Shown here: in pieces, positions 1 to 64,000 of the stretch
Layout of the letters: every line of letters starts with the position of its first letter
Numbering within the stretch: position 1 is the stretch's first letter
From: Halarcobacter sp.
Lineage (GTDB): Bacteria > Campylobacterota > Campylobacteria > Campylobacterales > Arcobacteraceae
Assembly: GCF_963675975.1 (NCBI RefSeq)
Contig: NZ_OY780939.1
Coordinates: 1,426,001-1,490,000 of the forward strand
Direction of reading: 5' to 3'
Length of the DNA stretch: 64,000 nt
Notes under the pieces: generated by a model
Databases searched by the model: none
Told to the model about the DNA's origin: nothing
What the model saw: the letters and a program-made list of their open reading frames with translations, nothing else
Made by a program: the position numbers and the translations under genes

Positions 1-397
1 CGTCAGCAGTAGGTGAATTTGAACCTGCAACAAGCCCGTGAGCGTCACCCATTCTAACCATCATACAACCAAAGAATCTAGGTTCAGTAGTCATAATCTC
101 AGTAGCTTCCTCTTTAGAAAGACCTTTAGACTTTCTAAGTTCAACTAACTCATCAACATACTTTTCAATACCATCATAAGATTTTGGATCAATAATTGTA
201 GCACCTTCAATGTTAGCACCACAAGCAGTAGCATCAGCTTTAATTGTTTCTTCGTTTCCAATTAAAACTACATTAGCAGTTTTTTCTTCCAGAACCATTT
301 GTGTTGCTTTTAACACTCTTTCATCTTCTGATTCTGGAAGAACTATTGTTCTTAGTTCTTTTTTTGCATTCTCTTTAATACTCTCTATTAAACCCAT
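1..397 (-). CDS. pta: phosphate acetyltransferase, second copy (partial, N-terminal 132 residues)
   Basis: This is the start of a phosphotransacetylase gene cut by the window edge. Phosphotransacetylase exchanges phosphate and CoA on an acetyl group (acetyl-CoA + Pi to acetyl-phosphate). The first 397 bases of the window are base-for-base the same as 2400-2796, the start of the complete pta gene. The N-terminal LPESEDERVL motif is visible. The identity stops at the start codon, and the upstream DNA differs but has its own Shine-Dalgarno (AAAGGA) and its own phased repeats. It lies downstream of ackA on the same strand, giving the order pta-ackA-pta. Whether the missing part is intact cannot be seen. 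A duplicated contig end is an alternative, but the distinct upstream sequence argues against a simple artefact. Confidence 0.9.
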   Translation of the reverse strand, partial: MGLIESIKENAKKELRTIVLPESEDERVLKATQMVLEEKTANVVLIGNEETIKADATACGANIEGATIIDPKSYDGIEKYVDELVELRKSKGLSKEEATEIMTTEPRFFGCMMVRMGDAHGLVAGSNSPTAD

Positions 398-443
398 TCA
401 TGCGTCCTTTCTTGTAAATTCAATAAATTATAATATTGAAGAG

Positions 444-523
444 TAGCATTGAAATAGCATTTTAAAAAAAATTAGGTTTAATAATAATACAAAAACAAAC
501 TTTGTGTATAAAAGTAGTACATC
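444..523 (-). promoter_or_regulatory. upstream region of the second pta copy with phased repeats
   Basis: Bases 444-460 hold two TAGCAT half-sites exactly 11 bp apart (444 and 455). Bases 504-523 hold a second GTGTA...TAGTACA block. The same two blocks, diverged in sequence, lie upstream of the complete pta gene at 2837-2853 and 2896-2916. Tandem half-sites with an 11-bp period are typical of OmpR/PhoB-family response regulators. The link to a specific regulator is inferred. Confidence 0.45.
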
Positions 524-577
524 AATCATACATAAGTATAATTTTCTTACTTTTATACGAAATATTTTTTATTATAT

Positions 578-1771
578 TTATGATTGAGATACAACCTTAT
601 AAGTATCATTTGCAATAACATATTCCTCATTTGTAGGAATAACAAAAATTCTTGCACTAGAACTGTTTGTAGCAATATCTCTTGAATCATTTCTCTTTTT
701 ATTATTTTTGATTGGGTCAAGAACTAATCCCATTCCGTCAAGTCCTGTACATACAATCTCTCTAATAAGTGCAGAGTTTTCACCAATACCACCAGTGAAA
801 CATAAAGCGTCAATACCATCAAGTGCAGCAACATAAGAACCAACATATTTTTTGATGTTATATGCAACCATATCAACAGCCAATCTACATCTTTCATCTG
901 TATCCATATGTGCTAATACTTCTCTTAAGTCAGAAGATTTCCCAGAAATACCTAAAATACCAGATTTTTTATTCATTAGTTCAGTTATTTGGTCAATATC
1001 TAAACCCTCTTGTTTCATCATATAACTAATAGCTCCAGCACCAACATCTCCAGATCTAGTACCCATCATAAGACCTTGAACAGGAGTAAGACCCATAGAT
1101 GTATCAATAGATTTACCATTTAATACAGCAGTTACTGAAGAACCATTACCAAGGTGACAAACTACAATTCTTGTATTTCTTTTTTTATCAAGCATTCCTC
1201 TTGCTTCATTTGAAACATAATAGTGGCTTGTACCATGAAAACCATATTTTCTAATACCATGTTTAGTATATTGGTCATATGGAAGTGCATACATATATGC
1301 ATAATCTGGCATAGTTTGGTGAAATACAGTATCAAATACTGTAACATTTGGTTTTCCAGGCATTAACTCTTGACAGATTTTAATACCAAGAATATTTGCA
1401 GGGTTATGTAAAGGTGCAAGTGGAATTAATCTTTCAATTTCAAGTAAAACTTCATCTGTAACTAAAGCTGAACTAGTAAATGATTCTCCACCATGAGCGA
1501 CTCTGTGACCAATAGCTTCTATATCATTAACTGAATCGATAACTTTACCCTCACCAGTTGTAAGCGTAGATAATACAGCCTCAATAGCCTCTTTATGAGT
1601 TGGCATATCAATTTCAAGTTTTAATTTTTTGTCATCACCAAATTCGTGCTTTAAAACACCGTCAATACCAATTCTTTCACAAATACCAGAAGCAAAAACT
1701 TTCTTGATAATTGGATTCATTAATTGATACTTTAATGATGAACTTCCCGCGTTTAAAATAAATACTAACAT
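578..1771 (-). CDS. ackA: acetate kinase (copy 1)
   Basis: Cytoplasmic acetate kinase, which interconverts acetyl-phosphate + ADP and acetate + ATP. The 397 residues match the usual family length. Conserved features are the N-terminal LNAGSSSLK (N7), R90 in GHRVAHGGE, catalytic D147 in VFDTVFHQTMP, H179 in GFHGTSHYY, the HLGNGSS phosphate loop near 206-212, R239 in GTRSGD, and E383 in PTNEEY. It starts 32 bp after the pta stop, so pta and ackA form one transcription unit giving ATP from acetyl-CoA, or activating acetate in reverse. A paralogue, ackA copy 2, sits at 4392-5582. Confidence 0.97.
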   Translation of the reverse strand: MLVFILNAGSSSLKYQLMNPIIKKVFASGICERIGIDGVLKHEFGDDKKLKLEIDMPTHKEAIEAVLSTLTTGEGKVIDSVNDIEAIGHRVAHGGESFTSSALVTDEVLLEIERLIPLAPLHNPANILGIKICQELMPGKPNVTVFDTVFHQTMPDYAYMYALPYDQYTKHGIRKYGFHGTSHYYVSNEARGMLDKKRNTRIVVCHLGNGSSVTAVLNGKSIDTSMGLTPVQGLMMGTRSGDVGAGAISYMMKQEGLDIDQITELMNKKSGILGISGKSSDLREVLAHMDTDERCRLAVDMVAYNIKKYVGSYVAALDGIDALCFTGGIGENSALIREIVCTGLDGMGLVLDPIKNNKKRNDSRDIATNSSSARIFVIPTNEEYVIANDTYKVVSQS

Positions 1772-1803
1772 GTCTTTTCCCTTTTTATAGTCTATATTGT
1801 AAA

Positions 1804-2796
1804 TTAAATTTGTGTTGCTGTAATAGCTACTAAGTTTGCGATGTCTTCAACTGAACAACCTCTTGAAAGGTCATTAACAGGTTTAGCAAGACCTTGAACA
1901 ACAGGACCGTGTGCATTAGCACCAGCAAATCTTTGAACAAGTTTATACCCAATGTTTCCAGATTGTAAATCAGGAAATACAAGTACGTTTGCTTTACCAG
2001 CTACTTTTGAATCAGGTGCTTTTTTAGCTCCAATAGCTTCAACAATAGCAGCATCAGCTTGCATTTCACCATCAAATGCGAAATCAACATTTCTTTCATT
2101 TAAAATATCAACAGCATATTGAACTTTGTCAACAAGTGGATGATTAGCACTTCCTTTTGTAGAGAAAGATAACATAGCAACTTTAGGATCAATTCCAACA
2201 ACAGATTTAGCAGTAGCTGCAGTAGCACAAGCAATGTCAGCTAGTTGTTCAGCATTTGGCTCAGGAATTACCGCACAGTCAGCGAATAAAATAAGACCAT
2301 TATCTCCAAATTTTCCATCAGCAGTTTCCATAATAAATGCTGAAGAAACAGTATTTATACCAGGAGCAGTTTTGATAACTTGAATAGCAGCTCTTAATAC
2401 GTCAGCAGTAGGTGAATTTGAACCTGCAACAAGCCCGTGAGCGTCACCCATTCTAACCATCATACAACCAAAGAATCTAGGTTCAGTAGTCATAATCTCA
2501 GTAGCTTCCTCTTTAGAAAGACCTTTAGACTTTCTAAGTTCAACTAACTCATCAACATACTTTTCAATACCATCATAAGATTTTGGATCAATAATTGTAG
2601 CACCTTCAATGTTAGCACCACAAGCAGTAGCATCAGCTTTAATTGTTTCTTCGTTTCCAATTAAAACTACATTAGCAGTTTTTTCTTCCAGAACCATTTG
2701 TGTTGCTTTTAACACTCTTTCATCTTCTGATTCTGGAAGAACTATTGTTCTTAGTTCTTTTTTTGCATTCTCTTTAATACTCTCTATTAAACCCAT
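1804..2796 (-). CDS. pta: phosphate acetyltransferase (complete copy)
   Basis: Short-form phosphotransacetylase of 330 residues made only of the PTA_PTB catalytic domain, without the N-terminal regulatory part of long bacterial Pta. Family motifs include LPESEDERVLKA at the N-terminus, GLVAGSNSPTADVLRA in the middle, SFSTKGSANHP, and the C-terminal SGNIGYKLVQRFAGANAHGP. The RBS AAGGAC precedes the ATG. It is the first gene of a pta-ackA pair. With ackA it connects acetyl-CoA and acetate; the nearby ActP symporters fit acetate uptake or overflow. Its first 397 bp recur without a difference at the window start, pointing to a very recent duplication or to gene conversion. Confidence 0.97.
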   Translation of the reverse strand: MGLIESIKENAKKELRTIVLPESEDERVLKATQMVLEEKTANVVLIGNEETIKADATACGANIEGATIIDPKSYDGIEKYVDELVELRKSKGLSKEEATEIMTTEPRFFGCMMVRMGDAHGLVAGSNSPTADVLRAAIQVIKTAPGINTVSSAFIMETADGKFGDNGLILFADCAVIPEPNAEQLADIACATAATAKSVVGIDPKVAMLSFSTKGSANHPLVDKVQYAVDILNERNVDFAFDGEMQADAAIVEAIGAKKAPDSKVAGKANVLVFPDLQSGNIGYKLVQRFAGANAHGPVVQGLAKPVNDLSRGCSVEDIANLVAITATQI

Positions 2797-2836
2797 TTAA
2801 TTGTCCTTCATATAATAATTAATTATAAATGAATCG

Positions 2837-2853
2837 TAGCATAAAAGTAGCAT
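2837..2853 (-). promoter_or_regulatory. 11-bp-phased TAGCAT repeats upstream of pta
   Basis: TAGCAT occurs at 2837 and again at 2848, an 11-bp step. On the gene strand this reads ATGCTAC-N4-ATGCTAC. It lies about 40 bp upstream of the pta start, where a regulator could contact the promoter. The same arrangement is seen at 444-460, 12604-12619 and 17394-17410. Confidence 0.5.
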
Positions 2854-2895
2854 TTTAAGAAGTTTTAGGGTTGGATATAGTAAAAAATTTATATA

Positions 2896-2940
2896 AGTGT
2901 ATAAAATTAGTACACTATTTTGACATAATTAAAATAGTGT
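2896..2940 (-). promoter_or_regulatory. overlapping inverted repeats between cowN and pta
   Basis: Two inverted repeats overlap here. AGTGTA-N9-TACACT spans 2896-2916. ACACTATTTT at 2912-2921 pairs perfectly with AAAATAGTGT at 2931-2940. The second could be a weak terminator for cowN (its stop is at 2958), although no run of T follows. The first has a diverged counterpart upstream of the other pta copy (504-523), which favours an operator function. Confidence 0.4.
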
Positions 2941-2957
2941 TACTATTTTTCACAGGC

Positions 2958-3272
2958 TTAACAACACTCTTGTTCACATTTATTTAGAGCGTCAATTGCC
3001 TGTTCATCTTCTGCTTTTTCAAAAAGTTCATCAAGATAAAAACTATTTGAACAAACTAAATATAACAGTTCCTCTTTTGTATCTGATTTTGGATCTCTAT
3101 CATAATATGCTTGAGGAATCATTGGAACAATTTTTTTCCAATAAATATTCATATTTTTTGGATTTTCTAAAACCCTTAACATATTATCTATAACAACACA
3201 AGCATTTTCAAAACAATCAATGTTTTTGAAACTTTCATAACTTTCGTCAACTTTTATCTCTAATTTCGACAT
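2958..3272 (-). CDS. cowN: CowN, nitrogen-fixation-sustaining protein
   Basis: Small protein of 104 residues that looks like CowN, known to protect nitrogenase from carbon monoxide inhibition. The match rests on the family pattern: SFKNIDC near residues 14-20, a WKKIVP helix in the middle, YLDELFEKAEDEQA near the C-terminus, and a terminal cysteine cluster ending in CEQECC. Length agrees with the family, which is about 90-105 residues. It is a lone gene between the divergent AraC-type regulator and pta, with a good RBS (AAGGAG). No other nif gene is in this window, so an active nitrogenase elsewhere in the genome is inferred. Confidence 0.82.
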   Translation of the reverse strand: MSKLEIKVDESYESFKNIDCFENACVVIDNMLRVLENPKNMNIYWKKIVPMIPQAYYDRDPKSDTKEELLYLVCSNSFYLDELFEKAEDEQAIDALNKCEQECC

Positions 3273-3390
3273 ATTTTCTCCTTCGAATATTAAATATACA
3301 TTTAATTGTAGATATTATACACAAGCACTACTGTTAGTATATGTTATAATATGAAAAATCTATTGACATTTTACGAAAATAGGAGATTTA

Positions 3391-4383
3391 ATGACCAAAG
3401 TATCATCTGTCACATTCCAATATGTGTTAAAAGCACTGCAAATAAATAGTGGTGTAGCTATTGATGAAATGTTAAAGGTGATAGATTTAGATAAAGATAC
3501 ATTAACAAGTACTGATTCCCAAATTGACAGTATTAAGTTATCAAATGCCTTCAAATATTGTATGGAAAAAACAGGTGACTTTTCTTTATCTTTAAAAATT
3601 GGAAAATCAATAACTTACCATTCTTTAGGAATATTAGGTTATTTGATGTTAAATACCAATTCACTAAAAGAGATGATAGAAAAATTTAATTATTATCAAA
3701 AATTAATTAGTGGATTTATAAAGTTTCATTTAGAAAAAACAAAAGAGTATTATAAATTATCTATCTATATAAATGAAAATCCATCTATTCCAGTTCCTAG
3801 TTTTCACGCAGAAGTTCACTTAAGTGCAATACTTTCAATACTTTCACAAATTGTAGATAAAAAAATAATCCCAGATAAAACATGTTTTTCTGGACAAAGA
3901 GTTTCTCACCTTGATGAATATAAAAAGCTATTTGGTGAGAGAATATTTTTTGAAACAGATGAGAATTCAATATTTTTTAATTATCAAACATTAAAAACAA
4001 AAGTAAACAATTCTAATCCAGCTATGTTGGGTTATTTTGAAATGCAAGCAAATAAAATATTAGATGATATGAAAGAAAGCTCTTTTTATAGTAAAGTTAA
4101 AAAAGAGATTTTAAAAAGTATTGGAGAAAATGATATAACAATAGAGTTTGTGGCAAAAAAATTAAATATTAGTGTTAGAACATTGCAATATAATTTAAAA
4201 GAAGAGAATAAAAAGTTTAGAGATGCTTTATTATCAGTTAGAATGAATTTAGCAAGACATTATATTACAAATACAAAAATGGATTTTAATAGTATTGCTT
4301 TTTATTTAGGTTATAGTGAGCCTAGTTCTTTTTTTAGAGCTTATAAAAAATATTTTAATAAAACTCCAGCTCAAAGTAAGTAA
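3391..4383 (+). CDS. AraC-family transcriptional regulator
   Basis: DNA-binding regulator of 330 residues. Residues about 20-200 resemble the arabinose-binding-like N-terminal domain found in the OruR/ArgR type of AraC proteins (SLKIGKSITYHSLGILGYLM region). Residues about 235-330 form the double helix-turn-helix domain with the characteristic end LGYSEPSSFFRAYKKYFNKTPAQ. It is divergent from cowN and convergent with ackA copy 2. Its effector cannot be read from sequence; neighbouring acetate genes or cowN are possible targets, and it is an alternative owner of the repeats upstream of pta. Confidence 0.9.
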   Translation: MTKVSSVTFQYVLKALQINSGVAIDEMLKVIDLDKDTLTSTDSQIDSIKLSNAFKYCMEKTGDFSLSLKIGKSITYHSLGILGYLMLNTNSLKEMIEKFNYYQKLISGFIKFHLEKTKEYYKLSIYINENPSIPVPSFHAEVHLSAILSILSQIVDKKIIPDKTCFSGQRVSHLDEYKKLFGERIFFETDENSIFFNYQTLKTKVNNSNPAMLGYFEMQANKILDDMKESSFYSKVKKEILKSIGENDITIEFVAKKLNISVRTLQYNLKEENKKFRDALLSVRMNLARHYITNTKMDFNSIAFYLGYSEPSSFFRAYKKYFNKTPAQSK

Positions 4384-4402
4384 AAGGGAGATTACCCTTT
4401 TA
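4381..4402. terminator. bidirectional terminator between the AraC-type gene and ackA copy 2
   Basis: TAAAAGGG pairs with CCCTTTTA around a 6-base loop. The hairpin overlaps the stop codons of both convergent genes and has an A or T tract on each side. Confidence 0.7.
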
Positions 4403-5582
4403 CTAAGTTGTATGTATCTTGAGCAATTACATACTCTTCATTTGTAGGAATTACATAAATTTTAACAGGAGAATTATCTTTATTAATCTCTCTATTTCCA
4501 CTTTCTCTTTTTTTATTTTTCTTTTTATCAAGTTCTATTCCAAGGAATTCTAAATTTGCACAAGATTTTTCTCTAATTAAATCGGCATTTTCACCAATAC
4601 CAGCAGTAAAGCAAATAGCATCAACACCACCTAAAATACCAATATATGAACAAATATATTTTTTAATTCTGTTACACATCATCTCAATACATATTTTTGA
4701 TCTGTGGTCTCCATCTTTTGCTGCTTTAATTACTTCTCTTAAATCTGATGATATTCCAGATACTCCTAATATTCCTGATTTTTTATTTAAGTAATTAATC
4801 ATTTGATTAGAATCCATTCCCTTTTTATCCATTAAATAAGGAATCACACCAGCATCAATATCTCCACTTCTTGTTCCCATTACAAGACCTTCAAGTGGAG
4901 TTAATCCCATAGTTGTATCAATAGATTTACCATCTTTAACTGCACAAATTGATGAACCATTACCTAAGTGGCAAACTATAACTTTTGATTCTTTTTTATC
5001 TAACATTTGTATTGCTTGATCAGATACATAATAGTGAGATGTACCATGAAAACCATATTTTCTTAAATGGTGTTCCGTATAATCTTCGTGAGGTACTGCA
5101 TATAAATAGTTTTCTTCAGGCATAGTTTGATGAAAAGCAGTATCAAATACGGCAACATTTGGTTTTCCAGGTAATAACTCTTGGCAAATTTTAATACCTA
5201 AAATATGTGCTGGGTTATGAAGTGGCGCTAAAGGTACTAATTCTTCAATTTTTTTTACTACATTTGCATTTATTAAAATTGATTTATTAAAATATTCTCC
5301 ACCATGAACAACCCTATGACCTACTGCTGCAATCTCATCAATATTTGCAATAACTTGTGTATCATCATGTGTTAAGATGTCTAACATAAACTCGATAGCC
5401 TCTTTATGTGTTGGCATTGGATGGTCTATTTGTAATTTTCTGTGTTCAGCAATCTCGTGCTTCATTACTCCATCTATTCCGATTCTTTCACAAAGACCTG
5501 AAGCTTTTACTTCTGCCGTTTGTACATTTATAAGTTGATATTTTAAAGATGAACTACCTGCGTTTAAAACAAGAATTAACAT
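4392..5582 (-). CDS. ackA: acetate kinase (copy 2)
   Basis: Second acetate kinase, 396 residues, clearly a paralogue of the one at 578-1771. All active-site motifs are kept: LNAGSSSLK, GHRVVHGGE, VFDTAFHQTMPEE, GFHGTSHYY, HLGNGSS, GTRSGD and PTNEEY. It is not paired with a pta. It has its own RBS (GGGAGA) and stands alone between the AraC-type gene and the exonuclease gene. Two intact kinases in one genome suggest different expression conditions or different acyl preference (propionate or butyrate kinase activity is possible), which sequence alone cannot decide. Confidence 0.95.
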   Translation of the reverse strand: MLILVLNAGSSSLKYQLINVQTAEVKASGLCERIGIDGVMKHEIAEHRKLQIDHPMPTHKEAIEFMLDILTHDDTQVIANIDEIAAVGHRVVHGGEYFNKSILINANVVKKIEELVPLAPLHNPAHILGIKICQELLPGKPNVAVFDTAFHQTMPEENYLYAVPHEDYTEHHLRKYGFHGTSHYYVSDQAIQMLDKKESKVIVCHLGNGSSICAVKDGKSIDTTMGLTPLEGLVMGTRSGDIDAGVIPYLMDKKGMDSNQMINYLNKKSGILGVSGISSDLREVIKAAKDGDHRSKICIEMMCNRIKKYICSYIGILGGVDAICFTAGIGENADLIREKSCANLEFLGIELDKKKNKKRESGNREINKDNSPVKIYVIPTNEEYVIAQDTYNLVKG

Positions 5583-5656
5583 TTTTTCTCCCTTATTTTA
5601 ATTAAATTGAATTATAACTAAGATGAATATATATAGTGTGTCAGTTAAAAGTTAGA

Positions 5657-6277
5657 CTACTTAATAGTAACTTTAGGTTGATTTTTCAGTTTTATAAACA
5701 TCATAGCAGTCATGATTGCATCATTATATGCATCATGTTTTCCCATCTTAGGAATTTGTAATTCTTTCATAATTGTATCAAATCTTAGGTCAATATTACT
5801 TTGAGGAATTTTTTCTATCTTCCAATCATGATAAATAGCAGAGACTTCATAGGCTTTATTTGGTAGTTTTATGCCAATTTTAGGTTTTAAATATTTATTT
5901 ACCATAGCAATATCAAACTCTAAAAAATAACCAACAAGTTTTCTATTTCCTATAAATTCTAGGAATTCTTCTATAACTGTATCAATCTCTTCGGCTTCTT
6001 CTAAATCACACTCTCTTATATGATGAACTTTTATAGCTTCTTCTTGTAGTTTTGTTTTTGGTTTAACAAATTTAACAAATTTTTTACTTGAGATAATAGT
6101 GCTATCTTTTATAATTACTGCACCAATTGAGATAATATCATCTTTTTGAACATTTAAACCTGTGGTTTCACAATCAAAACATACATATTCATCTTCAATT
6201 GGTTTATCAAACAAATAGAGATATTTTTCATCTTTTAGATTTTTTTTATTGAAATGGTTTTTTATTTTATTAAACAT
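5657..6277 (-). CDS. DEDDh 3'-5' exonuclease, DnaQ-like (copy 1)
   Basis: Protein of 206 residues with the RNase T/DnaQ exonuclease fold. The DEDDh residues are all visible: D35 and E37 in FDCETTG, D122 in LEFDIAM, and H181 and D186 in GKHDAYNDA. It overlaps the end of the DUF294/CBS gene by 8 bp, so the two are translationally coupled. This pair next to ActP-type symporters is a recurrent neighbourhood in proteobacteria, but the shared role is not established. It is unlikely to be the replicative epsilon subunit. A paralogue lies at 12642-13274 with the same partner. Confidence 0.9.
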   Translation of the reverse strand: MFNKIKNHFNKKNLKDEKYLYLFDKPIEDEYVCFDCETTGLNVQKDDIISIGAVIIKDSTIISSKKFVKFVKPKTKLQEEAIKVHHIRECDLEEAEEIDTVIEEFLEFIGNRKLVGYFLEFDIAMVNKYLKPKIGIKLPNKAYEVSAIYHDWKIEKIPQSNIDLRFDTIMKELQIPKMGKHDAYNDAIMTAMMFIKLKNQPKVTIK

Positions 6278-8111
6278 AATTCAACTTATAATGATGTTCT
6301 AGTTTTTTCTTTAGTTTATTTACAATTTTAAAACTATCTTTTAATAGATCTTTTTCCATTGTATTTAAATCTTCAGGATTGATATAGTTATCTACATTTT
6401 CTTTTTTATCTAATTTCTCAAGATTAGATTTTAATTTCATTGTAAGTAAAAAATTAAATGCCTCAGTTATCTCTTGAGCAAATTCTGAATCTAATTCTCC
6501 AACTTTTTGTAGTTCTTGTATTCTTTTTAAGGTATTTGCACGCATTAGTTTATGCTCTAAAGATAGGGTTCTTATACTTTGAACTATGATAAATATTCCA
6601 CCTTTTTTAATATCTATTTCATTTTTATGGTCTTTATCTTTTGAATCAAAAACAAAACCATCAAAGAAACCTAATGGTACATTAAAATCCATTATTATTT
6701 TTGCAAAATGCATATAAAATGTTTTTGATGTTGAGCCAATTTTAAATATATATTCTTTTAGTTGAGTTAAAAGTTCCCTATCTCCTGATGCTACCATTGC
6801 ATCATAGAAAATTGCAAGATTCATAAAATTATCACCACTTGGTTGAGTGATCCATTCATAAATTAAAGATTTAAAATCACTAAATGTTCTACACCAATAA
6901 GGGTTTGAAACCATTATATTACCTTCACATCTAGGAAAACCAAAATCAACCAAGGTTTCGGTGTAGTTATGTACAAAGTTAGAAATCTCTTCTTTAGAAA
7001 CTTCACAATCATCTGCAATTACAAGTGCATTATCTTGGTCTGTCTTTAATATTTGTTCACCTCTACCTTCACTTCCCATAACAAGAAGTGCAGACTTACC
7101 AATAAGCCCTTGAGGGGCTAACATATTGAAAAGTTTGTTCATAACTTTTCTATTTAATTGATTGATTAATTTTGAGATAAAATCAACTTTCACACCTTTT
7201 GCATGAAGAGATTTTATAATTTTAGAAAAAGATTGAGTTGCTTTTTTTAACTCTTCTAAATTTTCTGCTTTGTCTATCTCATTTGATACTGAAAAAGTGT
7301 GAGTAGCAAAAAATGAAGATAAAGATATTTGGTCAATAATCCCTACAATCTCATTTGTATTGTTTTTTACAATTAATCTTTTTAAACCATGTTTTGTCAT
7401 AAGTAATTGGGCATTAAATAAAAAGTCATTTTCATTTACATATTTTAAACCTGAATTTGAGATTTTCCCAACTTGTTCGTCAAAATCCATTCTGTTTAAT
7501 ATAACTTTTTCTCTAAAGTCTGAATCGGTAACTATATGAATTTCATCTTTTTCATCCCTTAAAAGTAGGGTGGGAACTTTCTCTTTTTTTATAGTTTTTA
7601 CAGCTTCAAATATGGAAGTTTCAAATGGAACAATTACAGCTCTATGAACATTTGCATCTTTTACTTTTGCAACCATTAGATTTGCTAATTCTTTATTTTT
7701 TTCATTATCCATATTCATATTTAGTTTTTGAGATATAGATTGAAAAAAGAAACTTTCTATTGTTTCATTCTCATGAATAGTTTTTATAAAAATATCTTTT
7801 GGCAAAATATAACAAATAGTTTCTTGTGCAGTAACAAAAGAGTTTTTAGAACGGTTTTCTATAAGCGACATAGGTTCAAAAATTTCGTAATTTGAATATA
7901 TTGAAACAACTTCACCGGCTTGTTTTTCTTGAACTATTCCTTTTATTATAAAATAGAGATATTCAGGTTCTTTAGCTTCTTCTTGGATAATTACATCTTT
8001 TTTTAAATATAAAATATCTAGATTATCAACAAAATTATCAAGTTGGGATTTAGTAAGATTCTCGAAAGGATGAATCTCTTTTATAAAAGCTAATTGTTCG
8101 TGTATACTCAT
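6270..8111 (-). CDS. cyclic-nucleotide-binding/CBS/DUF294 nucleotidyltransferase-like protein (copy 1)
   Basis: Multidomain cytoplasmic protein of 613 residues. Residues about 10-135 are a cNMP-binding-like domain, about 150-275 a CBS pair, about 290-430 a DUF294 nucleotidyltransferase-like domain with MGSEGRGEQ and TDQDNAL (the same metal-binding pattern as GlnD), and the rest a DUF294 C-terminal helical domain. The substrate is unknown. It is followed by the DEDDh exonuclease with an 8-bp overlap and lies downstream of the first ActP gene. The architecture suggests a sensor of nucleotides or energy charge acting near acetate transport; that is inference. Paralogue at 13274-15088. Confidence 0.88.
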   Translation of the reverse strand: MSIHEQLAFIKEIHPFENLTKSQLDNFVDNLDILYLKKDVIIQEEAKEPEYLYFIIKGIVQEKQAGEVVSIYSNYEIFEPMSLIENRSKNSFVTAQETICYILPKDIFIKTIHENETIESFFFQSISQKLNMNMDNEKNKELANLMVAKVKDANVHRAVIVPFETSIFEAVKTIKKEKVPTLLLRDEKDEIHIVTDSDFREKVILNRMDFDEQVGKISNSGLKYVNENDFLFNAQLLMTKHGLKRLIVKNNTNEIVGIIDQISLSSFFATHTFSVSNEIDKAENLEELKKATQSFSKIIKSLHAKGVKVDFISKLINQLNRKVMNKLFNMLAPQGLIGKSALLVMGSEGRGEQILKTDQDNALVIADDCEVSKEEISNFVHNYTETLVDFGFPRCEGNIMVSNPYWCRTFSDFKSLIYEWITQPSGDNFMNLAIFYDAMVASGDRELLTQLKEYIFKIGSTSKTFYMHFAKIIMDFNVPLGFFDGFVFDSKDKDHKNEIDIKKGGIFIIVQSIRTLSLEHKLMRANTLKRIQELQKVGELDSEFAQEITEAFNFLLTMKLKSNLEKLDKKENVDNYINPEDLNTMEKDLLKDSFKIVNKLKKKLEHHYKLNYV

Positions 8112-8174
8112 ATTCTCTCTTTTAAAAAATAGATTTGAGAAATAATACCCTTATTTCTTAAAAAAAAGATTATT

Positions 8175-8197
8175 GTCAAAGGAGTTTATCCTTTGAC
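8175..8197. terminator. terminator downstream of actP copy 1
   Basis: GTCAAAGGA pairs with TCCTTTGAC around a 5-base loop, just after the actP stop at 8203 on the minus strand. T or A tracts flank it on both sides, so it probably works for actP and separates it from the DUF294 gene. Confidence 0.75.
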
Positions 8198-8202
8198 TTT
8201 TT

Positions 8203-9852
8203 TTAGTGGTCAACAGCTCCTGCTGCTCCAATTCCTGTGTTTGCTCTAACATTCTGTGCTCTAAATAACTCTTTTTCAGATTTACCTCTTTCAGATGAAT
8301 CAGTTTTTGAGAAGAACCAAATTGCAACAAATGCAACTGTTACAGAGAATAAAGCAGGGTGTTTATATGGGAATAATGCTTCTGCATTTCCTAAAATTTG
8401 AACCCAAACAATTGGTCCTACTACAACTAATGTTACAGCTGTGATTAAACCAATAAATCCACCAATAAATGCACCTCTAGTTGTTAAACCTCTCCAATAA
8501 ATTGATAAGAATAATATCGGGAAGTTTGCAGATGCTGCAATACCAAATGCTAATCCAACCATATAAGCAATATTTTGTTGTTCAAATGCGATTCCTAAAA
8601 TAACCCCAACTATACCTACTATAATAACAGTTATTTTTGAAATTTTTACAACTTTTTCATCACTTGCATTTGGATTGATTACATTTGCATAAATATCATG
8701 TGAAATAGCAGATGCCCCAGCAAGTGTAAGACCAGATACAACAGCTAAAATAGTAGCAAATGCAACAGCTGAAATAAATCCTAAGAATGCATTACCTCCA
8801 AGCATGTGTGAAAGGTGAATAGATGCCATATTATTTCCACCGAATAGTTTTCCATCAACAAAATATTGTGCACCATCAGCAGAATTTAAAAATGCAATTG
8901 CACCAAAACCAACAATTGTGATAATAACCCAGAAGTAACCAACAAAACCAGTAGCATAAACAACAGATTTTCTAGCTTCTTTAGCATTTCCAACAGTAAA
9001 GAATCTCATTAGTACGTGTGGTAAACCTGCAGTTCCTAACATTAAAGCCATACCTAAAGATATTGCAGAAATTGGATCTGAGATAAATCCACCTGGACTT
9101 AAAATTGATTCCCCTGATGTATGGTTCTCAGTTGCTTTAACAGCTAATGCTTCAAAATTAAATCCAAAATGATACATAACCATAATAGCCATAAAAGAAA
9201 CACCAGATAAAAGTAAACAAGCTTTGATAATTTGAACCCAAGTAGTTGCTAACATTCCACCAAATGTTACATAAATAATCATCATAACACCTACTAGAAT
9301 AACTGCAAACTCATATTCCATACCAAATAATACTTGAATAAGCTTTCCAGCCCCAACCATTTGTGCAATAAGATATAAGATTACAACTGATAAAGAACCA
9401 AATGCTGCAAGTGTTCTAATCTCTTTTTGACCTAATCTATACGCTGCAATATCTGCAAATGTAAATTTACCAAGGTTTCTTAATTTTTCAGCCATAAAGA
9501 ATAAAATAATTGGCCATCCAACTAAAAATGAAACCGCATAAATAACCCCATCATAACCTTTTAAATAAATAAGTCCTGATACTCCTAAGAATGCAGCTGC
9601 AGACATATAATCACCAGCAATTGCTAAACCATTTTGAAAACCTGTAATTCCTCCACCAGCTGTATAAAAATCACTTGCTGATTTTGTTCTTTTTGCTGCC
9701 CAATAAGTAATACCTAATGTTCCAACAATAAAAATAAAGAACATAATAATTGCTGGAATATTTAATTCTCTTTTTGTCGCTTCAAATGTTGCATCTCCAG
9801 CTGCAAAAAGACTTAGAGATATTAGTGAAATTAGTGCTAAAATTCTAAACAT
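8203..9852 (-). CDS. actP: cation/acetate symporter ActP (copy 1)
   Basis: Inner-membrane sodium:solute symporter of 549 residues, the same length as E. coli ActP and collinear with it. A short N-terminal hydrophobic leader precedes about 13 membrane spans. Diagnostic segments are [16 protein letters not shown] (about 62-77), [19 protein letters not shown]-type region, [28 protein letters not shown] and the [10 protein letters not shown] end. It takes up acetate, and possibly other short carboxylates, with a cation. Its start overlaps the DUF485 stop (TAATG), so the two are coupled. The copy at 10460-12109 is very similar, showing tandem duplication of the pair. Confidence 0.95.
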
Positions 9853-10166
9853 TATAACATTTCCTTTACATCTTCTTTTATTTCATTTGTTAAGTCATCA
9901 AACTCTCCATTTGCTCTTTTAACATAAATAACTGTAGTAATAAAACTAATTACTAATATTGCAAGTGCAATTGGAAATGCTATAGTTGTTAAGCCATCAC
10001 CTATTTTAGTTGCTAATACTTCTTTGTTAAATGCTATAGTTAAAATATATGCATAAAACATTACTAATACAAAAATTCCTAACTTTATACTAAAGCTAGA
10101 TTTTTTTGCAATTAACTCCTGATATTTAGGATTGTTTTCAATCCTGTCAACTAGTTCGTCCTTCAT
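9852..10166 (-). CDS. DUF485 membrane protein, ActP partner (copy 1)
   Basis: Small inner-membrane protein of 104 residues from the chosen ATG at 10166. That start has a strong RBS (AGGGGA) and gives the same length and N-terminus as its paralogue at 12109-12423; the reading frame extends 18 codons further upstream but without family similarity. Two membrane spans are clear, about 22-44 and 58-80 ([19 protein letters not shown], then [12 protein letters not shown]). DUF485 genes regularly precede actP, as yjcH does in E. coli. The function is unknown; a role in assembly or stability of the symporter is likely. Confidence 0.9.
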
Positions 10167-10283
10167 CTTTTCCCCTTTATAAGAACTAATAATAGTTTTC
10201 ACTCTTGCTATTATCAACATTTAGTTAGTTTGACAGTAACTAAGTGTATAGCAATTTAATTATACATAGAGGAGATGAACTTG

Positions 10284-10299
10284 TGTACAAGTTATGTAC
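10284..10299. promoter_or_regulatory. phased TGTAC repeats upstream of DUF485-actP copy 1
   Basis: TGTAC at 10284 and again at 10295 are 11 bp apart, about 120 bp before the DUF485 start at 10166. AACTTG-TGTA-CAAGTT is an inverted repeat over the first half-site. The pattern resembles the sites at 10433-10457 and in the mqo promoter. Confidence 0.4.
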
Positions 10300-10404
10300 A
10301 AAAAGTCATAAATATTTATTATTTAGGTAAAAAGGTAACAAAAATGTAAAGTTGTTGACATATGCTAATTTAGGGGCTATGTAGGAGTTTTTTTGTCTTG
10401 TTTT

Positions 10405-10432
10405 CTAAAGAGAGTAAAGCTACTCTCTTTAG
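10405..10432 (-). terminator. terminator downstream of actP copy 2
   Basis: A perfect 12-bp stem (CTAAAGAGAGTA with TACTCTCTTTAG) and 4-base loop lie 28 bp after the stop of the second actP gene. The T tract on the minus strand is weak, so termination may be partial and let transcription continue into the first DUF485-actP pair. Confidence 0.65.
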
Positions 10433-10457
10433 TGTACAATAATTGTACATTTTGTAC
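10433..10457. promoter_or_regulatory. triple TGTAC cluster between the two actP pairs
   Basis: TGTAC starts at 10433, 10444 and 10453 (steps of 11 and 9). The first two form the palindrome TGTACAATAATTGTACA. The cluster lies in the 3' region of actP copy 2 and about 270 bp upstream of the next gene pair. Confidence 0.4.
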
Positions 10458-10459
10458 TG

Positions 10460-12109
10460 TTAGTGGTCAACTGCTCCGTCTGCACCAAAACCAGTTTCAG
10501 CTCTAACACTTTGTGCTTCAAAAGCTTTTCTTTCATCTTTTGCTCTTTGAGAATTATCTGTAATAGAGAAAAACCAAATAGCAACAAATGCCGTAGTAAC
10601 TGAGAATAAAGCAGGGTATTTATATGGGAAAATAGCCTCTTCATTATGTAAAATACTAACCCAAACAGTTGGTCCTAAAATTACAAGAACAACAGCTGTT
10701 AATAAACCAATAAATCCACCAATTACTGCACCTCTTGTTGTAAGTCTTGACCAGTAAATTGATAAGAATAAAATTGGGAAGTTAGCAGATGCAGCAATAG
10801 CAAATGCAAGACCAACCATAAATGCAATATTTTGTTGCTCAAATGCAATACCTAATAATACACCAATAATACCAATAACGATTACTGAAATTTTAGAGAT
10901 TTTGATCTCTTGCTCTTCAGAAGCATTTGTATTTATAACAGATGCATAGATATCATGAGAAATAGCACTTGCTCCAGCAAGTGTAAGACCAGAAACAACT
11001 GCTAAAATAGTAGCAAATGCAACAGCTGAAATAAATCCTAAGAATACATTTCCACCAACAATATGTGATAAGTGAATTGCAGCCATATTATTTCCACCAA
11101 ATAGTTGACCATCTACAAAATATTGTGAACCTTCTGGTGAGTTTAAGAATACAATTGCACCAAGTCCAATAATTGCAATAACTAAATAGAAGTAACCAAT
11201 AAAACCTGTAGCATAAACAACAGATTTTCTAGCTTCTTTAGCATTTCCAACAGTAAAGAATCTCATAAGTACGTGAGGTAAACCAGCAGTACCAAGCATA
11301 AGTGCAAGACCTAAAGAGATTGCAGATACAGGGTCAGATACAAGTCCCCCTGGCTCCATAATTGCTTGTCCATCTTTATGTGTCTCAACTGCTTTTGTAG
11401 CTAAGGCTTCAAACGAGAATCCAAAATGACTCATTACCATGAATCCCATAAATGAAACTCCAGATAATAATAGAATTGCTTTAATAATTTGAACCCAAGT
11501 AGTTGCAAGCATACCACCAAAAGTTACATAAATAATCATCATAATACCAACTAAAATTACAGCATATTCATACTCTAATCCAAATAATACTTGGATAAGT
11601 TTACCTGAACCAACCATTTGTGCAATAAGATATAAAGTAACAACAGCCAATGAACCAAATGCTGCAAGTGTTCTAATCTCTTTTTGACCTAGTCTATATG
11701 CTGCAATATCTGCAAAAGTAAATTTACCAAGGTTTCTTAATTTTTCAGCCATTAAAAATAGAATAACAGGCCAACCAACTAGGAATCCAACTGCATATAC
11801 AAGACCATCATAACCTTTTAAGTATACAAGTCCAGAAATACCTAAAAATGAAGCTGCTGACATATAATCCCCAGCAATAGCCATACCATTTTGGAAACCA
11901 GAAATTCCACCACCCGCTGTATAGAAGTCGCTTGCAGATTTTGTTCTTCTAGCTGCCCAATATGTAATACCTAAAGTACCACCAATAAATATAAAAAACA
12001 TAATAATTGCAGGAATGTTTAATTCTCTTTTAGTAGCTTCAAATGAAGCATCACCTGCTGCAAATAGAGCAACTGCAAAAACTGATAAAATAGCAAATAT
12101 CTTAAACAT
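10460..12109 (-). CDS. actP: cation/acetate symporter ActP (copy 2)
   Basis: Second 549-residue ActP, closely similar to the one at 8203-9852 over its whole length. It keeps the same leader peptide, the [16 protein letters not shown] segment, [37 protein letters not shown] and the C-terminal [10 protein letters not shown]. The start overlaps the preceding DUF485 stop in TAATG. Differences concentrate in the second external loop region (about 235-260) and the C-terminus. Two intact copies suggest different affinity or regulation; the phased repeats upstream of the two pairs differ (TGCTA here, TGTAC for copy 1). Confidence 0.95.
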
Positions 12110-12423
12110 TATAATTCATCCTTTACATCTTCTCTTACTTTTTCAATTAGTTCTTCATACTCACCATTAGCTCTTCTAACATAGATTAATGTTGTAAGGA
12201 AACTTATAACAATAATTGCAATACCAATAGGGTACCCAATTGTCATAACACCATCTCCTGTTTTTGTTCCCAAAAGCGATGGGTTAAAAGCAATTGTTAA
12301 TATATAAGCATAAAACATTGCTAAAACAAATATCCCAAGTTTTATTGCAAAACTTGTTCTTTTCTTAACTAATTGTTGATAGTTAGGATTTGCTTTGATC
12401 TTTTCTACTAATTGTTCATTCAT
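12109..12423 (-). CDS. DUF485 membrane protein, ActP partner (copy 2)
   Basis: Inner-membrane protein of 104 residues and the paralogue of the one at 9852-10166, with the same two predicted membrane segments ([19 protein letters not shown], then [19 protein letters not shown]). It is the first gene of the second DUF485-actP pair and is coupled to actP by the TAATG overlap. RBS is AAGGA. Upstream, 12424-12641 contains phased TGCTA repeats and an inverted repeat, so this is a likely promoter region. Confidence 0.9.
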
Positions 12424-12573
12424 AGAATTATCCTTTCCTTCATAATAAATTTATCCTTTGTTTTAGACAATAAAAACAATGGATTTAAACAAAAAGAATT
12501 ATACATTTATTTATAATTTTAAAACAGATAATTTAGTTATATTAAGTGAAGGTTAAGCCTTGAAAAACTCTTA

Positions 12574-12619
12574 GTAACTATAAGTTACAATATCAAAAAA
12601 AAATGCTATTTTAATGCTA
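12574..12619. promoter_or_regulatory. putative operator region of DUF485-actP copy 2
   Basis: GTAACT-ATA-AGTTAC is a perfect inverted repeat at 12574-12588. TGCTA occurs at 12604 and 12615, 11 bp apart, the same half-site and step as upstream of both pta copies, though in the opposite orientation relative to the gene. The start of the DUF485 gene is about 150-190 bp away. Confidence 0.45.
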
Positions 12620-12641
12620 CGAAACCCATAAAATCAATGTT

Positions 12642-13274
12642 TTAGCCAGTATAGAAAGTTGTATTTGCAGCTGCTTTATCTTTAAGTTTCAAAAAAATCA
12701 TTGAGGTCATAATAGCATCATTTAGTGCATCATGTTTTCCAAGTTCAGGTATATCTAATTCTTTCATAATTGTGTCAAATTTTAAATCTACAAATTCATA
12801 TTCACTGTGTCTTTTTTTAGTTTTAAAATACATTGATGAAACTTCAATTTGATGATTTGGAAGGGAGATTCCTATATACTCTTTTGTATATTTAGAAATA
12901 ATAGCAATATCAAATTTTATGTAATAGCCAATAATAGGTCTGTTACCAATAAAATCTAAAAGCTGAAGTATTGCCTCTTTTGGATCTTTCGCATTTTTTA
13001 AATCTACAGGTCTTATTTGATGAATTTTAATAGATTCACTATTTATATCTTTTGAGGGTTTAACAAATATATTAAATGTATCTCTCATAAGAATTTTATT
13101 TTTTTTAATAATCACTGCACCAATAGACAAAATCTCATCTTTCTTTGGATTTAGACCTGTTGTTTCACAGTCTAAACAAACATATTCATCTTTTGGCGGT
13201 TCATTAAATAGATATTCATAATTTTTATCTTTTAGATTATGTAATCTAAATTTATTCATTAGTTTTTTAAACAT
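12642..13274 (-). CDS. DEDDh 3'-5' exonuclease, DnaQ-like (copy 2)
   Basis: Exonuclease-fold protein of 210 residues and paralogue of the one at 5657-6277. The DEDDh set is visible: D35 and E37 in LDCETTG, the aspartate in YIKFDIAI near residue 123, and the C-terminal GKHDALNDA with His and Asp. It follows the second DUF294/CBS gene with a TAATG overlap and lies immediately upstream of the second DUF485-actP pair. The repeated association with a DUF294 protein and an acetate-type symporter suggests a functional unit, of unknown purpose. Confidence 0.9.
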   Translation of the reverse strand: MFKKLMNKFRLHNLKDKNYEYLFNEPPKDEYVCLDCETTGLNPKKDEILSIGAVIIKKNKILMRDTFNIFVKPSKDINSESIKIHQIRPVDLKNAKDPKEAILQLLDFIGNRPIIGYYIKFDIAIISKYTKEYIGISLPNHQIEVSSMYFKTKKRHSEYEFVDLKFDTIMKELDIPELGKHDALNDAIMTSMIFLKLKDKAAANTTFYTG

Positions 13275-15088
13275 TATAGAATCTTTTCTATTCTAAAAAT
13301 ATAAGTAATAAATTTTTTAAAGTGAATTACTATTTTAAAACTATCTTTTAGTAAATCTCTTTCTATCTTTCCTAAGGTATGAGTGTCAATCTCATTATTC
13401 ATTTTTTTACCATCTTGTAATTTATGTAGATGAGCTTTTAGTCTTAGAGTATTTAAAACTTCAAATGCTTCTAATAGTTCATTTGCCATTTGTTTTTCTA
13501 AAACTTTTTTTTGTTCTAAAATCTTTATTCTTCTTACTGTTGTGGTTTCTCTAATCTTTTCCCTTAATGCTAAGCTTCTTATCCCTTGAACAATTGGGAA
13601 AACACCGGCTTTTTTAATATCTACATTATAGGTTTTTGTCATAAGGTTAGCAACTGTACTTGGTGTATCAAAGGTTAAAGTAGCTTTTGCAAAATAAGCC
13701 ATAAAAACATCTTTGTCATGTAGCTTTTGAAATAAATCATCTTTTAGATTAATTAATAAATCTTTATCTCCCGCAACAGCAAATGAATCAAAAAATATTG
13801 CCAAGTCCATATAGTTTTGCATAGCTGGTGCTTCAATCCACCTTTTTGTTTCATTTTTATATTGTTGAACTGTTTTACACCAAAATGGGTTGCTAACCAT
13901 AATATTACCTTCACATGGAGGATATCCAAAATCAATTAGTGTTTCAGTCATTGTTTGCATATATGGTCTGTATTGTTCAACATCAATTCCATCTTTTACA
14001 ACTAAAGCATTATCTTGGTCTGTTTTCATTATTTGTTCATTACGACCTTCACTTCCCATTACAATAAAACAAGCATCATTTTGTAACTCTTTAGGTAAAA
14101 TTAGTTTATAAATTTTTTTATAAACTTTTGTATTTAATTGACCAATTAAACTAGAGATATGATTTACTTTTACCCCTTTTGCATGTAAAGTTTTGATTGT
14201 GCTAATTAACTCAATACTTGCATCTTTTAGTTGTTCTAAATTTTGAGCATTTTTAATTTTACTATCAACAACAAAAGTGTGGTTGGCAAAGTGTGATAAA
14301 ACATCAATTTGTTCTAACATTCCTACTAAATCACCTTTTGAATCTGTAACTGCAACTCTTTTTATATTTCTTTTTATTAAAAGTGTTAAAGCATCAAATA
14401 AATAGTCATCCTTATTTATTGATAAAATAGGGAAAATTGCAATTGATTCAACAGGGATATTTAAATCTCTACCCTCTAATAATACTTTTACTTTTAGAAT
14501 AGAGTCAGTAATTATTCCATATTCATTATCTTTTTTTACAATTATTGTTGAGGTATTAAATTGCATCGATTTATCAATGGCATCAATTAATTTAGTTCCA
14601 ACATCAACAATACAAGGAGGGTGCAAAATTGTATCACTCACTTTTGCTATCATAAATGATGATAGTTCAGATTTGTATTCTTTTTGTTTCAGAGTTTGAA
14701 ATTTATTAACTAAGTTTGTTAAAAAAAAGTTTTTAAAACCTTCATTTTCCTCTACTAATTGTAAAAAAATCTTTTTTTCAATCTCATAACAGATTAAATC
14801 TTCATAAACTTTAAAACTATTTTTTGATTTTCCATAAATTAGTGAGTTCCCATCAAAAGAGTCTTGATGATGGTAATCCATCAATACTTCATCCTCTTTA
14901 TATTCGTGTACAATACCTTTTATTACTACAAAAAAATGATTTGGTATTTTTTCTGGGGTTATTAAGATTTCGTCTTTTGCATAATAAGCAATATCCATAT
15001 GTCTGATACAGATATCCATTTGTTCTTCTGTTAACAATTCAAAAGGATGAATATTTGAAAGAAAAGATTTTTGATCTCGAAGACTCAT
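13274..15088 (-). CDS. cyclic-nucleotide-binding/CBS/DUF294 nucleotidyltransferase-like protein (copy 2)
   Basis: Protein of 604 residues with the same domain order as 6270-8111: cNMP-binding-like domain, CBS pair, DUF294 domain with MGSEGRNEQ and TDQDNAL, and helical C-terminal domain. Sequence similarity to copy 1 is moderate, much lower than between the two ActP copies, so this duplication is older. It lies downstream of the third symporter gene and is coupled to the exonuclease by TAATG. A likely GlnD-like nucleotidyltransferase centre is visible, but no substrate is known for this family. Confidence 0.88.
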   Translation of the reverse strand: MSLRDQKSFLSNIHPFELLTEEQMDICIRHMDIAYYAKDEILITPEKIPNHFFVVIKGIVHEYKEDEVLMDYHHQDSFDGNSLIYGKSKNSFKVYEDLICYEIEKKIFLQLVEENEGFKNFFLTNLVNKFQTLKQKEYKSELSSFMIAKVSDTILHPPCIVDVGTKLIDAIDKSMQFNTSTIIVKKDNEYGIITDSILKVKVLLEGRDLNIPVESIAIFPILSINKDDYLFDALTLLIKRNIKRVAVTDSKGDLVGMLEQIDVLSHFANHTFVVDSKIKNAQNLEQLKDASIELISTIKTLHAKGVKVNHISSLIGQLNTKVYKKIYKLILPKELQNDACFIVMGSEGRNEQIMKTDQDNALVVKDGIDVEQYRPYMQTMTETLIDFGYPPCEGNIMVSNPFWCKTVQQYKNETKRWIEAPAMQNYMDLAIFFDSFAVAGDKDLLINLKDDLFQKLHDKDVFMAYFAKATLTFDTPSTVANLMTKTYNVDIKKAGVFPIVQGIRSLALREKIRETTTVRRIKILEQKKVLEKQMANELLEAFEVLNTLRLKAHLHKLQDGKKMNNEIDTHTLGKIERDLLKDSFKIVIHFKKFITYIFRIEKIL

Positions 15089-15152
15089 TTGTAGCTGCCT
15101 TTTTGATATTTTTTTATACTACCCATATTATAGTATAAAAAAATAACAAAAA

Positions 15153-15170
15153 GCCAACCCGAAGGTTGAC
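15153..15170 (-). terminator. terminator downstream of the third symporter gene
   Basis: On the minus strand GTCAACC pairs with GGTTGGC around a TTCG tetraloop, followed by TTTTTG and a T-rich run. It lies just after the symporter stop at 15178. Confidence 0.85.
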
Positions 15171-15177
15171 TTATGTT

Positions 15178-17055
15178 TTAGTGATCGTGTGCCTCACCAG
15201 CATTGTTTGGAAGTCTGATAGACTCAACAAGCTCTTGAATCTCTTGTGGAGGTTCTGGAGTCATTCTTGATACAACGAATGCCACGATTAAGTGAAGTAT
15301 TGTACCAACTGTACCAATTCCTGTAGGAGCAATTCCTAAGAAATAATCCTCTTTTGATCCACCTAAGAATACAAAGTAAATAATGTATCCAAATGTAAAG
15401 ATTAAACCAGTTAAGATACCAGCGATTGCACCTTCTTTGTTCATTCTTTTGTCAAATACCCCAAGGATAATTGTTGGGAAGAATGCTGCTGCTGCTAAAC
15501 CAAATGCAAACGCAACAACTTGTGCAACGAAACCTGGAGGGTTAATTCCTAAGTAACCAGCAACACAAATAGCAACTACTGCTGAAACTCTTGCCCACAT
15601 TAACTCTGTTTTCTCATTTAATTTAGATTTTCCAGTTTCTGGATCTCTAAATATTACTTGCCCCATAAGGTCATGTGAAATTGCTGATGCAATTACAAGT
15701 AATAAACCTGCTGCTGTAGATAATGCTGCTGCAAGACCCCCAGCTGCGATGAATGCAATTACCCAGTTAGGTAAGTTTGCAATCTCTGGATTTGCAAGAA
15801 CCATAATATCTCTATCAACATATAATTCATTTTCAATTTTTCCACTATTTGCAGCTGGTTTACCATTTGTTGTAGCTCTTTCACCATTTGGCCCAACATT
15901 AGTACCATCAAATTGTGGTTTACCTTTAGGTCCTTCAAATGCTGCATCTGGACCATATTGAATTTTACCATCACCATTTCTATCTGTCCAAGCTAATAAT
16001 CCACCTTGTTCCCAAGTTTTGAACCATCCACCATCATTTGGAGAACCGTCAGCATGTGTTAACTCACCTGCAACAAATGCTTTATACTCAACATTTTGAA
16101 CATTTTTAATTAAGTTCAATCTTGAGAATGCAGCAACTGATGATGCAGTTGTATACATAATAGCAATAAATACTAGCGCATATCCAGCAGAGATTCTAGC
16201 ATCTTTTACAGTTGGAACCGTAAAGAATCTAACAATAACGTGTGGAAGCCCAGCTGTACCTAGCATTAAAGCTGTTGTTAACATGAACATATTCCATAAA
16301 CTTCCTGGCTCAGTATATGCTTTAAATCCTAAGTCAGTAATGGCTGTATCCAAGGCATGCAACAGATAAGTTCCTTCAGGAATAACCTTAACCCCATCGT
16401 GGAATGCAAATGTCGTTTGACCAAATAATGATAATTGTGGTAAGAACGTATCAGTTACTTGTAAAGATAAGAAAATAGCTGGAATTAAATAAGCCATAAT
16501 CATTACACAATATTGAGCAACTTGAGTATAAGTAATACCTTTCATCCCACCTAATACTGAGTAGAAGAAAACTATTGCCATACCGATAAGTACACCAGTA
16601 TTTACATCAACTTGTAAGAATCTTGAGAATACAATCCCAACACCTCTCATTTGTCCTGCAACATATGTAAATGAAATAAAGATAACACAAATAACAGCAA
16701 CTGTTCTTGCTACATTTGAGTAGTATCTATCACCTACGAAATCAGGAACTGTAAATTTACCAAACTTTCTTAAGTATGGTGCTAATAACATTGCAAGTAG
16801 AACATATCCACCTGTCCAACCCATTAGGTAAGCACTTGCATCTGAACCTTTAAATGCAATAATACCTGCCATTGAGATAAATGAAGCAGCTGACATCCAG
16901 TCCGCAGCAGTAGCCATACCATTTGCTACTGGGTGAACTCCCCCTCCAGCTACATAGAAATCTTTTGTAGAACCAGCTTTAGCCCAAAGTGCAATTCCGA
17001 TATATATAGCGAAAGATACACCAACGAATAAATAAATTAATGATTGTAATTCCAT
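15178..17055 (-). CDS. sodium:solute symporter, large subunit (VC_2705-type)
   Basis: Inner-membrane symporter of 625 residues, longer than ActP, of the subfamily that is always encoded with a DUF4212 small subunit. SSS hallmarks are [42 protein letters not shown] and the late ALSTAAGLLLVIASAISHDL. An extra loop of about 110 residues (about 315-425) separates two membrane spans and contains a calcium-loop-like DRNGDGKIQ. The substrate is probably a short-chain carboxylate, judged from neighbours and family, not proven. It starts 11 bp after the DUF4212 gene and ends in a clear terminator. Confidence 0.92.
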   Translation of the reverse strand: MELQSLIYLFVGVSFAIYIGIALWAKAGSTKDFYVAGGGVHPVANGMATAADWMSAASFISMAGIIAFKGSDASAYLMGWTGGYVLLAMLLAPYLRKFGKFTVPDFVGDRYYSNVARTVAVICVIFISFTYVAGQMRGVGIVFSRFLQVDVNTGVLIGMAIVFFYSVLGGMKGITYTQVAQYCVMIMAYLIPAIFLSLQVTDTFLPQLSLFGQTTFAFHDGVKVIPEGTYLLHALDTAITDLGFKAYTEPGSLWNMFMLTTALMLGTAGLPHVIVRFFTVPTVKDARISAGYALVFIAIMYTTASSVAAFSRLNLIKNVQNVEYKAFVAGELTHADGSPNDGGWFKTWEQGGLLAWTDRNGDGKIQYGPDAAFEGPKGKPQFDGTNVGPNGERATTNGKPAANSGKIENELYVDRDIMVLANPEIANLPNWVIAFIAAGGLAAALSTAAGLLLVIASAISHDLMGQVIFRDPETGKSKLNEKTELMWARVSAVVAICVAGYLGINPPGFVAQVVAFAFGLAAAAFFPTIILGVFDKRMNKEGAIAGILTGLIFTFGYIIYFVFLGGSKEDYFLGIAPTGIGTVGTILHLIVAFVVSRMTPEPPQEIQELVESIRLPNNAGEAHDH

Positions 17056-17066
17056 ACTAATACTCC

Positions 17067-17321
17067 TTATTCATGTACGCCATATTTTTCGTCAATAGCA
17101 CTCATTTTTGCTACATAAACAAAAATTAGAACAACGAATACATAAATTGCACCTTGTTGTGCAAACCAAAATCCTAGTTTAACACCACTGATTTCAATTG
17201 TATTTAACTCATTAATAAATAAAATACCACATCCAAAAGAGACTACAAACCAAACAACTAATAATTTAAGAATAGTTGAGATATTCTCTTTCCAATAAGC
17301 TTCTGCTTTCTCTGGACTCAT
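17067..17321 (-). CDS. DUF4212 symporter small subunit
   Basis: Small membrane protein of 84 residues with two predicted spans (about 17-38 and 50-72: LLVVWFVVSFGCGILFI and AIYVFVVLIFVYVAKM). DUF4212 proteins accompany VC_2705-type symporters and are thought to be their small subunit. It is first in the operon, 11 bp before the large subunit, with RBS AGGAG. Its upstream region holds phased TAGCAA repeats, and the two-component genes for a likely regulator lie just beyond. Confidence 0.92.
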   Translation of the reverse strand: MSPEKAEAYWKENISTILKLLVVWFVVSFGCGILFINELNTIEISGVKLGFWFAQQGAIYVFVVLIFVYVAKMSAIDEKYGVHE

Positions 17322-17393
17322 GTCATACTCCTTTTTTTATTTTTACTAAAATTATTTTTAGTAATCCAACATTGAAAGTATAAGAGTTTAATA

Positions 17394-17450
17394 TAGCAAA
17401 AGGGTAGCAATATAAAAAAGTTTTTTTTAAGTGTAGGATTAGTGTAGCAA
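17394..17450 (-). promoter_or_regulatory. phased repeats upstream of the DUF4212-symporter operon
   Basis: TAGCAA occurs at 17394 and 17405, and GTGTAG at 17431 and 17442. Both pairs are exactly 11 bp apart. The region is directly between the operon and the OmpR-type regulator gene. It matches the two-block layout seen upstream of both pta copies. Confidence 0.5.
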
Positions 17451-17484
17451 ATAAGCTTCGAAGAAGCCTATTTATCGAAGGAGT

Positions 17485-18147
17485 TTAAACAGAATAAAAT
17501 CTGTCAATTTTATAGCCAAGACCTCTAATATTTTTGATAAAGTCTTCTTTTAAACCTTTTTTTAGTCTAGAAATCTCTGCTCTTATAGTTGGATTGTCAA
17601 TATTTTCTCCACCCCAGATGTCAACTCTAAATCTTTCAAAGTCAACAATCATGTTAATATTAAGAGCTAAAATATGGATAATATCTAGCTGTTTTTTTGT
17701 AAGAGCTTGGGGTTCTCCATTGAAATATAAAGTTTTCTTCTCTTTTGAGTAAGAATAGTTTTCTGAAAATCTTACATGGGAAGTACTTTTTTGGTCTTTT
17801 TTTAATATTTGATTTATTTTTATACCTAACTCTTCTAAATGAAAAGGTTTTTTAATATATTCTCTACAGCCTAAATCATATGCTCTAGTAATATCTTCTA
17901 TGTCATTTAAAGCAGTAATATATATTGTTGGAATATATACTCTTCTGGCATTTAAATCTTGTAAGATTTCAAAACCATCTTTTTTAGGTACATTAATATC
18001 TAAGATTAATAAATCAAATGATCCGTCAACACTGTTAACAACCTCTTCACCATCAGTGAAACTCTCAACCATGTGCCCAATCCCTTTTAAATACTCAGAG
18101 ATTGCATTGTTTAGCATTAATTCATCTTCAAGAAGCAGTATTTTCAT
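17485..18147 (-). CDS. OmpR-family response regulator
   Basis: DNA-binding response regulator of 220 residues. The receiver domain (1-115) has E7/D8 in the acidic pocket, phosphoacceptor D50 in LLILDINVPKKDG, T78 and K100 in KKPF. The C-terminal winged helix (about 125-220) has the Trans_reg_C pattern ending in IRGLGYKID. It overlaps the sensor kinase gene by 20 bp, so the two form a cognate pair. Position upstream of the third symporter operon and the 11-bp-phased repeats on acetate gene promoters suggest it controls acetate transport and metabolism. That target set is inferred. Confidence 0.95.
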   Translation of the reverse strand: MKILLLEDELMLNNAISEYLKGIGHMVESFTDGEEVVNSVDGSFDLLILDINVPKKDGFEILQDLNARRVYIPTIYITALNDIEDITRAYDLGCREYIKKPFHLEELGIKINQILKKDQKSTSHVRFSENYSYSKEKKTLYFNGEPQALTKKQLDIIHILALNINMIVDFERFRVDIWGGENIDNPTIRAEISRLKKGLKEDFIKNIRGLGYKIDRFYSV

Positions 18148-19711
18148 TTATTTTAAACCTATAAGTAAATTTTGTTTCATTGTCAGTTGATTCAAGTTTG
18201 ATTATAACTAAATTTTTATCACATATTTCTTTTACTATTCGAAGCCCCAAACCAAAGCCTCCACGTGAATTATTTTCCCTATAAAAATCATTAAAAATTT
18301 TATTTATATCTTCAATTTTATCAGAATTTGTTTTTACACTAAATTCCACATATTCATCATTAAAATATGTAAGTCTTACATAAATACTAGATTTTGCAAA
18401 GGAATACTTGATTGCATTTGAGATATTGTTATCAACAATTCTTTGTAATTCTAATCGATTAAATTTAATATAAATATCTTCATCTATATTTGTTGTAAAC
18501 ATTAAATCATTTGCTGTTGCAATACCATCAAAGAAATTAAGTCTCTCTTTTAAAAATTCTGAAAAATCTATGTACTCTTTAGGATAATCAACTCTATCTT
18601 TTTTTATTAGATATGAAAGGTCATCATAAATGTATTGGATGATTTTTGCTCCACTTTCTATATTTGATACATATTTGTTATCTTCTGAATGCATTTTAAG
18701 TAAATCGATGTTTGTACGAATAATAGATAAAGGTGTATTTATCTCATGTACAGAGTTTTTCAAAAACTTCTTTTGTGAATCAATTAGGTTTTGTAGTTCT
18801 TTTGTTTGATGATTTACCGTTTCTTCTAGATGTTTATTTAGTTCTTGCAACATAATATTTTTATCTTTTATATTATGCATAGCATCATATGCAAAATTTG
18901 CAATAACTTTAAATTCTCCAAAGATTAATCTATCTTGTTTAATTCTATTATCATCTTTTTGAGATTCTTTAAGATATTTTCCTATCTCTTTTACATCATT
19001 AACAATTAATATAGTAGCATTTTTGTAAATGAAAATTGAATAAAGTACAAGCATAATAGTTAAAGACATAATTTGAAGAACATAATTAGAGATTTTCTCA
19101 TCATATTCCTCTTTTTTTACTTTTACTATCTTATCAATCTCATCAAGATAAATACCTCGACCTATAGTCCAATTCCAAGGTTCATAAGATAAAGCATAAG
19201 ATATTTTAAGTGCATCTTTTCTAATCTCAGGTTTATACCAAATATATTGTATAAATCCACCATTTTTATTTTTTGATATATCTATTAACTCTTGAATTAC
19301 TTTTTTACCTGAGGGATCTTTAAATTCATATAGATTTTTCCCTATATAATCTTTTGATACAGGATAATAAAGTGAGGTACCATTAAAATCATATATAAAT
19401 ATATAATTGTTTAGATTTCCATGTTTTCTCATAATCTCTAAGGATTCTAGAATATCTTTCTTTATGAGTTCTTCTGATTTTTTATTTTTGAATTTATCAT
19501 GATAATATTTAATATAATTTAAAGTTTTTTTAATATCTGCTTGTATTAAATCTTTTTGTTTATTTGTATAGTCAGTTTTTATTATCTCAATCTTTTCTTG
19601 GAACTCATCAAAAGCATTATCAATAATTATAAAAGTAAAAGAGGAGGTAAGTAAAACAATAAAAAATATACTATATAAAATTAAGTGATATAGAGATTTT
19701 GCTTTAACCAT
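18128..19711 (-). CDS. Cache-domain sensor histidine kinase
   Basis: Membrane sensor kinase of 527 residues. TM1 is about 8-30 and TM2 about 210-232. Between them lies a periplasmic single-Cache domain (about 35-205; the pattern YDFNGTSLYYP, IGKNLYEFKDPSGK and GRGIYLDEID is typical of sCache_2). The cytoplasmic part has the HisKA phosphoacceptor H322 in NSVHEINTPLS, the N-box N432 and the G-box GGFGLGL at 484-490. sCache_2 domains often bind small carboxylates such as acetate, lactate or pyruvate, which fits the symporter neighbours; the ligand here is inferred. It overlaps the response regulator by 20 bp. Confidence 0.93.
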   Translation of the reverse strand: MVKAKSLYHLILYSIFFIVLLTSSFTFIIIDNAFDEFQEKIEIIKTDYTNKQKDLIQADIKKTLNYIKYYHDKFKNKKSEELIKKDILESLEIMRKHGNLNNYIFIYDFNGTSLYYPVSKDYIGKNLYEFKDPSGKKVIQELIDISKNKNGGFIQYIWYKPEIRKDALKISYALSYEPWNWTIGRGIYLDEIDKIVKVKKEEYDEKISNYVLQIMSLTIMLVLYSIFIYKNATILIVNDVKEIGKYLKESQKDDNRIKQDRLIFGEFKVIANFAYDAMHNIKDKNIMLQELNKHLEETVNHQTKELQNLIDSQKKFLKNSVHEINTPLSIIRTNIDLLKMHSEDNKYVSNIESGAKIIQYIYDDLSYLIKKDRVDYPKEYIDFSEFLKERLNFFDGIATANDLMFTTNIDEDIYIKFNRLELQRIVDNNISNAIKYSFAKSSIYVRLTYFNDEYVEFSVKTNSDKIEDINKIFNDFYRENNSRGGFGLGLRIVKEICDKNLVIIKLESTDNETKFTYRFKINENTAS

Positions 19712-19796
19712 TAAGTATCCTAAGTATTAAGTAAATTAGAATAACTGAAAAATCTTGAAATGTAGATAAAATAATCTGGAAAAGTATCTAAGCACA

Positions 19797-19873
19797 TGGC
19801 GCGGTTGACGAGACTCGAACTCGCGACCTCCTGCGTGACAGGCAGGCATTCTAACCAACTAAACTACAACCGC
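19797..19873 (-). tRNA. tRNA-Asp (GTC), copy A
   Basis: Complete 77-base cloverleaf with encoded CCA end. The acceptor stem GCGGTTG pairs with CAACCGC, and the anticodon loop CTGTCAC is closed by CCTGC/GCAGG. It has the same sequence as the tRNA at 20067-20143. Last gene of the tRNA array in transcription order. Confidence 0.97.
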
Positions 19874-19890
19874 ACAACAATGCAAAAAAA

Positions 19891-19966
19891 TGGTGGTCGA
19901 TATAAGACTCGAACTTATGACATCTACCTTGTAAGGGTAGCGCTCTACCAACTGAGCTAATCGACC
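19891..19966 (-). tRNA. tRNA-Val (TAC), copy A
   Basis: Complete 76-base cloverleaf with encoded CCA. Acceptor GGTCGAT pairs with ATCGACC; anticodon loop CTTACAA sits between CTACC and GGTAG. Same sequence as the copy at 20245-20320. Confidence 0.97.
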
Positions 19967-19968
19967 AG

Positions 19969-20044
19969 TGGTGACCCGTGAAGGATTCGAACCTTCGGCC
20001 ACCTCCTTAAAAGGGAGATGCTCTACCGGCTGAGCTAACGGGTC
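19969..20044 (-). tRNA. tRNA-Lys (TTT), copy A
   Basis: Complete 76-base cloverleaf with encoded CCA. Acceptor GACCCGT pairs with ACGGGTC; anticodon loop CTTTTAA. Only 2 bases separate it from the tRNA-Val downstream. Same sequence as the copy at 20455-20530. Confidence 0.97.
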
Positions 20045-20066
20045 ATATGGTATATTTATTATAAAG

Positions 20067-20143
20067 TGGCGCGGTTGACGAGACTCGAACTCGCGACCTC
20101 CTGCGTGACAGGCAGGCATTCTAACCAACTAAACTACAACCGC
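20067..20143 (-). tRNA. tRNA-Asp (GTC), copy B
   Basis: Second 77-base tRNA-Asp, the same as the one at 19797-19873, with encoded CCA. Confidence 0.97.
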
Positions 20144-20160
20144 ACTAAATTATAAATAAA

Positions 20161-20235
20161 TGGTGACCCCTAGGAGACTCGAACTCCTGTGGCATGGATG
20201 AAAACCATGAATCCTAACCGCTAGATGAAGGGGCC
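20161..20235 (-). tRNA. tRNA-Glu (TTC), copy A
   Basis: Complete 75-base cloverleaf with encoded CCA. Acceptor GGCCCCT pairs with AGGGGTC (one G-U); anticodon loop TTTTCAT closed by CATGG/CCATG. Same sequence as the copy at 20331-20405. Confidence 0.97.
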
Positions 20236-20244
20236 ATTTACATA

Positions 20245-20320
20245 TGGTGGTCGATATAAGACTCGAACTTATGACATCTACCTTGTAAGGGTAGCGCTCT
20301 ACCAACTGAGCTAATCGACC
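20245..20320 (-). tRNA. tRNA-Val (TAC), copy B
   Basis: Second 76-base tRNA-Val with anticodon TAC, the same as the one at 19891-19966. Confidence 0.97.
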
Positions 20321-20330
20321 AAATAAAACT

Positions 20331-20405
20331 TGGTGACCCCTAGGAGACTCGAACTCCTGTGGCATGGATGAAAACCATGAATCCTAACCGCTAGATGAAG
20401 GGGCC
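20331..20405 (-). tRNA. tRNA-Glu (TTC), copy B
   Basis: Second 75-base tRNA-Glu with anticodon TTC, the same as the one at 20161-20235. Confidence 0.97.
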
Positions 20406-20454
20406 AACAATATAAAAATTTAAAGAACATTTATAAACATAAATATGTTTAAAA

Positions 20455-20530
20455 TGGTGACCCGTGAAGGATTCGAACCTTCGGCCACCTCCTTAAAAGG
20501 GAGATGCTCTACCGGCTGAGCTAACGGGTC
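20455..20530 (-). tRNA. tRNA-Lys (TTT), copy B
   Basis: First tRNA of the array in transcription order, 76 bases, anticodon TTT, the same as the one at 19969-20044. The array order on its strand is Lys-Glu-Val-Glu-Asp-Lys-Val-Asp. Confidence 0.97.
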
Positions 20531-20588
20531 AAACACATTTTAGAAGTACATCTTCTTAAAATGGAGTGGAATTATAGTCAATTTTTTT

Positions 20589-21098
20589 TTATTTGTCAAG
20601 GGTTTTTTGAAAAAATTTAAAAAGTTTTTTCAAAGAGTATTTTGCAGCTTGATTTTGAACTTCAATTCTACTTCCTTCAAAGTGACAAACTTCTACGATT
20701 TTCTCGTTATTTTTATTTGATATTCCTATTACAACTGTACCTACAGGTTTAGTTTTTGTTCCACCTGTTGGTCCTGCTATTCCACTTACTGCAATTGCAA
20801 AATCTGCATCAAATTTTTTAATCACACCCTCAAGCATCTCTTCCACAACCTCAATACTTACTGCACCAAATTTTTCTAAAGTTGATTCTTTTACATTTAA
20901 TTCTTGTGTTTTTATCTCATTAGAGTAGCTTACTACTGCACCATTAAAAATATCTGATGAACCTGATAATTGAGTTATCAAAGAAGCTATTAATCCACCT
21001 GTACAACTTTCTGCTGTTGTAATAGTGTTTTTTGATTCCCTAAGAAGGTTTTGGAACTGTATTAGTTCTTCTGTTGTAATATAATTTGATTTTTCCAT
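20589..21098 (-). CDS. CinA-family nicotinamide-nucleotide amidohydrolase (PncC-like)
   Basis: Stand-alone CinA C-terminal domain of 169 residues, the form that deamidates nicotinamide mononucleotide in pyridine nucleotide recycling. Family signatures are TTAESCTGGLIAS (about 20-32), NGAVVSYSNEIK (about 52-63), GAVSIEVVEEM and AVSGIAGPTGGTKTKPVGTV (about 109-128). It lies downstream of mqo on the same strand, beyond mqo's terminator hairpin, and upstream of the tRNA array. No neighbour suggests a more specific role. Confidence 0.92.
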   Translation of the reverse strand: MEKSNYITTEELIQFQNLLRESKNTITTAESCTGGLIASLITQLSGSSDIFNGAVVSYSNEIKTQELNVKESTLEKFGAVSIEVVEEMLEGVIKKFDADFAIAVSGIAGPTGGTKTKPVGTVVIGISNKNNEKIVEVCHFEGSRIEVQNQAAKYSLKKLFKFFQKTLDK

Positions 21099-21116
21099 TT
21101 TGAGGCTTTATTGCTT

Positions 21117-21141
21117 AAAAGAGAGTGTAAAACTCTCTTTT
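21117..21141 (-). terminator. terminator downstream of mqo
   Basis: AAAAGAGAGT pairs with ACTCTCTTTT around a 5-base loop. The hairpin touches the mqo stop codon and is flanked by A and T runs on both sides. Confidence 0.75.
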
Positions 21142-22493
21142 TATTCGTCCTCTGTTAATTCTGCTTTAAATCTTTCTTCATCAAAAGATAAGTTTAGATA
21201 TTCACAAACAGTTTTAATATCTCTTTCTGCATTTCCTAAACATGATGTAGCTCCTGGACTAGGAGTCATATTAAAGATAATTCCATCACCTGGATTAATT
21301 GAAGCTTCTCCAAGCATTAGTTTTTGTTGCTCTTTATTTAGAACTTGTGGTCTTACTCCACCAAACCCTTTTGCATACTCAATATCTTCTGTACTTAATG
21401 AAGGAACAATTTTTCTAGCATCTTTTACAAAAAGACCTTTGTTGATACCTGGAACCTCAAATAAGAAGTTTTTAAATACATAGTTTCTAATATCAGAGTC
21501 TTTTAATAAGTCCCAGAATATTTTTAAGATATTTCCATCAAAATTCATAGTTTTAAGACATTGGAAGAATGATTTCCCACCTTTATATCTTTCAAGAACT
21601 AACAATGCTAAAGCTGTTGGTCCAAATCTTGTTTTTCCATCACATAAAATATCAGGATCTCCATGTAGTGCAGCAAATGGAAGTTTTGGATTTTGTACCA
21701 TATATACTTTACCATTTAAATATTCACCATTTGTAATATAAAATGATCCAGCCATAGATAAAGAACCCATATGTTTACCATGACCCATTTTATGAGCTAA
21801 ATAAAGTGAATGAGCACCAGCATTAACTACTACAAAGTTTGCTGTAAATACTGAACCACTAGTTGTTGTAAGTTTATATTTGTCTCCAACTTTTTCAATC
21901 TCATCTACTTCTGCATTAAAGAAAATATCAGTTGTTTTTTCCTCTTCTTGTGCAGCTTTTGCAAGCTCTTTAGTCATAGCTCCAAAATCTACAGTTGTAT
22001 ATTCACTTTGTGTACCCATTGCTAGAATTGGTTCAGGTCTATCTTGAGTTTGTTCTTTATCAGCATAAACTAATTTTGGTTCAAGTTCTCTAAGTTTTTC
22101 TTTGTCCCATAATTCTAAATAAGGGAAAAGTTCTTTAAACTCTTCATATCTGTTTTTGATAAAATCTACTTCTTTTTCACCTACACCTAAAGCCATTTTT
22201 TGGTGAGCAAACATAATTTTATCTTGTAAACCTCTCATAAGATTGAACTTTTCAATCATTTTTGCAGTTCTTTTTGTGATTTTTGCTTTTTCTAATGTAT
22301 AGTTAGTTTCAATATCTCCAACATGGATAGTTTGAGAGTTACTAGTTCCTTTAGAGTTTAAAGTAGCTAAGTCTTCATATTTTTCTAACATACATACGCT
22401 TTTTGCATCAGTATATCTTGCTATCTCATAGAAAAGTGCAGCACCAGAAATACCCCCACCTACAATTACTACATCATAATGTTTTGTATTCAT
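21141..22493 (-). CDS. mqo: malate:quinone oxidoreductase
   Basis: Membrane-associated FAD enzyme of 450 residues that oxidises malate to oxaloacetate and passes electrons to quinone, a TCA-cycle step in Campylobacterota. The N-terminal dinucleotide motif is VVIVGGGISGAAL (8-20). The segment NSKGTSNSQTIHVGDIET and the C-terminal GGVRPQVLN and TPSPGATSCLGNAERD are typical of the epsilon-type Mqo of Campylobacter and Helicobacter. It is divergent from ileS; the shared 368-bp region carries several TGTAC-type elements similar to those upstream of actP. An L-2-hydroxyglutarate oxidase-like enzyme is a less likely alternative. Confidence 0.9.
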   Translation of the reverse strand: MNTKHYDVVIVGGGISGAALFYEIARYTDAKSVCMLEKYEDLATLNSKGTSNSQTIHVGDIETNYTLEKAKITKRTAKMIEKFNLMRGLQDKIMFAHQKMALGVGEKEVDFIKNRYEEFKELFPYLELWDKEKLRELEPKLVYADKEQTQDRPEPILAMGTQSEYTTVDFGAMTKELAKAAQEEEKTTDIFFNAEVDEIEKVGDKYKLTTTSGSVFTANFVVVNAGAHSLYLAHKMGHGKHMGSLSMAGSFYITNGEYLNGKVYMVQNPKLPFAALHGDPDILCDGKTRFGPTALALLVLERYKGGKSFFQCLKTMNFDGNILKIFWDLLKDSDIRNYVFKNFLFEVPGINKGLFVKDARKIVPSLSTEDIEYAKGFGGVRPQVLNKEQQKLMLGEASINPGDGIIFNMTPSPGATSCLGNAERDIKTVCEYLNLSFDEERFKAELTEDE

Positions 22494-22861
22494 TTAGTTT
22501 CGTCCTATTGTTGTTCTTTGATTTTAAAAAAGATTTTAGCATATTAACAAATACTTCCTTGATGAAAGTTATACTGAAAATAGTAAGATTGCTAAAATTA
22601 TGTTTAATAGTAACATTTTATTGATTTTAGCTCAATTAAAGCAGTGTCCAATATGTGTACATATGTAACTAACTACTAATAAATAGTTCAAATTTAAATT
22701 TTATGTATATTTTTTGTACTTGTATATATACAATTGTACATTAAATAAAATTTTGCACTAAGCATAAGTCAAAATTTATGTTATGAAATATTAACTTTTT
22801 ATTAGATATAATCTGCGATTTATAGAATATAACGTAATAATTGATAATTAAGGTACTTAAG
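22494..22861. promoter_or_regulatory. mqo-ileS divergent promoter region with TGTAC-type palindromes
   Basis: This 368-bp gap has no plausible gene. It contains ATATGT-GT-ACATAT near 22651-22664 with a further TGTAA at 22664. A second cluster has TGTAC at 22715 and 22735 (20 bp apart) around the perfect 14-bp palindrome TTGTATATATACAA (22720-22733). The sites resemble those between the actP pairs and so may control mqo together with acetate uptake. A TATAAT-like element for ileS lies near 22806. Confidence 0.4.
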
Positions 22862-25588
22862 ATGGATTACAAAGAGAGTTTACTACTACCAAACACAAAG
22901 TTTCCAATGAGAGGGAATCTTCCTCAAAATGAGCCAAAAAGATATAAACTTTGGGATGAAACAAAAGTTTATGAAAGAATGAAAGCTAATAGAAAAGATA
23001 GAGAATCATTCACTCTTCATGATGGACCACCGTATGCAAATGGACATATTCATATAGGACATGCCCTAAATAAAATTTTGAAAGATATTATTGTTAAATA
23101 TCACTATTTTGATGGGAAATCTGTAAGATATGTTCCAGGTTGGGATTGTCATGGTCTACCAATTGAACAAAAAGTTGAAGAGAAGATAGGAACAACAAAG
23201 AAAAAAGAGCTTCCTAAGTCAAAAATTAGAGAGTTATGTAGAGAACATGCTTCTAGATTTATTGATATTCAAAGAGACGAGTTTAAAAAACTTGGAGTTT
23301 TAGGTGATTGGGATAAACCATATTTAACTATGGATTTCAAATTTGAAGCAAATATCTATAGAGAGTTATGTGCAATTGCTAACCAAGGTTTATTAGTTCA
23401 AAGAAGCAAACCTGTATATTGGTCATGGGCAGCACAAACTGCACTAGCTGAAGCAGAAGTTGAATATGAAGATAAAACTTCACCATCTATTTTTGTTGCA
23501 TTTAAACATGAAACTATAGATGCAAGTGTTATTATCTGGACAACAACTCCTTGGACATTACCAGCTAATACTGGTATTGCTTTAAATGCTGAAGAGGAAT
23601 ATGTTTTAACTAGTGATAAATTTATTGTTGCTAAAAAATTATATAACTCTTTAATAGAACAAGAAGTTATTAAAGGTGAGGTTGTAGATTCAGTTGATCC
23701 TAAATCTTTAGAGAATACAAATGCAATCAACCCATTAAATGGAAGAACATCGAAAATTGTTCTTGGTGACCATGTTGAGATGGAATCAGGTACAGGTGCA
23801 GTTCATACAGCTCCAGGTCATGGTGAAGATGACTACAAAGTTGGTCTTCAATATGGTCTTGATGTTATTATGCCAGTTGATGCTGAGGGTAAATATGATG
23901 AAACAATAGTTAGAGAAAAACTATTCCATGACACAGATAAATATCTTGGTATGCATGTATTTAAAGCAAACGGTATGATTTTAGAAGAGTTAGGTGATGC
24001 ATTATTAAAACATGTTGATATCAGACACTCTTATCCACACTGTTGGAGAACTCATAAACCAATTATCTTTAGAGCAACTAAACAATGGTTTATAGCAATT
24101 GATGATGAGTATGGTAAAGAGAATAAAACATTAAGAGAAAATGCACTTAAAGTTGTAAATGAAATCAAATTCTACCCAGAGTGGGGAAGAAACAGATTAA
24201 AAGCTATGTTAGATGGAAGACCAGATTGGTGTATCTCTAGACAAAGAGATTGGGGTGTTCCAATTGCATTCTTTAGAAACAAAAAAACTGATGAAATCAT
24301 TTTTGATGAAAAAGTTTTAAATTATACAGCTATGATTTTTGAACAAAAAGGTTGTGATGCTTGGTATGATTTATCTATTGAAGAGTTATTATATCCAGGA
24401 AGTGGGCTTAATCCTGAAGATTTAGAAAAAACTATGGATATCTTAGATGTATGGTTTGATTCAGGTTCAACTCAACATGCAGTATTAAGAAGTAGAAATT
24501 ATGATGCTGGAACATTCCCTGCTGATATGTATTTAGAAGGAAGTGACCAACACAGAGGTTGGTTCCAATCTTCACTTTTAACTACTTTAGCATCACAAGA
24601 GATTGCACCTTATAAATCGATCTTAACTCACGGATTCACTGTTGATGAAAAAGGTGAGAAGATGTCTAAATCAAAAGGAAATGTAATTGCTCCTGATAAA
24701 GTTATGAAGCAATATGGTTCTGAGATTTTAAGACTTTGGGTTGCTATGAGTGATTATCAATCAGATTTAAAAATCTCTGATAATATCTTAAAACAAAATG
24801 CAGAACTTTATAGAAAAATCAGAAATACTGCAAGATTCTTACTTGCAAATGTTGATGATTTAGAAGACATTGTATCTGTTGATAAAATGGGAATCTTAGA
24901 TAAATGGGTTTTAAGCAGAGCTAAAAAAACATTTGATGAGATTGAAGCAGCATTTTCTATTTACGAATACTCAAAAGGTTTAAATAAATTAAACAACTTC
25001 CTAGTAGTTGACCTTTCAGGTATCTATTTAGATGTATGTAAAGATAGATTATATTGTGATGATAAAAAAGATATCCATAGAATTGCATCTCAAAGTGCAA
25101 TGGCTATTATCTTAAGAAAACTTATCTCAACATTAGCTTGTATCTTAACTTATACAATGGATGAATTACTTGAGTTTGCACCTACATTTATCAAAGGTGA
25201 AGCTAAAGATATTTTTGATTTTGAAAAAGTTATTTTACCAGAAGTTGAAAGTAATCTTAATGAAGAGATTTTATTATCTGCTAAAGATAAATTTAGTGAA
25301 GCTATCGATACACTTAAAAAAGAAAAAATTATTAAATCAACTTTAGAGTTAGAAATCTCTACATCTTGTGAAGAGATTTTAGCTTTAGAAAGAGTTGAAA
25401 TGGAAGATTGGTTCTTAGTTAGTTCAATTACAACTGAAGAGCAATCTGATGTTTTAGCAACATTTGAAATTGATGATGTTAAATTTACAGTTGCTAAAGC
25501 AAAAAAAGCGAAGTGTCCAAGATGTTGGAAATTTACTTCAGATAGTGAAGAACATCTATGTAGTAGATGTGAAAGTGTTTTAAACTAA
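22862..25588 (+). CDS. ileS: isoleucyl-tRNA synthetase
   Basis: Class I aminoacyl-tRNA synthetase charging tRNA-Ile, 908 residues from the ATG at 22862. A start 7 codons upstream is possible, but MDYKESLLLPNTKFPMR is the family N-terminus. The HIGH motif is H64-IG-H67 in NGHIHIGHALN, and KMSKS is 600-604. The C-terminal zinc-binding pair is CPRC (885-888) and CSRC (900-903). The editing domain, with the WTTTPWTLPANT segment, is present. It is first in a run with a small membrane peptide, nfu, a TPR protein and murE. Confidence 0.97.
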   Translation: MDYKESLLLPNTKFPMRGNLPQNEPKRYKLWDETKVYERMKANRKDRESFTLHDGPPYANGHIHIGHALNKILKDIIVKYHYFDGKSVRYVPGWDCHGLPIEQKVEEKIGTTKKKELPKSKIRELCREHASRFIDIQRDEFKKLGVLGDWDKPYLTMDFKFEANIYRELCAIANQGLLVQRSKPVYWSWAAQTALAEAEVEYEDKTSPSIFVAFKHETIDASVIIWTTTPWTLPANTGIALNAEEEYVLTSDKFIVAKKLYNSLIEQEVIKGEVVDSVDPKSLENTNAINPLNGRTSKIVLGDHVEMESGTGAVHTAPGHGEDDYKVGLQYGLDVIMPVDAEGKYDETIVREKLFHDTDKYLGMHVFKANGMILEELGDALLKHVDIRHSYPHCWRTHKPIIFRATKQWFIAIDDEYGKENKTLRENALKVVNEIKFYPEWGRNRLKAMLDGRPDWCISRQRDWGVPIAFFRNKKTDEIIFDEKVLNYTAMIFEQKGCDAWYDLSIEELLYPGSGLNPEDLEKTMDILDVWFDSGSTQHAVLRSRNYDAGTFPADMYLEGSDQHRGWFQSSLLTTLASQEIAPYKSILTHGFTVDEKGEKMSKSKGNVIAPDKVMKQYGSEILRLWVAMSDYQSDLKISDNILKQNAELYRKIRNTARFLLANVDDLEDIVSVDKMGILDKWVLSRAKKTFDEIEAAFSIYEYSKGLNKLNNFLVVDLSGIYLDVCKDRLYCDDKKDIHRIASQSAMAIILRKLISTLACILTYTMDELLEFAPTFIKGEAKDIFDFEKVILPEVESNLNEEILLSAKDKFSEAIDTLKKEKIIKSTLELEISTSCEEILALERVEMEDWFLVSSITTEEQSDVLATFEIDDVKFTVAKAKKAKCPRCWKFTSDSEEHLCSRCESVLN

Positions 25589-25589
25589 G

Positions 25590-25712
25590 ATGTTTGAATC
25601 TGAAGTTACATTAACATTTATATTCTCAACAATAGCTGTTATTCTTGTATTAATAGCTATGGGAATACTTTATGTAAATAAAAAAAGTAAGAAGGTAAAA
25701 GAAGAACAATGA
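25590..25712 (+). CDS. 40-residue single-span membrane protein
   Basis: Short open frame directly behind ileS. ATG at 25590 follows the ileS stop by one base, and its TGA at 25710 overlaps the start of the nfu gene (ATGA). The translation has an acidic N-terminus (MFESEV), a 21-residue hydrophobic span rich in I, L and V, and a lysine-rich tail (NKKSKKVKEEQ). This fits a positive-inside N-out small membrane protein. Tight coupling on both sides and the clear topology support real translation. No family is recognised. Confidence 0.6.
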   Translation: MFESEVTLTFIFSTIAVILVLIAMGILYVNKKSKKVKEEQ

Positions 25713-25987
25713 TGCCCTTTACTGATGAAGATTTAAGACCGCCGGTTGAATCTATTATAAAAAATAAAATTGCACCTATGTTGGCAAAAGATGGTGGAGC
25801 TATTGAACTATTAGATATTAAAGATGGAAAAGTATATGTTCAATTACAAGGTGCTTGCGTTGGATGTAGTGCAAGTGGAAGTACACTTAAATTTATTGTT
25901 GAAAAAGAATTAAAAGCAGCAATACATCCAGAATTAGAAATAGTAAACGTACCACAAGGTATGGAAAATAATTTACAGGAGCTTTAA
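25709..25987 (+). CDS. NifU-like C-terminal domain (Nfu-type) iron-sulfur carrier
   Basis: Small protein of 92 residues consisting only of the NifU C-terminal domain. KDGGAIELLDIKDGKVYVQL is followed by the cluster-binding C50-VG-C53 in GACVGCSASGSTL. Such proteins carry and deliver Fe-S clusters to targets. A second ATG one codon later could be the start. The stop overlaps the next gene's start by one base (TAATG), making an operon with ileS upstream and murE downstream. It is not the full-length NifU scaffold. Confidence 0.92.
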   Translation: MMPFTDEDLRPPVESIIKNKIAPMLAKDGGAIELLDIKDGKVYVQLQGACVGCSASGSTLKFIVEKELKAAIHPELEIVNVPQGMENNLQEL

Positions 25988-26580
25988 TGGTAAATGAGAA
26001 TAGACTTTTAAATGAAGCAAATAAATATTTTATGGATAAACAATATGATAAAGCTTTATTTATTTATTCACAACTATCATCAACTTTCCCTGAAAATAAA
26101 GAATACCCTATATATGCACTGTTTTGTGATATAGCAAGTGAAGATGAAGAGAAAGCTCAATCTTTATTTGACTATTTTGCAGTTGCAAAAAATGAAAATA
26201 TTGATGATGCAATTGCTTATGTAGAAGATGTAGTAAATGCATATGATGGGGATGTAGATAAAATGATGGAGATTCTAGAAGAATTAACATCATCTACAGT
26301 TGATTCTTTAGATGCAATTAGATATGAAGATTTTAAAAGATTAATAATCTCAAGGGGTTCATTTAGAATTGCATTTGAAGATATAATGTTTTCTACAAAA
26401 GTAGCTATTGAAACAAAAGAGGATTTTTTTGATTTTGTTGATAAGCTTATAGAAAACGATTTTAATAATACAGCTTATTCATATTTAGATGGTTTTAACG
26501 ACTATTTTTCTTATGATTCAAAAATAGAAGAGCTATATAAAAAATTGGAAGATAAAAAAATTGCAACTGATCATAAATAA
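25987..26580 (+). CDS. conserved TPR-like hypothetical protein
   Basis: Cytoplasmic protein of 197 residues without a recognised catalytic motif. The N-terminal part (LLNEANKYFMDKQYDKALFIYSQL) looks like a tetratricopeptide helix pair, and the rest is acidic and helical. It is coupled to the nfu gene by TAATG and overlaps the following murE by 20 bp. I recall a similar protein in this position in other Campylobacterota, but know of no function. Confidence 0.7.
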   Translation: MVNENRLLNEANKYFMDKQYDKALFIYSQLSSTFPENKEYPIYALFCDIASEDEEKAQSLFDYFAVAKNENIDDAIAYVEDVVNAYDGDVDKMMEILEELTSSTVDSLDAIRYEDFKRLIISRGSFRIAFEDIMFSTKVAIETKEDFFDFVDKLIENDFNNTAYSYLDGFNDYFSYDSKIEELYKKLEDKKIATDHK

Positions 26581-27844
26581 TAAAGTATATACTGATAATT
26601 CAAAAGAGGCTGATGAAAATTCATATTTTGTAATCTCTAAACAAAATGAAAAATTTGTTGAAGATGCAAAAAAAAATGGATGTAAAGAGTTTGTTGAAGC
26701 AAAAGATTTAAAAAATCATCTTGATATGTCAAAAATAAAAGTTGTAGGTATAACTGGAACTAACGGTAAAACTACAACAGCAGCAGCTATTTATTCAATG
26801 CTTTTAGATTTGGGATATAAAGTTGCTTTACAAGGTACAAGAGGGTTTTTTATAAATGATGAAAAAGTTGAAGAGTATACTTTAACAACTCCTGTACAAC
26901 TTGGAAATTTTGCACATATTCAAAAAGCACTTGAAAATGGGTGTCAATATTTTATTATGGAAGTTAGTTCCCATGCAATCGAGCAAAAAAGAATTGAAGG
27001 TTTAGATTTTGAACTAAAAGTTCTTACAAATATTACAAGAGATCATTTAGATTATCATAAAACTATAGAAGAGTATATCAGAGTTAAAAACTCATTTTTT
27101 GATGATGAGAGTAAAAAACTTATCAATAAAGATGATAAAAATGCAAAATTTAATACAACTAATGCTTTAACTTATGGTTTAGAAAATCCATCTACATATA
27201 ATGTATCAGCTTATTCATTTAAAAATGGTACAAATGTAATGTTCACTAAAATTGACAAAGTATATTCATATACTTCTAGCTTAATGGGAATATTTAATAT
27301 TTATAACATAATGGCAGCTGTTGCAAGTGTTGATATGATTACTGATAACTCTTTAGAAGAGATTTGTGAAGTTACAGAAAACTTTGCTGGAGTTAGTGGA
27401 AGAATGGAGATAATCTCTAGTGATCCATTAGTAATTGTTGATTTTGCCCATACTCCTGATGGGATGAAAGAGGTTTATGAAAGCTTTAATCACTATGACA
27501 TCATAACTGTATTTGGTGCAGGTGGTGATAGGGATAAAGATAAAAGACCACTTATGGGAAAAATAGCTTCTGATTATGCAAAAACTATAATAGTAACTTC
27601 AGATAATCCTAGATTTGAAGATCCTGATGCTATTATTGAAGATATCTGCGTAGGTATTAAAAACAAAGAAAATCTTTTTGTTGAAGTAAATAGAAAAGAG
27701 GCTATAAAAATTGCAATTGAAATGGGTAAAAAAAATCCAAGCAGTGTAGTTCTTATTTTAGGAAAAGGTGATGAGCCTTATCAAATTATTTATGATAAAA
27801 AAATGCCTTTAGTGGATAAAGATGAGGTATTAAAGCATATCTAA
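26561..27844 (+). CDS. murE: UDP-N-acetylmuramoyl-tripeptide synthetase MurE
   Basis: Cytoplasmic ligase adding meso-diaminopimelate to UDP-MurNAc-L-Ala-D-Glu in peptidoglycan synthesis. It has 427 residues and starts with TTG at 26561, inside the end of the previous gene. The ATP loop is GTNGKTTT (66-73), with LTNITRDHLDYH, FAHTPDGM, GAGGDRDKDKRP and the diaminopimelate-specifying SDNPRFEDP motif, and LGKGDEPYQ near the end. The protein is shorter at the N-terminus than E. coli MurE (about 495), as in other Campylobacterota. It converges with a membrane protein gene with a 4-bp overlap. Confidence 0.93.
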   Translation: MQLIINNKVYTDNSKEADENSYFVISKQNEKFVEDAKKNGCKEFVEAKDLKNHLDMSKIKVVGITGTNGKTTTAAAIYSMLLDLGYKVALQGTRGFFINDEKVEEYTLTTPVQLGNFAHIQKALENGCQYFIMEVSSHAIEQKRIEGLDFELKVLTNITRDHLDYHKTIEEYIRVKNSFFDDESKKLINKDDKNAKFNTTNALTYGLENPSTYNVSAYSFKNGTNVMFTKIDKVYSYTSSLMGIFNIYNIMAAVASVDMITDNSLEEICEVTENFAGVSGRMEIISSDPLVIVDFAHTPDGMKEVYESFNHYDIITVFGAGGDRDKDKRPLMGKIASDYAKTIIVTSDNPRFEDPDAIIEDICVGIKNKENLFVEVNRKEAIKIAIEMGKKNPSSVVLILGKGDEPYQIIYDKKMPLVDKDEVLKHI

Positions 27845-28557
27845 TGATATGCTCTAATAATTACACCTTTTTCATTGTTATTGTCTGACTTTACATAATA
27901 TTGAGATGAAGTTACTATTGTAGCTTCTCCTAATGTTTTCTTTATATACCAAACACTTTCAAGTATTCTTTCACTAGATAAACCAATATTTAAATACTCT
28001 TTGATTTTATCTTTTTGCTCTTGTGTTTTATCACTTAGATTTTTTTCAATATCTTTATAAATAATTGAATCATTTTCAGAGATTAAAGGTACTATTTCAA
28101 ATCTATTGGCTGTTTTATTTTTGATTAAAAACTCATCAAGACTCTCTTTACACTCTTTTATTGGAAGAGAAATTTTTCCATTTTTAAAAGAGTAGCATTT
28201 AAAAGTATCATAGTTTTTTGAATTATATAATTTGTTGAAATAGTTTTTTTCTTCATCTGTTTTATTTGGCTTAACAAAATCTTTTGTATCTTTATTAAAA
28301 AGATATATTGTTACAAAGATTAATATTGCCATAACTGAACCTAATATTAAAAGAAGAGCATTAAAATTTAAGTTATTAAAAGAGAAATTATTTTTTTTAT
28401 TAATAGGTGATTTATTTTGAGTAGGCTTTTTTTTACTCATTTTATCCCTATTATTTGAAGCAGCTTGTATTTGCTCTTTTAATCTGTTTTCAATCTCTTC
28501 TTGACTAAAGGTTTTATCCATAACACCTTTTAGTTCTTCTTTTCTTTTATCTTCCAA
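27841..28557 (-). CDS. single-span membrane protein of the moxR-bat operon
   Basis: Protein of 238 residues with a charged, lysine/asparagine-rich cytoplasmic N-terminus (1-63), one membrane span (about 66-88, LLLILGSVMAILIFVTIYLF) and a soluble external domain of about 150 residues with two cysteines (CYSFKNGKISLPIKEC). No family is recognised. It lies 11 bp downstream of the VWA gene and is probably the last gene of the MoxR-DUF58-VWA operon. Its stop overlaps the murE end by 4 bp in opposite direction. Confidence 0.65.
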   Translation of the reverse strand: MEDKRKEELKGVMDKTFSQEEIENRLKEQIQAASNNRDKMSKKKPTQNKSPINKKNNFSFNNLNFNALLLILGSVMAILIFVTIYLFNKDTKDFVKPNKTDEEKNYFNKLYNSKNYDTFKCYSFKNGKISLPIKECKESLDEFLIKNKTANRFEIVPLISENDSIIYKDIEKNLSDKTQEQKDKIKEYLNIGLSSERILESVWYIKKTLGEATIVTSSQYYVKSDNNNEKGVIIRAYH

Positions 28558-28568
28558 AACTTACCTTA

Positions 28569-29483
28569 TTATTCTTTATTTTTTAAATAAATATAGATTA
28601 TTAATGCAATGATAGCTAAAAAGAGTGGATAGAAAAATAAATACTCTTTTAGGGTGATTTTATTGTTTTCTATTTTACTTTTTTCTAATAAGTCTATTCT
28701 TTTATAAATCTCACTTAAATCATCTTTTGAGTAGGCAATATAAGATTTTCCATTTGTTTCATTTGAGATTTTATTTAACATGATTTTATTTGAGTTTCCA
28801 ATTCCAACAGTGTATACTTTTATAGAATACTTTTTTAGAAGTTTTATTATGATCTCAAGGGGAATATTACTAGCATTGTCTTCACCATCACTAAGTAAAA
28901 TTACTATTTTAGATTTTGCTTTTGATTCTTTTAAAATATTTACAGATGAAGCTAAAGAGTCTAACATTGCAGTTTTATCTCCAACTATTCCAACTTCTAA
29001 ATAATCCACAATCTCTTTTTGTGCTTCTTTATCAAAGCTAAGTGGAGTTGCCATCATAACTGATGTTCCAAAAACTACAATAGCAATATTGTCATTTACT
29101 CTTTTTGGAATAAAATCTTTTACAATCTCTTTTACAACATCAAATCTTTGTTCATTTTCATTTGCTCTATTTAGACCTCTTTCTTTCATAGAACCACTAG
29201 TATCCAAACTAAGAACAATATCTATTCCATCATTTTTTATAAGTTGAGTATTTAATTGTTTATATGGAGATGCTAAAGCAATAATTGAACCTATTATTAC
29301 TAGATATTTCAAGATTGAGGTTAAAATAACTGATTTACGTTTACTTTGTGAAAATATATTTAAATGGGGAATAATATATGTTGGAATTTTAGCTTTACAA
29401 AATATTGAACAAAAAACAAAAAGTAATATCAATAAAAGTAAATAAGGGTATTCAAATTTTATACTTAATAAATAATCAAACAT
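28569..29483 (-). CDS. VWA-domain membrane protein, BatA-like
   Basis: Protein of 304 residues with two N-terminal spans (about 10-30 and 53-74), a von Willebrand factor A domain (about 87-265) and a C-terminal span (about 283-300). The MIDAS metal site is D94-x-S96-x-S98 in LSLDTSGSMK, with the downstream LLSDGEDN. The order fits BatA of the Bacteroides aerotolerance-type operons, where MoxR ATPases act on VWA partners. It overlaps the preceding DUF4381-like gene by 8 bp. The target of this MoxR-VWA system is unknown. Confidence 0.85.
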   Translation of the reverse strand: MFDYLLSIKFEYPYLLLLILLFVFCSIFCKAKIPTYIIPHLNIFSQSKRKSVILTSILKYLVIIGSIIALASPYKQLNTQLIKNDGIDIVLSLDTSGSMKERGLNRANENEQRFDVVKEIVKDFIPKRVNDNIAIVVFGTSVMMATPLSFDKEAQKEIVDYLEVGIVGDKTAMLDSLASSVNILKESKAKSKIVILLSDGEDNASNIPLEIIIKLLKKYSIKVYTVGIGNSNKIMLNKISNETNGKSYIAYSKDDLSEIYKRIDLLEKSKIENNKITLKEYLFFYPLFLAIIALIIYIYLKNKE

Positions 29484-29862
29484 CTACATTATCCATAAAT
29501 CTTCCAAAAAGGATTTTAAAATTATCATTTAAAGGTTCCACATCTTTTTTATATTTGTATGATTCTAACTCTTCTATTAACTCATTTGAAAGTTTCTTTT
29601 CCCTATCACTTTGACTAATAAGTCTTGCATATTTAGTAATAGTATAAGCAGCTGTTTTAGAATCACTTAAATCAAGGTTTTTTAATATAGTGTAATACTC
29701 TTTTTTCTTATTCTTTTTTCTAGTTAGAAAATATCTAATAAGTATAAAAAGAAGAATAAAAACTACAAGGGAACCTATTATCCATAAAAACATATAAATA
29801 TATAAAGAGTAATCAGGTATATCAACTAACTCTTTAATATCATTGATTTTTATTTCATTCAT
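29476..29862 (-). CDS. small membrane protein, DUF4381-like
   Basis: Protein of 128 residues with one strong membrane span (about 20-46, a run of I, L, F and V) followed by a basic stretch (LTRKKNKKK) and a helical cytoplasmic part. It lies between the DUF58 and VWA genes, where DUF4381 proteins usually occur in MoxR operons. Starts and stops overlap with both neighbours. Assignment rests mainly on position and topology. Confidence 0.65.
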   Translation of the reverse strand: MNEIKINDIKELVDIPDYSLYIYMFLWIIGSLVVFILLFILIRYFLTRKKNKKKEYYTILKNLDLSDSKTAAYTITKYARLISQSDREKKLSNELIEELESYKYKKDVEPLNDNFKILFGRFMDNVDV

Positions 29863-30695
29863 TATTTCATCAACCTTAACAGTTTTGGTAAAGGCTCTTC
29901 GTTTGTATATATTTTTGTAAACTTAATACCACACTTTTGAAAATGCTCATAAAGTTTGTGGTCGTTTGCTTTTACTCTTTTTTGATACTCTTTTATCATA
30001 GCTTTATCAATATTCCCATCAAAAGTTTGATTAGTGGCTGGGTCTACTAGATTTACATTTCCTAATTCAAAGGGTTGCTCTTCAAATTTATCCCTTACCA
30101 TAATAGCTATAATCTCATGTTTTCTACTAAGAAGTTTAAAATCAAGATTCTCTATATCAAAAAAATCACCAACAAGAAAAATAATAGATTTTTTTCTAAT
30201 CTTTTTAAAAAGTTCATCACTTAAATTTTTTAAATCAACACTTTTACCTATACAATCATAATTAAAAATTTTTTCACTCATCATTGTAACAGCAAAATTT
30301 CTTTTAGATTTTTTTGTACAAAGTTCTAAAGATTCATTTGCAATAAATGAAGAAAAAGGGTCCCCTTGTTTTACACAAGAGTATCCAAGTATAGAACAAA
30401 TCTCAGTTACTAATTCTTGTTTAAATCTTTTTGAACCAAAATATATTGAACCATTTAAAATAGGAACAATATTTATATTTAACTCTTTTTGGGCATGGAA
30501 CACTTTTACAAAAGGTTTTTTAAACTTTGCAGAGATTAGCCAATCTATTTTTTTAACATCTTCACCATATTCATACTCTTTTAGCTCTAAAAAATCATAC
30601 CCTTCACCTTTTAATAAAGATGAATTGTTTCCTATGATTTCAGAAAATATATTTCTTCTGGTTTTGATTATGATTTTTTTTAAAGTTTTATTCAT
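29862..30695 (-). CDS. DUF58 domain protein
   Basis: Cytoplasmic protein of 277 residues with the DUF58 core: GEGYDFLELKEYEYGEDVKKIDW, then SAKFKKPFVKVF. These proteins nearly always follow a moxR gene. Fold predictions for DUF58 suggest a VWA-like C-terminal part. It starts 3 bp after the moxR stop and its stop touches the next start. Role: an unknown partner of the MoxR chaperone ATPase. Confidence 0.87.
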   Translation of the reverse strand: MNKTLKKIIIKTRRNIFSEIIGNNSSLLKGEGYDFLELKEYEYGEDVKKIDWLISAKFKKPFVKVFHAQKELNINIVPILNGSIYFGSKRFKQELVTEICSILGYSCVKQGDPFSSFIANESLELCTKKSKRNFAVTMMSEKIFNYDCIGKSVDLKNLSDELFKKIRKKSIIFLVGDFFDIENLDFKLLSRKHEIIAIMVRDKFEEQPFELGNVNLVDPATNQTFDGNIDKAMIKEYQKRVKANDHKLYEHFQKCGIKFTKIYTNEEPLPKLLRLMK

Positions 30696-30698
30696 AGA

Positions 30699-31649
30699 TT
30701 ATGGAATATCAATTTTTTCTAATACTTTTTGGATTAAATCATCAACTTTTATATCCATAGCTTCTGCTTCATATGTTAGGATAATTCTATGTCTTAATAC
30801 ATTTTTTGCAACTAAAGCTATATCAATAGGACTAACATAATTATTCCCTCTAATAAATGCCATAGCTTTTACAGCTTTAAACATATCAATAGTCGCCCTT
30901 GGACTTGCACCAAATTGGATATAATCTTTTATCTCATCAAGATTATAGTTTTCTGGTTCTCTTGTTGCACATATAATATCTACAATATATTTTTCCAATT
31001 CACTATCAATATGTACATTTTGTACCTCATGTTTAAGGGTTAATAATACATCTTTATTTATAATTTTGTTTAGTTCTAAAATCTCATTTGAAGTTACTTT
31101 TTTTGCTATTTCGTATTCTTCTTCTTTTGTGTTATATCCAACAACAATCTTAAACATAAATCTGTCAAGTTGAGCTTCTGGTAAAGAATAAGCTCCCTCT
31201 TGTTCAATTGGATTTTGTGTTGCTAAAACTAAAAATGGTGAATCCACTGTAAAAGTATCGTCTGCAATAGTAACTTGTCTTTCTTGCATAACTTCAAGTA
31301 AAGCTGATTGAACTTTTGCAGGAGCTCTGTTTATCTCATCTGCTAATAAAAGGTTTGTAAAAATAGGACCTCTTTTTATTTTGAAGTCACCACTTTTCAT
31401 ATCATAAATTTGAGCACCAATAATATCACTTGGTAATAAATCGGGTGTAAATTGAACCCTTTTAAATTTTAAATCAATTACATCTGCTACTGTTTTTACA
31501 GTTGTAGTTTTAGCAAGTCCAGGCACACCTTCTAAAAGTATATGTCCATTTGTTAATAACCCTATTAAAATAGAATTAACCATATCTTCTTGACCAATTA
31601 CAACTTTAGATATTTCATTTTTTATTTCTGTGATTTTTGTATATAACAT
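30699..31649 (-). CDS. MoxR-family AAA+ ATPase
   Basis: AAA+ chaperone-like ATPase of 316 residues. The Walker A variant is GVPGLAKT (41-48), Walker B lies in LLLADEINRAPAKVQSALLEVMQER, and sensor 1 in LATQNPIEQEGAY. The lid domain carries the family SPRATIDMFKA segment. It heads the operon moxR-DUF58-DUF4381-VWA-membrane protein. MoxR ATPases activate or assemble VWA-containing partners; the client here is not known. The 226 bp upstream (31650-31875) contain the divergent promoters for moxR and fqrB. Confidence 0.93.
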   Translation of the reverse strand: MLYTKITEIKNEISKVVIGQEDMVNSILIGLLTNGHILLEGVPGLAKTTTVKTVADVIDLKFKRVQFTPDLLPSDIIGAQIYDMKSGDFKIKRGPIFTNLLLADEINRAPAKVQSALLEVMQERQVTIADDTFTVDSPFLVLATQNPIEQEGAYSLPEAQLDRFMFKIVVGYNTKEEEYEIAKKVTSNEILELNKIINKDVLLTLKHEVQNVHIDSELEKYIVDIICATREPENYNLDEIKDYIQFGASPRATIDMFKAVKAMAFIRGNNYVSPIDIALVAKNVLRHRIILTYEAEAMDIKVDDLIQKVLEKIDIP

Positions 31650-31875
31650 TTAGCTCTTCTTCAACGTAAGTATAAATTTGCGTTATTCTATCAAAAGTAA
31701 GGTTTTAACAGCTTAAAATAGATTCTTAAAAATAACTTAAAATACACTTTATAAAAAGTAGTTAAATCTGAGTTCAGACTCAAAAAAATTTGAATAAAAA
31801 TTAGACAACAAATTCTTGAATATATTATTTTATGGATTATAATGAAAATATAACAAAATCTAAAAGGAGATTGAT

Positions 31876-32850
31876 ATGAAAAATGTATATGATATAGCAA
31901 TTATTGGTGCCGGACCAGCAGGCATTGCAACATCATGTGAGGCAGTCATCTTCGGTGTTAAAAATATTTTGATGTTTGAAAAGGGGGATAATCATTCACA
32001 AACAATTAGAAAATATTTTAACGATAACAAACCAGTGGATAAAGATTGGAAAGGCATAAAGGTTGATTTAAAAGGTCATATAGATTTTGAAGATGGTACA
32101 AAAGAGAGTACATTAGATCTTTTTGAGGAATCTTTAGAAAAAAAACTTATTGATGCAAAATTCAACACAGAGATTTCAAAAATAAGTAGATTAAAAAACA
32201 GATTTAAAATTATAACTACAACAGGAGAATCTTATTTTGCCAAAAAAATTGTTGTAGCAATAGGAAAAATGGGGAAACCAAATAAACCAAGTTATAAAAT
32301 ACCAGCTTCTTTAAAATCCCGTGCAAACCATACAATCTCAGATTGTAAAGGAAATGAAGATGTCTTAGTAGTAGGTGGTGGAGATAGTGCATGTGAATAT
32401 GCATATTTTATCCATCAAGATAATAATGTGACTTTTAACTATAGAAGAGAAGAGATAACAAAAGCAAATCCTAAAAACATAAAAAACCTAATGAACTGTG
32501 TTGAAGATGGTGAGATAAAAGCAAAACTTGGAATTGATATAGAAAAGCTTGAAGATGAAGAGGGTAAATTTAAAGTATTTTATAATGATGGTACAATTGA
32601 AAAATACGACAGAATTATTTATGCTTTAGGTGGTGTAACACCAAAAGAGTTCTTAAAAAGTTGTTGTGTGCAGTTAGATGAAAAAGAGAAACCATTTATT
32701 GATGAAAAAAATTTAAACTGTGATGGAATATATTTAGCAGGAGATATTTGTGGTTCAATTGGTGGCTCAATAGCCCTTGCTTTAAATCATGGTTATAATG
32801 TAGTTACTGATTGTGTAGTTCATGAAGAAGTAGAAGAGATAAGTGCATAA
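31876..32850 (+). CDS. fqrB: FqrB-like NAD(P)H:flavodoxin/quinone oxidoreductase
   Basis: FAD protein of 324 residues with the thioredoxin-reductase fold but without the CxxC pair, so not a thioredoxin reductase. The FAD motif is IIGAGPAGIAT (9-19), GKMGKPNKPSYKIP lies in the middle, the NAD(P) motif is VVGGGDSACEYA (about 168-179), and the C-terminal AGDICGSIGGSI contacts FAD. It closely resembles Helicobacter HP1164 (FqrB), which couples flavodoxin reduced by pyruvate oxidoreductase to NADPH formation. Single gene ending in a bidirectional terminator. Confidence 0.75.
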   Translation: MKNVYDIAIIGAGPAGIATSCEAVIFGVKNILMFEKGDNHSQTIRKYFNDNKPVDKDWKGIKVDLKGHIDFEDGTKESTLDLFEESLEKKLIDAKFNTEISKISRLKNRFKIITTTGESYFAKKIVVAIGKMGKPNKPSYKIPASLKSRANHTISDCKGNEDVLVVGGGDSACEYAYFIHQDNNVTFNYRREEITKANPKNIKNLMNCVEDGEIKAKLGIDIEKLEDEEGKFKVFYNDGTIEKYDRIIYALGGVTPKEFLKSCCVQLDEKEKPFIDEKNLNCDGIYLAGDICGSIGGSIALALNHGYNVVTDCVVHEEVEEISA

Positions 32851-32851
32851 A

Positions 32852-32876
32852 AGATAAAAGGGTAATCCTTTTATCT
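32852..32876. terminator. bidirectional terminator between fqrB and the hydrolase gene
   Basis: AGATAAAAGG pairs perfectly with CCTTTTATCT around a 5-base loop, between two convergent genes and overlapping the hydrolase stop codon. Confidence 0.75.
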
Positions 32877-33765
32877 AATATTTACAAAAAAAGTTTTTTA
32901 ATTCTTCAATCACTTCTTTTGGCTTCTCTTCAGGTAAAAAATGCCCGCACTCCAAAGTTTTCCCTTGTATATCTGTTGCATAATCTTTCCAGACTTTTAA
33001 AACATCATAGGTTTTATTTACAAAACCTTTTTTACCCCATAATACTAATAAAGGAGTATCAATTTTTCTCTTTCTATCTTTTTTATCATCACTCATATCA
33101 ATAGAGGCTGCTGCTCTATAATCTTCACAAGTTGCATGAATGGAGTCTTTGTCAAAACATCTGATATATTCTTTTATAGCTTCTTTATTAAACTTTTTAT
33201 CATATGTAACTTCTTTATCACTCCATCTTTTTAGTTTCTCTTCTAAATAAAAAGCAGGATTAGACCCAATCATAGTTTCAGGAAGATTATCTGGTTGTAT
33301 TAGAAAAAACCAATGATAATACCCTGTAGCAAAATCTTGGTCTGTATTTTTAAACATATGATATGTAGGAGCGATATCCATAACACAAGCTTTTAAAATA
33401 TTTTTAGGATAATCTAAACAAAGTCTGTGGGTTACTCTAGCTCCTCTGTCATGACCTGCAACAAAAAACTCATCATATCCTAAATGTTGCATAAGTTCAA
33501 TCATATCTTTTGCCATAGTTTTTTTTGAATAGTTTTCATGGTTTTCTAAACCCTTTGGTTTTGAACTATCTCCATAACCTCTTAAATCAGGACATACTAT
33601 ATAAAAAGAGTTTGCTAGTTCATCTGCAACTTTGTGCCACATAGTATGTGTTTGAGGATATCCATGGATTAATAAAAGAGCTTTTCCTACACCTGCATGT
33701 TTATAATTAATTGTTACATCATCTAGGTGTAGTTTATCTTCTTTAAAAATATTTGAAAAAAGCAT
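32875..33765 (-). CDS. alpha/beta hydrolase, fluoroacetate/haloacetate dehalogenase-like
   Basis: Alpha/beta hydrolase of 296 residues. The nucleophile is an aspartate, D106 in GHDRGAR, not the serine of esterases. The set known from fluoroacetate dehalogenase is complete: R107 and R110 (carboxylate clamp), D130 (acid), H151 and W152 plus Y216 (halide pocket), and H275 (base, CGHFLPEE). HGYPQTHTMWH (34-44) provides the oxyanion region. The likely reaction is hydrolysis of a carbon-halogen bond in haloacetates to glycolate. Epoxide hydrolases share the aspartate but not this halide pocket. It is a single gene with RBS AAGGAG. Confidence 0.8.
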   Translation of the reverse strand: MLFSNIFKEDKLHLDDVTINYKHAGVGKALLLIHGYPQTHTMWHKVADELANSFYIVCPDLRGYGDSSKPKGLENHENYSKKTMAKDMIELMQHLGYDEFFVAGHDRGARVTHRLCLDYPKNILKACVMDIAPTYHMFKNTDQDFATGYYHWFFLIQPDNLPETMIGSNPAFYLEEKLKRWSDKEVTYDKKFNKEAIKEYIRCFDKDSIHATCEDYRAAASIDMSDDKKDRKRKIDTPLLVLWGKKGFVNKTYDVLKVWKDYATDIQGKTLECGHFLPEEKPKEVIEELKNFFCKY

Positions 33766-33893
33766 AAAACTCCTTTTTTAAATAGTTTAGCAAAATATTT
33801 AAGAATATTTATAAAATATTAATGAAAATAAATCACTTCAAGAAAGATTAAAGTTAACTTAGATAAAATCACGACTCTATTTTAAATAGAAAA

Positions 33894-33962
33894 CCTCACA
33901 TGTGTCAATCCTGGTATGGGTTGTGACAAGTTAATTGTACTTGCCATTAAGGGGCACAGAGG
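33894..33962 (+). promoter_or_regulatory. structured 5' leader of rpsB-tsf
   Basis: The 5' region of rpsB can fold as a multibranch structure. CCTC (33894-33897) pairs with GAGG (33959-33962) and encloses three hairpins: one around TGGTAT with AATCC/GGGTT, one CAAGT/ACTTG, and one TGCC/GGCA. Ribosomal protein operons are often autoregulated through such leaders. Binding by S2 is inferred; other roles are possible. Confidence 0.4.
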
Positions 33963-33996
33963 CTAAACCCTAAAAAATATAAAACAAGGAAAAACT

Positions 33997-34797
33997 ATGG
34001 TTACAATGAAAGACCTATTAGAATGTGGTGTACACTTCGGACACCAAACAAGAAGATGGAATCCAAAAATGAAAAAATTCATTTTCGGTGTAAGAAAAAA
34101 TATTTATATTATTGACTTACAAAAAACGTTAAGATATTTCAGATATACATATAATGTAGTTAGAGATGCAGCAGCAGAAGGTCAAACAATGATTTTCGTT
34201 GGTACAAAGAAACAAGCTAGCCAAGCTGTTAAAGATGCAGCTATCAAATGTGGAATGCCTTATGTAAACCACAGATGGTTAGGTGGAATGTTAACTAACT
34301 ACGGAACAATTAAAAAATCAATCAGAAAATTAGAAGTAATTAAGAAAATGAGAGAAGAAGGTCAATTAGATCTTTTAACTAAAAAAGAAGCTTTAATGCT
34401 TACAAGAAAAGAAGAAAAATTAGAACTTTATCTTGGTGGTATTAAAGAGATGAACAAACTTCCAGATATGATGTTTGTTTTAGATGCAGTAAAAGAAAAA
34501 ATTGCTATTCAAGAAGCTAGAAGATTAGGAATCAAAGTAGTTGCACCATTAGATACTAACTGTGACCCAGACGTTGTTGACTATCCAATCCCAGGAAACG
34601 ACGATGCAATCAGATCTATTCAATTATTTTGTAACGAAATGGCTGAAGCAATGAACGAAGGTAAAGCTGCATTAGCTGATGAAGCTGGTGAAGAGATTCC
34701 AGTTTCTGAAGAAGAAGCACAAGAAGTAGTTGCTGAAGCAGTATCTGAAGGTGAAGCTGAAGCAGTAGAAACTGAAGAAAAAACAGAGGAAGCATAA
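33997..34797 (+). CDS. rpsB: 30S ribosomal protein S2
   Basis: Ribosomal protein S2, 266 residues. [23 protein letters not shown] at the start is here given only in part as the family signature [29 protein letters not shown] and [11 protein letters not shown] are conserved, as is the [21 protein letters not shown] region. The C-terminus has an acidic tail of about 45 residues rich in E and A. RBS is AAGGA. It is followed 2 bp later by tsf, the usual pairing. Confidence 0.98.
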
Positions 34798-34799
34798 TT

Positions 34800-35843
34800 A
34801 TGGCAGGAGCAACTCCAAAACTAATTAAAGAGTTAAGAGAAAAATCTGGTGCAGGAATGCTTGATTGTAAAAAAGCACTTAATGAGTGTGATGGAAATAT
34901 AGAAGAAGCACAAACTTGGTTAAGAGAGCAAGGTCTTGCAAAAGCTGCTAAAAAATCAGGTAATGTTGCTGCTGAAGGTATTGTTACTATTTTAGTTAAT
35001 GATGACAATACTAAAGCTACTATGACAGAAATCAACTCACAAACTGACTTTGTTGCTAAAAATGCACAATTCTTAGAGTTAACAAAGCAAATTACAACTC
35101 ACGCTCAAGTTAATAGCTTAAATGATGCAGAAGCATTAGCTTCTTCATCAATTGAAGGGCAAGAGTTTACAACTTTTTTAAATGAAAAAATTGCAGTAAT
35201 TGGTGAAAACCTTGTTGCAAGAAAAGTTGTTAATGTTGAAGGACCAGTAGTTAATGGTTATGTTCACTTAGGAAAAGTAGGTGTTATTTTAGCTGCTAAA
35301 TGTGATGATGCAGCAAAAGAAAAAACAACTGAATTATTAAAAAAAGTTGCAATGCACGCAGCTTCAATGAAACCAACAGTTATTTCTTATAAAGATTTAG
35401 GTGCTGATTTTATTGATTCTGAAAACAAAGCAATTATTGCTGATATTGAAAAAGAGAATGAAGAGTTAGTTAGACTTGGTAAGCCTCTTAAAAATATTCC
35501 TGAATTTGTTTCTAAGCAACAATTAACTGAAGAAGCTATTGCTGCTGCTGAAGCTAGAATGAAAGAAGAGTTATTAGCTGAAGGTAAACCAGAAAAAATT
35601 ATTGGAAACATCGTAAAAGGTAAAATTGCTAGATGGATTGAAGATAATACTCAATTAGATAAAACTCACGCTTTATTATCTCAAACATACGTTATGGATG
35701 ATTCAATGACTGTTGAAGAAGCTATCAAAGCTTGTGATGCATCAATTGAAATTGTTGAGTATGTTAGATTTGAACTTGGTGAAGGAATCGAGAAAAAAGA
35801 AGAAGATTTCGCAGCTGAAGTTGCAGCTCAAATGGGTAAATAA
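34800..35843 (+). CDS. tsf: translation elongation factor Ts
   Basis: Elongation factor Ts, 347 residues, the nucleotide exchange factor of EF-Tu. The N-terminal UBA-like domain has LIKELREKSGAGMLDCKKAL (4-23), and the core TDFVAKN motif that contacts EF-Tu is present. The C-terminal dimerisation region contains KIARWIEDNTQL. It is translationally close to rpsB. The protein is longer than the E. coli one (283), as usual in Campylobacterota. Confidence 0.97.
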   Translation: MAGATPKLIKELREKSGAGMLDCKKALNECDGNIEEAQTWLREQGLAKAAKKSGNVAAEGIVTILVNDDNTKATMTEINSQTDFVAKNAQFLELTKQITTHAQVNSLNDAEALASSSIEGQEFTTFLNEKIAVIGENLVARKVVNVEGPVVNGYVHLGKVGVILAAKCDDAAKEKTTELLKKVAMHAASMKPTVISYKDLGADFIDSENKAIIADIEKENEELVRLGKPLKNIPEFVSKQQLTEEAIAAAEARMKEELLAEGKPEKIIGNIVKGKIARWIEDNTQLDKTHALLSQTYVMDDSMTVEEAIKACDASIEIVEYVRFELGEGIEKKEEDFAAEVAAQMGK

Positions 35844-35868
35844 TAATTTAACATATGAAGTCAGAATA

Positions 35869-36558
35869 ATGGGTGAAACAAATAAAAATAACACACCCAT
35901 TTCTGACGACTCTAAAATACTGCTTGAAGCAAAAAATTTAACTCACGAATTTGATTATAAGCTTTTTGAAAATATAAATTTATCTCTACAAAAGAAACAA
36001 TCTATTGCAATTATTGGTGTTAGTGGAAGTGGTAAATCTACACTTTTAAATATACTTTCATCTTTATTAAAACCTAAAATTGGTGAAATAGTTTTTAAAA
36101 ATGAGGATATTTATAAACTTAAAAAGAAAAAGCTTTTAAATATAAGAAGAGAAGATTTTGGTATAATATTTCAAGCACATTACCTTTTTAGAGGTTTTTC
36201 TGCAAATGATAATTTAGAGATTGCTACACTTTTAAGTGGAAATAGCATAGATAAAGATTTATTAAAAATGTTGAATATCGATTTTGTAATAAATCAAAAT
36301 GTTGGGGAATTAAGTGGTGGACAACAACAAAGATTGTCTATAGCTAGAGTACTTACAAAAAAACCTCAAATTATATTTGCAGATGAACCTACAGGTAATT
36401 TAGACAAACAGACCGCACAAGTTGTAATGCAAGTGCTTCATAAATATATTAAAGATAATGATGCAGGTATGATACTTGTAACTCATGAAGATGATTTAGC
36501 AATGCAGTGTGATAAAGTCTATAAACTAGAAAACTTACAATTGGAAGAGTTGAAGTAA
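35869..36558 (+). CDS. ABC transporter ATP-binding protein, LolD/FtsE-like
   Basis: ATPase subunit of 229 residues from the ATG at 35869. The longer frame reaches back into tsf and has no family match there. Walker A is GVSGSGKST, the signature is LSGGQQQR, Walker B is IIFADEPTGNLD, and the switch histidine is in VTHEDD. The EPTGNLD sequence is typical of the LolD/MacB/FtsE group, which acts with FtsX-like permeases in lipoprotein sorting or cell division. No permease lies beside it. Its end is coupled to the next gene (TAATG). Confidence 0.88.
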   Translation: MGETNKNNTPISDDSKILLEAKNLTHEFDYKLFENINLSLQKKQSIAIIGVSGSGKSTLLNILSSLLKPKIGEIVFKNEDIYKLKKKKLLNIRREDFGIIFQAHYLFRGFSANDNLEIATLLSGNSIDKDLLKMLNIDFVINQNVGELSGGQQQRLSIARVLTKKPQIIFADEPTGNLDKQTAQVVMQVLHKYIKDNDAGMILVTHEDDLAMQCDKVYKLENLQLEELK

Positions 36559-37361
36559 TGGATTTGATTTTAGTAACAAAAACACCAATTATTGAAAAAA
36601 TATTCACACTTGTTTGTGCAAAGATAGGTTTAAAATTAAGTGTTCAAGAAGATTTAGGTTTTAGTGAAAGCGTTGATATTATAATTGTTGACGAAGAGTT
36701 CGTGACAGAAGAATTTAATAGTTTAAAAACTTTTACAAAAAAACTTGCAGCTATTGTTAGTGAAGAATTACCTTTTGATAAATCAAGAGATTTTATAATT
36801 AATAGACCTTTCTTACCAACTGAATTAGAAGTACTTTTAAAAGAACAAATAGAATTTATAAATGATGAAATAGAGTTTAATAAAAAACAATATCAACAAC
36901 CAGTAGAAGATTATAGTTCAGAATTTAGTGAAGAAGAGATTATCTCAAATTATGTTGAGTCTCTTGCAGAAGATGTTGCAATGGATATTGAAGATGAAAA
37001 TGATGAAAGTATAGTTACTATTGCTTCATTAAACAATGGTGGAGTTTTAGATAATAATGAATTAACAAAAATTAGTGATATTTTACATGATGATGAGATT
37101 CATGATAAGGTTTCACACACAGTTGATGAAAATGATTGGAAAGATATCAACGCAATAATTGATGATGCTCTTAGTGAAGTAAGAGATTATGAATTTGATT
37201 TAGATTCACAAGATGAAAACAAACCAAGAAAACTTATCTTAAATAATTACAGTATCAATGAACTAAAACCATTTTTACAAAAATTTGATCAAAGTGTTAT
37301 AGATAAATTATCAAGTGGCGAAGATGTAGATGTAACATTATCTTTAAAGGTTAGTAAATAA
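36558..37361 (+). CDS. pseudoreceiver-like acidic protein
   Basis: Protein of 267 residues without a clear named family. Residues 1-100 have the rhythm of a response-regulator receiver: a hydrophobic first strand, IIIVDEE with D45 at the phosphoacceptor position, and INRPFLPTEL at 81-90 in place of KPF. The N-terminal acidic pair is missing. A very acidic middle (105-225) follows, then a C-terminal module (LILNNYSINELKPFLQKF). It is coupled on both sides, to the LolD-like ATPase and to gmk. I infer a non-canonical receiver used for protein contacts. Confidence 0.6.
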   Translation: MDLILVTKTPIIEKIFTLVCAKIGLKLSVQEDLGFSESVDIIIVDEEFVTEEFNSLKTFTKKLAAIVSEELPFDKSRDFIINRPFLPTELEVLLKEQIEFINDEIEFNKKQYQQPVEDYSSEFSEEEIISNYVESLAEDVAMDIEDENDESIVTIASLNNGGVLDNNELTKISDILHDDEIHDKVSHTVDENDWKDINAIIDDALSEVRDYEFDLDSQDENKPRKLILNNYSINELKPFLQKFDQSVIDKLSSGEDVDVTLSLKVSK

Positions 37362-37978
37362 TGGAAAAAAAAGGTGCAATTCTAATTTTATCAGGACCTA
37401 GTGGTTGTGGTAAATCAACTTTATTAAAAAATGTATATGAACAAATAGGGGATTATCATTTTTCTATCTCTACAACTACAAGAGAGCCAAGAGTTGGGGA
37501 ACAAGATGGTGTTGATTACTATTTTGTATCAAGAGAAGATTTTGAAGAAGATATAAAAAAAGGTCATTTTTTAGAGTGGGCTGAAGTTCATGGAAATTAT
37601 TATGGAACTTCACTAAAACCAATAATCTCAGCTGTAAATGAAGGTAAACTTGTAATTTTTGATATAGATGTTCAAGGGCATACTATAGTTAGAAAAAAAC
37701 TTGATAATATAGTTACTTCTGTGTTTATTACAACTCCATCTTTAATGGACCTAGAAAATAGATTAAAAAATAGAAATACAGATGCAGATGAAGTTATTGA
37801 AAAAAGACTTACAAATGCAAAAACAGAAATTAAGTATTTTAAAAAATATGATTATTTTATAATAAATGATGATTTAGAAGAAGCTTCAAAAAGTTTAGTT
37901 GCTATTGCAAATATAGCAAGAATAAAAGCTAAATTATTTAATGATGAAGAGATTATAGCTAAGTGGTTAGCTAATTAA
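37361..37978 (+). CDS. gmk: guanylate kinase
   Basis: Guanylate kinase of 205 residues, converting GMP and ATP to GDP and ADP. The P-loop is SGPSGCGKST (11-20), with STTTREPRVGEQDGVDYYFV for GMP binding and WAEVHGNYYGT after it. The C-terminal lid has RLTNAKTEIKY. It is last in the LolD-like - pseudoreceiver - gmk run and converges with the REC-GGDEF-EAL gene with an 8-bp overlap. Confidence 0.96.
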   Translation: MEKKGAILILSGPSGCGKSTLLKNVYEQIGDYHFSISTTTREPRVGEQDGVDYYFVSREDFEEDIKKGHFLEWAEVHGNYYGTSLKPIISAVNEGKLVIFDIDVQGHTIVRKKLDNIVTSVFITTPSLMDLENRLKNRNTDADEVIEKRLTNAKTEIKYFKKYDYFIINDDLEEASKSLVAIANIARIKAKLFNDEEIIAKWLAN

Positions 37979-39593
37979 TCTCATCATAACTTAGAGGTGC
38001 ATCGAAATAGTAACCTTGACAGTAGTCAATTCCTATCTCTTTTATAACTGTATAAATCTCTTCTGCTGAAACAAACTCAGCAACTGTTCTAAAACCAAAT
38101 TTTTTAGCAAATTCATCAATTGTTTTTACAATAATTTGTTGGTTTTTAGATTCATTAATACCTCTAATTAATGAACCGTCAATTTTTACATAATTAATAT
38201 CAAGGTTCACAAGCATATTAAAGTTTGAATACCCAGCACCAAAGTCATCAACTCCAATATTACACTCATATTTATTCATATTGTTAATAAATTTAAATAC
38301 TTCAGAGAAGTCTGAAATCTCTTCTGATTCTAAAATCTCAAACTCTAGTTTATTTGCATATTCTCTATTCTCTTCAATAACCCCATAAACATAGTCCATT
38401 GTACTTGCACTGGCAATATCTTCAAAAGAGATGTTTACAGCTACTCTTTTACCTTTTGTTTTAATTAGGTTAAAGGCTTCATTAATCATGATTTTGATTA
38501 TATTTGGATATAGTTTTGCTTTTTTTGCAATATCTAAGAAGGTAAATGGAGAAACAACAGTTCCATCATCATCTATATATCTTACAAGTGCTTCATATTT
38601 ATAAATCTCTTTAGTTTGTGTATCTACAATAGGTTGGAAATATGCTTTAAAGTTTCCATTTTTTACACCATTTTTTATTTTTTTGATCCATTTGATGTTT
38701 TCTTCAAATGATTCTTGAATATTAAAGGAATCGTTATATATTAAAATAGGTTCAAATTTCTTTCTTGCATAAGCAATAACTCTTTGGGCATATTTATAGG
38801 CATTTCCATCACTACTTTTTGCAATACCTATAGTTATATTTAAATCAATTTCATGTTCATCAATTGAAACAGGGTCCTCTTCAATATAATCCTCAAATTT
38901 TTTACAAAGATCATAAAACTCTTGAACATCAAAGTCATAACTTCTGGCGATTACTAGAAATTTATCAGCTTCAACTCTATATATTAGAAACTTTTCTTTA
39001 CTAAAATATTTTTGAAGTGTGTCTGAAAATTTTAATAAGACTCTATCCCCATTATGTTCACCAAAAAGGTCATTGATAGTTGAGAACTTATCAATATTAA
39101 TCATTGCAATTATATCTTCATTTGAGTCTTCTAAATCTTTTTTAAGTCTATTTCTATTTGGTAAATGGGTTAAGTTGTCAATATATAAATCTTTTAATTC
39201 GTGGTATAAAAGTGATTGACTCATTAGTTGTAATAATTTTTTCATATCAATTGGCTTTAACACATATTTATCAACGCCAATATCAATTGCTTCAAGTAGA
39301 TACTCAGTATTTGAAAAAGCAGTTGCAACGATTATAGGAATATTAGGGTTGATTTTTTTAATCTCTCTAATCATCTCTAAACCATTCATAATAGGCATAT
39401 TTACATCTGTAATGATTAAGTCGATTTCAGATTCATTTTGCTTAAAAAGCTCTAATCCCTCAGCTCCATTTTGTGCAACAAGTTGCTTTTTTGTAAAGCC
39501 TTTTAGTATATTAAGAGTTATTTCTCTTAAAGCTTCTTCATCTTCTGCGTATAGTATTGTTATGTTTTTTAAAATAGATACATTTGATATCAT
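37971..39593 (-). CDS. response regulator with degenerate GGDEF and EAL domain (c-di-GMP phosphodiesterase)
   Basis: Protein of 540 residues: receiver domain (about 8-122, acidic ED pair, phosphoacceptor in LIITDVNMPIMNG, KPID), GGDEF domain (about 135-285) and EAL domain (about 295-535). The GGDEF signature is degraded to HNGDRV, so cyclase activity is unlikely. The EAL domain keeps YEALVRY, VNISFEDI, the ILESEE glutamate, DDFGAGYSN, KIDGSL and AEFV, so it should hydrolyse c-di-GMP when phosphorylated. No kinase gene is adjacent. It is read toward gmk and away from ccoI. Confidence 0.92.
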   Translation of the reverse strand: MISNVSILKNITILYAEDEEALREITLNILKGFTKKQLVAQNGAEGLELFKQNESEIDLIITDVNMPIMNGLEMIREIKKINPNIPIIVATAFSNTEYLLEAIDIGVDKYVLKPIDMKKLLQLMSQSLLYHELKDLYIDNLTHLPNRNRLKKDLEDSNEDIIAMINIDKFSTINDLFGEHNGDRVLLKFSDTLQKYFSKEKFLIYRVEADKFLVIARSYDFDVQEFYDLCKKFEDYIEEDPVSIDEHEIDLNITIGIAKSSDGNAYKYAQRVIAYARKKFEPILIYNDSFNIQESFEENIKWIKKIKNGVKNGNFKAYFQPIVDTQTKEIYKYEALVRYIDDDGTVVSPFTFLDIAKKAKLYPNIIKIMINEAFNLIKTKGKRVAVNISFEDIASASTMDYVYGVIEENREYANKLEFEILESEEISDFSEVFKFINNMNKYECNIGVDDFGAGYSNFNMLVNLDINYVKIDGSLIRGINESKNQQIIVKTIDEFAKKFGFRTVAEFVSAEEIYTVIKEIGIDYCQGYYFDAPLSYDEIN

Positions 39594-39709
39594 TAAGACT
39601 TACTCCAAACTTATTACGATATAATATTATAATATCTATTATATAAATGTTAACTATTTTTGTTCGCATTTGATTTTTTGTTATTAATTCATAATTTATA
39701 GGAAATTTT

Positions 39710-42151
39710 GTGGCTAATGTTAAGTGCAATCACTGTCATTTAGAATTTGATGAAAAGGTGATGATTAAAGAAGGAGATTTAAACTTTTGTTGTAAAGGTT
39801 GTCAAGGGGTATACCATATTTTAAAAGATGATGGACTTGATTCTTTTTATGATAAGTTAGGAAATAAAACAATTGCTCCTCCTATTGAAACTAACGATGA
39901 TATCGAAAGGTTTGATACAAAAAGCTTTGAAGATACTTTTATAAAAACTACTAATGACGGATACAGACAAATTGATTTAATTATTGAAGGGATTCATTGT
40001 GCTGCATGTGTATGGCTAAATGAAAAAGTACTTTTCGAAACCAATGGAATTGTAAGTGCAGATATAAATTTTACAAATAATAAAGCAAAAATTATTTGGG
40101 ATGAAGAAAAAATTAAATTATCTGAAATTATTTTAAAAATTAGAAGTATTGGATATAACGCATATGCTTATGATGCAACAGTAGCAGATGAACAAGCTGT
40201 AAAAGCTAAAAGGGATTATTTTATCCGTATGATGGTTGCTGTTTTTGCAAGTGTTAATATCATGATGCTCGGAGTTGCAAAATATACTGGCTTTTTTACA
40301 GGAATTGATGAAGAGATTAGAGAATATATCCATCTAGCTGAATTTATATTTTCTACTCCTGTTTTATTTTATTCTGGTTGGATATTTTTCCGTGGGGCTT
40401 ACTTTGGATTAAAAAACCGTATTCTAAATATGGACTTTTTAGTAAGTTCAGGGGCAACATTTACTTATATATACTCTTTATTTATTCTTTTTGGTGGAAA
40501 AGGGGAGAGTTATTTTGATTCTGTAACAATGATTATTACTTTTGTATTAGTTGGAAAATATTTAGAGGTCATTGGTAAAAAAAGTGCAGTCGATACACTA
40601 GATAAGATAAAAAGCTCAATACCTTTAGAGGCAACTGTTGTTGAAGATGGTGTAAAAAAAGCAGTTGCTTTGGATAATATCAAAGTTGGTGATGTTGTTG
40701 AGATTAGAAGTGGTGAAAAAGTTTGCATAGATGGTAAAATTATAAGTGGTGAGGGAACTTTTGATGAATCAAGTCTTACAGGAGAATCTTTACCAATATT
40801 TAAAAAACAAGGGGATGTTTTATACAGTGGTACAATAAACAATGATACTTTGATTAGATATGAGGTTACGAAAACTTATAAAGATTCAACTTTAAACTCT
40901 ATTGTTACTCTATTAGAAGACTCATTAAGTTCAAAACCAGAGATTGAATACAAAGCCAATGAGATATCAAAAGGGTTCACTTTAACAATAATCTCTTTAT
41001 CAATTTTAACTTTTATTGTGTGGTATTTCTTTGGTATTGATTTAGGTTTTGACTACGACAATACTAATCATTTTGAAAAATCTTTTATTGTTGCTATTTC
41101 TGTTATAGTTATTGCTTGTCCTTGTGCACTAGCTCTTGCTACTCCTATAGCAAGTTTAATTGGTATCTCTGAACTTGCAAAAAAAGGTTTACTCTTTAAA
41201 GAAGCTAAGTTTATAGAAACAATGGCAAAAGCAGATACTTTAGTTATGGATAAAACAGGAACAATCACAAAAGGTGAATTAAAAGTTAAAAAAGCAAGAA
41301 TTATGGATGATAATATCCATAAATTAAATCTTATGTATTCATTATTGGATTCTTCAACACACCCAATTTCAAAGTCAGTAAAAAAATATTTAACAAATAA
41401 ATATCCAGATTTACAAGTAAAAAATATCTATGATGTAAAAAGCGTTCAAGCAAAAGGTGTAGTTGGGAAATATAAAAATATTGAAGATAAAACTTTCCAT
41501 CTTTTAGGTGGAAATATAGAATTACTGAAAGAGAATAGAATTAACTATAATTTTGATAGTTCAAACTCAGTTTATATTTTTGCTATAAATAGAAGAGTTA
41601 TTGCAACTTTTGAGTTAGAAGATGAGATTAGAGAAGATGCTAAAAATTTAGTTGATAGTATAAAACAAAATGGTCTTAATATAGTTATGTTAACAGGTGA
41701 TAATGAAAGTGTAGCAAAAAAAGTTGCAGCAAAAGTTGGAATTGAGAGTGTAGTTTCTGGAATAGACCCAATAGGTAAAGCAAACTATATTAAAAAACTA
41801 AAAAGTGAAGGTAAAACTGTTGTTATGGCAGGTGATGGGATAAATGATTCTGTTGCACTTGCAAGCTCTGATTTATCAATTGCCATGGGTAATTCTGCTG
41901 ATATTACAATATCTGTTTCAGACATAGTTTTATTAAACAGTTCATTAGATAGTTTAAAATATGCATTTATAATTTCTAAAAGAACATATAAGTTTATAAA
42001 ACAAAACCTGCTATTATCACTAGTTTATAATTCTATTACAATCCCTTTAGCTATGGCTGGATATGTTATACCATTAGTTGCAGCACTTTCAATGAGTTTA
42101 AGTTCTCTTCTTGTTGTTGCTAATTCAATGAGAATTAAACTAAAAAATTAG
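39710..42151 (+). CDS. ccoI: copper-transporting P1B-type ATPase CcoI/FixI
   Basis: Inner-membrane ATPase of 813 residues starting with GTG. The N-terminal metal region has CNHC (6-9) and CCKGC (27-31), then a heavy-metal-associated domain with C97-AA-C100. The membrane CPC is C470-P-C472, the phosphorylated aspartate is D514 in DKTGT, and GDGINDS closes the P domain. It supplies copper for cbb3-type cytochrome oxidase assembly, supported by ccoS directly downstream (5 bp). Eight membrane spans are expected. Confidence 0.94.
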   Translation: MANVKCNHCHLEFDEKVMIKEGDLNFCCKGCQGVYHILKDDGLDSFYDKLGNKTIAPPIETNDDIERFDTKSFEDTFIKTTNDGYRQIDLIIEGIHCAACVWLNEKVLFETNGIVSADINFTNNKAKIIWDEEKIKLSEIILKIRSIGYNAYAYDATVADEQAVKAKRDYFIRMMVAVFASVNIMMLGVAKYTGFFTGIDEEIREYIHLAEFIFSTPVLFYSGWIFFRGAYFGLKNRILNMDFLVSSGATFTYIYSLFILFGGKGESYFDSVTMIITFVLVGKYLEVIGKKSAVDTLDKIKSSIPLEATVVEDGVKKAVALDNIKVGDVVEIRSGEKVCIDGKIISGEGTFDESSLTGESLPIFKKQGDVLYSGTINNDTLIRYEVTKTYKDSTLNSIVTLLEDSLSSKPEIEYKANEISKGFTLTIISLSILTFIVWYFFGIDLGFDYDNTNHFEKSFIVAISVIVIACPCALALATPIASLIGISELAKKGLLFKEAKFIETMAKADTLVMDKTGTITKGELKVKKARIMDDNIHKLNLMYSLLDSSTHPISKSVKKYLTNKYPDLQVKNIYDVKSVQAKGVVGKYKNIEDKTFHLLGGNIELLKENRINYNFDSSNSVYIFAINRRVIATFELEDEIREDAKNLVDSIKQNGLNIVMLTGDNESVAKKVAAKVGIESVVSGIDPIGKANYIKKLKSEGKTVVMAGDGINDSVALASSDLSIAMGNSADITISVSDIVLLNSSLDSLKYAFIISKRTYKFIKQNLLLSLVYNSITIPLAMAGYVIPLVAALSMSLSSLLVVANSMRIKLKN

Positions 42152-42156
42152 GAAAA

Positions 42157-42387
42157 ATGATGATAAATGATACTCTTTTTATGATGTTAGTTGTAGGGGT
42201 AATACTATCTTTTGCAGTTCTAGGTATGTTTATTTGGGGTGCAAAAGGTGGTCAATTTGATGACAGTGAAAAAATGATGGGTGGACTTCTTTTTGATAGC
42301 GAAGATGATTTAAATGATGCTGTTAAAAAAGAGGATAAGAAAAAAGAAGCAAAAAAAGAAATAAAAAAAAGTGAACCACAAAAGTAG
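42157..42387 (+). CDS. ccoS: cbb3 oxidase maturation protein CcoS
   Basis: Small membrane protein of 76 residues. One span (about 8-30) is followed by FIWGAKGGQFDDSE, the family signature, and a lysine-rich tail. CcoS is needed with CcoI to put copper and haem into cbb3-type cytochrome oxidase. The gene directly follows ccoI, as in most bacteria. A second ATG one codon on is equally possible as start. Confidence 0.92.
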   Translation: MMINDTLFMMLVVGVILSFAVLGMFIWGAKGGQFDDSEKMMGGLLFDSEDDLNDAVKKEDKKKEAKKEIKKSEPQK

Positions 42388-42394
42388 TTCACTT
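42369..42394. terminator. terminator between ccoS and the cytochrome c gene
   Basis: AAGTGAAC pairs with GTTCACTT around a 10-base loop, preceded by A8 and followed by TTT. It overlaps the ccoS stop and separates convergent genes. Confidence 0.7.
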
Positions 42395-42415
42395 TTTAAA
42401 GATTTAAATTTTTAA

Positions 42416-42697
42416 TTATTTAAATGCAGCAATTTGTTTAGCTAAATCTTCAATATCTGCGTCTGAAAGTCTTGCAACTTGACCTTTCATAACACCTTTC
42501 ATAGCTCCACCATAAGAACCATCTTTGTAACCTTTAAGAGCAGCAACAGTTTTTTCAACTGGCCAACCTTTAATTACTTTAGATTTTCCTAGTGCTGGTT
42601 TTTCAGCAGTTGCACCATGACATGTAGCACATGTTGCGAAGTTTGCAGCCATTAAAGATGCAGCAGCAATTATTGTTCCTAAAACAATTTTTTTCAT
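42416..42697 (-). CDS. periplasmic monohaem cytochrome c (c553-like)
   Basis: Secreted class I cytochrome c of 93 residues. A signal peptide of about 18 residues (KKIVLGTIIAAASLMAA) precedes the haem site C23-AT-C26-H27. The sixth ligand is a methionine in AMKGVMKGQ (M65 or M69). The mature protein of about 75 residues fits cytochrome c553 of Campylobacterota, an electron donor to cbb3 oxidase, which agrees with the ccoIS genes next to it. RBS is AAGGAG. Confidence 0.9.
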   Translation of the reverse strand: MKKIVLGTIIAAASLMAANFATCATCHGATAEKPALGKSKVIKGWPVEKTVAALKGYKDGSYGGAMKGVMKGQVARLSDADIEDLAKQIAAFK

Positions 42698-42866
42698 TAC
42701 ATTCTCTCCTTAAATTGAAAAGTTAAATTTTATCAGTTTAATCTTTTATTAAGCTTATGTAGAGGATATAATATTGATAAAAATAAATTATAATTATTTT
42801 ATCTTTGATTTATTCAGCTTTTAATAAAAGTTTTTATATAGTTACTACTCTAATGCAGGATAATAA

Positions 42867-43481
42867 ATGGATACAAATGATACAGTATTAAAAATAGAAA
42901 ATTTAAGTTTTGGATATGACAAAAATAGATTAATTTATGAGAATTTTAATTTAGAATTAAAAAGAGGAAAACTTATATCTATTGTTGGTAGTAGTGGAAG
43001 TGGAAAGAGTACACTATTTGAATTAGTAAGTGAAAATTTGAAGCCACTTAATGGAACTATTAATGTAAAAAAAATAAGTTCTATTTATCAAGATCCATAT
43101 AGTTCTTTTCATCCATCATTTTCAATAATTGAACAAATAGATGATGTAATAAATTTTGATAAAAAAATTTTGGAAAAAGAGATTGAAAAAAATATTAAAC
43201 TTTTAAATTTACATAAGAAATTTTTATATAAGAGACCACATGAATTAAGTGGAGGACAATTACAAAGATGTTCTATACTTAGAGCACTTTTGATGAAACC
43301 AGATTTATTGCTTGTAGATGAAGCAACTTCAGCATTAGATAACATAGTTGCAGTTGATGTTATGAAACTAATTGTAGAACAACTAAATAACTGTGGAATT
43401 TTACTTATTACTCACGATATGAGTTTAGCTAAATGGTGTAGTGATGAGCTTATTGATTTAAATAAAATTACGGAGAAATAG
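42867..43481 (+). CDS. ABC transporter ATP-binding protein, peptide/nickel-type
   Basis: ATPase of 204 residues. Walker A is GSSGSGKST, signature LSGGQLQR, Walker B LLLVDEATSALD, switch histidine in ITHDMS. The Q-loop segment YQDPYSSFHP is typical of dipeptide/oligopeptide/nickel importers (DppD/NikD group). No permease or binding protein is adjacent, and the gene lies one base before hemH, so it may be an orphan ATPase borrowed for another purpose. The chain is shorter than typical DppD (about 320), lacking the C-terminal extension. Confidence 0.85.
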   Translation: MDTNDTVLKIENLSFGYDKNRLIYENFNLELKRGKLISIVGSSGSGKSTLFELVSENLKPLNGTINVKKISSIYQDPYSSFHPSFSIIEQIDDVINFDKKILEKEIEKNIKLLNLHKKFLYKRPHELSGGQLQRCSILRALLMKPDLLLVDEATSALDNIVAVDVMKLIVEQLNNCGILLITHDMSLAKWCSDELIDLNKITEK

Positions 43482-44420
43482 ATGATTAAAGAGTGTAAAA
43501 AAGCTTTAGTTTTATTAAATATGGGTGGAGCACGAAATAAAGATGAGCTGGAGATGTTTTTAACAAATATGTTTAATGATAAAAATATTTTAACTATAAA
43601 AAGTGACTTTTTTAGATCTTTAATTGCAAAATTTATTGTAAGTAGTAGAAAAGATTCTGCTTGGAAAAATTATGAAGAGATAGGAAATAGGTCACCTATT
43701 AATCCCCTTACCGAAAAATTAGTATCAAAATTAAATGATGAACTTGAAGATATATGTGTAGTTCAGGCTATGAGATATACTCCACCTTTCGCCAGTGAAG
43801 TTGTAAAAGAGCTTGAGAAAAAAAAGGTAAAAGAGGTGATACTTTTTCCTATGTATCCTCAATACTCAACTACAACAACAAAATCTTCTGTAGAAGATTT
43901 TATCGAGCATTCAAAAAGAAAATTTCATATTGAGGTTATAGAACCTTTTTATAAAAATAGTATTTTTAATGAAGCTATTATTGATACAATTAAAAATAGT
44001 GTAGAAAACTATAAAGAGTATAATTTAATCTTTTCTGCACACGGCTTACCTCAAAAGATTGTAGATAAGGGAGATCCTTATGAAAAACAAATCAATGAGC
44101 ATGTAGAGATTTTATCAAAAATTTTAGAAGAACAAAATATTGACTTTAAATCTATCTCTTTGGCTTATCAATCAAAAGTGGGACCAATGAAATGGTTAGA
44201 GCCAGCTTTAGATAAAGAGTTAGAAAAATACAAAGATGAAAAAGTTTTAATATATCCAATCGCTTTTTTAATTGATAATTCAGAAACAGATTTTGAACTA
44301 AGTATTGAATATAAAGAGGAAGCTGAAAAAATAGGGATAGTAGATTATAAAGTTTGTAAATGTTTAAATAGTGATGAAAAATTTATCAAAGCTATAAAAG
44401 ATCTTATAAAAGATAAATAG
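43482..44420 (+). CDS. hemH: ferrochelatase
   Basis: Ferrochelatase of 312 residues, inserting Fe2+ into protoporphyrin IX as the last haem step. Signatures are LLNMGGARNKDELE at the N-terminus, FPMYPQYSTTTTKS, catalytic H187 in FSAHGLPQK, the YQSKVGPMKWLEP segment, and the second metal region IDNSETDFELSIEY with E residues. It heads a tight run with amrA, the radical SAM gene, MEMO and an ElyC-like gene. Confidence 0.95.
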   Translation: MIKECKKALVLLNMGGARNKDELEMFLTNMFNDKNILTIKSDFFRSLIAKFIVSSRKDSAWKNYEEIGNRSPINPLTEKLVSKLNDELEDICVVQAMRYTPPFASEVVKELEKKKVKEVILFPMYPQYSTTTTKSSVEDFIEHSKRKFHIEVIEPFYKNSIFNEAIIDTIKNSVENYKEYNLIFSAHGLPQKIVDKGDPYEKQINEHVEILSKILEEQNIDFKSISLAYQSKVGPMKWLEPALDKELEKYKDEKVLIYPIAFLIDNSETDFELSIEYKEEAEKIGIVDYKVCKCLNSDEKFIKAIKDLIKDK

Positions 44421-44428
44421 GATAAGTA

Positions 44429-44986
44429 ATGGATGAAAAAAATAAAGTATTATTAGAACTTTCTAGAAAATCAATTGAATCTGTTTTCGATAAGAGTATA
44501 GAGATAGATAAAGATACTTTATTAAATAAATTTGCTTTTCTAAAAGAGGTTCAAGCAAGCTTTGTTACTATAACTAAACAAGGACAATTAAGAGGATGTA
44601 TAGGTTCTTTAGTTGCCCACAGAACTTTATTTGATGATATAGTTCATAATTCTAAAGCAGCTGCATTTAATGATCCAAGGTTTGCCCCTTTAGAAAAAAG
44701 TGAATACAAACAAATAAAAGTAGAAATTTCCCTTTTAACAAAGCCTGAACCATTGGAATATAATGATTTTAAAGATTTAGAAGAAAAACTAGTTCCAAAC
44801 AAACATGGAGTTATACTTGAACTTGATGGGAAAAGGGCAACATTTTTACCCCAAGTTTGGGAACAGTTACCAACTTTTAATGACTTTATGGTTCATTTGT
44901 GTAGGAAAGCTGGATTAAACCCTTCTTCTTTATCAGCCTTACCAAAAATTTTTATCTATGAGGCTATAAAAATAAAAGAGAGTTAG
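44429..44986 (+). CDS. AmmeMemoRadiSam system protein A (AMMECR1 domain)
   Basis: AMMECR1-domain protein of 185 residues. The defining motif LRGCIGSL lies near 54-61, followed by AAFNDPRFAPL and VEISLLTKPEPL, and FLPQVWEQLP near the end. It forms the conserved triad with the radical SAM and MEMO genes that follow directly (gaps of 1 and 0 bp). The biochemical role of the triad is unknown; a redox or metal-dependent modification is suggested by the partners. Confidence 0.92.
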   Translation: MDEKNKVLLELSRKSIESVFDKSIEIDKDTLLNKFAFLKEVQASFVTITKQGQLRGCIGSLVAHRTLFDDIVHNSKAAAFNDPRFAPLEKSEYKQIKVEISLLTKPEPLEYNDFKDLEEKLVPNKHGVILELDGKRATFLPQVWEQLPTFNDFMVHLCRKAGLNPSSLSALPKIFIYEAIKIKES

Positions 44987-44987
44987 T

Positions 44988-45989
44988 ATGCAATATTTTA
45001 AAACTTCAAATACTAATTTAGATAAAAAAACTTGTCTTTTATGTTCATATTATTGTGATTTAAAAGAGGGGCAAATTGGTGTTTGTGGAGTTAATAAAAA
45101 TATTGGTGAAAAGATTGAATGTTTGGTTTATGGTCATATTAGTGCATTTAATATAGACCCAATAGAAAAAAAGCCACTTTATCATTTTTTACCCAATTCA
45201 AAATCCCTTTCTCTTGGGACAGTAGGGTGTAATTTTCATTGTAATTTTTGTCAAAACCATGGTATTTCCCAAGAAAAAAAGATTGATAAATTAAATTATA
45301 TATCTGCAAAAGATGTTGCACAAATAGCAAAACAAAGAGGGTGTAAATCTATCTCTTATACCTATAATGAACCAACTATTTTTTATCCCTTTGCAAAAGA
45401 TATAGCTTTAGAAGGAAAAAATTTTGGTATTAAATCAGTATTTGTTAGCAATGGTTTTGAAAGTGAAGAAGTTATTGATGATATGACTGCAGTTATAGAT
45501 GCTATAAATGTTGATTTAAAATCTTTTAACCATAATTATTATAAAACAAAGTTAGGTGGAAACTTAGAGCAAGTTTTATCAAATCTTATTAGATTTAAAA
45601 AAAATAAGATTTGGCTTGAGATTACCACACTTTTAGTTCCAACAAAAAATGATTCAGAAGAAGAGATTAGAAAGATTGTAAGATTTATAAAAGAGAATCT
45701 AGGAGTTAATACCCCTTGGCATATTTCAGCTTTTCATCCAGATTACAAAGAATTAAATCTTTCAAGAACCTCTTTTGAAAAACTTAAAATGGCATATGAT
45801 ATTGCAAAAAGTGAAGGTTTATTATATGTGTACATAGGCAATATTGGATTTCCAAATAATACATATTGTCCAAAATGTAATGAAAAACTAATTAGTAGAG
45901 AGTATTTTAATGTACTTGATAATAGATTAACATCAAATTTTTGTCCAAACTGTAATACAAAAATAGATGGAATATTTGAAGGAGAATAG
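44988..45989 (+). CDS. AmmeMemoRadiSam system radical SAM enzyme
   Basis: Radical SAM protein of 333 residues. The N-terminal CLLCSYYC...GVCG cysteine group (16-33) precedes the [4Fe-4S] motif C81-x3-C85-x2-C88 in GCNFHCNFCQNHG. A C-terminal zinc ribbon has CPKC and CPNC. It resembles pyruvate formate-lyase activating enzymes but belongs to the AmmeMemoRadiSam type by context. Substrate unknown. Start is 1 bp after the AMMECR1 gene and stop is directly before the MEMO gene. Confidence 0.92.
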   Translation: MQYFKTSNTNLDKKTCLLCSYYCDLKEGQIGVCGVNKNIGEKIECLVYGHISAFNIDPIEKKPLYHFLPNSKSLSLGTVGCNFHCNFCQNHGISQEKKIDKLNYISAKDVAQIAKQRGCKSISYTYNEPTIFYPFAKDIALEGKNFGIKSVFVSNGFESEEVIDDMTAVIDAINVDLKSFNHNYYKTKLGGNLEQVLSNLIRFKKNKIWLEITTLLVPTKNDSEEEIRKIVRFIKENLGVNTPWHISAFHPDYKELNLSRTSFEKLKMAYDIAKSEGLLYVYIGNIGFPNNTYCPKCNEKLISREYFNVLDNRLTSNFCPNCNTKIDGIFEGE

Positions 45990-46793
45990 ATGACTAGTAG
46001 ACAAATGGCAGTAGCAGGAACTTTTTATCCAGATAGTAATAATGAAATTAATAAATTTATTGAACATTTTAATAAAAGTTTTACTATCAAAGATGAGGAT
46101 AAGTTAAAAATAAATCCTAAAGCTATAATCTCTCCCCATGCAGGATATATTTATAGTGGATTTACTGCAAACTTAGCTTATAATCTCTCTTCAAACAACA
46201 ACATTAAAAGAGTAATAATAATTGGACCCTCACATAAAGTTTATTTAGAAGGGGCATCTATAGCTTTATATGACACTTACAATACACCTTTAGGGGATAT
46301 AAAGATTGATTTAGAATATTCAAATATCTTAAAAAATAAATTTAATTTTTTAGATTTTAATAAAGAGGCACATAAGGAACACTCAACAGAAACCCAAGCT
46401 CCTTTTGTAAAAAACTATTTTGAGCAAGCAAAAATTATAGAGATAGTTTATGGTAAATTAGATTTTAATCAATTGTCTTTATTAATTGATGAATTACTTT
46501 TTGATAAAGATAATTTTATAGTTATAAGTACAGATTTAAGTCATTTTTATACATTAGAAGAAGCTAAAAAACTAGATAATATATGTCTTAACGCAATAGT
46601 AAACAAAGATTTGCATATGTTTGATAAAGGTTGTGAAGCTTGCGGGAAAGTTGGAGTAAAAGCGATGATAAAATCTGCTATTAAGTACAATCTTGATACA
46701 CAACTTTTATATTATTGTACAAGTTATGATAGAACAAAAGATGATAAAAGTGTTGTTGGTTATACTTCAGCTTTGATTGGAGAAAAAATTTAG
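45990..46793 (+). CDS. AmmeMemoRadiSam system protein B (MEMO1 family)
   Basis: MEMO1-family protein of 267 residues with a fold like class III extradiol dioxygenases. Conserved SPHAGYIYSG (about 49-58), GPSHKVYLEGA, EHSTETQAPF, DLSHFYTLEEAKKLD and CGKVGVKAMI are present; the histidines and the cysteine match the metal-binding set reported for human MEMO1, which binds iron or copper. It is third in the triad and follows the radical SAM gene without a gap. Confidence 0.92.
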   Translation: MTSRQMAVAGTFYPDSNNEINKFIEHFNKSFTIKDEDKLKINPKAIISPHAGYIYSGFTANLAYNLSSNNNIKRVIIIGPSHKVYLEGASIALYDTYNTPLGDIKIDLEYSNILKNKFNFLDFNKEAHKEHSTETQAPFVKNYFEQAKIIEIVYGKLDFNQLSLLIDELLFDKDNFIVISTDLSHFYTLEEAKKLDNICLNAIVNKDLHMFDKGCEACGKVGVKAMIKSAIKYNLDTQLLYYCTSYDRTKDDKSVVGYTSALIGEKI

Positions 46794-46794
46794 A

Positions 46795-47562
46795 ATGTTG
46801 TTTTTTATTAAAAAAACTATATCTATATTTCTTATGCCTTTGTCTCTTGTTTTAATATTACTTTTTATAGGCTTATTTTTTCTTTTTATTAATAAATATA
46901 AAAAGGCAAAAACTTTTTTATCTTTTGGTTTTATTTTTTTATTTTTAATCTCTTATGAACCCTTTGCAAATAGTTTAATAAAACCTTTGGAAACTAAATA
47001 CAAATCATATACAGGTATAGACTCAAATATAAAATATGTACTTGTTTTAGGAAATGCTCACACTACAAATCCAAATGTTTCATTAGTATCACAACTTTCA
47101 AATACTGCTTTAAAACGCTTATCTGAGGGGATTAGGGTTTATAGACAATTAGATAATGCAAAATTAATTGTATCAGGATATGCAGGAAATGATAAGTTAA
47201 CTGCACATGCAGTAATATCAAAAAATGCAGCAATATCTTTAGGAGTAGAAGCAAAAAATATATTAACACAAGAAAAAGCAAAAGATACAATTGAAGAAGC
47301 AAATTATGTAAAACAAACAGTTGGCAAAGAAAAATTTATTTTAGTAACAAGTGCATCTCATATGCCAAGAGCTATGAAGATATTTAAATCCAAAGGATTA
47401 AATCCAATTGCTGCGCCAACTGAATTTTCTTTCAAGAAAAATATAAATTATTTAACTTTTCCAAGTGTTAGTAATATAGGAAAAACAACATTAGCTTTTC
47501 ATGAATATATAGGTACATTTTGGTTTGAAATTGTTAGATTATATAGACTTTATCTAAATTGA
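46795..47562 (+). CDS. ElyC/SanA/YdcF-family (DUF218) membrane protein
   Basis: Protein of 255 residues from the ATG at 46795, one base after the MEMO stop. Two membrane spans at the N-terminus (about 9-33 and 41-58) place the DUF218 domain (about 82-235) outside the membrane. The family core is YVLVLGNAHT, LSEGIRVYRQ, LIVSGYAG, AKDTIEEA and TSASHMPRAMKIF. ElyC affects undecaprenyl-phosphate or peptidoglycan metabolism in E. coli. The link to the upstream haem/MEMO genes is by position only. Confidence 0.85.
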   Translation: MLFFIKKTISIFLMPLSLVLILLFIGLFFLFINKYKKAKTFLSFGFIFLFLISYEPFANSLIKPLETKYKSYTGIDSNIKYVLVLGNAHTTNPNVSLVSQLSNTALKRLSEGIRVYRQLDNAKLIVSGYAGNDKLTAHAVISKNAAISLGVEAKNILTQEKAKDTIEEANYVKQTVGKEKFILVTSASHMPRAMKIFKSKGLNPIAAPTEFSFKKNINYLTFPSVSNIGKTTLAFHEYIGTFWFEIVRLYRLYLN

Positions 47563-47567
47563 TAAGG

Positions 47568-47582
47568 GATTATAGTATAATC
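47568..47582 (+). promoter_or_regulatory. Zur/Fur-like palindrome overlapping the znuC promoter
   Basis: GATTATA-G-TATAATC is a perfect 7-1-7 palindrome 28 bp before the znuC start. Its centre, TTATAGTATAA, matches the TTATANTATAA core of many Gram-negative Zur boxes. It also serves as a -10 element (TATAAT), so binding would block RNA polymerase. The regulator itself is not in the window. Confidence 0.5.
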
Positions 47583-47609
47583 GCGAATGAAAAGAGGATA
47601 TGGGTTTAA

Positions 47610-48359
47610 ATGAATAAATTAATTGAAGTTAAAAATATCTCGTATAGTTATGATACCTCAAGAGTATTAGAGAATATAAATTTAGATATTTTAGAAAATG
47701 ATTTTTTAGCTATTATTGGTCCAAATGGTGGGGGTAAATCAACACTATTGAAACTTATTTTGGGATTATTAAAAATAAAAAATGGAAGCATTACTAAAAG
47801 TTTAAAAAATGATCTAGTAGGTTATGTTCCTCAAAATACAAATTTAAATACTGATTTTCCTATAACTGCTTTAGAAGTAGTTTTAATGGGACATAAAATT
47901 ACAAAGAAAAAATTATTTGGTTATAGTAAAGAAGATATCTCTTGTGCAATGAACTCTTTGAAAAAAGTAGATATGGAGAATTTTGCAAATAGTAAAATAG
48001 GAGATTTAAGTGGTGGACAAAGACAAAGAGTTTTTATAGCCAGAGCACTTTGTACAAATCCTAAGATAATGCTTTTAGATGAGCCAACTGCAAGTATTGA
48101 TGTAAAAGGGCAAAAAGAGATATACGAACTTCTTAAAGAGTTAAATAAGGCAATGGCAATAGTTGTAGTTAGTCATGATATCTCTATTTTATTGAATTAT
48201 GCAAAAAATGTAGCTCACATCAATAAAAGCTTAGTTTATCATCATTTAAAAAACAACAATAACAACATTGTGGATATAGATAAAGAACACCTATGTGAAG
48301 TTGAACTTCTATCTGCTCTTGGTAAAACAGAAATATGTTGTAACCATACACATAATTAG
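47610..48359 (+). CDS. znuC: zinc/manganese ABC transporter ATP-binding protein ZnuC-like
   Basis: ATPase of 249 residues of a metal-type ABC importer. Walker A is GPNGGGKST, signature LSGGQRQR, Walker B IMLLDEPTASID, switch histidine VVSHDIS. The C-terminus is metal-ligand rich (NHTHN). It is followed by the ABC-3 permease gene. Zinc is the likely metal, helped by the upstream palindrome; manganese or iron cannot be excluded. No substrate-binding protein (ZnuA) lies in this window. Confidence 0.85.
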   Translation: MNKLIEVKNISYSYDTSRVLENINLDILENDFLAIIGPNGGGKSTLLKLILGLLKIKNGSITKSLKNDLVGYVPQNTNLNTDFPITALEVVLMGHKITKKKLFGYSKEDISCAMNSLKKVDMENFANSKIGDLSGGQRQRVFIARALCTNPKIMLLDEPTASIDVKGQKEIYELLKELNKAMAIVVVSHDISILLNYAKNVAHINKSLVYHHLKNNNNNIVDIDKEHLCEVELLSALGKTEICCNHTHN

Positions 48360-48366
48360 GAAAAAT

Positions 48367-49164
48367 ATGCTTGAAGCTTTACAATATGATTTTATACAAA
48401 ATGCACTAATTGCAGGAATATTAGTATCTATTGCAGCAGGAATAATTGGTTCTTTAGTTGTTGCAAATAAGATTACTTTTTTAGCAGGAGGTATTGCCCA
48501 TAGTTCTTATGGTGGAATAGGTTTAGCTATATTTTTAGGTATTCCAATACTTTTTGGTGCTACAGTTTTTGCTGTTGCTACAGCTATTATAATCTCTGCA
48601 CTTACTTTGAAAAATAGAAATAGAATAGACGCTATCATTGGTATAATGTGGGCTTTTGGAATGGCTATAGGGATAATATTTGTAGATTTAACACCTGGAT
48701 ACAATGTTGATTTGATGAGTTATCTCTTTGGTTCAATAATAGCTGTTTCAAATGATGATATAATATATCTAACAATATTAGATTTTTTTATAATTGGCTT
48801 GGTGATCCTTTTTTATAAGCAGATTTTAGCGGTGTCTTATGATAGTGAATTTGCTTTGTTAAGGGGAATAAATGTAAAGTTTTTTTATACTTTAATTTTA
48901 ATCTTATCAGGTTTAAGTGTAGTTGGGGCTATAAAAGTTGTAGGACTTATTTTAGTTATAGCCTTATTAACAATACCAACATATATGGCAGAGATTTTTG
49001 TAAAAAAATTATCTTCAATGATGATTTTAAGTGCAATATTAGCCACTTGTTTTACTTTAATTGGTCTTGCAATTTCTTATTATTTTGATATAAGTTCAGG
49101 AGCAAGTATTATTGTTGTTGGTGTAATAAGTTTATTAATTTCAAAACTTTTAGGAAGAAAATGA
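48367..49164 (+). CDS. znuB: zinc/manganese ABC transporter permease ZnuB-like
   Basis: ABC-3 family inner-membrane permease of 265 residues from the ATG at 48367, 7 bp after znuC, with RBS GGAAAA. About eight spans. Family motifs are AGILVSIAAGIIGSLVV, FLAGGIAHSSYGGIGL, IDAIIGIMWAFGMAIG and the late VVGAIKVVGLILVIALLTIP. It forms the transport channel with ZnuC. An upstream in-frame extension inside znuC lacks similarity and was not used. Confidence 0.88.
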   Translation: MLEALQYDFIQNALIAGILVSIAAGIIGSLVVANKITFLAGGIAHSSYGGIGLAIFLGIPILFGATVFAVATAIIISALTLKNRNRIDAIIGIMWAFGMAIGIIFVDLTPGYNVDLMSYLFGSIIAVSNDDIIYLTILDFFIIGLVILFYKQILAVSYDSEFALLRGINVKFFYTLILILSGLSVVGAIKVVGLILVIALLTIPTYMAEIFVKKLSSMMILSAILATCFTLIGLAISYYFDISSGASIIVVGVISLLISKLLGRK

Positions 49165-49994
49165 ATAAAAAAATAGAATTAGGAATTTTAAATATCCTAA
49201 AAGTAAATAGAGTATCAGAACCTGGTCTTTATCTAATATCTTTAGATGAAGAGGAAGTACTGCTTCCAAACTGTTATGTTACAAAAGAGATGCAAATAGG
49301 TAGTGAAATAGAAGTTTTTATTTACACAGATAGTGAAGATAGATTAGTTGCAACTACTTTAAAACCATATGCTATGAAAAATGACTTTACTTGTTTGGAA
49401 GTTGTTGATATGGCAAAATTTGGTGCATTTTTAGATATGGGCTTGCCAAAAGATTTATTAGTACCAAAAAATAGACAAAAGTCTACATTTCAAGTGGGTA
49501 ATAGAAAAGTAATCCAAATCGTTGAAGATGAAAATACACATAGACTTATAGGAACAGAAAAATTTTTATTAGAAAAAAGTCCTAAAAATTTAACAAAGAA
49601 TGATGAAGTAGAGATTTTAGTTTATATTAAAACTCCTCTTGGATTTAAAGTTGTAGTAGATAATAAATATGAAGGTTTAATCTATCATAATGAAATTTTT
49701 GAAAATGTAAATGTTGGTGATAGAAAAAAAGCTTTTGTTAAATATATTAGAGATGATGGTAAACTTGATATCTCATTACAAAAAATTGGTGCAAAACAAA
49801 GTGATGACAATCAAAATAAAGTATTAGAAAAACTAAAAGAAAATAGTGGAGAACTAAACTTTACATATAAAAGTGATGCCGAAGATATTAAAGAGACTTT
49901 TGAAATGAGTAAAAAAGCATTTAAAGCTTCACTTACAAAACTTTTAGAAGAGAATAAAATAGAACTTTTAGAAACATCTATACGATTAAAGTAA
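49161..49994 (+). CDS. cvfB: S1-domain RNA-binding protein, CvfB-like
   Basis: Protein of 277 residues made of S1-type OB-fold modules and a C-terminal winged helix, the layout of CvfB/YitL. The third module shows VVDNKYEGLIYHNEIFENVNVGD, a clear S1 pattern, and FGAFLDMGLPKDLLVP marks the second. The C-terminal FEMSKKAFKASLTKLLEE is the winged-helix part. It overlaps the znuB end by 4 bp. CvfB proteins bind RNA; no target is known here. Confidence 0.85.
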   Translation: MNKKIELGILNILKVNRVSEPGLYLISLDEEEVLLPNCYVTKEMQIGSEIEVFIYTDSEDRLVATTLKPYAMKNDFTCLEVVDMAKFGAFLDMGLPKDLLVPKNRQKSTFQVGNRKVIQIVEDENTHRLIGTEKFLLEKSPKNLTKNDEVEILVYIKTPLGFKVVVDNKYEGLIYHNEIFENVNVGDRKKAFVKYIRDDGKLDISLQKIGAKQSDDNQNKVLEKLKENSGELNFTYKSDAEDIKETFEMSKKAFKASLTKLLEENKIELLETSIRLK

Positions 49995-50139
49995 ACAATA
50001 TAAAAATAAATAAGTTTATTTTTATTGACTTAAAGTCAAAAATATATAAATATTGATAAACTTATATTAGAATTTATAATTAAGAATTTATTTATAATCT
50101 TAAATTATAATTTCGCCAAATTTTATAAAAAGGGAAGAT

Positions 50140-50628
50140 ATGGCAACAACTAAACTAAAGGGTAACCTAGTAAACTTAGCTGGTACAGAAGTAAATGTAG
50201 GAGATAAAGCTCCTGAAATAAATGTTGTAGGACAAGACTTATCTGATATTAAAATTGGTGGGAAAGCACAAGTTATAGTTGTAGTTCCGTCATTAGATAC
50301 TGCTGTTTGTGCAGCAGAAACAAGAAAATTCAATGAAGAAGCAGCAAGAACTGATGCTGAGGTAGTAGTTGTATCTATGGATTTACCATTTGCAATGGGA
50401 AGATTTTGTACAACTGAAGGAATTGAAAACTTAAAAGTTGGAAGTGATTTTAGAAATAAAGATTTCGCAAATGCATATGGTGTATTAATTGCTGATGGAC
50501 CACTTGCAGGTGTTGCTTGTAGAGCAATTTTTGTTACTGACGCTCAAGGTGTTGTAACATATAAAGAGATTTGTCCAGAAATTACTGAAGAGCCAAATTA
50601 TGAGGCTGCTTTAGCTGCTATTAAATAG
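50140..50628 (+). CDS. tpx: thiol peroxidase (Tpx)
   Basis: Atypical 2-Cys peroxiredoxin of 162 residues, reducing peroxides with thioredoxin electrons. The peroxidatic cysteine is C57 in PSLDTAVCAAETRKF and the resolving cysteine C90 in GRFCTTEG, the Tpx spacing. Two further cysteines lie near 124 and 147. It is a single gene with RBS GGGAAG and a strong terminator behind it. The 145 bp upstream are AT-rich promoter DNA. Confidence 0.96.
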   Translation: MATTKLKGNLVNLAGTEVNVGDKAPEINVVGQDLSDIKIGGKAQVIVVVPSLDTAVCAAETRKFNEEAARTDAEVVVVSMDLPFAMGRFCTTEGIENLKVGSDFRNKDFANAYGVLIADGPLAGVACRAIFVTDAQGVVTYKEICPEITEEPNYEAALAAIK

Positions 50629-50644
50629 ATCATATTTTATCTTT

Positions 50645-50685
50645 AAAAAAGGGAAAGAAGGTATTTAACCTCTTTCCCTTTTTTT
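50645..50685 (+). terminator. rho-independent terminator of tpx
   Basis: AAAAAAGGGAAAG with GG after a 2-base bulge pairs with CC and CTTTCCCTTTTTT; the loop is 7 bases and the U tract is long. Confidence 0.92.
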
Positions 50686-50746
50686 ATGGCTACACATTTA
50701 CTAAACGCTATTATTTTAAAATTTCATTATCACAATAGGAGTTAAT

Positions 50747-51706
50747 ATGAATATATTAAAAAAGCCTTCTTGGCAAATAAGTGAAAATGAAGTTACTCCC
50801 AAAGAACTTTTTGATAAAAGAAGAGATTTTTTAAAACTAGGTGCTGCATCTTTAGTTGCAACATCTTCAGTTATTGAACTTTTTGCAAAAGAGTCTTTAC
50901 CTTTAAAAAATTTAAATTATATAGAAGATAATAATCCAAATAAATTGGAACTAAACAGTTATGAGCAAATAACTTCTTATAACAATTTTTATGAGTTTAC
51001 TACAAGTAAAGAGGGTGTAAAACCTTTATCTAAAACTTTAAACACTAATAGCTGGGATATTATTGTAGATGGTTTAGTTGAAAAAGAGATGATAATCAGA
51101 TTTGAGGATTTATTAAAGAATTTTCAATTAGAAGAGAGAATATATAGATTTAGATGTGTTGAGGGTTGGTCTATGGTTGTACCTTGGATTGGCTTTAAAT
51201 TATCAGATTTTATAAAATATGTAAAACCTCTTTCAAAAGCAAAATATATTAGATTTGAAACTTTATTTGATGATGAGATGTTCCCTGACCAAGCTAGAGG
51301 TTTTTTCTCAACTATATCTTATCCATATGTAGAGGGCTTACGTCTAGATGAAGCAATGAATGATTTAACCATATTAGCAGTTGGACTTTATGGTTCATCT
51401 ATGCCCAAACAAAATGGAGCACCAATTAGATTAATTGTTCCTTGGAAATATGGATTTAAATCTATCAAATCAATTGCAAGAATAAGTTTTGTAGAGGAAG
51501 AACCTTTAAACTCTTGGCAAAAAGAAAATCCAAAAGAGTATGGATTTTACGCAAATGTAAATCCAAATGTAGATCATCCAAGATGGAGTCAAAAGAAAGA
51601 GAGGGTTTTAGGTAAATTTTTTAAACAAAATACTTTGATGTTTAATGGTTATGAAAAAGAAGTTGCATCATTATATGCAAATATGGATTTGAAGAAATAT
51701 TTTTAA
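50747..51706 (+). CDS. msrP: protein-methionine-sulfoxide reductase catalytic subunit MsrP
   Basis: Periplasmic molybdopterin enzyme of 319 residues that repairs oxidised methionines in envelope proteins. The Tat signal has R25-R26 in [12 protein letters not shown]. The molybdenum ligand is C137 in [14 protein letters not shown], followed by [11 protein letters not shown] and the [14 protein letters not shown] region. The haem membrane partner msrQ follows directly. The two cluster with tpx as stress-repair genes, each with its own promoter. Confidence 0.94.
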
Positions 51707-51715
51707 AGAATGCAT

Positions 51716-52270
51716 ATGAAGAAAGGAATCCTAACTTTTTTATTGTTTTTACCATTTTTTTTTATTGTATATGAAGTTTTTATTATAAAAAATGTAATTG
51801 ATCCTATAAAATATATATATACATATACAGGAATAAGTGCGACAGTATTACTTTTTGTTACAGTAAGTTTATCTTTAATAAAAAAATGGATAAATCTTAT
51901 TAAATATAGAAAAATAGTAGGTTTGATGGGATTTTTTTATGCTTTATTACATTTTCTAAATTTTATTATTTTTGATGCACAAGGGGATTTTTCATTTATA
52001 ATAAATGAAAGTTTTGATAAACCATTTATTTATCTTGGAGTTATAGCTTTTTTTATACTACTTTTTATGGCTATTACCTCTACTAAAAGATTATTTAAAA
52101 ATTATGTTAGGTACCATAAGCTAGTTTATATATCACTTATTCTTATTACAATACATTTTACAATGGCACAAAAATCTTTTGTATTAATTGACTTACTATT
52201 TATAATAATAATATTGATTATTGGATACTTTAAACTTCTACAATATATTATTAAAAAAAATAATTTTTAA
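51716..52270 (+). CDS. msrQ: MsrQ haem-binding membrane subunit
   Basis: Membrane protein of 184 residues from the ATG at 51716; that start has AAAG at proper spacing, while the ATG two codons upstream is too close to it. Five to six spans; histidines in YALLHFLNF and RYHKLVYISLI...TIHFTM are the likely haem b ligands of the ferric-reductase-like family. It passes quinol electrons to MsrP. It lies 9 bp after msrP. Confidence 0.9.
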   Translation: MKKGILTFLLFLPFFFIVYEVFIIKNVIDPIKYIYTYTGISATVLLFVTVSLSLIKKWINLIKYRKIVGLMGFFYALLHFLNFIIFDAQGDFSFIINESFDKPFIYLGVIAFFILLFMAITSTKRLFKNYVRYHKLVYISLILITIHFTMAQKSFVLIDLLFIIIILIIGYFKLLQYIIKKNNF

Positions 52271-52369
52271 TTTCGACATAAGATAAGAGTTGATTATAAA
52301 ATTTTATAATTAAATGGTAAGTAATGTATTTTTTTGTTATAATTTAATTATTATGCAAATGGAGTTATC

Positions 52370-55063
52370 ATGAAAAGTTGGAGTATAGGAAGTAAATTGA
52401 ATTTACTTATTTTAGTAAGTTCTATAGTTGGTTTGGTTATTGCCTTTAGTATGTTTTCTTTTTATTTAGGAAACGTTAAATTGGGAGTTTATAAAGAAGC
52501 AACAAAAAATTTAAACTCAATTGTTAAACAAAAGGTTTTAGCTAAAGAGGAGATATGTATATCAAATGCAGTATCAATTGCAAATGATGGAAAAATAGTT
52601 GAAGCTTTAAAAAATAAAGATAGAGATGAACTTGTTTCTATTATGCAAAAACTTTCAAAAGATTTTAAAGATAATACAAACTTTAAAAACATAAAAATAC
52701 ATCTTCATGACAATGAAGGAAACTCTTTTTTAAGATCATGGAAACCTGAAAAATATGGTGATAAACTTTTAGATATAAGAGAAGCTATTTCAAGTGTTCA
52801 CGCAAATAAAAAAGCAGTAGTAGGAACAGAGGTTGGTGTTTCAAATGTAAATCTAGTAGGTGTTGCACCCATAACTAGCAATGGTGAATTTATTGGAAGT
52901 GTAGAGTTTAAAGCTGGATATAATTCAATTATAAAAGATGTGAAAAAATATTATCACTCTAATGTATTAATGTTATTAGATAAAGAAAAAATTTCTAATA
53001 AGTCTATTCTTGAAAAACTTAAAAAAGTAGGAAAATATGCTTTAAATCAAAAAACATATGATGAACAGTTTGCAAATTATGTTTCTTCTTTAAATCTTTC
53101 AGATATTGAAAAAAACACTTATTATGTAGGAGATGAGTACTTTATTACATTAAATCCAATTGTAGATTATTCGGGGGATAAAATTGGTTATTATGTAGTT
53201 GGTGAAGAGATTAAACATATTGAAGAGTTAGTAGCTCATTCCCAATCAATTATATACATGGCTTTAGCACTAATAGTGGTTATTTTACTTCTAATAAGTG
53301 TTATAATTGCTATTTTCTCAAGAAAAATTATCATAAAACCACTAAAAGAGTTAGATAATGCAATTACTTCAATAAATAAAAATTCAGACACTTCAAATAG
53401 GGTGGATGTAGAAAGAGAAGATGAAATAGGAAAAGTTGCACAAAATTTCAATAACTACTTAGATAAAATAGAAAATGGAATAAAACAAGATGCTAAAGTT
53501 ATAGAAGAAGCAATTGATATTGTTCATAAAGCTAAAGAGGGATTCTATACATATGATATAAAAGAAATTGCAAGCTCTCCTCAAGTTGAAGAGTTAAAAC
53601 AAAAAGTAAATGAGATGTTAAAAGTTACAAAAGATAACTTATCAATTATTACAAATGCCCTAATTCAATATGGTAATGCCCACTATGATTATTCAATTGA
53701 TGCAAAAAGTTCAGGTAATGTTGGATCATTAATTAAAGGAACAAACGCTTTAGGAACTTCTGTATCAGAGCTTTTAAATATGGTAGATAATTCTAGTAAA
53801 AGATTATCTACAAATGCTGAAGCGTTAGCCTCAACTTCTGAGCAATTATCAGCATCGTCTTTACAACAAGCAGCTTCTTTAGAAGAAACAGCAGCAGCTA
53901 TTGAAGAGATAACTTCAACTATTACTCAAAATGATGAGAAAACTAAAAAGATGTTAATAATCTCAAAAGAGATGGAAGCAACAAGTCAAGAAGATGATAG
54001 ATTAGCCCATGAAACTGGAAAATCAATGGAAGATATTAATAAAGCTACAGATGATATTGTAGATGCAATTACAATAATTGATCAAATTGCATTTCAAACA
54101 AATATTCTTTCACTTAATGCAGCTGTTGAAGCAGCTACAGCTGGAGAAGCAGGAAAAGGTTTTGCAGTAGTAGCTCAAGAGGTTAGAAATCTAGCAAGTA
54201 GATCTGCTGAAGCTGCTAAAGAGATTAAAGATTTAGTTATTTATGCCCAAGAAAAAACAAAAAATGGTAAAGGTACAGCTGACAAGATGGTAGAGAGTTT
54301 TAACTTTTTAAGTTCAAAAGTATCAGAAGTAGCTTCTTTAGTAGGGGAAGTTTCAGCTGCTTCAAATGAACAAAGACAAGGTATGAACCAAATCAATGAT
54401 GCAATAAACCAATTAGATAAGTCAACCCAAGAAAATGCAAATGCTTCAGAAGCAGTATCTCAAAAAGCGATGGCTTTAAGTGAGTTATCTTCACAATTAG
54501 TTTCTATTATTCAAAGAACAAGCTTTGATAAATCAAAAGAAAAATCGGTGTGTAATGTAAATCTTGTATTTGATACAACAAAATTAAAACTTGATCATAT
54601 CTCATTTAAAGAAAACAACTTTAGCAAAGTTGGGCAAGGTGAATCATGGAAAGTAAAAAATCACCATGAATGTGATTTAGGTAAGTGGATAGAAGCTCAT
54701 TCAAATGAAGGATTTACAAAAAATAAAGATTGGGAAGATTTATTAAAAGCCCATGAAAATGTTCACAGTTGCGTACAAAAATATATAGATGTAGATTCAA
54801 AAGATAAAAAAGATAGTCAATTAATTGGCATCGCAAAAAATATTGAAGAGAATACAACAGCTGTATTTAATTATATAGATAAAATAAAAGAACATAAATG
54901 CGATGAAATGAGATTAGAAAGAGGGCGTGATACATTTAAAGAGGAAAAAGACCCAAAAAAATACCATAAAAAAATTAATGAGTACAAAAAAGAGGAGTCT
55001 TTGCACGATAGAAAAGGTGTTATAAAAGACAATAGTAAGGACGATGAATGGGAAAGTTTTTAG
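52370..55063 (+). CDS. methyl-accepting chemotaxis protein with dCache, CZB domain and WxxF tether
   Basis: Transmembrane chemoreceptor of 897 residues. TM1 is about 9-33 and TM2 about 293-316; the periplasmic part between them looks like a double Cache domain ([14 protein letters not shown] motif). HAMP follows (about 317-370), then the signalling coiled coil with the tip [19 protein letters not shown] (about 569-587). A CZB zinc-binding domain (about 740-800) shows [12 protein letters not shown] and AHENVH. The last residues, DEWESF, fit the pentapeptide that tethers CheR in some receptors, at the end of a charged linker. Such CZB receptors sense zinc or oxidants. No chemotaxis genes are adjacent. 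Confidence 0.93.
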
Positions 55064-55080
55064 TCAATTTGTAACATTAA

Positions 55081-55091
55081 CTATTGATTAA
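55081..55091. repeat. left boundary direct repeat (candidate att core)
   Basis: CTATTGATTAA lies 18 bp after the chemoreceptor stop and recurs in the same orientation at 63227-63237, just past the last cargo gene. The two copies bracket the integrase, Rep and ATPase-HNH genes. A short core like this is plausible for a tyrosine recombinase, but the AT-rich sequence makes chance matching possible. Confidence 0.4.
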
Positions 55092-55124
55092 TACTCAATA
55101 CCTTAGTGATGGTATTTAGAAGAG

Positions 55125-56168
55125 TTACTGTGCTACTTTTGTGTTCATAGTATCTAGTACAGAAACTTTTCTTACTGTTCTTCTTCTAAGGTATTTAGTA
55201 TATTTCTCTAATGTGATATTTGCAGATTTATGACCTAACATAGAAGATACCCAAAGTAAATCTTCTCCATTTGATAACATGTTACTTGCAAAAGAATGTC
55301 TTAGTTGATATATTCCTCTTGTTTTTAGATTACATTTTTTTAAGAGTTTTTTCCAATTACTGGCTAAAGAATTAGAATCAAGAAAATGTTTATCTGTACA
55401 AGGAGAAATAAAAACATACTCACCAAGTCCAGTTAATCTTTGTTGAGATTTTAAAAATTTTTCACATTGAGGAAGCATATCAATTACTCTTTGAGAACTT
55501 TTTGTTTTTGGAGATTGAATAAACCCTTTTGTTATAGTTCTATTTACTTCTATTGTATAATTAGTAAAATCTATTTCACTCCATTTTAAACCTAAAACTT
55601 CACCAGTTCTAAGACCTGTAAAAAAGTTAATTCCTATAAGGTTTTTAAACCAATTAATTTTACAAGTATCTAACAAGTACATAATTTCATCAAATGTAAA
55701 AGGATTTAATGAATAACTTTTTGTAAATCTTGGTTTTGAAATAACTAAAGGAGTAGTTTTTATGTACTCCCTTAGTATTGCTTTCTCAATAGCTGGCTTA
55801 AAAACTGATAGAGCATTTATTAAAGTACTTCTATCACTAAATGTTTTATACCATTTTTCTATATCAATAGGTTTTATCTCATTGATAAGCGTATCATTAA
55901 AATAGTTTTTTATTCTATTTCTAAAAATACTTTCATATGCTCTATAAGTTGTTTGTTTTAGAGTTTCTTCTTTTTCATCTAAAACCTCTTCACAAAGCTC
56001 AACAATAGTTGGAACATTTTTATTAACATCAAACTTTTTAAAGAACTCATCATTTTTATAATATGATGTAACTAGTTTTCTATTTTCTTTTGTATCTTTT
56101 AATTTGGTAGATACTCTTTGACCATTTATTCTGACATATAGTATGTCATTACGAGAGTAAAATTTCAT
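55125..56168 (-). CDS. tyrosine recombinase/phage-type integrase
   Basis: Site-specific integrase of 347 residues. A SAM-like N-terminal core-binding domain (about 50-140) precedes the catalytic domain. Active-site residues are R187 in GLRTGEV, K223 in KTKSSQR, R290 in YQLRHSF, H313 in LGHKS and nucleophile Y323 in LEKYTKY. The first histidine of the HxxR box is Y287 here, a known variant in phage integrases. It is last in the operon, overlapping the helix-turn-helix gene by 4 bp (ATGA), and its stop codon adjoins the left arm-type repeat. Confidence 0.95.
   Translation of the reverse strand: MKFYSRNDILYVRINGQRVSTKLKDTKENRKLVTSYYKNDEFFKKFDVNKNVPTIVELCEEVLDEKEETLKQTTYRAYESIFRNRIKNYFNDTLINEIKPIDIEKWYKTFSDRSTLINALSVFKPAIEKAILREYIKTTPLVISKPRFTKSYSLNPFTFDEIMYLLDTCKINWFKNLIGINFFTGLRTGEVLGLKWSEIDFTNYTIEVNRTITKGFIQSPKTKSSQRVIDMLPQCEKFLKSQQRLTGLGEYVFISPCTDKHFLDSNSLASNWKKLLKKCNLKTRGIYQLRHSFASNMLSNGEDLLWVSSMLGHKSANITLEKYTKYLRRRTVRKVSVLDTMNTKVAQ
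55127..55148. repeat. left arm-type tandem repeat
   Basis: Two half-sites 11 bp apart, TGTGCTACTTT then TGTGTTCATAG, at the very end of the integrase gene. The counterpart at 63091-63112 agrees with it at 18 of 22 positions. Such tandem repeats are what integrase arm-binding domains recognise. Confidence 0.45.
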
Positions 56169-56458
56169 TTTTTCTCCTTGAAATTTACAATCGCACTTTC
56201 TATAAATTTGATTTTAACACGATTACCATTAAGATTTTTAGTGTAATGAATACCTTGTTTTAATCTTCCATCTTTCATCATCAAATGAAGAGTACTATCA
56301 CTAACATTTAGATACTTCTTTACTCCTGCTCTTTTAGATAAATCAAGTTTAGGAACTAAATCGTTTTCTAGCTTTTCTAATCTAGTATGTATCTGTTCTA
56401 AATAATTTAGAAGTTTAGGAATATCTTCTAAGTTCTCAAATGCTTGGAGATTCATCAT
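56165..56458 (-). CDS. helix-turn-helix protein, excisionase-like
   Basis: Protein of 97 residues. The first half is a short coiled coil (LNYLEQIHTRLEKLENDL); the second half (about 42-95) resembles the MerR/excisionase-type winged helix (KKYLNVSDSTLHLMMKDGRLKQ, then HYTKNLNGNRVKIKF). It overlaps Rep upstream by 23 bp and the integrase downstream by 4 bp, so it is coupled to both. A role as recombination directionality factor or copy regulator is inferred from position. Confidence 0.65.
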   Translation of the reverse strand: MMNLQAFENLEDIPKLLNYLEQIHTRLEKLENDLVPKLDLSKRAGVKKYLNVSDSTLHLMMKDGRLKQGIHYTKNLNGNRVKIKFIESAIVNFKEKK

Positions 56459-57788
56459 CCACCTCCACTTTAATAACTTCTGGCATTAAACCTCTAAACT
56501 TCAATTCTCTTAATGCAACATTATACATATCACTAAACCATTGTGATTCATGTTGAACATTTTGAATCTTATCTGCATATCTAAATAGTTCATAATCATT
56601 AAGCTCTACAACTGATACAGTTCTAGTTGGAGTTATTATTGAGCCATCTTCTAATTGTCTTAATCTTTTGATATTTCCTTCTTTATCAATAATATCTATA
56701 TCAACATATCTTTGTTTGATTTGTTCTTTTTTAGGCTTTGGATTTAATATAGAATCTTTTGCTTTTAAATATAGCTCTTTTAAATACTCTATATCTAATG
56801 TAAGATTATTTATATATGCTTTTCTAATAAGTCCTAAGTATTCAAACTCAAACTTGTTTTCATCATATATTGATAACTTTCTTTTTACTCTTTCTAAAGA
56901 TATTGTAGATTGTAAAAAAGATTCAATGTTAAAATCATTTTTAATCTCTTCCCAAATTGGATGTGTTTTAGCTTGATATTTATTGTTTTGTAAATTAGCT
57001 TCTGAAATAGAACTTGTATCTATTAGTCTAATTTCATCCATAGCGTTTTGAAATAGATTCTTTGTATTAGATAATACCTCTTCTACTGTTTGAATCTCAT
57101 ATTGTCTTAAATGTCTTCTATGTAATTGAAACTCTATATTAAATATTGGTTGTTCCATGTCAAAGTCATTACTTAAAAAGTACTCATTCATAATCTCAAA
57201 CTTTTTAGATTTCTTTAGTTCTAGACTTTTATTGTAAAGTCTTAATTTAAAAGGGTCTTTCCCTATATAAATAGTTTGAGTTGAATTTGCATCTCCAATT
57301 TCATTAATAGTTGAATATTTTCTTTTTCTAGTTACAAACATATCTTTTTTTACAAAAGAAAAGTCATGTTGAATAAAGCAGTTTATATCTACTCTTGTAA
57401 TAGGTATAAAATTAGTTATATATCCATCTAACATTTTTTTGAGTAATTCAATAATAGAATTAATACCAATAGTATAAATACCATTTCCTTGAAGCTGTAC
57501 TCTAATATCATTTAATCCTCTATTATCTTTTATATCTTTAAATCCAATTCTAAAAAGCTCATGTTGAGACTCTTTAAAAAAGTAAAAACCTTCTCTTCTT
57601 CCTAAGTATTGTAAAGTGATATCATTTATTTTTATATGGATATCTTTCTTTTCAAACTGTATTTCTTTTTTTCTAAAGACTCCTTTTATATCTTCCATTT
57701 GGTCTAATATGTCTAAGTATAAATTGTCATATTCCTCATTAGATTCAAAGAAGAAGTATAAAGAGTCTATGCCATATATTTTTTTCAT
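56436..57788 (-). CDS. replication initiation factor-like protein (Rep_trans type)
   Basis: Protein of 450 residues that resembles the rolling-circle replication initiation factor family. Features are TRVDIN with R132 and D134, TIYIGKDPFKLRLYNKSLEL at 172-191 with Y185 as candidate catalytic tyrosine, and FNIEFQLHRRHLRQY after it. Such proteins nick a hairpin-associated origin. A strong hairpin region lies 46-142 bp upstream of its start. The C-terminal 150 residues have no recognised domain. The assignment is by pattern memory, not a search. Confidence 0.65.
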   Translation of the reverse strand: MKKIYGIDSLYFFFESNEEYDNLYLDILDQMEDIKGVFRKKEIQFEKKDIHIKINDITLQYLGRREGFYFFKESQHELFRIGFKDIKDNRGLNDIRVQLQGNGIYTIGINSIIELLKKMLDGYITNFIPITRVDINCFIQHDFSFVKKDMFVTRKRKYSTINEIGDANSTQTIYIGKDPFKLRLYNKSLELKKSKKFEIMNEYFLSNDFDMEQPIFNIEFQLHRRHLRQYEIQTVEEVLSNTKNLFQNAMDEIRLIDTSSISEANLQNNKYQAKTHPIWEEIKNDFNIESFLQSTISLERVKRKLSIYDENKFEFEYLGLIRKAYINNLTLDIEYLKELYLKAKDSILNPKPKKEQIKQRYVDIDIIDKEGNIKRLRQLEDGSIITPTRTVSVVELNDYELFRYADKIQNVQHESQWFSDMYNVALRELKFRGLMPEVIKVEVDDESPSI

Positions 57789-57833
57789 GGTTTCCTCTTT
57801 GTTATATTTGTTGTTTTAATTAAGTGTTCTAGG

Positions 57834-57865
57834 AAGGGGTATTACTATTAATAAATATACCCCTT
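57834..57865. other. hairpin upstream of the Rep-like gene
   Basis: AAGGGGTAT pairs perfectly with ATACCCCTT around a 14-base loop made only of A, C and T. It is 46 bp upstream of the Rep start. It could be a terminator for plus-strand transcripts (TTTT follows) or part of a replication origin. Confidence 0.5.
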
Positions 57866-57874
57866 TTCGTCTCT

Positions 57875-57930
57875 CAAAGAAGAGCTGAGAAAAAGTGTGT
57901 CTCCCCACACTTTTGTCTCATCTTTCTTTG
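57875..57930. other. long interrupted hairpin, candidate rolling-circle origin
   Basis: Three nested stems fold into one hairpin: CAAAGAAGA with TCTTTCTTTG (one bulge), GAGA with TCTC, and AAAAGTGTG with CACACTTTT around a 6-base loop. It sits between the Rep-like gene and the small protein gene, the usual place of a double-strand origin for such initiators. Function as nick site or origin is inferred. Confidence 0.5.
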
Positions 57931-57931
57931 G

Positions 57932-58189
57932 CTAAACGCCATAGAAGCTATATTGTTTAGAAATGATTCCAACATCTACGCTAACTTCTTTGTTTATTTT
58001 GTCTCTATAGAGCATAATTCTAGTATCAGGTATAGAGATTGTATGAAGCTCTTTTATCTTTGTTCCATTAGCTCTGATTGTTTCTACTAAGATTTGAAGT
58101 TTTGCTTTTACATCAACTTCTAATCCATCCTCTTTTTTGTATTTACTTTTATCAACTATATTGATAAGTTGTCCTACAAGTTTTAACAT
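57932..58189 (-). CDS. small protein, possible ssDNA-binding
   Basis: Protein of 85 residues without a certain family. The alternating hydrophobic pattern (VDVKAKLQILVETI, KIKELHTISIPDTRIML, EVSVDVGIIS) suggests a small beta-rich OB-like fold, as in phage helix-destabilising proteins that partner Rep initiators. It lies upstream of the Rep-like gene on the same strand, with the long hairpin between them. RBS is AAGGA. The ssDNA-binding role is inferred from fold pattern and position. Confidence 0.5.
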   Translation of the reverse strand: MLKLVGQLINIVDKSKYKKEDGLEVDVKAKLQILVETIRANGTKIKELHTISIPDTRIMLYRDKINKEVSVDVGIISKQYSFYGV

Positions 58190-58298
58190 TGTTTTTCCTT
58201 TGTAATTTTTATTTACAAAGCGCGCTATGTATTAATTAGATATCTGATTGGAAGTTTGACAGATTTTTTATATTTGCTCAATGCAAATATGAAAGTTT

Positions 58299-59381
58299 TT
58301 ATCTTTTGATTTTGTATTGACTTTTTTTCAAAGATAATTGTAGTAAGTCTCTAAAAAGTTTTAAAAACCTAGGGTTATCGTAAATAGGATGTTTCTTTTT
58401 ATTCTTTTGAGTAATTTTCTCCATAATTGGTTTATCAAAAAATAAATCTTTTAATTGAATTTCTTTGTTTAAATCTCTAGCATTATATTTAAAATAATCA
58501 ATATCTACAATATTTTCTAGAAGGTCATTTAAAAAATCTATAAAATCAGTTTGATTACCAAAGCCATACCTATTAATTTCACTAAATGGAAAAAGTGAAA
58601 TAGTCCAAAATCTCATACTATGAATAAAATCAGTTTCTTTTAAACCTTGTGAAGCATTTAGTCTTTTTTTCATTTTTAGTATAATTTTTAGAATCTCTAT
58701 ATCATTTTCATTTTTTAAATATTTAAATGTATTCTCATTAATAGTGCTAAGAATAATTATTGCTTCATAAGGTTTTTTTTCAAAGTTTTTTATACCCTTA
58801 AGTATTCTTTCTAATTCTTCATTTTCATTTACTAATTTTAGAATATCTTCAACATCATTTTTTATAGACTGAAGTACCTCTGATATATCTCTATTTGAAG
58901 AAAAAGCAACTCCTTTTTCTTTAAGTGGAATAGTATCATCATCTTTTATTTTTAAAAATTCATTCATGAGATTTTTTTGATAGTTTATTATAAAAAACAT
59001 ATCAAATAATGATTTTGAATATTTGACATTATCGATTATCTTTACTTCATCATTTAATACTAATTTTTTTAAATTGTCTTCAAAATCATAAGAACAATTT
59101 TCATTAAGGGAATAATGAAATTTATTAAATGTATTATCAATGATATTTTCTATTTCTTTTTCATTAGTCTTTTCAAGTTTTGGGGCTACTATTTTTAATA
59201 AACTATCGAATAGTTCTGAGAAGTCAACTTTTGTATTATGTTGATTTTCCCAATTTCTATTTGCAAAGATTTTTAATCTATGTGTATCAATTAGCTTTTC
59301 AAGTTTTTTGTATGAAGTATTTAATTTATTCATACTTTTTATAGAATTTATGATGTAAGTTATTGAGTTCTTATAATTCAT
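58299..59381 (-). CDS. uncharacterised 360-residue protein, divergent from the ATPase-HNH pair
   Basis: I do not recognise this gene. It encodes a mostly helical, lysine-rich protein of 360 residues with no signal peptide, membrane span or known catalytic motif. Notable segments are KKLEKLIDTHRLKIFANRNW near the N-terminus and the aromatic stretch SMRFWTISLFPFSEINRYGFGNQTDF about two thirds along, split here as RFWTISLFPFSEINRYG. A 123-bp gap separates its start from that of the ATPase, so promoters are back to back. It could be a third defence component, a regulator or an unrelated cargo gene. The stop is followed by ATATTTGC/GCAAATAT (58269-58290), a possible terminator. Confidence 0.6.
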   Translation of the reverse strand: MNYKNSITYIINSIKSMNKLNTSYKKLEKLIDTHRLKIFANRNWENQHNTKVDFSELFDSLLKIVAPKLEKTNEKEIENIIDNTFNKFHYSLNENCSYDFEDNLKKLVLNDEVKIIDNVKYSKSLFDMFFIINYQKNLMNEFLKIKDDDTIPLKEKGVAFSSNRDISEVLQSIKNDVEDILKLVNENEELERILKGIKNFEKKPYEAIIILSTINENTFKYLKNENDIEILKIILKMKKRLNASQGLKETDFIHSMRFWTISLFPFSEINRYGFGNQTDFIDFLNDLLENIVDIDYFKYNARDLNKEIQLKDLFFDKPIMEKITQKNKKKHPIYDNPRFLKLFRDLLQLSLKKSQYKIKR

Positions 59382-59504
59382 AAAATTATTATATATTAAC
59401 TTTATTGAAACAATAAAATATTTTTATATTCAAAGTTAATTTTATTATCAAATTAATTATATATATGTATAATTAATTTAAAATATTTTGTATAAAGAAC
59501 TATT

Positions 59505-61979
59505 ATGAGATTACTTTTTATTTACTTTTACAAAGAGTTCGCAACTTTTGAAAAAGACAGCATTGTACATCTATCTAAAAAATATAAATTTACTTTAGAT
59601 AATGAAAAATCCTCTGAAAATCAATTTTATTTTAAAAAAAAAGAAAATATTGATTTTATAAATGATTTTTATTCAGAAAATATAGATATAGGTTTACTTC
59701 TTGGTGAAAATGGCACAGGTAAAAGTGTACTATTAAATTCTATAAGAGATGAAAAGAATGATTATTCAATTTGTATATATGAAGAAAGAGATAAGTTTTA
59801 TATTTTAGATAATAATTTAACAAAATTGAGAAGACATAAATTATATGGTGAGTTTAACATTCCTTATGAAGAGGAATCTGACTTTTTTGTAAGAATAGAT
59901 AATAAAAAGATAGAGACTGAAAGAAAATTCAAATCGATATATTATAGTTCTATAGTAGAAAAAATAAATAAAAATCTAAAAGATGACTCTAATATTTCAG
60001 ATGTTGAAATACTTTCTAAAATCGATGGAGACTCTTTAGATAAAAAAATTGAATTACTTGAAATAAGTGATTTACATAAAATGTATAAATTTAATTATAA
60101 TTATGCAATAAATCCATCAAAAACATTTTTCAAAGATGCAAAAGAGTTTATTAAAGATTCATATATTTTACTTTTTCAAAAAGTGATGGAACTTTTAAAT
60201 AAAAATAAAGAGTATGAAAAAATAGAAAAGATTTTTGATAAGTTACCTAAGTTTATTATGGATGATATTGTTGAGTATTATTTAGAAGAAAAAGAAATAT
60301 TTATTGAGGAAATAAAAGAGAACCAAAAAATTGTTAAAGAGTATTTAGAAGTTTATAAAAAAAATATTTATAACTATTTGAGAATTGGAAAAATTGATGT
60401 AGATGAAGAACTTTTAAAAATAAATAAAAGAGCTGTTGAAAATGAGAACAGATTATTTAATGATGATTTTTTTAATGAATTATCTAAAATAAATTTTGAT
60501 TTAAAGAGAGAAAATATAAAAGTTATATTAGAAAGTGTAAGAAAACTTTTTAAGATTAAATATAGACGATATCGAACTAAGGATTTTGAAGATAATTCAA
60601 AGAGAATGTTAATGTATTTTGGTATAGAAAAAGCATTTGAAATGTGTTTGGAACGACTTAAATCTCGAGATAAAAAAATAGATGACATAAAAAATGTATT
60701 TGAAATATATAAGTTGTATTATTTAAGACAAGAGATGGGATATAATAGTTTTATTTTAATTGATTTATTTAAAAAAGGAAAATTTGAAGATATCTTATTA
60801 TTAGACAAAAAAAATAAATCTATTCAACTCTCAAAAGATAATAAAGTGATAGAAGATAATAAAGAAAAAACCCTAAATGAGATAAAAAAAATTGTTGAAG
60901 ATAATTACTCTTCATTTTATAATATACTTATAGATAAATTAGAAGATGTTGATGATAATATATTAAAATTATTGATAATAAAAAAGGTTGAAAAAGAAAA
61001 AAATACTGAGAAGGCTAATTATGATAAAACAGATTATAATAGAGCTTCATATGTATGTTTGGTTAGTCTTTTAAAAAGTGCTTTTATTGAAGATGAAGAA
61101 AAAAAATATTTATTAAATATTTTGAATGAGAAAGAAAAGTTTATAGAGTATAATTTACTGGTTATATATAATCAAAAATATAAAGATAATTCTCCTATTG
61201 ACTCAAACTCAGAACTAAACTTTCAAAAATATAAAAAATTTGTAAAAGATGGAATTCAGCCTTTTAGTTTTTCTTTTGAACCTCCTATTTCCTCAGGACA
61301 AAAAGCAAAAGAGGTAATAAATGCAAGAATAAATGATGCAATTCAACAAATAATTAAAGAAAATAAAGATGAAAATATTTTAATACTTTTAGATGAAGCA
61401 GATTTAAAACTTCATCTTGAGTGGCAAAGACAATTTTTATATGATTTAATAGAGTTCTTAAAGACATATAGTGAAAATAAATTTTATATACTTTATTCTA
61501 CACATTCACCAATGATATTATCTGATATTACAAATGATAGGGTTGTGTTTTTAAAAAAAGAAGAAAATGCAAAATTTTCAGAAGATAAACAAGATTTTAC
61601 TAAAAGTACCTTTGGTGCAAATATTTATGATATTTATGCAGATAGCTTTTTTGTAGATGATTTTATGGGTAAATTTGCACAAGATAAAATAACTTATATA
61701 ATAGAACGGATAGAGTCTCATGGAATTGATAAGCAAACAATTACAGAAGAAGAATCCAAAAATCTTTTAAAAGTTGTAAAAAATATAGGTGAGCCACTTT
61801 TAAGAAATAAATTAGAAGATGAGATAAAGTCTTTATTTGAGATTAAAGATGATATTGATGAGATTGTTGAGAGTTTGAAAAGTGAGAGGTTTGAAGAGAT
61901 AAAAAAAGAATTAGATAAATATACTCAAGATAAACAAGAAAAGATATTAGCAAAACTATTTGGAAATCAAAATGATTAA
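59505..61979 (+). CDS. AAA/ABC-type ATPase of an ATPase-HNH defence-like pair
   Basis: Large ATPase of 824 residues with the split ABC/SMC-like head. Walker A is GENGTGKS (67-74); about 500 helical residues follow; then the signature-like SSGQ (596-599), Walker B with D630 and E631 in LILLDEADLKLH, and switch H667 in YSTHSPMIL. The FGANIYDIYADSFFVDDFMGKFAQ block after it is typical of OLD/PtuA-like antiphage ATPases. It overlaps the HNH gene and so works with it. Longer than typical PtuA, so the exact system type is open. An origin by transfer is inferred from the element. Confidence 0.8.
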   Translation: MRLLFIYFYKEFATFEKDSIVHLSKKYKFTLDNEKSSENQFYFKKKENIDFINDFYSENIDIGLLLGENGTGKSVLLNSIRDEKNDYSICIYEERDKFYILDNNLTKLRRHKLYGEFNIPYEEESDFFVRIDNKKIETERKFKSIYYSSIVEKINKNLKDDSNISDVEILSKIDGDSLDKKIELLEISDLHKMYKFNYNYAINPSKTFFKDAKEFIKDSYILLFQKVMELLNKNKEYEKIEKIFDKLPKFIMDDIVEYYLEEKEIFIEEIKENQKIVKEYLEVYKKNIYNYLRIGKIDVDEELLKINKRAVENENRLFNDDFFNELSKINFDLKRENIKVILESVRKLFKIKYRRYRTKDFEDNSKRMLMYFGIEKAFEMCLERLKSRDKKIDDIKNVFEIYKLYYLRQEMGYNSFILIDLFKKGKFEDILLLDKKNKSIQLSKDNKVIEDNKEKTLNEIKKIVEDNYSSFYNILIDKLEDVDDNILKLLIIKKVEKEKNTEKANYDKTDYNRASYVCLVSLLKSAFIEDEEKKYLLNILNEKEKFIEYNLLVIYNQKYKDNSPIDSNSELNFQKYKKFVKDGIQPFSFSFEPPISSGQKAKEVINARINDAIQQIIKENKDENILILLDEADLKLHLEWQRQFLYDLIEFLKTYSENKFYILYSTHSPMILSDITNDRVVFLKKEENAKFSEDKQDFTKSTFGANIYDIYADSFFVDDFMGKFAQDKITYIIERIESHGIDKQTITEEESKNLLKVVKNIGEPLLRNKLEDEIKSLFEIKDDIDEIVESLKSERFEEIKKELDKYTQDKQEKILAKLFGNQND

Positions 61980-63024
61980 AGTTGATAATAGTGCTAAAAA
62001 AAGAGTTTTTTGTAATTCTGATAAAAAAGAAGTTTTGGACTTAAAACAAAAAGTAATAGAAAAAATAGAAGAGATAGAAAAAACGACTAAAAACTACAAT
62101 GAGTTAACAGTTTTTGAGAGAGAACTTTATATTGATACTATCTCAGTATTTAAATTTAAAAAGTTGATTGATAAGCAAATTACTAATTTATTAAGAAGTA
62201 AACTATCAGATGATTTTAAAGAGGAACTTCGAACTTTGAAGAATGACTTGTATTTTATCTTAGTTGCAGATATTAATACTATAAAAAACTATTTAAAAAC
62301 TAAAATTGCTTTAAACTCGTTATTGATACATCAAGGGGATAAAAAGTTAAAATCAAGTGATTTTAAAAAATATCAAAAAAAGTTCGAAACACTGTATAGT
62401 GAAAATTTGAGTAATATTAAATCATCTTTTAAAAGACCTTTTTTTGATTTATTTGAAGATATAAATGTTTGTCCATATTGCAATAGAAATTTTATAAATC
62501 CAATTTATAAAGAGCATAGTTTAAGTGGAGATAATAAAAATCAATCACCTGATATAGAACATTTTTATCCAAAATCAATTTATCCATTTTTATCTTTAAG
62601 TATCTCAAATCTTTTACCATCTTGTAGCTTTTGCAATAAAATAAAAAGTGATGTTGATACTTATAAATATAATTGTCTTAGTCCATATGAAATAAAGAAA
62701 AATGATTTTAGATTTGATTTTAAATTTAAGTCTAATCAAGTAAAAGAAGTAAAGCTTATGTCAAAAGAGCCTCGTTGTAAAAATTCAGAGATTTTAAATC
62801 TTGAATCTTTATATAATGAAGTTCATAATAAACAAATAAATGAAATATTTGATGATATTTTAAAATATCCAAAAAGCTATAAAAGGTCTCTTGGAAAATT
62901 TAAATTAACTGAGAGTGATTATAAGAAAATATTTAGAAATTATTACGATGAAAGAGATTTTAATAAACATCCTTTATCTAAGATGACTAAAGATTTATAT
63001 AATCAAATAAACGGACTTATTTAA
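61972..63024 (+). CDS. HNH endonuclease, PtuB/TIGR02646-like
   Basis: Nuclease of 350 residues from the ATG at 61972; an in-frame TTG four codons upstream is the alternative. Counting from the ATG, the zinc-bracketed HNH core is C167-PY-C170, then DIEHFYPKS with catalytic H197, N213 in SISNLLPSC, and C218-SF-C221. The first 155 residues are helical and may contact the ATPase. The ATPase stop lies 8 bp inside this gene. The pair resembles Septu (PtuA-PtuB), in which the HNH protein cuts DNA during phage infection. Confidence 0.8.
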   Translation: MIKVDNSAKKRVFCNSDKKEVLDLKQKVIEKIEEIEKTTKNYNELTVFERELYIDTISVFKFKKLIDKQITNLLRSKLSDDFKEELRTLKNDLYFILVADINTIKNYLKTKIALNSLLIHQGDKKLKSSDFKKYQKKFETLYSENLSNIKSSFKRPFFDLFEDINVCPYCNRNFINPIYKEHSLSGDNKNQSPDIEHFYPKSIYPFLSLSISNLLPSCSFCNKIKSDVDTYKYNCLSPYEIKKNDFRFDFKFKSNQVKEVKLMSKEPRCKNSEILNLESLYNEVHNKQINEIFDDILKYPKSYKRSLGKFKLTESDYKKIFRNYYDERDFNKHPLSKMTKDLYNQINGLI

Positions 63025-63090
63025 AAGATTTAGTTTTATCAACAATAAAATGTTAGGGTGTTATAATTATATGAAATATAATATTAAAAA

Positions 63091-63112
63091 ACTGTGTTAA
63101 TTTTGTGCTAAT
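63091..63112. repeat. right arm-type tandem repeat
   Basis: TGTGTTAATTT and TGTGCTAATTT follow each other with an 11-bp step. They match the repeat at the integrase end (55127-55148) at 18 of 22 positions in the same orientation, which supports this as the right end region of the element. Confidence 0.45.
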
Positions 63113-63226
63113 TTTTAAAATATTAAATAGAATTTTTCATATGTTAATTTTTATTAAGTTTATAGAAAGTACGATTTTAAGGGATTTGTCTTTTTATTAA
63201 TATATTAAAAAACACCTCATTGTTAT

Positions 63227-63237
63227 CTATTGATTAA
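63227..63237. repeat. right boundary direct repeat (candidate att core)
   Basis: CTATTGATTAA, same as at 55081-55091. It lies 202 bp after the HNH stop and about 35 bp before the -10 element of the candidate small RNA. Confidence 0.4.
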
Positions 63238-63282
63238 CTTTTTGTTACTTTAGTATTAATTCTCATCCATTATAATTTTTAC

Positions 63283-63400
63283 ATGGATTAAGAAGGTATG
63301 CGAATCCTTCAGAAATTTAAAAAACTGCGAATTTTTTAAATTTTCCAATTTGTTTCCTTGTGTGTAAAAGGACTCCTTGAAAAAGGAGCCCTTTTTTTTT
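63283..63400 (+). ncRNA. candidate small RNA with twin TGCGAAT loops
   Basis: A TATAAT box at 63271-63276 predicts a start near 63283. The predicted RNA of about 118 nt has GAAGG/CCTTC enclosing TATGCGAAT, then a long AT stem (GAAATTTAAAAAA with TTTTTTAAATTTTC) enclosing CTGCGAA, and ends in a strong terminator, AAGGACTCCTT/AAGGAGCCCTT with a nine-U tail (63366-63400). No start codon with a useful frame is seen. It could instead be a leader of the helicase gene, but termination occurs 69 bp before that start. Confidence 0.55.
63366..63400 (+). terminator. rho-independent terminator of the candidate small RNA
   Basis: AAGG-A-CTCCTT pairs with AAGGAG-C-CCTT around GAAA, followed by nine T. Confidence 0.85.
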
Positions 63401-63468
63401 ACCCAAATTAAAGTACTTTATTGCTACTATTCGCCAACAGAAAAACTTTCAAAGAGAATAATTCACTA

Positions 63469-64000
63469 ATGCCATTATCAAATCTAAATGAAGACCAGCT
63501 AAGTGCTGCTACCTGTCCTACGGGATATAATCTTATTATTGCCAGTGCTGGAACTGGAAAAACCTCTACAATTGTAGGACGTATTGCAAATCTTATTAAT
63601 AATGGTGTTAAACCTGAAGAGATATTATTATTAACTTTTACAAATAAAGCAGCAGCAGAGATGGTTCAAAGGGTTGCAAAATTCTTTGGGAAAGAGATAG
63701 CTCAAAAAATTATGGCTGGAACTTTTCATTCTGTTTCTTATAAACTATTAAAACAATTAAATATAAATATTACACTAAAACAACCAAATGAATTAAAAAC
63801 TCTTTTTAAATCATTATATGAAAAAAGAGTTTTTTATGATAGAAGTGATGATGCAAACCCATATGATGGTGGATATTTGTATGATATGTACTCTTTATAT
63901 CTAAACTCAAATGATGGTGAGAGTTTTGAAAAATGGATATTAAATAAAAACCCAGACCACGAACTTTATACAGCAATATATGAAGATGTTGTTTTAGAGT
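63469..64000 (+). CDS. UvrD/PcrA/Rep-type DNA helicase (partial, N-terminal 177 residues)
   Basis: Start of a superfamily 1 helicase gene that runs out of the window. The ATG at 63469 follows AAAGAGA. Residues near the N-terminus show NEDQLSAATCPTGYNLIIASAGTGKTSTI given here by its parts: the Q-like NEDQ, Walker A ASAGTGKTST, motif Ia LLLTFTNKAAAEMVQRV, and GTFHSVSYKLL. These match UvrD-like repair and replication helicases. Which member it is cannot be decided from the N-terminus. It is the first chromosomal gene to the right of the integrative element. Confidence 0.9.
   Translation, partial: MPLSNLNEDQLSAATCPTGYNLIIASAGTGKTSTIVGRIANLINNGVKPEEILLLTFTNKAAAEMVQRVAKFFGKEIAQKIMAGTFHSVSYKLLKQLNINITLKQPNELKTLFKSLYEKRVFYDRSDDANPYDGGYLYDMYSLYLNSNDGESFEKWILNKNPDHELYTAIYEDVVLE

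What the first reader, a model, noticed from the sequence alone, without database searches (positions are those of the whole stretch)
55081..63237. Compact integrative element carrying replication and defence-like genes
Integrase, helix-turn-helix protein, Rep_trans-like initiator and probable ssDNA-binding protein form a left replication-integration half; the right half is cargo. With no virion or conjugation gene it would have to be moved by a helper, as with phage satellites or mobilisable elements. This could be an undescribed family of Campylobacterota elements with exchangeable cargo.
Basis: partly seen in the sequence, partly recalled or inferred. Interest (0 to 1): 0.7.

Follow-up and report, generated by a model that had tools for sequence, protein, structure and literature searches.

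The report
Small mobile element with swappable defences
An 8.1 kb piece of DNA inserted in an Arcobacter-like genome belongs to a phylum-wide family of tiny mobile elements that share one integration-and-replication kit but each carry a different anti-virus defence system, and that probably travel by hitching a ride with a helper virus.

Summary
Confirmed. 55081-63237 is an integrated element bounded by an 11-bp direct repeat, CTATTGATTAA; congeners have the uninterrupted site with one copy. The backbone (integrase, HTH, Rep_trans-fold initiator, 85-aa putative SSB) recurs in 19 of 104 genomes of the family and 34 of 397 of the phylum, at tRNA-Asn, tRNA-Arg, tRNA-Leu, tmRNA and other sites. 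Next to SSB lies a position-conserved, fast-diverging fifth gene, then exchangeable cargo: Tmn, Lamassu, TIR-NLR, NLR-like, retron, Qat, type I RM, AriA/OLD-like or, here, a Septu-like ATPase-HNH pair (PDC-M62). Near-identical backbones at the same tRNA carry unrelated cargo. A hairpin upstream of rep, with conserved loop and compensatory stem changes, is the predicted rolling-circle origin. No virion gene, known relaxase or coupling gene is present. The helper is unproven. Filamentous phages (inoviruses) are the leading candidate: those of the same bacterial family use the same integrase-HTH module, and related small elements pair the same SSB with an inovirus-type Rep. But element and inovirus do not co-occur more than chance, and the window's genome has no Zot gene. 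Best filed as a new family of helper-dependent, defence-carrying integrative elements.

The parts
55081..55091 (+). left attachment core CTATTGATTAA
   Evidence: exact direct repeat with 63227-63237; one copy at the empty site in G068 and G054
63227..63237 (+). right attachment core CTATTGATTAA
55129..55146 (+). left pair of putative integrase arm-binding repeats, TGTGCTA and TGTGTTC, 11 bp apart
   Evidence: tandem pairs of this kind stand near both ends of most elements, e.g. TGTGCTAAAATTGTGCTAAA in L072 and L081; binding is inferred
63093..63110 (+). right pair of putative integrase arm-binding repeats, TGTGTTA and TGTGCTA, 11 bp apart
   Evidence: binding is inferred
55125..56168 (-). tyrosine integrase (347 aa)
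   Evidence: Pfam PF00589 E 7e-21, PF14659 E 3e-12; phrog_1 integrase E 2e-61; tree
56165..56458 (-). small HTH protein (97 aa), probable excisionase/regulator, overlapping the integrase gene
   Evidence: weak HTH_17 E 0.004; found next to the integrase in elements and in inoviruses
56436..57788 (-). Rep, rolling-circle initiator of Rep_trans fold (450 aa); invariant Y185 in LRLYNK is the likely catalytic tyrosine (inferred)
   Evidence: phylum-wide family
57834..57865 (-). predicted rolling-circle origin hairpin, AAGGGG...TAGTAATACCCCTT
   Evidence: conserved loop, compensatory stem changes across the order
57875..57930 (-). long hairpin just downstream of SSB; terminator, single-strand origin or packaging signal (undecided)
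   Evidence: a long stem at this place in most elements, sequence not conserved
57932..58189 (-). 85-aa putative ssDNA-binding protein
   Evidence: conserved next to rep; also next to HUH Rep in L238 and L248; no database match, so function inferred
58299..59381 (-). fifth gene (360 aa), position-conserved, fast-diverging, mostly helical; function unknown
   Evidence: model pLDDT 61, no fold match
59505..61979 (+). cargo: AAA/ABC-type ATPase (824 aa), PDC-M62A, Septu-like
   Evidence: PADLOC PDC-M62A E 8e-45, PtuA E 7e-15
61972..63024 (+). cargo: HNH endonuclease (350 aa from ATG 61972; 354 aa from TTG 61960), PDC-M62B, Septu-like; overlaps the ATPase gene
   Evidence: PADLOC PDC-M62B E 3e-33, PtuB E 2e-14

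Best explanation
A helper-dependent integrative element, one member of a Campylobacterota-wide family. SHOWN: it is integrated between 11-bp repeats; its backbone recurs at many sites in many genera; fifth gene and cargo swap between near-identical backbones; the cargo is mostly anti-phage defence by profile; Rep has the rolling-circle Rep_trans fold and its gene is preceded by a covarying hairpin. INFERRED: integrase and HTH protein excise an 8146-bp circle; Rep nicks the hairpin loop and starts rolling-circle replication; the small SSB coats the displaced strand; the single strand leaves in a helper's particle and re-integrates in a new host. Most likely helper: filamentous phages, which in the same bacterial family use the same integrase-HTH module and make length-flexible ssDNA particles. 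The cargo protects the host, and so the element, against other phages.
For: Integration and empty site. Backbone in 19/104 family and 34/397 phylum genomes, with boundaries at tRNA, tmRNA and other sites and sizes of 3.8-11 kb. Cargo exchange between 96.7% and 89% identical backbones at the same tRNA-Asn. Defence cargo in most elements examined against 2 weak partial hits in 10 flanking proteins. Rep_trans fold and Inoviridae Rep matches. Origin hairpin in 21/23 and 19/32 regions against 0.02-0.04 in shuffles, with re-paired stems in most of the rest. No Zot in REP elements. Inovirus link: inovirus INT/HTH match the element profiles, integrases interleave in the tree, and L238/L248 pair element-type SSB with inovirus-type HUH Rep. 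Zot occurs in 18 of 104 genomes, VirB4 in 9, TerL (one family) in 6.
Against: No circular form, nicking, packaging or transfer was observed. REP genomes do not hold Zot more often than chance (4 against 3.3 expected, p 0.43), and G000 has no Zot. No shared packaging signal was found. Inovirus Rep is not homologous to REP. Integrases of this group also serve other, unidentified elements. REP was not found in the phage collection or in IMG/VR. The SSB function is not tested.
Confidence: 0.6

Rival explanations
1. Integrative and mobilizable element: the Rep_trans protein acts as a MOBT-like relaxase, the hairpin is an oriT, and the element moves through a conjugative element's pore.
For: MOBT relaxases are related to Rep_trans initiators and IMEs with such relaxases exist (PMC11389934; PMC7563843, abstract). 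The fold alone cannot tell initiator from relaxase.
Against: MOBT is described from Firmicutes (PMC6499999, title). No coupling protein was recognised in the window's element. VirB4 occurs in only 9 of 104 family genomes, overlapping REP in 1 (1.6 expected). An SSB next to rep and the position of the hairpin directly before rep fit replication at least as well.
Confidence: 0.17
2. Satellite or generalized cargo of tailed phages, like PICI, P4 or PICMI: rolling-circle replication makes concatemers that a tailed phage packages.
For: PICMI115 also has a tiny kit, replicates by rolling circle, is packaged as a concatemer by a virulent phage and has defence accessory genes (PMC10803314). A virulent helper would leave no trace in the genome.
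Against: A terminase of family PF03237 is found in 6 of 104 genomes with 1 overlap (other terminase families not searched). No AlpA, primase, capsid-remodelling or packaging gene was recognised. A dedicated SSB and the inovirus-type integrase-HTH partners point to ssDNA.
Confidence: 0.17
3. A defence island kept mainly by vertical descent and homologous recombination (for example after natural transformation), the integration-replication genes being remnants.
For: Two copies have an interrupted rep (L071 in G006, L084 in G063). Cargo swaps look like recombination between the backbone and the right end.
Against: Rep, SSB, origin hairpin and precise ends are conserved across the order at many different sites, which implies continued selection for excision, replication and integration.
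Confidence: 0.06

Closest known systems
PICMI, phage-inducible chromosomal minimalist islands of Vibrionaceae (PMC10803314)
   Same: very small integrative element, minimal integration and replication kit, rolling-circle replication, defence genes at one hotspot, no virion genes
   Different: PICMI core is int, alpA and a primase, with one site downstream of fis and tailed virulent helpers; here the core is INT, HTH, Rep_trans Rep and SSB with many sites, in Campylobacterota
P4-like satellites and PICIs with defence hotspots (PMC9122126 abstract; PMC10803314)
   Same: exchangeable anti-phage cargo at a fixed place of a satellite backbone
   Different: no homologous backbone gene recognised; replication by a Rep_trans initiator; helper unknown
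RS1, satellite of the filamentous phage CTXphi (PMC11389934)
   Same: works like: rolling-circle element without coat genes that would be packaged by a filamentous helper (for the element this is inferred)
   Different: RS1 shares its genes with its helper and from general knowledge integrates with host XerCD and carries rstC; here own tyrosine integrase, a Rep unlike the local inovirus Rep, and defence cargo
IMEs with Rep_trans (MOBT) relaxases of streptococci (PMC7563843)
   Same: integrase plus a Rep_trans-type protein, no own transfer apparatus
   Different: no coupling protein recognised; SSB and origin hairpin next to rep; other phylum
Inoviruses of Arcobacteraceae (L128-L145, L236)
   Same: homologous integrase and HTH gene; rolling-circle initiator next to them
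   Different: they have Zot, coat, pIII-like and secretin genes and an HUH-motif Rep; the element has none of these

Membership tests
Site-specific integrative element | own integrase, direct-repeat ends and an empty site in relatives | tested here: met
Campylobacterota INT-HTH-REP-SSB family (this report) | homologous REP with SSB, HTH and INT in the same order at unrelated loci | tested here: met
Rep_trans rolling-circle initiators | Rep_trans fold | tested here: met
   Foldseek 4cwe, 4cij E 4e-10 to 2e-8, TM-score by target 0.54-0.57; no Pfam hit
Rep_trans rolling-circle initiators | tyrosine-dependent nicking at an origin | not testable with these tools
   invariant Y185 and covarying hairpin are consistent
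Phage satellite (general) | no virion morphogenesis genes | tested here: met
   Zot search
Phage satellite (general) | mobilized and packaged by a helper phage | not testable with these tools
   co-occurrence with Zot at chance
PICMI | int, alpA and primase core, integrated downstream of fis | tested here: not met
   gene content of the element against PMC10803314
Inovirus | Zot-type morphogenesis ATPase and coat genes | tested here: not met
   no Zot in G000; gene list
IME with MOBT-type relaxase | relaxase of the MOBT family with oriT and mobilization | tested here: inconclusive
   Rep_trans fold compatible; no sequence match to a relaxase family; no transfer test
PDC-M62 candidate defence system | adjacent A and B genes matching the PADLOC profiles | tested here: met
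   A: E 8e-45 over residues 1-811; B: E 3e-33 over 63-351; anti-phage function untested
Septu (PtuAB) | PtuA and PtuB at curated cut-offs | tested here: not met
   NCBIfam PtuA 37 bits against cut-off 500, PtuB 17 against 150 (these are the retron Ec78 models); PADLOC PtuA/PtuB weaker than PDC-M62

The most novel reading that the evidence does not exclude
These are integrase-bearing satellites of filamentous ssDNA phages that carry a hotspot of anti-phage defence systems: a rolling-circle, inovirus-packaged counterpart of the P4, PICI and PICMI defence hotspots, spread over a whole phylum, with a fast-diverging fifth gene that would mediate helper specificity or interference.
Probability: 0.4. 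Interest if true: 0.85.

Novelty: new variant of a known kind. Interest (0 to 1): 0.7.

Why it matters
It gives a vehicle for how Campylobacterota exchange defence systems: a small kit whose cargo slot holds a different system in almost every element examined, so unrecognised proteins in that slot (L065, L067, L073, L081, L084) become defence candidates by position. If the helper is an inovirus, defence genes would travel in ssDNA filamentous particles released without lysis, which to my knowledge has not been described. The origin hairpin, Rep and the inferred attP make the idea directly testable.

Tried and rejected
REP against INPHARED phages and PLSDB plasmids: no match. REP in IMG/VR: 72 pattern hits, none a relative. 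REP and SSB profiles against PDB sequences: nothing credible. PHROG scan of 18 REPs: only weak hits. Fifth gene: no family, model pLDDT 61 and no fold match, so no function proposed. The element as an inovirus: rejected, no Zot or coat gene. Co-occurrence with Zot, VirB4 or TerL: no association, so it does not choose a helper. Single-site search for the arm repeat in the window alone: not more than chance; the case for arm sites rests on the comparison of elements. Rfam for the flanking transcript: nothing over threshold.

Full report
OBSERVATION. The window is G000:C1:1426001-1490000 of a 3.27 Mb genome; relatives of its family in the named collection are Arcobacter, Aliarcobacter, Halarcobacter and Poseidonibacter, so the family is Arcobacteraceae. 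Between a chemoreceptor gene (ends 55063) and a uvrD-type helicase gene (from about 63421) lie seven genes: integrase, HTH, Rep, a small SSB-like protein and a 360-aa protein on the minus strand, then an ATPase and an HNH protein on the plus strand. The exact 11-mer CTATTGATTAA stands at 55081 and 63227 and nowhere else in the window.

EMPTY SITE. All 15 congeners were found by the right flank. Joining the two flanks through one 11-mer gives one uninterrupted match of 495 columns (86%) in G068 and 534 (77%) in G054, each with a single CTATTGATTAA; G057 has a diverged version, CTCTTGGTTAA. The element is an insertion that close relatives lack. In the five congeners that hold a related REP it lies elsewhere in the genome.

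THE TARGET. The core lies in a row of TTAAC-like repeats 11 bp apart, upstream of a TATAAT and a conserved, terminated transcript-like stretch of about 115 nt (63284-63400) that is present in all congeners, in several copies in some, and has no Rfam match over threshold. After insertion the first repeat on the right reads TTATC instead of TTAAC, so the upstream region is nearly restored. L070, in another genus, uses a similar core, AAGTTAACTCTTTGTTAA, also upstream of a uvrD gene.

THE FAMILY. REP has matches in 19 of 104 family genomes and 34 of 397 phylum genomes, and in MAGs of Sulfurimonas, Sulfurovum and others. A few of the 34 match only weakly (E 1e-8 to 1e-12) and are another kind (L200-L205). 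In most loci the order is INT-HTH-REP-SSB-fifth gene on one strand, with cargo beyond, often divergent. L074 and L077 differ: their 412-413-aa integrase stands at the other end beside tmRNA. Direct repeats bound most elements, at tRNA-Asn (L064, L066, L069, L084), tRNA-Arg (L065, L072, L079), tRNA-Leu (L068), tmRNA (L074, L077) and other sites; sizes run from 3.8 kb (L072, backbone alone) to about 11 kb. For L071 no boundary was found. Tandem repeats of the type TGTGCTAAAATTGTGCTAAA stand inside both ends of most elements and look like integrase arm sites.

EXCHANGE. L064 and L084, at the same tRNA-Asn in two species, are 96.7% identical from the flank through INT, HTH, REP and SSB, then unrelated across fifth gene and cargo, then alike again near the right end. 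L066 and L069 show the same at 89%. L063 and L064 share REP-SSB-fifth gene at 96% but have different integrases, sites and cargo. So the integrase module, the replication core, and fifth gene plus cargo are exchangeable blocks. The fifth genes fall into ten BLAST clusters, most of them linked by profile comparison: probably one fast-diverging family.

CARGO. Tmn (L063), Lamassu (L064), TIR-NLR (L066), NB-ARC/TPR (L068), retron type II-A (L069), NACHT (L070), AriA/OLD-like ATPase (L071, L082), Qat (L076), type I RM-like (L079), DUF4062/NB-ARC (L083); in other bacterial families Nsn/PD-T4-2-like, PDC-S49, AbiO/Nhi, PtuA-like, type I RM, retron NDT and AriA-like. By PADLOC at E 1e-5, 13 of 20 chosen cargo proteins of the family and 9 of 10 of the order match, against 2 of 10 flanking chromosomal proteins, both short weak hits. 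I picked cargo proteins by position and size, and element boundaries in the order-level loci were not all defined, so these fractions are indicative. The window's pair is PDC-M62A/B and does not reach NCBIfam's PtuA/PtuB cut-offs.

REPLICATION. The REP model matches RepDE and Geobacillus Rep in the PDB and Inoviridae Reps in BFVD. Upstream of rep sits a hairpin such as AGGGGTATATAGTAATACCCCT. A stem of at least 6 bp (4 or more G-C) around TAGTA occurs in 21 of 23 family regions and 19 of 32 others; shuffles give 0.02 and 0.04 on average. Of the other 13 order-level regions, 11 show, by eye, the same hairpin with a re-paired stem, for example CCGAGTATTCTTGGTAATACTCGG (L180) or AGCGATGCTTTTGGTAACACATCGCT (L185). 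Pairing is kept while the letters change and the loop stays near GGTAA or AGTAA: the pattern expected of a rolling-circle origin. A second long hairpin (57875-57930) has no assigned role.

HELPER. Arcobacteraceae hold inoviruses: 18 Zot loci, with coat-like, pIII-like, pVI-like, Zot, secretin-like, HUH-motif Rep, HTH and INT genes as read from the proteins. Where their INT and HTH are recognisable they match the element profiles (INT E down to 1e-108); their Rep does not. In the integrase tree element and inovirus integrases interleave, for example inovirus L136 beside elements L189, L078 and L082 (support 100/99), and inovirus L236 in the group of the window's integrase. L238 and L248 pair the element-type SSB with an inovirus-type HUH Rep, HTH and INT without Zot. 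Against this, co-occurrence is at chance, and other unidentified elements also use these integrases. I put the inovirus helper at about 0.4, conjugation and tailed phages at about 0.17 each.

NOVELTY. Searches of open papers for Arcobacter, inovirus or Campylobacterota satellites listed no description of this family; subscription papers were not searched, so absence is not proven. The kind, small satellite-like elements with defence hotspots, is known (PICMI, P4, PICI); this backbone I cannot match to a described one.

Noticed in passing
window 63238-63400: Conserved sRNA-like stretch next to the insertion site: TATAAT at 63271, terminator-like hairpin near 63370-63399, TTAAC-like repeats every 11 bp upstream (a response-regulator type operator?). 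Found in all 16 genomes of the genus, in tandem or several copies in some, no Rfam family over threshold.
   Followed up: partly
L128-L145, L236: Inoviruses of Arcobacteraceae with their own tyrosine integrase and HTH gene and an HUH-motif Rep.
   Followed up: partly
L238 4628-7960, L248 4262-7700, L239 5322-7900: Small elements with an inovirus-type HUH Rep, HTH and INT (L238 and L248 also with the element-type SSB) and no Zot: possibly a second class of satellites.
   Followed up: no
L202 4180-19501; also L200, L201, L203-L205: Units with a distant REP homologue (recognised at E 4e-11 in L202), an SSB-like gene and an M15-peptidase-like protein behind an IS110-like transposase; in L202 two copies about 9.07 kb apart. 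Perhaps a small ssDNA phage.
   Followed up: no
L067 and L068 (G026); also G002, G036, G046: Two elements of the family in one genome, so copies can co-reside; in G026 the region between SSB and REP is identical in both although integrase and site differ.
   Followed up: no
window 19797-20530: Cluster of eight tRNA genes in which Asp, Val, Lys and Glu each occur twice, as if duplicated.
   Followed up: no
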